From: Nitrospinae bacterium RIFCSPLOWO2_12_FULL_45_22
Lineage (GTDB): Bacteria > 2-12-FULL-45-22
Assembly (NCBI GenBank): GCA_001803565.1
Contig: MHDQ01000305.1
Span: 1 to 18,548, forward strand
Length of the DNA: 18,548 nucleotides
Direction: 5' to 3'
A program made the position numbers and the translations under genes. Each line of letters opens with the position of its first letter. Positions within the stretch are counted from its first letter, which is position 1. A model generated the notes under the pieces. The model worked only from the letters and a program-made list of their open reading frames with translations. It made no database searches and had not been told where the DNA came from. Of the stretch, positions 1-18,548 are shown in pieces.

Positions 1-140
1 TTAAGGGCAAATGCGGTAATTGTGAGAATAATAATGTCTGCTTTGGTTGCCGGGGTAATGCCTTTTTTTATGGAGGGGACCTGCAAGGTCCAGACCCAAA
101 ATGCTGGCTCAATCCGGATGCTAAAGAATCCTATTGTTAC
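1..140 (+). pseudogene. Upstream fragment of an IS-interrupted secreted glycoside-hydrolase-like gene
   Basis: The frame beginning at base 3 is open from the window edge up to the insertion sequence, where the first bases of the element supply a TAA stop. The 46 visible residues contain six cysteines (KGKCGNC, VCFGC, PKCW, SYCY) and no recognisable catalytic motif. If bases 141-1060 are removed, the codon TAC at 138-140 joins GAA at 1061 in frame and gives SYCY-EYIDAPYQ, continuing into the glycoside-hydrolase-like fragment. I therefore take it as part of the same gene. A one-in-three chance of an in-frame join and the lack of a target duplication mean it could instead be the end of a different gene placed here by a rearrangement. 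The 5' part lies outside the window. Confidence 0.5.
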
Positions 141-153
141 TAACCCAAGTTGC
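140..153 (+). repeat. Left terminal inverted repeat of the IS982-family element
   Basis: This 14-base end is an exact reverse complement of 1047-1060. The transposase stop codon lies only three bases inside it, at 156-158. Beyond these 14 bases the two ends diverge, so the repeat is short for the family. Base 140 may belong to the target rather than to the element. Confidence 0.85.
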
Positions 154-155
154 GT

Positions 156-973
156 TTAACAAAAAGCTTTATTCAATGTAAAACCAAATACGAACAAAAT
201 AACCTTAAGTAAGAAACCATCAAAAGTAACAGCATGAATCTTCTTGGGGAAAAAATTAGAAATTTCAGAAAATATTGTCTCTATCCTCTTGCGAATATAC
301 TTTTTATACCACCGTATGGGAGGTTCATCCCAACGTTTGGAATTCTTCTTCCTCATTGGAGAGAGCTTGATTTTATCCATCTCCATAAGGTCATCTTCAA
401 TAGTGTAATCGGTGTAGACGGCATCTGCATATATTTCACTTCCCTCAGGAAGGTAGAAGGGTAACTCATATAGAGCCTTTGAATCGTGTGTGGCACCAGC
501 AAAGAAGGTAATCTCAACAGGAATTCTATCAGAAGTAGCAAGGATATGGACTCGAACACCATAGAAATATCGTCTCTTGGAAGGTATATATCCTCTGTAT
601 TCTTCAGATTTGACGATGCGAGAGCGCTTTATGCGGATATTGTCACAAACAGGAACAGGAAAAGAATCCAATACATACTCCATAGAGATATTGGCTTGTT
701 TGAAAACAATACCAAGCTGGTGGAAGATGCTTACAATGAGATCAGAGAGGGCATGGATTCTCCTGCAAAGACGGGATTTTTCAAGCATATCGGGGATGAG
801 ACCAGTCTCATGCAGAACTACTCTGGCTCTCTCTATATTGCCTGCAAACACAATGGCAGATATCAATGCTGTTGTGATAACTTCCGAATCTGTCATCTTT
901 TGTCTTCTTGATGTTTAATTGCTTTGAGAATATCATCAACTATAGTATAAATTATAATTGTTTTTTCTATCAT
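156..973 (-). pseudogene. IS982-family DDE transposase, split by a one-base frame change near its N-terminus
   Basis: The main open frame (896 down to 156, 246 residues) begins MTDSEVITTAL. It carries IS982 hallmarks: DSFPVPVCDN, RGYIPSKRRYFYG, THDSKALYE, IYADAVY, SPMRKKNSKR and KYIRKRIETIFSEI, the last around the expected C-terminal acidic residue. Family members normally have about 25 more residues in front. These are present in another frame, from ATG at 973 (preceded by AGGAGG) to TGA at 893: MIEKTIIIYTIVDDILK then AIKHQEDKR. The two frames overlap by ATGA and differ by one base in the CAAAAG run. This may be an inactivating deletion, a sequencing error, or reinitiation at the overlapping ATG. 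The C-terminal residues LNKAFC run to just inside the left terminal repeat, so the 3' end looks intact. Confidence 0.85.
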
Positions 974-1046
974 TTGTTCCTCCTATGATTAACTGTTTAT
1001 AGTTTTCCATAGGAAGAACTATTTTATATTTAATTTATATTAATTA

Positions 1047-1060
1047 GCAACTTGGGTTAG
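1047..1060 (-). repeat. Right terminal inverted repeat of the IS982-family element
   Basis: This is the exact reverse complement of 140-153. It lies upstream of the transposase start (973, minus strand). The AT-rich stretch between it and the AGGAGG ribosome binding site is the likely place for the transposase promoter, although I do not see a convincing -35/-10 pair. Confidence 0.85.
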
Positions 1061-2512
1061 GAATATATAGATGCCCCTTATCAGTCCCTTTTTGCTGAAT
1101 CCTTATGGCAGGAGATAGTAGCCAATTCGGATATTGTCGCGGGCGGGGTAATGATGGCGTATAGTGATGAGTGGTGGAAGGGGAAGCATTCGGAGAAAGG
1201 GGGAGGTTGTCCCGATGCTGATCCTGCCTTTCATAGCCTCTGCGGGCATCCAGATGCATCACAGCCTGATAGATATGCAAATGAGGAGTGGCGGGGTATC
1301 ATGCGGTCCACCGATAATGGTCCTTACCCGGATATTATGGAGCCCAGGGCTATCTATTATGCCCTCCAGTCTCTCTGGACATCACCGCCTTTGCAGGAAT
1401 CCCAATCTGACTTGTCATCCAGACCTTCTCAGAAAGCCATTGCTACCTGCCCATCAACCATTAGCTTCGGCGAGACAATCCAGTGTTCAATCGATGCCGC
1501 TGGTGAGGGAGATACCTACAGCTTCTCTGGTAGTACTGGTGATGTGGTAGTGGTGAGGATGCAGACGACATCAGGGGGTCTGGATCCCCAGATCAAGCTA
1601 TACGACTCGGGTGGAAGTAAGCTCTATTCGGCATGGGGAAGCTACTATGCAGCGATAACAAACTGCACCCTACCTGGTAGTGGTACTTATACCATTGTAG
1701 CAGATGATTACGGTGGTACTGATAGCGGAAATTATGAGTTAAGCTTGTCATATGTTGGGTTTCAGGTAAACTCGATTACGCCGAATAAAGGGGGGAATAC
1801 TGGTGTTGTTACTACAACCATCACGGGGGCTAAGTTCGAATCAGGTGCCTCTGTCAAGCTAACCAGGGAAGGCAATCCTGATATTAATGCAGTAGAAGTA
1901 AATGTCACAGACTCATCCCATATAACTGCCAGCTTTGATCTGACCGGCAAGGCCTCCGGCACTTATGATGTCGTAGTCACCAATCCTGATGGCAAGTCAG
2001 CTACCTTACCCAAGGCATTTACCATCGAAGAAGGCGGCGAGGCGAAGCTGTGGGTAGATATCGTGGGAAGAGATAGAGTAAGGGTGGGAAGGACCGAAGC
2101 ATTCATTGTTCAATATGGAAACTCTGGTAATATTAATGCTGATTACCCATATTTGGTTATTGCACTACCAATGGAGATTAAATATGAAATTTTGGGCAAC
2201 TTCGCTTCGCTTCCTCCTGATAGTAGCTCTTCTAATTATACAACCACTGATCCAGAGGTATATCATTTGACCGTTTTGGGGGTTCCGGAGTTACCACCAG
2301 GCTCTACTCGCTCTATAAAACTGGAAGTTAATGCTCCTAAAATTGGAGAATGGAAAATAAATGCTTATATTACGACGGATAGAAGTGTAATTTACTCTTC
2401 TGTGCTTTCTTTTGCAAAATCTGCTTTTGAAGAATTATTTATGGAATCAACAAATGCTAATTCCCAAAGTACTCAAACAACCCTTTTTCAGAACGGACTT
2501 CTGGGAGATTGA
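1061..2512 (+). pseudogene. Glycoside-hydrolase-like C-terminal part with PPC-like and IPT/TIG-like domains (5' removed by IS)
   Basis: The frame is open from the IS edge. The first ~110 residues (EYIDAPYQSLFAESLWQEI, then VMMAYSDEWWKG, ANEEWRGIM and PRAIYYALQSLW) resemble the end of TIM-barrel glycoside-hydrolase-like proteins, in which a SDEWWK segment follows the last catalytic strand. The region 1450-1758 resembles a bacterial pre-peptidase C-terminal (PPC) domain (DTYSFSGSTGDVVVVRM, DPQIKLYDSGG, GTYTIVADDYGG). The region 1762-2030 resembles an IPT/TIG Ig-like fold (ITPNKGGNTGVVTTTITGA, GTYDVVVTNPDG). A further beta-rich module, with NSGNINADYPYLVIALP and PPGSTRSIKLEV, runs to the TGA at 2510-2512. 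There is no ribosome site or signal peptide in this fragment, so it is not expected to be secreted as it stands. The next piece of the same protein continues in another frame. Confidence 0.7.
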
Positions 2513-2889
2513 CCTGGCATGCGGCAAAGTCTTTAGGAGATGGTGATTTCATAGAAATAATGCCTGACAGTTCCGATTCTGATCCAGACATAAACATAAA
2601 AAACTTGAAGGATAATCCGTATCCTGGTTGGACATATTGGGGAGCCTATCGTTTACCCCGAACTCTTAGCAAAGAAGAATTGCAAAGGCGAGTTGATAAT
2701 CTCCGTAAAAGGTATGGCATAGATCCGGGAGATCCTAACAACATAAGTAAATACACCAGCATATGGTGTACATATAAGTTTGAAAAGGATAAAGCGCTAT
2801 CCACTTATTGTTGGGGATTGGTCTTTCTACTTAATTTTGACATAATTTATAGGGATAAAAAATGGGTAAGTGAAGCTGAACTCTATTAG
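2509..2889 (+). pseudogene. Middle fragment of the broken secreted protein, in a shifted frame
   Basis: This open frame would start at TTG 2509, overlapping the previous stop (TTGA), and ends at TAG 2887-2889. It encodes TWHAAKSLGDGDFIEI, YWGAYRLPRTLSKEEL, KRYGIDPGDPNNISKY, SIWCTYKFEKDKALSTYCW and YRDKKWVSEAEL. The sequence is hydrophilic and protein-like, with no signal peptide and no Shine-Dalgarno site. It lies exactly between two fragments that share a different frame, so it is best read as the middle of one ancestral protein bounded by two compensating frame changes. I do not recognise a named domain. An independent small coupled gene is possible but less likely. Confidence 0.55.
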
Positions 2890-4228
2890 CAGGAACCATG
2901 AGTGTTTTAAGAAATTTGGTAGTGGTATGGAAAAAGTTTTTTCTAGTGTTGCAGCTATCGACCCTAATGATAAGGAAAGCCTTGTTGGTTTCGACTTTGC
3001 AGGTACGCCTCAAGGTCAGCTGAAACATTTTGTAAGTAATGGTCAGTCGATAGGCTATATGGTCTTTTTTGAAAACCTCGAGACCGCCACTGCTGCAGCA
3101 CAGGAAGTGCTCATCACTGACCAACTTGATCTTAACCTCGATTGGTCAACCTTCTCATTTGGTGATATGCAGATTGGTGAAAAGATAATTAACGTGCCGG
3201 AGGGGGACAATAACTTTCAGAGCACGGTTGATCTGAGGCCGGATATCTCTGCACTTGTTGAGGTTAATTGCAACCTAAAGTTAGCAACCGGAGCATTTGA
3301 ATGTCTTTTCCGGGGCAAAGATCCTGATACTGGAGAACTGGCTGACTTCCTTCCACCAAATACAGATGCTGTTGACCCACGAGGAAGAGGCTGGATTTCA
3401 TTCAGTATAATGCCAAAAACCGGCCTCCCGACCGGGACAGTTATTAAGAATAAGGCAACAATAGATTTTGAAGTCGGCATACCACCGGACCCCATGGATA
3501 CACCAGAGGTCTTCAATACCATTGATTCAGATACACCAACAAGCGGTGTTTTACCCCTATCATCTGCGTATACTACCACTGATTTCAAGGTTAGCTGGTC
3601 TGGAAGCGATGGAGAATCAGGCAGTGGATTAAGGGATTATACCATTTATGTATCCGATAATGGCGGCGATTACACTCCCTGGCTTACTAATACCACGGCT
3701 ACCTCGGCGGAATTTATCGGTCAATTCGGACATACTTACCGATTCTACAGCATAGCCAGGGATAATGTCGGTAACGAAGAGGACCCACCCCAGCAGCCTG
3801 ATACCCAGGTGAGCATTAATGCCTCTGATAAGCTCATTGCGGTCTACACCAACAGATCCTCTTATACCACTGGAGACAATTTGAAGCTATTGGTCAGCCT
3901 CAATAATCCGGGTAAGGCCATTGTAGCCGATGCCTTCCTGGGCTTTATGTTACCAGATGGGAGCCTCTACTTTTTCGATAGCTCTCTTTCCAACCTGATC
4001 CCAGCACAAACTAATTATCCGAGAACCTTTACTGCTGCCCGCACCTCTCTGGACATCCCGGGGAGCTTCAGTTTACCACCAACCGAGGTCTTCTCGGTAC
4101 GGCTTCCAGAACTGGCAGAAGGTGACTACATTGCCTTTGCGGCCCTAGCAGAGCCAGGCTCGGTGCAGGCAGGTTCACCCAGAATAATCGGAGAAGTTAG
4201 CCTGGCCTATATCACATTTAGTAAGTAA
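2870..4228 (+). pseudogene. C-terminal part of the broken secreted protein: DPNDK module, Ig-like domain and recurrent C-terminal domain
   Basis: The open frame can start at GTG 2870, directly after a TAA, with no good ribosome site. It shares the frame of 1061-2512. It opens with SSVAAIDPNDK, followed by a beta-rich module (GYMVFFENLETATA, AQEVLITDQLDLNLDW, FLPPNTDAVDP, IKNKATIDF). Modules of this kind occur in large bacterial surface proteins. A fibronectin/Ig-like stretch follows (GSGLRDYTIYVSDNGGDY, HTYRFYSIARDNVGNE). The last ~130 residues from nt 3840 form the domain also found at 4542 and 15083: TTGDNLKLLVSLNNPG, FLGFMLPDG, YFFDSSLSNLIPA, AEPGSVQAGSPRIIG. No membrane anchor or sorting signal follows. 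The fragment may be the tail of a dead gene; expression from the GTG cannot be excluded. Confidence 0.65.
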
Positions 4229-4541
4229 ATTCGCGGTAGGATTATTAAAGCGGTCTCTATTTCTTTGGGCTGGGGCTTGTTGGTTTTTAGTGAAAATTCA
4301 GCACAAAGGACAAATGCTTCAATGGGTGGTAAAGGCTATTAGGTTAGTGCCTTGTTCTTAACGAGCAATAACCCAATTAACTAATGAAAGGGGGGAAAAA
4401 TGGTTAAGAAATTTTTAATTTTCAACTTTAAGAGTGGCCGTCCCGGCAGATACAGAATGATTGAGGTTGATAGCCAAAGGCTTCGACCTTCTCAAGCACT
4501 CGTAACGTTATCTGCTCAGCGCGGGCAAAAAGGAGGAGGTT
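4229..4541. other. Intergenic region with a possible short leader ORF
   Basis: There is no clear gene here. An ATG at 4400 has a strong purine-rich ribosome site (AAAGGGGGG at 4387-4395). Its frame begins MVKKFLIFNFKSGRPGRY and runs on into the next gene in a different frame, so at most about 47 codons are free of overlap; no family is recognised. The next start, at 4542, has its own excellent site (AGGAGG at 4531-4536). A loosely purine-rich stretch near 4300-4360 (GGACAAA, GGTAAAGGC) faintly recalls c-di-GMP riboswitch segments but fails the conserved core. No convincing promoter or terminator is visible. Confidence 0.35.
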
Positions 4542-5807
4542 ATGGCGCGGAAAATCTTTTTTATTCTTTTATTTGCTCTTCTGGTCCTAATCCCCCAGAG
4601 GGGATATGTGGAGTCATCTTTACCAGAAATAAAGATTTTTACAAATGGTCCCAGCTTCCGTTCCGGGGATACCCTGTCCCTTGCTGTGAGTCTGAGGAAT
4701 CCCGGGGCGGAAATGGCAGTGGATGTCTACCTGGGTTTTATCTTACCCAATGGAGCCATCTACTTCTTCGATGAAACCCTCAAGAATCTAGTGCCAGGTG
4801 ATATTAGGGATCATGCTACCTTTACTGCGGTTGGGAATGATGTTACTCTCCCCTCAGGATTCGATTTGCAACTTCCGGGGTTCTTCTCACTCAAATTACC
4901 CATCATTCCTGATGGCACTTATGCTGTTTTTGCTTTCCTAGCTGAACCCGGTTCTGCCCAATCAGGATCTATTCAGGTTATCGGAGGGGTCAGCCTGGTA
5001 TCTTTTAGCTATACCTCGGCACAGGGCGCAATTGAGATTATAAATGAATATCCTATCGGTACAATCTCAAATAGGCGACCAACCATTTCTGCAACTGTTA
5101 GATCTAGTTACAACTCTGAGATTGACCTCTCTACTATCCGAATGACTCTGGATGGCTCCCTTGTTTCTCATAATGTAAGCGGAGCCGGTTCAAATGTACA
5201 GTTATCCTATACCCCAAGTTATGACTTAGCTGAGGGAGAGCACAGGGTATCTGTAAACGCTAAAGATGTGAATGGTGTAGCAGCTAAGGAGAAGGCCTGG
5301 CGGTTTGAAATATCTGTAGCTAATCCAGAATGTGTGAATATTTCTGGACTATGGAATTGGTCTGAAACCGTGACTGTGACATGTACAGCCGAAGGAGAGA
5401 GCGAGACGGAAACTATAAGCGGTTCAGGGGTAATAAATATTAATCAAAAAGGTTGCAATGTGAATTGGACAGCTTCTTCCTTTAATGTTGATAGAACTGG
5501 AACAATTCAGGGTAATAACATTCAGGTATCAGGCCAATTTGTCATCCCGCTCGAGGAAGACGTTAATATTACGCAGAATATCTTTACTGCAAAAGGTAAT
5601 ATTAGCGGAAATCAGTTCAATCTGAATGGTTCAGGAATAGCAACAGGCACATATGAGGATATAAGTTTTTCCTGCACAGGGACTTCTACTGCTGTATTTA
5701 CCCGGGCAAATACTTCATCATTGTCTAGCGAAAAGGAGGTTATCAGGGAACCTTCGTTACTATTTTTTAATAATGCGATAAAAATAGTTACAACTGTGGC
5801 CCCTTAA
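4542..5807 (+). CDS. Secreted three-domain beta-rich protein with the recurrent surface domain
   Basis: This is a 421-residue protein of unknown function. It has an N-terminal signal peptide (MARKIFFILLFALLVLIP, mature from about residue 25). Residues ~27-160 are the recurrent domain (RSGDTLSLAVSLRNPG, VDVYLGFILPNG, YFFDETLKNLVPG, FAFLAEPGSAQSGS). Residues ~165-262 look like an Ig-like domain (RRPTISATVRSSYNSEIDL, AEGEHRVSVNAKDVNG). Residues ~264-400 are a beta-barrel-like segment rich in N, T and G (CVNISGLWNWSETVTV, GNNIQVSGQF, GTYEDISFSCTGTSTAVFTR), recalling small lipocalin-like secreted domains. The start is fixed by AGGAGG five bases upstream. Unlike the other two copies, the recurrent domain is here at the mature N-terminus. 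The gene is intact and separate from both neighbours. It is likely a periplasmic or surface-attached accessory of the locus, but no enzymatic motif is visible. Confidence 0.85.
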   Translation: MARKIFFILLFALLVLIPQRGYVESSLPEIKIFTNGPSFRSGDTLSLAVSLRNPGAEMAVDVYLGFILPNGAIYFFDETLKNLVPGDIRDHATFTAVGNDVTLPSGFDLQLPGFFSLKLPIIPDGTYAVFAFLAEPGSAQSGSIQVIGGVSLVSFSYTSAQGAIEIINEYPIGTISNRRPTISATVRSSYNSEIDLSTIRMTLDGSLVSHNVSGAGSNVQLSYTPSYDLAEGEHRVSVNAKDVNGVAAKEKAWRFEISVANPECVNISGLWNWSETVTVTCTAEGESETETISGSGVININQKGCNVNWTASSFNVDRTGTIQGNNIQVSGQFVIPLEEDVNITQNIFTAKGNISGNQFNLNGSGIATGTYEDISFSCTGTSTAVFTRANTSSLSSEKEVIREPSLLFFNNAIKIVTTVAP

Positions 5808-5944
5808 AATAATAAGTTATGTTTTCAGGAGCTAGAATTGGTCCAAAGCTAAAGCCCTTGCCAATGCTTTTAGGCCCCCGTCATAGTAACGGCAAAGTTG
5901 GGTTGAATATAGGTAGAAGGGGACCCAGGATATACTGAGAGAAA

Positions 5945-6094
5945 ATGATTGGGTATAAGGAAATTGTGGAGATGGATGAGAAAGAGGGCAAAAGGGAGAT
6001 ATATTTTAGAGAAAAGGCAATAGAAGTCCCGTATCCCCGGCTGATAGGGGGTAGGTTTTTACTTAAGATCCTTTTACATTGGGTAAAAAGCTAG
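5945..6094 (+). CDS. Possible small protein of 49 residues, or gene remnant
   Basis: ATG 5945 opens a frame that ends at TAG 6092-6094. It reads MIGYKEIVEMDEKEGKREI, then YFREKAIEVPYPRLIGGR and FLLKILLHWVKS. The composition is protein-like, with a charged first half and a basic, hydrophobic tail. The ribosome site is poor (GAGAG just upstream). It has no signal peptide. It could be a short cytoplasmic protein, the N-terminal remnant of a longer gene, or a chance ORF. I do not recognise a family. Confidence 0.3.
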   Translation: MIGYKEIVEMDEKEGKREIYFREKAIEVPYPRLIGGRFLLKILLHWVKS

Positions 6095-6140
6095 ATTTTT
6101 GTAGTGGTCACATCTAAGCGACAATTAAAATAAAAAGGGG

Positions 6141-6225
6141 CTAAAACCTTAGAAAGAAAAGGTCTTTCTATTGGTTAAAAAATGGTATATTATCGTATTT
6201 TAATAGTTACCACCTAAGGTTTTGG
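6141..6225. repeat. Nested inverted repeats, possible structured 5' leader
   Basis: CTAAAACCTTAG at 6141-6152 pairs with CTAAGGTTTTGG at 6214-6225 (one G-U in RNA). A second perfect hairpin, TAGAAAG at 6150-6156 against CTTTCTA at 6164-6170, overlaps the inner end of the first stem. The two arrangements are partly exclusive. The interval between contains another weak TAAAA/TTTTA pairing. It lies 75 bases upstream of the 6300 gene, where a leader structure could act. It does not match a riboswitch class that I know, and AT-rich DNA makes such pairings fairly easily. Confidence 0.35.
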
Positions 6226-6299
6226 ACTATTTTCCCTTAACTATTGGTGAGGCATTACAATTTCTATGAAATAGTTATGACAATAATTTCGCATTACCC

Positions 6300-6944
6300 A
6301 TGGTCCAACTATCACTAACTATATTGAAAAGACTATTGCTGAACATCTTTTCGGTCATACTTATCACGGGCATAGGTCCATTCCTGTCTTTTAGTTATAT
6401 TACTCACGGTGCCCAACCTATATCAGATAAGATCCTTGTAGACAATTTTGAAAAACCGGGAAAACACAATTCTCTGGGGCATGATTTCGGCGCATTTTCT
6501 GACCAAAAAAACCTTGGTCACTGCTATTTATTTTTCAGCCAAGATAAGCAAAAAGAGTCATTGAATGAAAGCAAATACTCATTGTATATTCAATGGGATA
6601 CTGCTAAAGAAGGTTCATATGGGGGCTATTGGAGTGATCTCAGACATCTTAATTTGGAATCTTTTAATTATCTATCTTTTTATGTTAAGGGTGTAAAAGG
6701 TGGCGAAAAGTTTAAGGTTGGTTTAAGAGGAAAGGTAGACGCAACTTATGAAACAAAAATACTTATTAATGAAGCATTAAAGGAAGGTGTCACAGTTGAA
6801 TGGCAGAGAGCAACAATCCCTTTAAAATGGTTTAAGGCCATACAAAACTGGGGAGATGTAAATATGCTTTCTATCAATTTCGAATATACTTTTGGTAGTG
6901 GAAGTGGTGCAATTTTAATTGACGATATCGTTTTTGAGAAATGA
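6300..6944 (+). CDS. Secreted carbohydrate-binding-like (galactose-binding-fold) protein
   Basis: This 214-residue protein has a hydrophobic N-terminal export signal (LLLNIFSVILITGIGPFLSF, mature from about residue 38) followed by one beta-sandwich domain. The domain opens with KILVDNFEKPGKHNSLG, contains SYGGYWSDL at residues 106-114, and ends with ILIDDIVFEK. A VDDF opening, a SYGGYW loop and an IDD-x-x-FE ending also appear in the C-terminal module of the 2090-residue protein downstream, so they are relatives. The fold resembles CBM11/CIA30-type domains by pattern, and binding of a polysaccharide is inferred. ATG 6300 lacks a Shine-Dalgarno site, so the true start may differ slightly. Only 50 bases separate its stop from the ATG of the following glycosyltransferase gene, which suggests co-transcription. 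Confidence 0.75.
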   Translation: MVQLSLTILKRLLLNIFSVILITGIGPFLSFSYITHGAQPISDKILVDNFEKPGKHNSLGHDFGAFSDQKNLGHCYLFFSQDKQKESLNESKYSLYIQWDTAKEGSYGGYWSDLRHLNLESFNYLSFYVKGVKGGEKFKVGLRGKVDATYETKILINEALKEGVTVEWQRATIPLKWFKAIQNWGDVNMLSINFEYTFGSGSGAILIDDIVFEK

Positions 6945-6994
6945 ATCAATAACTTCCTCAACAAAATATATTCCCTTGTATTTTCTTGTATGTA

Positions 6995-8725
6995 ATGGAG
7001 CAGGAAATTAGAAAAAATAATTTCATGTATGCTGGCATTATCTTTAGCTGGCTAATCTGTCTTGGGCATTTTAATCCCAAACTTTTCTCTGTCTTAGGCG
7101 GTTCTGAATCTCTAACTACCAAATCGGTTTATATCATTTTCATATTCTTTCTCAATTTCTTCTGGCTCTATGGAATTTTTCATCTCTTCTTTCTCCTTCC
7201 CAAGATTCTTTCATTTTCAAAAAAATACCCCGTAGCTGAGAATCCGGTTCATTCACCAAGCGTCGCCATCCTCTATACAACAAGAAACGATTTTCAGGAA
7301 AAGGCGGCATTGTCCTGCATTAACCAATCCTATTCCAATTTTCATGTTTATATATTAGATGACAGTACAGATGATACCTATAAAGCAATTATCGACCAGT
7401 TTCATTATTCTCATCTTGCACAAACCACTATTATCAGGCGACGAGATCGGAGTGGCTTTAAAGCAGGGAACCTAAATAATGCCCTTCGGCACCATGCCAT
7501 CCGGTATGAATACTTTGCTGTTATCGATGCCGATGAGGTTATCCCCTCGGATTTTTTGGAGAAACTCGTGCCTTATTTTAACCTTGAAAAAAACATTGCC
7601 TTTGTTCAGGCCCATCATGAGCAAAATCCTCATCAACCATCAAAATTCGCCCAGGATTTGGCACTGGGTATCAATTTTCACTGGGATGTCTATCAGCCGC
7701 CCAGAAATGACTATGGGTTTGTCATTTTTTACGGCCATGGAGCCCTAATTCGGCGTGATGTATGGGAAAAGGTTGGTGGATTTCCTGAAATTGTTTCGGA
7801 AGATTTAGCCTTTGCAACCCGGATAAGACAATTCGGCTATCGAGGGTACTTTGTCCGGGAAGTGACCTGCTATGAAGATTTTCCTGAGACCTATCAGCAA
7901 TTCAGAAAGCGGCATGAGAAGTGGGTCAAGGGGGCATGCGAATACCTGCATCATGAATTTCTGCCTTTTCTCCTATCAAAGCGTGTAACGTTGCCAGAGA
8001 AGCTAGACGTATTATTCTCCTCCTTCAGCCTGTTTATTCCAGCCGTCTTCCTGATTTATATTTTTATCGCCAATGCGGTTCTTCCCATACTATTAGCAGA
8101 AAAACACACTCTTTCCATTAGTCTTTTTGGGCATAGTATCGAGTTGATGCCAGCCTATTTTATGGAACCGAGGTTTAAGAATTTATGGACCCTCGACTTT
8201 TACCTGATCACACTTATAGGCATGTTCTCACCTATCTTTTGCTATTTCGGGAAAATTTTTTCTCACCCCCAAAAGATTATCAAACTTCTATTCAAATCTG
8301 CTGTCCCATATATTTCTCTTATCCTTGTTTCTACCTGTGGTATTTTAACCTATCTTCTTACAAGAAAGGCTGTATTCCTTACCACTGGAGACAAAACAGC
8401 AAGTGGTTCCCTACTGTTACAAAATGGGAGGAGCGGCTTCTGGGAGAGTTTAAATTCAAACCATTCACTGGTTTTTCATCTAGAATGGGCATTGGGCTTG
8501 CTCCTAACCTATTTTTCGTTGATGACCATGAACTTCGCCCTTTTAACTGTCGCTTCCTGTCTGATTTTAAGTCCCCTCGTTGCTCATTATGGTTGGGAAA
8601 ATAGAGCTATATCTTTTTTTATATCATTACCACTCCTTTTTGTCCTATTAGCTTTTGGGAGTATGGGCATCGGTTTTTTAGGAATTCAGGGGCTTTCGTT
8701 GTTTTTTCTTGCTTTGCATTTTTAG
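6995..8725 (+). CDS. Membrane-bound family 2 glycosyltransferase, polysaccharide synthase type
   Basis: From ATG 6995 (a TTG at 6986 is also possible; neither has a good ribosome site) the protein is about 576 residues. Two N-terminal membrane segments (GIIFSWLICLGHF and IIFIFFLNFFWLYGIFHLFF) precede a cytoplasmic GT2 domain. Visible catalytic signatures are LDDSTDD, the metal-binding DADE at residues 178-181, SEDLAF (E269, D270) and QFRKRHEKWVKG, with W310 in the place of the QxxRW tryptophan of processive synthases. At least five C-terminal membrane segments follow, from LFIPAVFLIYIFIANAVL to the end FLALHF. The arrangement matches cellulose/hyaluronan-synthase-like enzymes that polymerise and extrude a sugar chain; the sugar cannot be told. 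The stop codon overlaps the ribosome site of the next gene, so the two are translationally linked. A damaged paralog lies at 16105-17980. Confidence 0.92.
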   Translation: MEQEIRKNNFMYAGIIFSWLICLGHFNPKLFSVLGGSESLTTKSVYIIFIFFLNFFWLYGIFHLFFLLPKILSFSKKYPVAENPVHSPSVAILYTTRNDFQEKAALSCINQSYSNFHVYILDDSTDDTYKAIIDQFHYSHLAQTTIIRRRDRSGFKAGNLNNALRHHAIRYEYFAVIDADEVIPSDFLEKLVPYFNLEKNIAFVQAHHEQNPHQPSKFAQDLALGINFHWDVYQPPRNDYGFVIFYGHGALIRRDVWEKVGGFPEIVSEDLAFATRIRQFGYRGYFVREVTCYEDFPETYQQFRKRHEKWVKGACEYLHHEFLPFLLSKRVTLPEKLDVLFSSFSLFIPAVFLIYIFIANAVLPILLAEKHTLSISLFGHSIELMPAYFMEPRFKNLWTLDFYLITLIGMFSPIFCYFGKIFSHPQKIIKLLFKSAVPYISLILVSTCGILTYLLTRKAVFLTTGDKTASGSLLLQNGRSGFWESLNSNHSLVFHLEWALGLLLTYFSLMTMNFALLTVASCLILSPLVAHYGWENRAISFFISLPLLFVLLAFGSMGIGFLGIQGLSLFFLALHF

Positions 8726-8737
8726 GGGGAATTACCA

Positions 8738-11700
8738 ATGAAAAGAAAAATTTTTATTGTAGCCATGAGTATTTTTCTGATATTGCTTCCAGTATACGGA
8801 TATGCCCTTATGGGTGATGCTGATGGCAATGGAACGGTAAATCTGGATGATGCACAGACTATTGCCCGATATCTCGTAAACCAGATCTCTGCTATTCCTA
8901 ACCCAACTGATGCTGATGCCACGCAAGATGGCAAGATAGACATGGAAGATGCCTTTGCCATCGCCCAAAAGGTTACGGGCCACACCCGGTTTGTGGTGGT
9001 TGCCCCTCGCTATGGACGTTCTGATAAGCTACAGATCGGGGATACGATTCGCATTGAAGTTTTTGAGAAATTTTTTCCTTTCAATATTACCGGTGGCACA
9101 GTCCGTATTCGTTCCGCGAATTCGGACTACGATTCTGGCGATCAACCATTGACCTTTGAGCGGAATGGCCGTTCGCTATACTATCATTGGGATACAGGTG
9201 GTCTAACAGCCGCATCAGACTATGAAATCACCGTAACCCTAAGCGACAGCGCTGGCCGTGCACTTTCTAGCAGCGAACCATCGGCCAGATCAACACAGGA
9301 CGCACCTCTACGCTCCAGCGCAATTCCTTTCATCCAAGTCTGGCTAAGGCTAACCAACCGAGTTTTCGAACCACCCTTTGTTGCGGCATCTGTAGATGCC
9401 TATGCCCCTGCGGCAGGGATTCCGCTGGAGTTCCGGCGGGTGGTACCGCATGACTCTGCGCACTATCCGTACCTGGGCCCGTTGGGCAGGGGGTGGGTCC
9501 ACAAGTACGATATCAGCCTGGAGGAGTATACGGATGGGCGCACCGCGTTCCACGGCCCCGAGGGGTTCAACCGTTTCTTTCAAAGCAATCCGGATGGTAC
9601 CTATACGGCCTCACCGGGGGATTATGGCCTTCTGACTCGCGATCCTGATGGAACGTTTCAACTCAAAGAGAAAAACGGATTTATGTATCGTTTCCGTTCA
9701 GATTTGCGCCTCGATTACGAAGAAGACTTGAACGGTAACCGCATCAGCGCGATTTACGATGGTTCGAACCGGCTTGTGGAGATCCGTCACTCCTCCGGGC
9801 AATCCTTCTTCCTGGAATACAATGCCTCCGGGCGAATCACACGGCTCACCGACCATGCCGGTCGGGTAACGACCTACGAATATGATGCCACGAACATCAT
9901 GCTGAAAAAAGTTACTGACCCTGCCGGAGGCGCAACCAACTATGCATACAGCGTTGGACAGAGCGATATCATGAACTACCGGTTGTTGTCGGTGGCCTTT
10001 CCCGACGGCGCCCACGTTCATTATGAATACGACTCCAATGCCCGTCTGATCCGCCAGACCGGCACCTGGGGCGCTAACCCCGTTACTTATAGCTACACTA
10101 TAGGCGGTAATTTGCAGGGTACATACACGCGAATTACCGATGCCCTGGGCGGGTCACCGACCATCTATGTGAACGACAGAGTACAACCCACCCTGGTGAA
10201 GGCCCCGGATGGGGCTCAGACCTCGAACCAATACGATGCATCAGCAAATCTCATCAAAATAACTGATCCATTGGCTCACGCTACGCAATTCGCCTATGAT
10301 GAATTCGGCAATGTAGTTCGGGTCACCAATCCTTTGGGTAAAACCGTTCAATTCGGTTATGACCTTCGATTCAACAAACCTTCCTGGATAACCAGCCCGC
10401 TGGGTAACACCACCTCGCTCGCTTATGATTCCAAAGGGAATCTGATCACCATGACCTATCCCGATTCAACCCAGGAAACCTACGCCTACGATCCCCAGGG
10501 GAACCTGATCTCCGTACAAGAGGGTGCTGGCAAGCTAACCCAATATTCCTACAATAGCCAGGGCCAGATGACATCTTTCCAGAACGCCCTCGCCAATATC
10601 ACGCAGTTCTCCTACAACCCAGCCGGAGATCTCGATAGCGTGACCGATGCCAAAGGGCATGTAATCTCCCACGGGCGCGACGTATTGGGGCGATTGATAC
10701 GGCGTACCTACCCGGACGGCCCACAGGAAGATTACGAATATGATGCCGCGGGTAAGGTAACCGGATTTACTAATCGGCGGGGCGAAAGGATCTCGTTTTC
10801 CTATGATGCCACCGGACGGATGGAATGGAAAAGATATCCCTCCGGAAAGAAACTGCACTTCCTATACGATTCCGCTGGATATCTTGCAAGAGTGGAAGAG
10901 GTGGGGGGGGAAGCGACGACTCTCGATACAGCTTATGAACGTGACGCTACGCACCGCATAACCAAAGTGAAGGTACCGGGAAAAGTTACACCAGAGTCTT
11001 ATGACGTATCCTATACCTACGACGCCGCAGGGAATCAGAAATTTATGGCCTACCCGGACGGTTATGCCTTGAACTATGAGTATGACGCAGCAAACCGACT
11101 TAAAAGGATTTATGATGCGGGCAATAATACCATCGTGACTTATGACTATGATGCTGCAGGCCGCCGGACAAAGAGAACCCTTGGTAATGGGACCTATACA
11201 ACATACGATTACGACACTCTGGACCGGCTAACAACGCTGGCCAATTACGCGCCGGGTGGAACAATCCAATCCCGGTTCACTTACACATATAATGCAGCAG
11301 GCATCCGCACCTCCATGACCACCCTCGAAGGGGCACACACCTATACCTACGACGATACCTATCAACTGACTGGCGTCAGGTATCCCGACGGCAGGGCGGT
11401 TAACTATGCCTTTGATGAAGTTGGTAACCGGACCAGCGTGGCAGACAATGGCGTGGTAACTGACTATACGACCAACGAACTGGACCAGTATACGCAGGTT
11501 GGCACGGAGACATATGGGTACGATACAAACGGGAACCTCAAGACCAGAACTTCAGGAAGCAACGTAACTTCGTATGGATGGGATGAGGATGATCGCCTCG
11601 TAAGGGTTGATCGCGGCGGAGTTCATATCGATTATCGATACGATTATCAGGGTCGTCTTGTATCCAAGACAATCGGAGGTCAGGAGACGCGTTATATTTG

Positions 11701-14700
11701 GGATGGGGTTGATCTGATTGCAGAAATGAATTCCACAGGTCAGGTGATCAAACGTTACATATACGGAGCAACAATTAATGAGATTATTCTTGTGTCGGCA
11801 AATGGCACGAACTACTGGGCACAGCAAGATGGATTAGGAAGCGTTGTCGGTGTGTCTAATGATACGGGCGTTTTAACTGCATCAAACTCATATGATGTCT
11901 ATGGCAATGTCCGAAGCGGTAACATTGCTTCTGTTCCTCAGCATTTTGCCGGAATGCGGTGGGATGAGGATGCGGGGTTATATTATGTTAGGGCGAGATG
12001 GTATGAGAAAAGTCTTGGTAGATTTATATCGATAGATCCAATAAAAGATATCAATTATAGTCTGAATCCTTATTCCTATGTCGGCAATCAACCTTTGTCA
12101 TTAAGAGATCCTTTAGGTCTATGGTGGGGAGGAGAAGTGTTAGATTGGATTGGTGATAATTGGGGGCTTAACTGGTTTGGGGAACACAGAAGCGGCGGGA
12201 AAATAACTCCAAAAGGGGGTATAGGAGATTGGAATGTACTCCCATCAAATTGGGTTGACTGGCATGCAAAATGGCATGATTTGAGTCGTTACAACGCTGA
12301 ACATGGGACAGGATTTTGGGGCTCACGTTGGGGGGGGACTGGCCGTCTTATGGATGAGATGGGCGCTGATGCAACGGTAATCGCTGGAATTCTTAGTGAA
12401 GCATTGCTTCGTTCAATCTTTGGAGTTTTTTTTGATGCATTTGATCCACGATTGTATGGACCTTATTTGGGAGGTATGTGCCCTACTTTTGTTCAAAGCG
12501 GCAATGCTCACGAAGAAAAGTCTTACAACTCAAATGATACATTAATAGCAAGGATAAAGGTTCCTTGGCCTGATTCTCTCCTCCGCTCCGATATCCCCAT
12601 TTATGGAATTGCATCTGGCAAAAACTTCTCTCGTTACCGCGTAGAATATGGGAAAGGATCAAATCCTACTGAGTGGCATCTCATTGCAGAATCTGATAAA
12701 CCGCAGGAAAGTGCCCCTGACTTCAAAGACATCTCATGGATGCAGGGTGACCTTAACTTAAAGGGGAATCTTGCGACGTGGAATACAGGGTTGAAGAACT
12801 GGATTCACCTGCCTTGGCATGCACCTGAAGACGAAACAGACTTTAACGGGGTCTACACTATTCGTCTGACCGTATTCGGGAAAGACAGCACGAAGGTTGA
12901 GGATAGAGTAACCGGAGAGGTAGGACGTGCAATTGCCCAGGCTCTTACTGGCATTGCTATCAGTCCTGACAAAAAAGTCGTAATGCGTTTTCCTGAGCAG
13001 GCATTGACGCATCCTTTCCGAGTTTACACAATACTTCCTTTCTCGGAGATTGGTGAAGAAACACCCACTTTATGCAAGGGTTGTGAAATTATCGGTCATG
13101 TGTACAGAGTTCGTGAACCTGGTGACAGGTTTATCAAGGATGTTTCTCTTGAGTTTAGTGTTAATGCGGGAGAAATAAAGAAACGGAAGGCTGAAAACAT
13201 CGGCATCGGGCGTTATGATACCGAGAAAAATAAATGGGTCTTGCTTGAAACAGTATATGACAGTAAGTCATCTGTATTCAAGACTAACCTTCAAGAATTA
13301 CCCTCACCTAAAGCTATCTATGCATTGATACACCATCAAACTGAGAAATTGTCCCATAAAGCCTTAGCTCCAAAAGAGCAGATTGCGACTTTGAAACCTG
13401 TCCGTCCCGGGGTTCTTCTGGAAAACAACTTTGAAAATGATCTCGGAACTTTCAAAAACCGTGACCGCCTGGTTGGCGCTGTTCTTTCACGTGATAATGC
13501 AGCAACTCCTGACGGCTCTTACTGCCTGAAAATTACCAATGAAAACCATAGCGGCAACTTCTCCTCTTCCGTAATTGATCGACCCTTTGATGTTCGTGAG
13601 TACGGAACCATGACCTTTGATTATCGCATCGGTCCCGAGGTAAAGATAGATTTCTTCCTTAAGGTGAATGGGCGCTGGTACGATTTGCAATTTACGGGAA
13701 AGCCAGTTGATTTTAAGAACCGCGATGTCAATATTGCCAATCTGGGTGCCATTCAAGGCATTATTGCCGATGATAAATGGCATACCGTAAGCGTTGATTT
13801 GCGCTACCTCCTGCACCAACAGACCCGCTATACCCGGATTGATGAGATTATCATGGCCAATTGGGACGTGGGGGGCTATATGAAGTTGGAGTTTGCCAAT
13901 AATCCGCGCAGTGCGACATATTATATCGATAACTTTAAACTCACTGGTCCTGGTAAGGTAGCTAACGATCCACCTCTCTTGCTGGTGGATGATTTCAATG
14001 AAGCTAAAAGCAGGAATAGGCTCGGAGGGGTATCCGGAACCTACTTCACCCCTGGCTCCAACTTTTTCGATGCCTCCTTGAGTGACGGTTCGACCTCCCC
14101 TATACGACCGGTTGCACCGAGGGATAATAAAAGTAGAGCACTGCTCTTAAATTTTGACACCACAAGGCCTGATTCATACGGGGGCTATTGGACTTCAATC
14201 GCCAGGAATGACTTATCAACTTACTCGACGCTTGCCTTCCGCATGCGCTCAGATGGAGAAATTCCTAACCTAACTGTCGGCATTCGCAACAGCCATGGCA
14301 TCGAAGGTAAAACCTCTATCCGACCCTATGTTTCGACGCCCGGCACTGATGGCTGGAGAGAAGTTCAGATACCCCTCACTGGGCTAAGAGGTCTATCTGA
14401 TTTTTCATCGCCCGAGGTCCTGTTTTTTTCCGTGACACATAAAGATAGGAGTAGCAAGGGTAGGCTATGGATTGATGACCTGCGATTCGAAAGCAAGCCC
14501 TATCCCCAGGTAGCCGATTTTGAAGCACCCTTTGACTGGACACTGCTTGGCGCTAATTACACAACGTGGCAGACCGGGGCTGCTACTGTCTCATCCGGTA
14601 GTCTGAAAGATATTACGCAAGAGAAAAATCAGGAAAATACCGTCTTGCGTATTTCTTATGGGGGGACGATTGGGCTCGATTATGGGTTAAATGGTGGGTT

Positions 14701-15010
14701 CTCCTATGCTTCCTGGCGGGCCGGTTTGAACGGTATGGATGCCAGGCAGTTCAATTATCTGATTATGCGTATACGTGGAGAACGGGGAGGTGAGACACCT
14801 AATATATACCTTAGTGATTCGGTTAAACGTATCTCTCTTCGAGCGAAGGAAATGCCAATAATTAACCGGGAATGGCAGACCATTAAACTGCCTCTGGCGC
14901 ATTATGTCAAGCAGGGTATTGATATGAGCCATCTTGAATCGCTGGAAATTGTCTTTGAGTGGGCCGAGCAATCCGGCACTATCTATGTGGATGATATAAG
15001 ATTTGAGTGA
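8738..15010 (+). CDS. Giant secreted dockerin / RHS-YD repeat protein with C-terminal carbohydrate-binding-like modules
   Basis: This is a 2090-residue protein. The start is set by AGGGGGAA seven bases upstream. Domains in order: signal peptide 1-23; a type I dockerin-like pair of calcium loops at 26-80 (GDADGNGTVNLDDA; DADATQDGKIDMEDAF); a beta domain to ~190; an RHS N-terminal domain (~220-310, GIPLEFRRVV, LGPLGRGWVHKY); about 800 residues of YD repeats; and an RHS core end (GRFISIDP, NPYSYVGNQP, DPLGLW at 1124-1129). Next comes a phospholipase-A2-like segment (P1169, N1171, D1174, A1177, H1180, D1181, with AD at 1210-1211). A beta region follows (~1240-1540, YRVEYGKGSNPTEW, GVYTIRLTVFG). 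Three beta-sandwich modules close the protein at ~1558-1745, 1748-1922 and 1925-2090, ending WIDDLRFE and VDDIRFE. In RHS toxins the chain normally ends soon after the core, so the 900-residue tail is unusual. No anchor is seen. The protein is probably extracellular and held by the dockerin and sugar-binding modules. Confidence 0.92.
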   Translation: MKRKIFIVAMSIFLILLPVYGYALMGDADGNGTVNLDDAQTIARYLVNQISAIPNPTDADATQDGKIDMEDAFAIAQKVTGHTRFVVVAPRYGRSDKLQIGDTIRIEVFEKFFPFNITGGTVRIRSANSDYDSGDQPLTFERNGRSLYYHWDTGGLTAASDYEITVTLSDSAGRALSSSEPSARSTQDAPLRSSAIPFIQVWLRLTNRVFEPPFVAASVDAYAPAAGIPLEFRRVVPHDSAHYPYLGPLGRGWVHKYDISLEEYTDGRTAFHGPEGFNRFFQSNPDGTYTASPGDYGLLTRDPDGTFQLKEKNGFMYRFRSDLRLDYEEDLNGNRISAIYDGSNRLVEIRHSSGQSFFLEYNASGRITRLTDHAGRVTTYEYDATNIMLKKVTDPAGGATNYAYSVGQSDIMNYRLLSVAFPDGAHVHYEYDSNARLIRQTGTWGANPVTYSYTIGGNLQGTYTRITDALGGSPTIYVNDRVQPTLVKAPDGAQTSNQYDASANLIKITDPLAHATQFAYDEFGNVVRVTNPLGKTVQFGYDLRFNKPSWITSPLGNTTSLAYDSKGNLITMTYPDSTQETYAYDPQGNLISVQEGAGKLTQYSYNSQGQMTSFQNALANITQFSYNPAGDLDSVTDAKGHVISHGRDVLGRLIRRTYPDGPQEDYEYDAAGKVTGFTNRRGERISFSYDATGRMEWKRYPSGKKLHFLYDSAGYLARVEEVGGEATTLDTAYERDATHRITKVKVPGKVTPESYDVSYTYDAAGNQKFMAYPDGYALNYEYDAANRLKRIYDAGNNTIVTYDYDAAGRRTKRTLGNGTYTTYDYDTLDRLTTLANYAPGGTIQSRFTYTYNAAGIRTSMTTLEGAHTYTYDDTYQLTGVRYPDGRAVNYAFDEVGNRTSVADNGVVTDYTTNELDQYTQVGTETYGYDTNGNLKTRTSGSNVTSYGWDEDDRLVRVDRGGVHIDYRYDYQGRLVSKTIGGQETRYIWDGVDLIAEMNSTGQVIKRYIYGATINEIILVSANGTNYWAQQDGLGSVVGVSNDTGVLTASNSYDVYGNVRSGNIASVPQHFAGMRWDEDAGLYYVRARWYEKSLGRFISIDPIKDINYSLNPYSYVGNQPLSLRDPLGLWWGGEVLDWIGDNWGLNWFGEHRSGGKITPKGGIGDWNVLPSNWVDWHAKWHDLSRYNAEHGTGFWGSRWGGTGRLMDEMGADATVIAGILSEALLRSIFGVFFDAFDPRLYGPYLGGMCPTFVQSGNAHEEKSYNSNDTLIARIKVPWPDSLLRSDIPIYGIASGKNFSRYRVEYGKGSNPTEWHLIAESDKPQESAPDFKDISWMQGDLNLKGNLATWNTGLKNWIHLPWHAPEDETDFNGVYTIRLTVFGKDSTKVEDRVTGEVGRAIAQALTGIAISPDKKVVMRFPEQALTHPFRVYTILPFSEIGEETPTLCKGCEIIGHVYRVREPGDRFIKDVSLEFSVNAGEIKKRKAENIGIGRYDTEKNKWVLLETVYDSKSSVFKTNLQELPSPKAIYALIHHQTEKLSHKALAPKEQIATLKPVRPGVLLENNFENDLGTFKNRDRLVGAVLSRDNAATPDGSYCLKITNENHSGNFSSSVIDRPFDVREYGTMTFDYRIGPEVKIDFFLKVNGRWYDLQFTGKPVDFKNRDVNIANLGAIQGIIADDKWHTVSVDLRYLLHQQTRYTRIDEIIMANWDVGGYMKLEFANNPRSATYYIDNFKLTGPGKVANDPPLLLVDDFNEAKSRNRLGGVSGTYFTPGSNFFDASLSDGSTSPIRPVAPRDNKSRALLLNFDTTRPDSYGGYWTSIARNDLSTYSTLAFRMRSDGEIPNLTVGIRNSHGIEGKTSIRPYVSTPGTDGWREVQIPLTGLRGLSDFSSPEVLFFSVTHKDRSSKGRLWIDDLRFESKPYPQVADFEAPFDWTLLGANYTTWQTGAATVSSGSLKDITQEKNQENTVLRISYGGTIGLDYGLNGGFSYASWRAGLNGMDARQFNYLIMRIRGERGGETPNIYLSDSVKRISLRAKEMPIINREWQTIKLPLAHYVKQGIDMSHLESLEIVFEWAEQSGTIYVDDIRFE
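10903..10910 (+). repeat. G8 homopolymer tract inside the RHS giant gene
   Basis: Eight consecutive G bases encode the centre of VEEVGGEAT (around residue 723), between YD repeats. A change of one base by slippage would truncate the protein before the RHS core. Tracts of this length can drive phase variation of surface genes, but a single sequence cannot show that it varies. Confidence 0.55.
12330..12337 (+). repeat. Second G8 homopolymer tract inside the RHS giant gene
   Basis: Eight G bases encode the middle of SRWGGTGRL (around residue 1199), inside the phospholipase-A2-like segment after the RHS core. A T8 tract follows at 12426-12433. Slippage at either would remove the C-terminal binding modules while leaving the dockerin and YD shell. 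Confidence 0.55.
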
Positions 15011-15070
15011 TACCAAGAATAAGGAACCTAATGAGCTTCTTTCAAGTCTTTCGAAGAACTAAATCATTTA

Positions 15071-15075
15071 AGGAG
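15071..15075 (+). promoter_or_regulatory. Ribosome binding site deciding the start of the cohesin-like gene
   Basis: AGGAG at 15071-15075 lies one base before an in-frame ATG at 15077 but seven bases before ATG 15083. The second spacing is the normal one, so translation most likely starts at 15083 and loses only two residues (MT). Confidence 0.7.
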
Positions 15076-15082
15076 TATGACC

Positions 15083-16009
15083 ATGCAAAAATTCCAGTGC
15101 ATTATATCCATAGCTGTAATGATATTACTTGTTATCCCTATTTCTTTCATCAGTGGAAGGGTGGAAGCCGGTTCTTCATGGATGGCCATAAGCAGCCCTG
15201 TGCCAACTCCTCAGAGTGGTGGGGTTTTTGAAACAAAGCTGAAGTTTTTTACCTGGGATGCGGTGATAGGTTCTTATTTTATCTCGGTACATTACGACCC
15301 AGCGATTCTACAGATTATTCAAGTAACTACGCCAGACCAATCACCATTTTATGGCAATACCTTTGCCGATAAAAATTCTTTTACAACTGGTACAACTGAC
15401 ATCAGCGCTTTTCAAACGGGTACTACATCCGAGCAAGCCAATCCCGAGATCTTTGCGACGATCCAATGGAAAGCCCTGGGTAACACTGGGACATCTGCTA
15501 CTATTGAACTTGAGCCAAAAAGCATAGTTGATTCTTTTTGGCGACCGATTGAGACTAATAGCGCAAGGACTACTTTTGTGATAGGTGATACTCCCAGCTA
15601 TGTGCCTACCATTATTATCATTGGCAACGCGAATAAATATTCTCCAGAAGACACCCTGGTCCTTTCGGTTATTATTGATAACCCCGCTCCTTATACCCAG
15701 GTGGTGGATGTCTTTCTGGGTATCATAATCCCAAATGGCTCAGCCTATTTCTTTGACTCTTCTCTCACCAACCTGATACCATCCAGTTTGGATGATCCTG
15801 GGACCTTTACGCCAGTAAGAAATTCCCTGAAACTTGATCCGGGATACAATCTTCCCGCCACTGCTTTCTTTTCTGTGACATTACCTACAGGCTTACCGGA
15901 GGGTATTTATAAAGCCTTTGCTGCCTTTGCCGAACCTGGCTCGGTCCAGGCCGGTTCCACCAGGATTGTAGGAGACATTAGTATTATTTCGTTTTACTAT
16001 TCCCCATAG
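15083..16009 (+). CDS. Secreted cohesin-like protein with the recurrent C-terminal domain
   Basis: This is a 308-residue protein. The signal peptide spans ~1-28 (IISIAVMILLVIPISF, then GRVEA). Residues ~30-165 look like a cohesin-family beta-sandwich: PQSGGVFETKLKF, SYFISVHYDPAILQII, a long loop, PEIFATIQWKALGNTGTSAT and IELEPKSIVD. The order of a strand with YDP-x-x-L and a later GxxGTS turn is typical of cohesins and their bacterial relatives. Residues ~170-308 are the recurrent domain (SPEDTLVLSVIIDNP, VVDVFLGIIIPNG, YFFDSSLTNLIPS, AEPGSVQAGSTRIVG). The gene begins 72 bases after the dockerin-bearing giant, on the same strand, and its protein is the obvious candidate receptor for that dockerin. 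No membrane anchor or SLH domain is visible. The cohesin assignment is by sequence pattern only; a related CBM or cadherin-like fold is the alternative. Confidence 0.72.
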   Translation: MQKFQCIISIAVMILLVIPISFISGRVEAGSSWMAISSPVPTPQSGGVFETKLKFFTWDAVIGSYFISVHYDPAILQIIQVTTPDQSPFYGNTFADKNSFTTGTTDISAFQTGTTSEQANPEIFATIQWKALGNTGTSATIELEPKSIVDSFWRPIETNSARTTFVIGDTPSYVPTIIIIGNANKYSPEDTLVLSVIIDNPAPYTQVVDVFLGIIIPNGSAYFFDSSLTNLIPSSLDDPGTFTPVRNSLKLDPGYNLPATAFFSVTLPTGLPEGIYKAFAAFAEPGSVQAGSTRIVGDISIISFYYSP

Positions 16010-16104
16010 TGGGAGTTTAAAAAAGCCTGGAGGAATTATTAAAGTCCGGGAATGCATCGAGCAGTTTTCGAGCTACGAGGGAAAAGAATATACCGGAGGC
16101 AACC

Positions 16105-17232
16105 ATGACGGCATTAAAATATCAACCGAAGGGGCTGCAAAAAAAGAGTTTGATGCATCTCAGTTTAATTGGGGGATGGGTTTGTATTGTAGTCTGGTTC
16201 AATCCCCGTTTCTTGCTGTTATTTTCCGAAGCATACTCTATACCGGCAAAGATGTCTTTAATCCTAATGATTATTTGCCTCAATATATTCTGGCTCTTTG
16301 GAACTTATTTCATCATGCTGTTTGTTTTTGCCTTATTTTCCAAAAGGCGACTATCTCCACCTCCCTTGAAACCAACGGAACAGCCAAAGGTCGCTATTCT
16401 TTATATGACCAGAAATGATTTTCAGTATGAGGCGGCTCTTTCCTGCCTAAATCAAAAGTACCAAAATTATCAGCTCTTCATTCTGGATGATAGCACAGAA
16501 CCGGACAGGATGGAGGAAATAGATAAATTTAAAGAAAAGTTCCCGGAAAAAGTGACTGTGATCCGAAGAAAAGATCGGAAAGGATTTAAAGCCGGTAGTA
16601 TAAATAATGCCTTGAGAAATTATGTCCATGATTTCCCTTTTTTCGCCATTATAGACTCTGACGGGGTTATCCCAGAAGATTTTTTAGCGAGGATGATACC
16701 TTATTTTGGATTGGATGAGAGCATCGCTTTTGTCCAGGGAAGCCACCGACCCAAACCATTCCAAAAGTCCAAATTTGCATCTGATTTGATTCTCGGGATC
16801 ATTCCCCTCTGGACAGTCTACTTTTATCCCAGAAACGATTATGGATTTCTTATATTTCTAGGGCATGGAGGCATAATAAGACGGGATGTTTGGGAGATAA
16901 TAGGGGGATTTCCTGAGCTCGTCTCTGAGGATCTAGCCTTTTCTACCAAAGTCGCAGAGTTTGGATATCGGGGCTATTTTGTTAGCGATGTTATAAGTTA
17001 TGAGGATTTTCCGGAATCTTACCCGCAGCTTAGGAAGCAACAAGAAAAATATGTGAAGGGAGGTTGTGAATTCCTTCATAGGAGTTTTTCTTCGTTTTTG
17101 CGATCAAAAAAGGTAACCTGGTTTGAGAAGCTGGATGTGTTCCTCTCTTGCTCCACCCTTTTTCTCCCCGCCTTTTACCTCTTTTTTCTTTTGATATTTT
17201 GTTTATTCTGCATATCCGCTTCACTCTCGTAA
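16105..17232 (+). CDS. Second membrane GT2 polysaccharide synthase, catalytic half (truncated)
   Basis: A 375-residue frame starts at ATG 16105 with CGGAGG five bases upstream. It is a clear paralog of the GT2 at 6995. It has two N-terminal membrane segments, VAILYMTRNDFQ, LDDSTEPD, DSDG at residues 184-187 in place of DADE, FIALGHGG-like FLGHGGIIRRDVW, SEDLAFSTKV (E275, D276) and QLRKQQEKYVKGG. The tryptophan of the QxxRW-like motif is replaced by tyrosine. The paralog continues for about 230 residues of membrane domain, but here the frame stops at TAA 17230-17232 just after the first post-catalytic membrane segment. Changed motif residues and loss of the membrane half argue that it no longer makes polymer, unless the downstream fragment complements it. 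Confidence 0.85.
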   Translation: MTALKYQPKGLQKKSLMHLSLIGGWVCIVVWFNPRFLLLFSEAYSIPAKMSLILMIICLNIFWLFGTYFIMLFVFALFSKRRLSPPPLKPTEQPKVAILYMTRNDFQYEAALSCLNQKYQNYQLFILDDSTEPDRMEEIDKFKEKFPEKVTVIRRKDRKGFKAGSINNALRNYVHDFPFFAIIDSDGVIPEDFLARMIPYFGLDESIAFVQGSHRPKPFQKSKFASDLILGIIPLWTVYFYPRNDYGFLIFLGHGGIIRRDVWEIIGGFPELVSEDLAFSTKVAEFGYRGYFVSDVISYEDFPESYPQLRKQQEKYVKGGCEFLHRSFSSFLRSKKVTWFEKLDVFLSCSTLFLPAFYLFFLLIFCLFCISASLS

Positions 17233-17347
17233 AGGTCTTCTACCCACAGGATTTAGTGTATGAATATTTCTAGAAACACCGTATGTAGATACAAGGGGAG
17301 TCAACAGGATATGCATATTGTTTATTACTACCCCATTTCTTTGCTGA

Positions 17348-17980
17348 AGTAAAGCCTATCACTTTTCCTTAGGCTCTCAGATCAAAATTGCTTCTGCCTA
17401 CTTCCTAAACAAACGTTTTTACTCTATCTGGAGTTGGGATTTTTATCTGGTAACTCTTTTGATGATGTTTGCCCCTGTGCTTGGCTGCTTCCACCTTATA
17501 TTATCCCATCCGATAAAGGTAATTCGGCTCCTTTTCCTATCCACGGTTCCGTATCTTTCCCTGATGGTGGTATGCGTTACGGGGGTCTTGAGCTATATTT
17601 TAACGGGAAAGGCTGCATTCTTAGTTACGGGTGAAAAGGGCGGAGGGGATACTTTTTATAATTACGCTGAGGGTAGTGGAGGAAAAACGTCTTGGTTAGA
17701 GAGGTTAAATTTTGAACATGGCTCAGTCCGGATCACTGAGCTGATTTTGGGAGTATTTCTTACTTATATATGCCTCAGAACCTTTAACTTAGCGCTTTTG
17801 GCATTTTCTCTATCTTTGGTACTCGGTTATTTTCTCTTTATTTGTGAATGGGAAAATAAAATACTTACCCCTTTAGTATATCTCCCTTTTTTGTTGATCG
17901 TTTTCGGGATAGGATTGTTGGGCTTTAACCTCATGGGGGCCCAGGGGATATTTTTATTATTCTTTCCTATTCATTTCTGA
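17348..17980 (+). pseudogene. Detached membrane half of the second GT2
   Basis: This stretch is open in another frame from just after a TGA at 17345-17347. It aligns with the membrane half of the intact GT2: IKIASAYFLNKRFYSIWSWDFYLVTLLMM matches the paralog region with PAYF and LDFYLITLIG, and STVPYLSLMVVCVTGVLSYIL, FLTYICLRTFNLALL and the end LLFFPIHF also match. Between 17233 and 17347 protein-like pieces occur in different frames (FTLVKVFYPQDLVYEYF at ~17220-17270; VYYYPISLL at ~17308-17346). The gap to the catalytic half is about 120 bases longer than in the paralog. Several indels and an insertion therefore separate the halves. A start at TTG/ATG 17459-17464 is possible but has no ribosome site. 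Confidence 0.75.
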
Positions 17981-18379
17981 GTATTTTATCCCTCTCTCAA
18001 AGCGTTAACCCCAAACGGGCAATATGTGCCAAATTGTAATGTATAAGCCTTTGTGGATAAAATTAAAAAAATCGATTTTGCAGATATCAACAGGGGGCAA
18101 TAATTATAGTACAATCGTTGCCCATTGGTAATGTGGAGGATTTGGTATGAAGGAGGAAAAGGGTATAAAAAGAAGCCCAATATTTTAAGTCAAAGTGTTA
18201 ATTGGGAAATGAAGGATGCCTTTTTTTTGACCTAATATAAGTTACAATACCTTAATAATCTGATAGGTTGTTTGGATTGTCGTTAGTGGGATGCGAAAGA
18301 AGTTTTTATGGAGTGGCAAAGCTTGCTATGCAGAATTTTTTCAGTGGTAATTAATTATCTGATTGATGGGGGTTAGAAA
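17981..18379. other. Intergenic regulatory region upstream of the acyl-CoA dehydrogenase gene
   Basis: No substantial gene is present. A candidate sigma-70 promoter and a flanking dyad occur at 18078-18123. Downstream is a 13-codon ORF (18147-18188, MKEEKGIKRSPIF) with a GGAGGA ribosome site seven bases before its ATG; it could be a leader peptide or chance. CCCAAT at 18176-18181 can pair with ATTGGG at 18201-18206. A short AAGG/CCTT hairpin followed by T8 at 18221-18228 could be a weak terminator or attenuator. Nothing else is recognised up to 18379. Confidence 0.45.
18078..18106 (+). promoter_or_regulatory. Candidate sigma-70-like promoter with overlapping dyad
   Basis: TTGCAG at 18078-18083 is followed after 17 bases by TAATTA at 18101-18106. 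GGGCAA at 18095-18100 and TTGCCC at 18118-18123 form a dyad around the proposed -10 box, where a repressor or RNA hairpin could act. The hexamers are imperfect and the region is AT-rich. Confidence 0.35.
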
Positions 18380-18548
18380 ATGGATAGCAGGTATTTTACG
18401 GTGGAGCATGAGGCATTTCGCAAGACAGTACGGGATTTTGTTGAGAAAGAGCTGGTACCCCATATAGACGAATGGGAGGAAAAAGAAGAGATGCCCCGGG
18501 AGATATTCCCCCGTATGGGACAGTTAGGCTTTTTCGGTTTGCGCTTCC
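18380..18548 (+). CDS. Acyl-CoA dehydrogenase, N-terminal part (runs off the window)
   Basis: ATG 18380 is preceded by GGGGG seven bases upstream. The 56 visible residues (MDSRYFTVEHEAFRKTVRD, FVEKELVPHIDEWEE, then EMPREIFPRMGQLGFFGLRF) match the N-terminal alpha-helical domain of acyl-CoA dehydrogenases, FAD enzymes that oxidise acyl-CoA thioesters at C2-C3 in the cytoplasm. The catalytic base and FAD-binding residues lie beyond the window, so substrate class cannot be told. It has no signal peptide and is separated from the surface-protein genes by a 399-base regulatory gap. It most likely belongs to an unrelated metabolic operon. Confidence 0.9.
   Translation, partial: MDSRYFTVEHEAFRKTVRDFVEKELVPHIDEWEEKEEMPREIFPRMGQLGFFGLRF

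Follow-up and report, generated by a model that had tools for sequence, protein, structure and literature searches.

The window analysed here, a stretch of 18,548 nucleotides, encodes an adjacent cohesin-dockerin pair of a non-cellulosomal kind. This pair probably attaches a giant RHS protein with CBM-like modules to the surface or matrix of a cell that makes polysaccharide. The pair belongs to a group of four genes on the + strand, in the order CBM30-like protein, GT2, dockerin-RHS giant and cohesin protein, with gaps of 41, 12 and 66-72 bases; all domains of these proteins given below are also on the + strand. Judging from the common strand and the spacing, the four genes would form a single transcript. 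The search for promoter and terminator signals gave nothing informative, and the counts were near those of shuffled sequences.

The first gene of the operon (6300..6944) encodes a secreted CBM30-like protein of 214 aa, which matched PF21582 with 31.5 bits (cut-off 27). The second gene (6986..8725) encodes a GT2 of 579 aa, a membrane protein of the cellulose/PNAG-synthase type (PF13632, E 3e-22). It matches solved cellulose synthases (5ej1, E 8e-13), and its scores against the NCBIfam equivalogs were below the cut-off of every one. A second GT2 copy (16105..~17980, +) is 51% identical to the first in its N-terminal part (residues 8-355). This copy is broken by a frameshift and stops near 17230-17340, and its QxxRW-like motif is QEKYV, compared with HEKWV in the first. 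The first-pass annotation had placed the pair between two polysaccharide synthases, which has to be corrected to one intact GT2 and one broken copy. The tie to polysaccharide synthesis that it proposed has held, as the operon includes a processive-type GT2 that is retained in a second genome. At the edge of the window (156-896, - strand), the translation of another gene reads like an IS-type transposase.

The third gene (8738..15010) encodes the giant, a secreted protein of 2090 aa with a signal-peptide-like start. Directly after this start is a type I dockerin (8813..8971, residues 26-78), which matched PF00404 with 26.8 bits (curated cut-off 22.9; E 5.8e-6), and with 33.3 bits in the whole-genome search with the same profile. 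Comparison with solved dockerins by phmmer, on sequence alone, gave 4uyq as the best match (E 1.4e-6). Both of the calcium loops that the first-pass annotation had read here were found. Loop 1, DADGNGTVNLDD (residues 27-38, 8816-8851), has the canonical DxDxxGxxxxxD pattern. Loop 2, DATQDGKIDMED (residues 60-71, 8915-8950), has Thr instead of Asp/Asn at position 3, and the same Thr is also present in the dockerin of the related locus described below. The predicted model of the dockerin-Ig part was poor (pLDDT 46).

The dockerin is followed by an Ig/PKD-like domain (8984..9247, residues 83-170), for which the Pfam PKD match was weak and below the cut-off. The next region is an RHS/YD shell with an RHS-associated core (9344..12121, residues 203-1128), in which PF05593 matched in 15 stretches, together with PF20148. 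The core was recognized by TIGR03696 at residues 1052-1128 and ends in DPLGL, the DPxGL ending of polymorphic RHS toxins. A module of about 115 residues (12125..12472, residues ~1130-1245) follows the core and has no family match in Pfam or NCBIfam. A phospholipase A2 likeness of this post-core segment (WHAKWHDLSRY) was considered and dropped, with neither database giving a match. The conserved post-tip domain (12521..13417, residues 1262-1560) has no Pfam family. The C-terminal region (13418..15007) consists of CBM30/CIA30-like modules, of which two were recognized and an earlier third is predicted. PF21582 matched here in two stretches, PF08547 was just under the cut-off, and the region is similar to the protein encoded at 6300. 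No glycosidase match was found in the giant with Pfam. The description of the cargo as an RHS protein with sugar-binding-like modules instead of a glycosidase is thus consistent with these matches.

The fourth gene (15077..16009) encodes the secreted cohesin protein of 310 aa. Its start may be at 15083, where the ribosome-binding site AAGGAG is located 7 bases ahead, and the 72-base gap reported earlier holds for this start. PF00963 matched residues 46-142 with 25.4 bits, which is 1.3 bits above the cut-off of 24.1, and a phmmer search of the PDB sequences with the cohesin found nothing. Because this margin is thin, a fold comparison was run, and it carries the cohesin assignment where phmmer was silent. 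The AlphaFold2 model, built from four sequences (mean pLDDT 72.7), showed a jelly-roll cohesin fold at residues 34-171 (15176..15589). The closest match was 2jh2 from C. perfringens (Z 14.3), followed by type I cohesins (Z 13.0-13.1), 2xdh from A. fulgidus (12.5) and type II cohesins (about 11). The secreted neighbour of the giant can therefore be regarded as a cohesin by both profile and predicted fold, as the first-pass annotation had suggested.

The C-terminal part of the cohesin protein (15602..16006, residues 176-310) is a recurring FnIII-like domain of about 135 aa with the motif AEPGSVQAGSPK. Its carriers number at least 12 proteins in this genome, with copies at 3836-4213, 4608-5015 and 15602-16006 of the window and on 9 other contigs. 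The domain is C-terminal in most carriers, and is directly past the signal peptide in two of them. It has no Pfam or NCBIfam family; weak matches occurred in just 2 of 144 other genomes, and a scan of the genome contigs with the domain alignment gave no match. It is possibly a lineage-specific surface or sorting module. One of the carriers is a PPC and choice-of-anchor-like secreted protein (1151-4228), which appears to be split over the frames 1151, 2509 and 2870, probably by a frameshift, and terminates in this domain. FnIII folds are common. The fold of residues 172-310 was nearest to RbmA (Z 11.8 over 110 residues), the biofilm scaffold of Vibrio cholerae and a polysaccharide-binding matrix protein (PMC5605196, PMC3855419). 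The two share an FnIII-like fold; however, they are only about 15% identical, and the likeness is a lead rather than membership.

A scan of genome contigs with residues 22-330 of the giant found one related locus, L060 (PNOB01000136.1), in a MAG named Desulfobacterium sp. SW.3.97. Here the four genes recur in an unchanged order. The sequence identities between the two loci are 73% for the GT, 62% for the CBM30-like protein, 69% for the dockerin with the Ig domain (63% for the dockerin alone, and 81% for the Ig/PKD-like domain), 68% for the RHS part and 64% for the tail. The cohesin proteins are 48% identical, or 51% over the cohesin domain alone. The giant of L060 was compared as two pieces, since a frame break (L060:2875-3518, at 3483/3518), either real or an assembly error, separates its dockerin-Ig and RHS parts. 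Both modules of L060 were also above the Pfam cut-offs (PF00404, 25.1 bits; PF00963, 25.1 bits). In the dockerin (0.26/2.2) and the cohesin (0.40/1.4), dN is well below dS, with dS near saturation, and the same was found for the Ig domain, the GT and the CBM30-like protein; the comparison covers these five, as no values could be computed for the RHS part or the post-tip part.

At E <= 1, the genome of L060 (4.2 Mb) contains a single cohesin and a single dockerin, a count that holds if the bin of L060 is right, and these are the two operon neighbours. Two random genes would be adjacent by chance in about 1 in 2,000 cases, assuming ~4,000 genes. At the sequence level, the conserved adjacency of a lone pair argues strongly, if circumstantially, that the two are cognate. 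Two regions differ between the loci. The module after the RHS core appears as a break in the BLAST alignment, flanked by the 68% identity before it and the 64% after it. Past the cohesin, the two proteins share nothing, and the L060 cohesin protein continues with acidic repeats and a module that NCBIfam recognizes as choice-of-anchor U (45.2 bits, cut-off 32). A socket that is kept while its attachment is swapped would be the pattern expected of an anchor protein. The earlier idea of docking at the cell surface gains weight because the L060 protein ends in this module.

The genome of the window is 85% complete and has three cohesins and two dockerins above the cut-offs. The two further cohesins and the other dockerin are on contig C186. 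They belong to a secreted scaffold-like protein of 1383 aa (L035:7518-11669, +), in which the modules are arranged as cohesin-dockerin-cohesin and the FnIII-like domain occurs again at the C-terminus. By eye, its N-terminal side appears to be beta-helix-like and FnIII-like. Positions 10-11 are the usual recognition positions of dockerins. At these positions the C186 dockerin has SA/TA, compared with LD/ME in the giant, and the C186 cohesins are 24-28% identical to the cohesin of the window. Cross-binding with the C186 modules is possible. Membership in a cellulosome was rejected, given the module counts (three cohesins and two dockerins here, one of each in the genome of L060) and a giant without a glycosidase match; the pair is therefore better described as non-cellulosomal, as was first proposed.

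The similarity between the two loci does not follow that of their genomes. The RpoB proteins are 54% identical, which is below every operon protein except the cohesin. No GT relative was found among 388 relatives of L060's genome; wider GT searches in 386 and 389 genomes gave matches in already known genomes alone, and nothing matched among viral contigs and plasmids. The alternatives are a transfer of the operon in one piece and mis-binning of L060. In the latter case, one contig came from another organism, and both the distant conservation and the count of one cohesin plus one dockerin would mislead. The low RpoB identity, against 62-73% for most operon proteins, and the absence of a close GT relative would fit such an artefact. 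The composition of the operon and of L060 fits both genomes about equally, and the bin of L060 cannot be checked in this way because L060 is almost all operon. Nevertheless, horizontal transfer explains the identity mismatch equally well. The flanks of the window fit their own genome by tetranucleotide composition (r 0.505 vs 0.243), and copies of the FnIII-like domain occur on other contigs of this genome. Moreover, the four-gene order would still be common to both loci even if L060 were mis-binned. A binning artefact is thus considered quite unlikely.

It is also rather unlikely that binding has been lost, so that the dockerin serves as a calcium-stabilised cap and the cohesin as a generic beta-sandwich adhesion module. 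Dockerin-like and cohesin-like modules do occur in organisms without cellulosomes (PMC9012536), and the Thr of loop 2 and the marginal cohesin score would agree with such a loss. However, both modules are adjacent in two genomes and are the sole such modules of one, both show a dN well below dS, and the cohesin fold matches type I cohesins with Z 13-14. The giant's dockerin might instead be meant for another cohesin, such as the C186 pair, while the adjacent cohesin has another partner. The C186 protein with its shared FnIII-like domain provides a candidate, but the divergence of its cohesins and the different recognition positions of its dockerin make this very unlikely, and in the genome of L060 the pair stays adjacent without any other cohesin or dockerin. 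RHS proteins vary just past the core, and the studied RHS toxins carry a variable tip at the extreme C-terminus. The module past DPLGL might then be a polymorphic toxin tip, with the cohesin retaining the toxin at the surface until contact. The exchange boundary is located exactly where RHS proteins vary; however, the variable segment (1130-1245) is internal, and about 845 conserved residues follow it, to residue 2090. The tip has no match among the Pfam and NCBIfam families, there is no immunity-gene candidate downstream in either genome, and in both the giant is followed by the cohesin gene. A surface-held toxin is hence regarded as distinctly improbable.

The preferred reading is that the adjacent pair docks the giant to the cell surface or matrix. 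The GT2 would make and export a polymer, as expected from its family. The giant would be secreted, and its RHS shell, as delimited by sequence, would fold with the CBM-like modules at the C-terminal end. The N-terminal dockerin may then plug, with calcium, into the cohesin encoded by the neighbouring gene, as the conservation of the pair suggests. The cohesin protein would be attached to the surface or the matrix through a C-terminal module that is exchangeable, namely the FnIII-like domain in the window and the choice-of-anchor U module in L060. The giant could thereby be bound to its anchor at one end and to the sugar polymer at the other, with the variable module past the RHS core as a swappable tip.

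Some of these parts also occur together in a third lineage. The post-tip domain recurs in a secreted protein of 481 aa in each of two genomes of the same genus (G529 and G677). This protein adjoins an RHS/SpvB-type protein and a GT2 related to that of the window (E 5e-111). The cluster of G529 (L080:2142-11599, -), which is present in part in G677, comprises the GT2, the 481-aa protein and an RHS protein of the SpvB/TcdB-mid type; the G529 cluster additionally holds a second RHS-core protein. No relative of the cohesin protein was found in the 19 kb of the G529 cluster, and no dockerin in the G529 genome. Docking therefore appears to be an addition that the GT2-RHS theme can do without. A wider theme may consist of the GT2, the post-tip domain and the RHS part, in which docking would be one means of connecting the parts. 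RHS shell proteins adjoin GT2 synthases in two arrangements, with the post-tip and RHS parts fused in the window and encoded by separate genes in G529 and G677. A search of the literature for RHS shell proteins beside GT2 synthases gave nothing specific.

The role of cohesins and dockerins outside cellulosomes has been a question since these modules were first seen in Archaeoglobus. Where a genome has many scattered modules, their partners cannot be guessed; a genome with one cohesin and one dockerin in adjacent genes is different. Since the cargo and the anchor are defined and the operon also encodes a polysaccharide synthase, the partner, purpose and specificity become directly testable. The plug and socket are conserved, while the anchoring end and one cargo module differ; this pattern points to a device for surface assembly that is not connected with cellulose digestion. 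As a more tentative proposal, which we hold as possible rather than probable, a four-gene polysaccharide-linked surface assembly might pass between distant bacteria. In it, a lone dedicated pair would tether the RHS shell to its anchor; this anchor and the post-core module would be exchanged, and the plug, the socket and the GT2 kept. The docking system would then be modular in its RHS cargo as well as in its point of attachment.

The best structural matches of the cohesin (Z 14.0-14.3) are 2jh2, 2w1n and 2vo8, cohesin-like modules of surface glycoside hydrolases of C. perfringens; there, however, the cohesin is part of the enzyme. In the literature searched, which covered few subscription papers, there was no specific report of a lone pair combined with an RHS giant, CBM-like modules and a GT2. 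Archaea and bacteria are known to have cohesins and dockerins outside cellulosomes (PMC9012536 and the work that it cites). These include the modules of Archaeoglobus fulgidus and the survey by Peer et al. 2009, as cited in PMC9012536. The A. fulgidus-type systems are similar in that the modules function outside cellulose degradation, and the fold of 2xdh resembles that of the window's cohesin; whereas in the window a GT2 operon encodes the cargo, which is an RHS giant, and the anchor module is separable. Matrix or adhesion roles were also proposed for adjacent cohesin/dockerin domains of ANME archaea and their sulfate-reducing partners (PMC9012536, PMC10553843). Adjacent cohesin/dockerin proteins are expressed by the sulfate reducers that live with methane-oxidising archaea, and transfer between clades is probable (PMC10553843). 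These organisms are likewise non-cellulolytic anaerobes, but the carriers described in PMC9012536 and PMC10553843 are ABC-transporter binding, S-layer and Ig-domain proteins. RHS is absent from the text of PMC10553843, and the passages considered from the two papers report no GT2 in the same operon. A dockerin on an Rhs-bearing protein is not wholly new, as scaffoldins of the ScaO/ScaP type with Rhs modules were described in Acetivibrio cellulolyticus (PMC3413522) and Clostridium alkalicellulosi (PMC6780208). They similarly combine a dockerin and Rhs modules within one secreted protein. However, the ScaO/ScaP proteins belong to cellulosomes and contain cohesins and peptidases as well; whereas the giant of the window has neither, and its partner cohesin is encoded by a separate adjacent gene.
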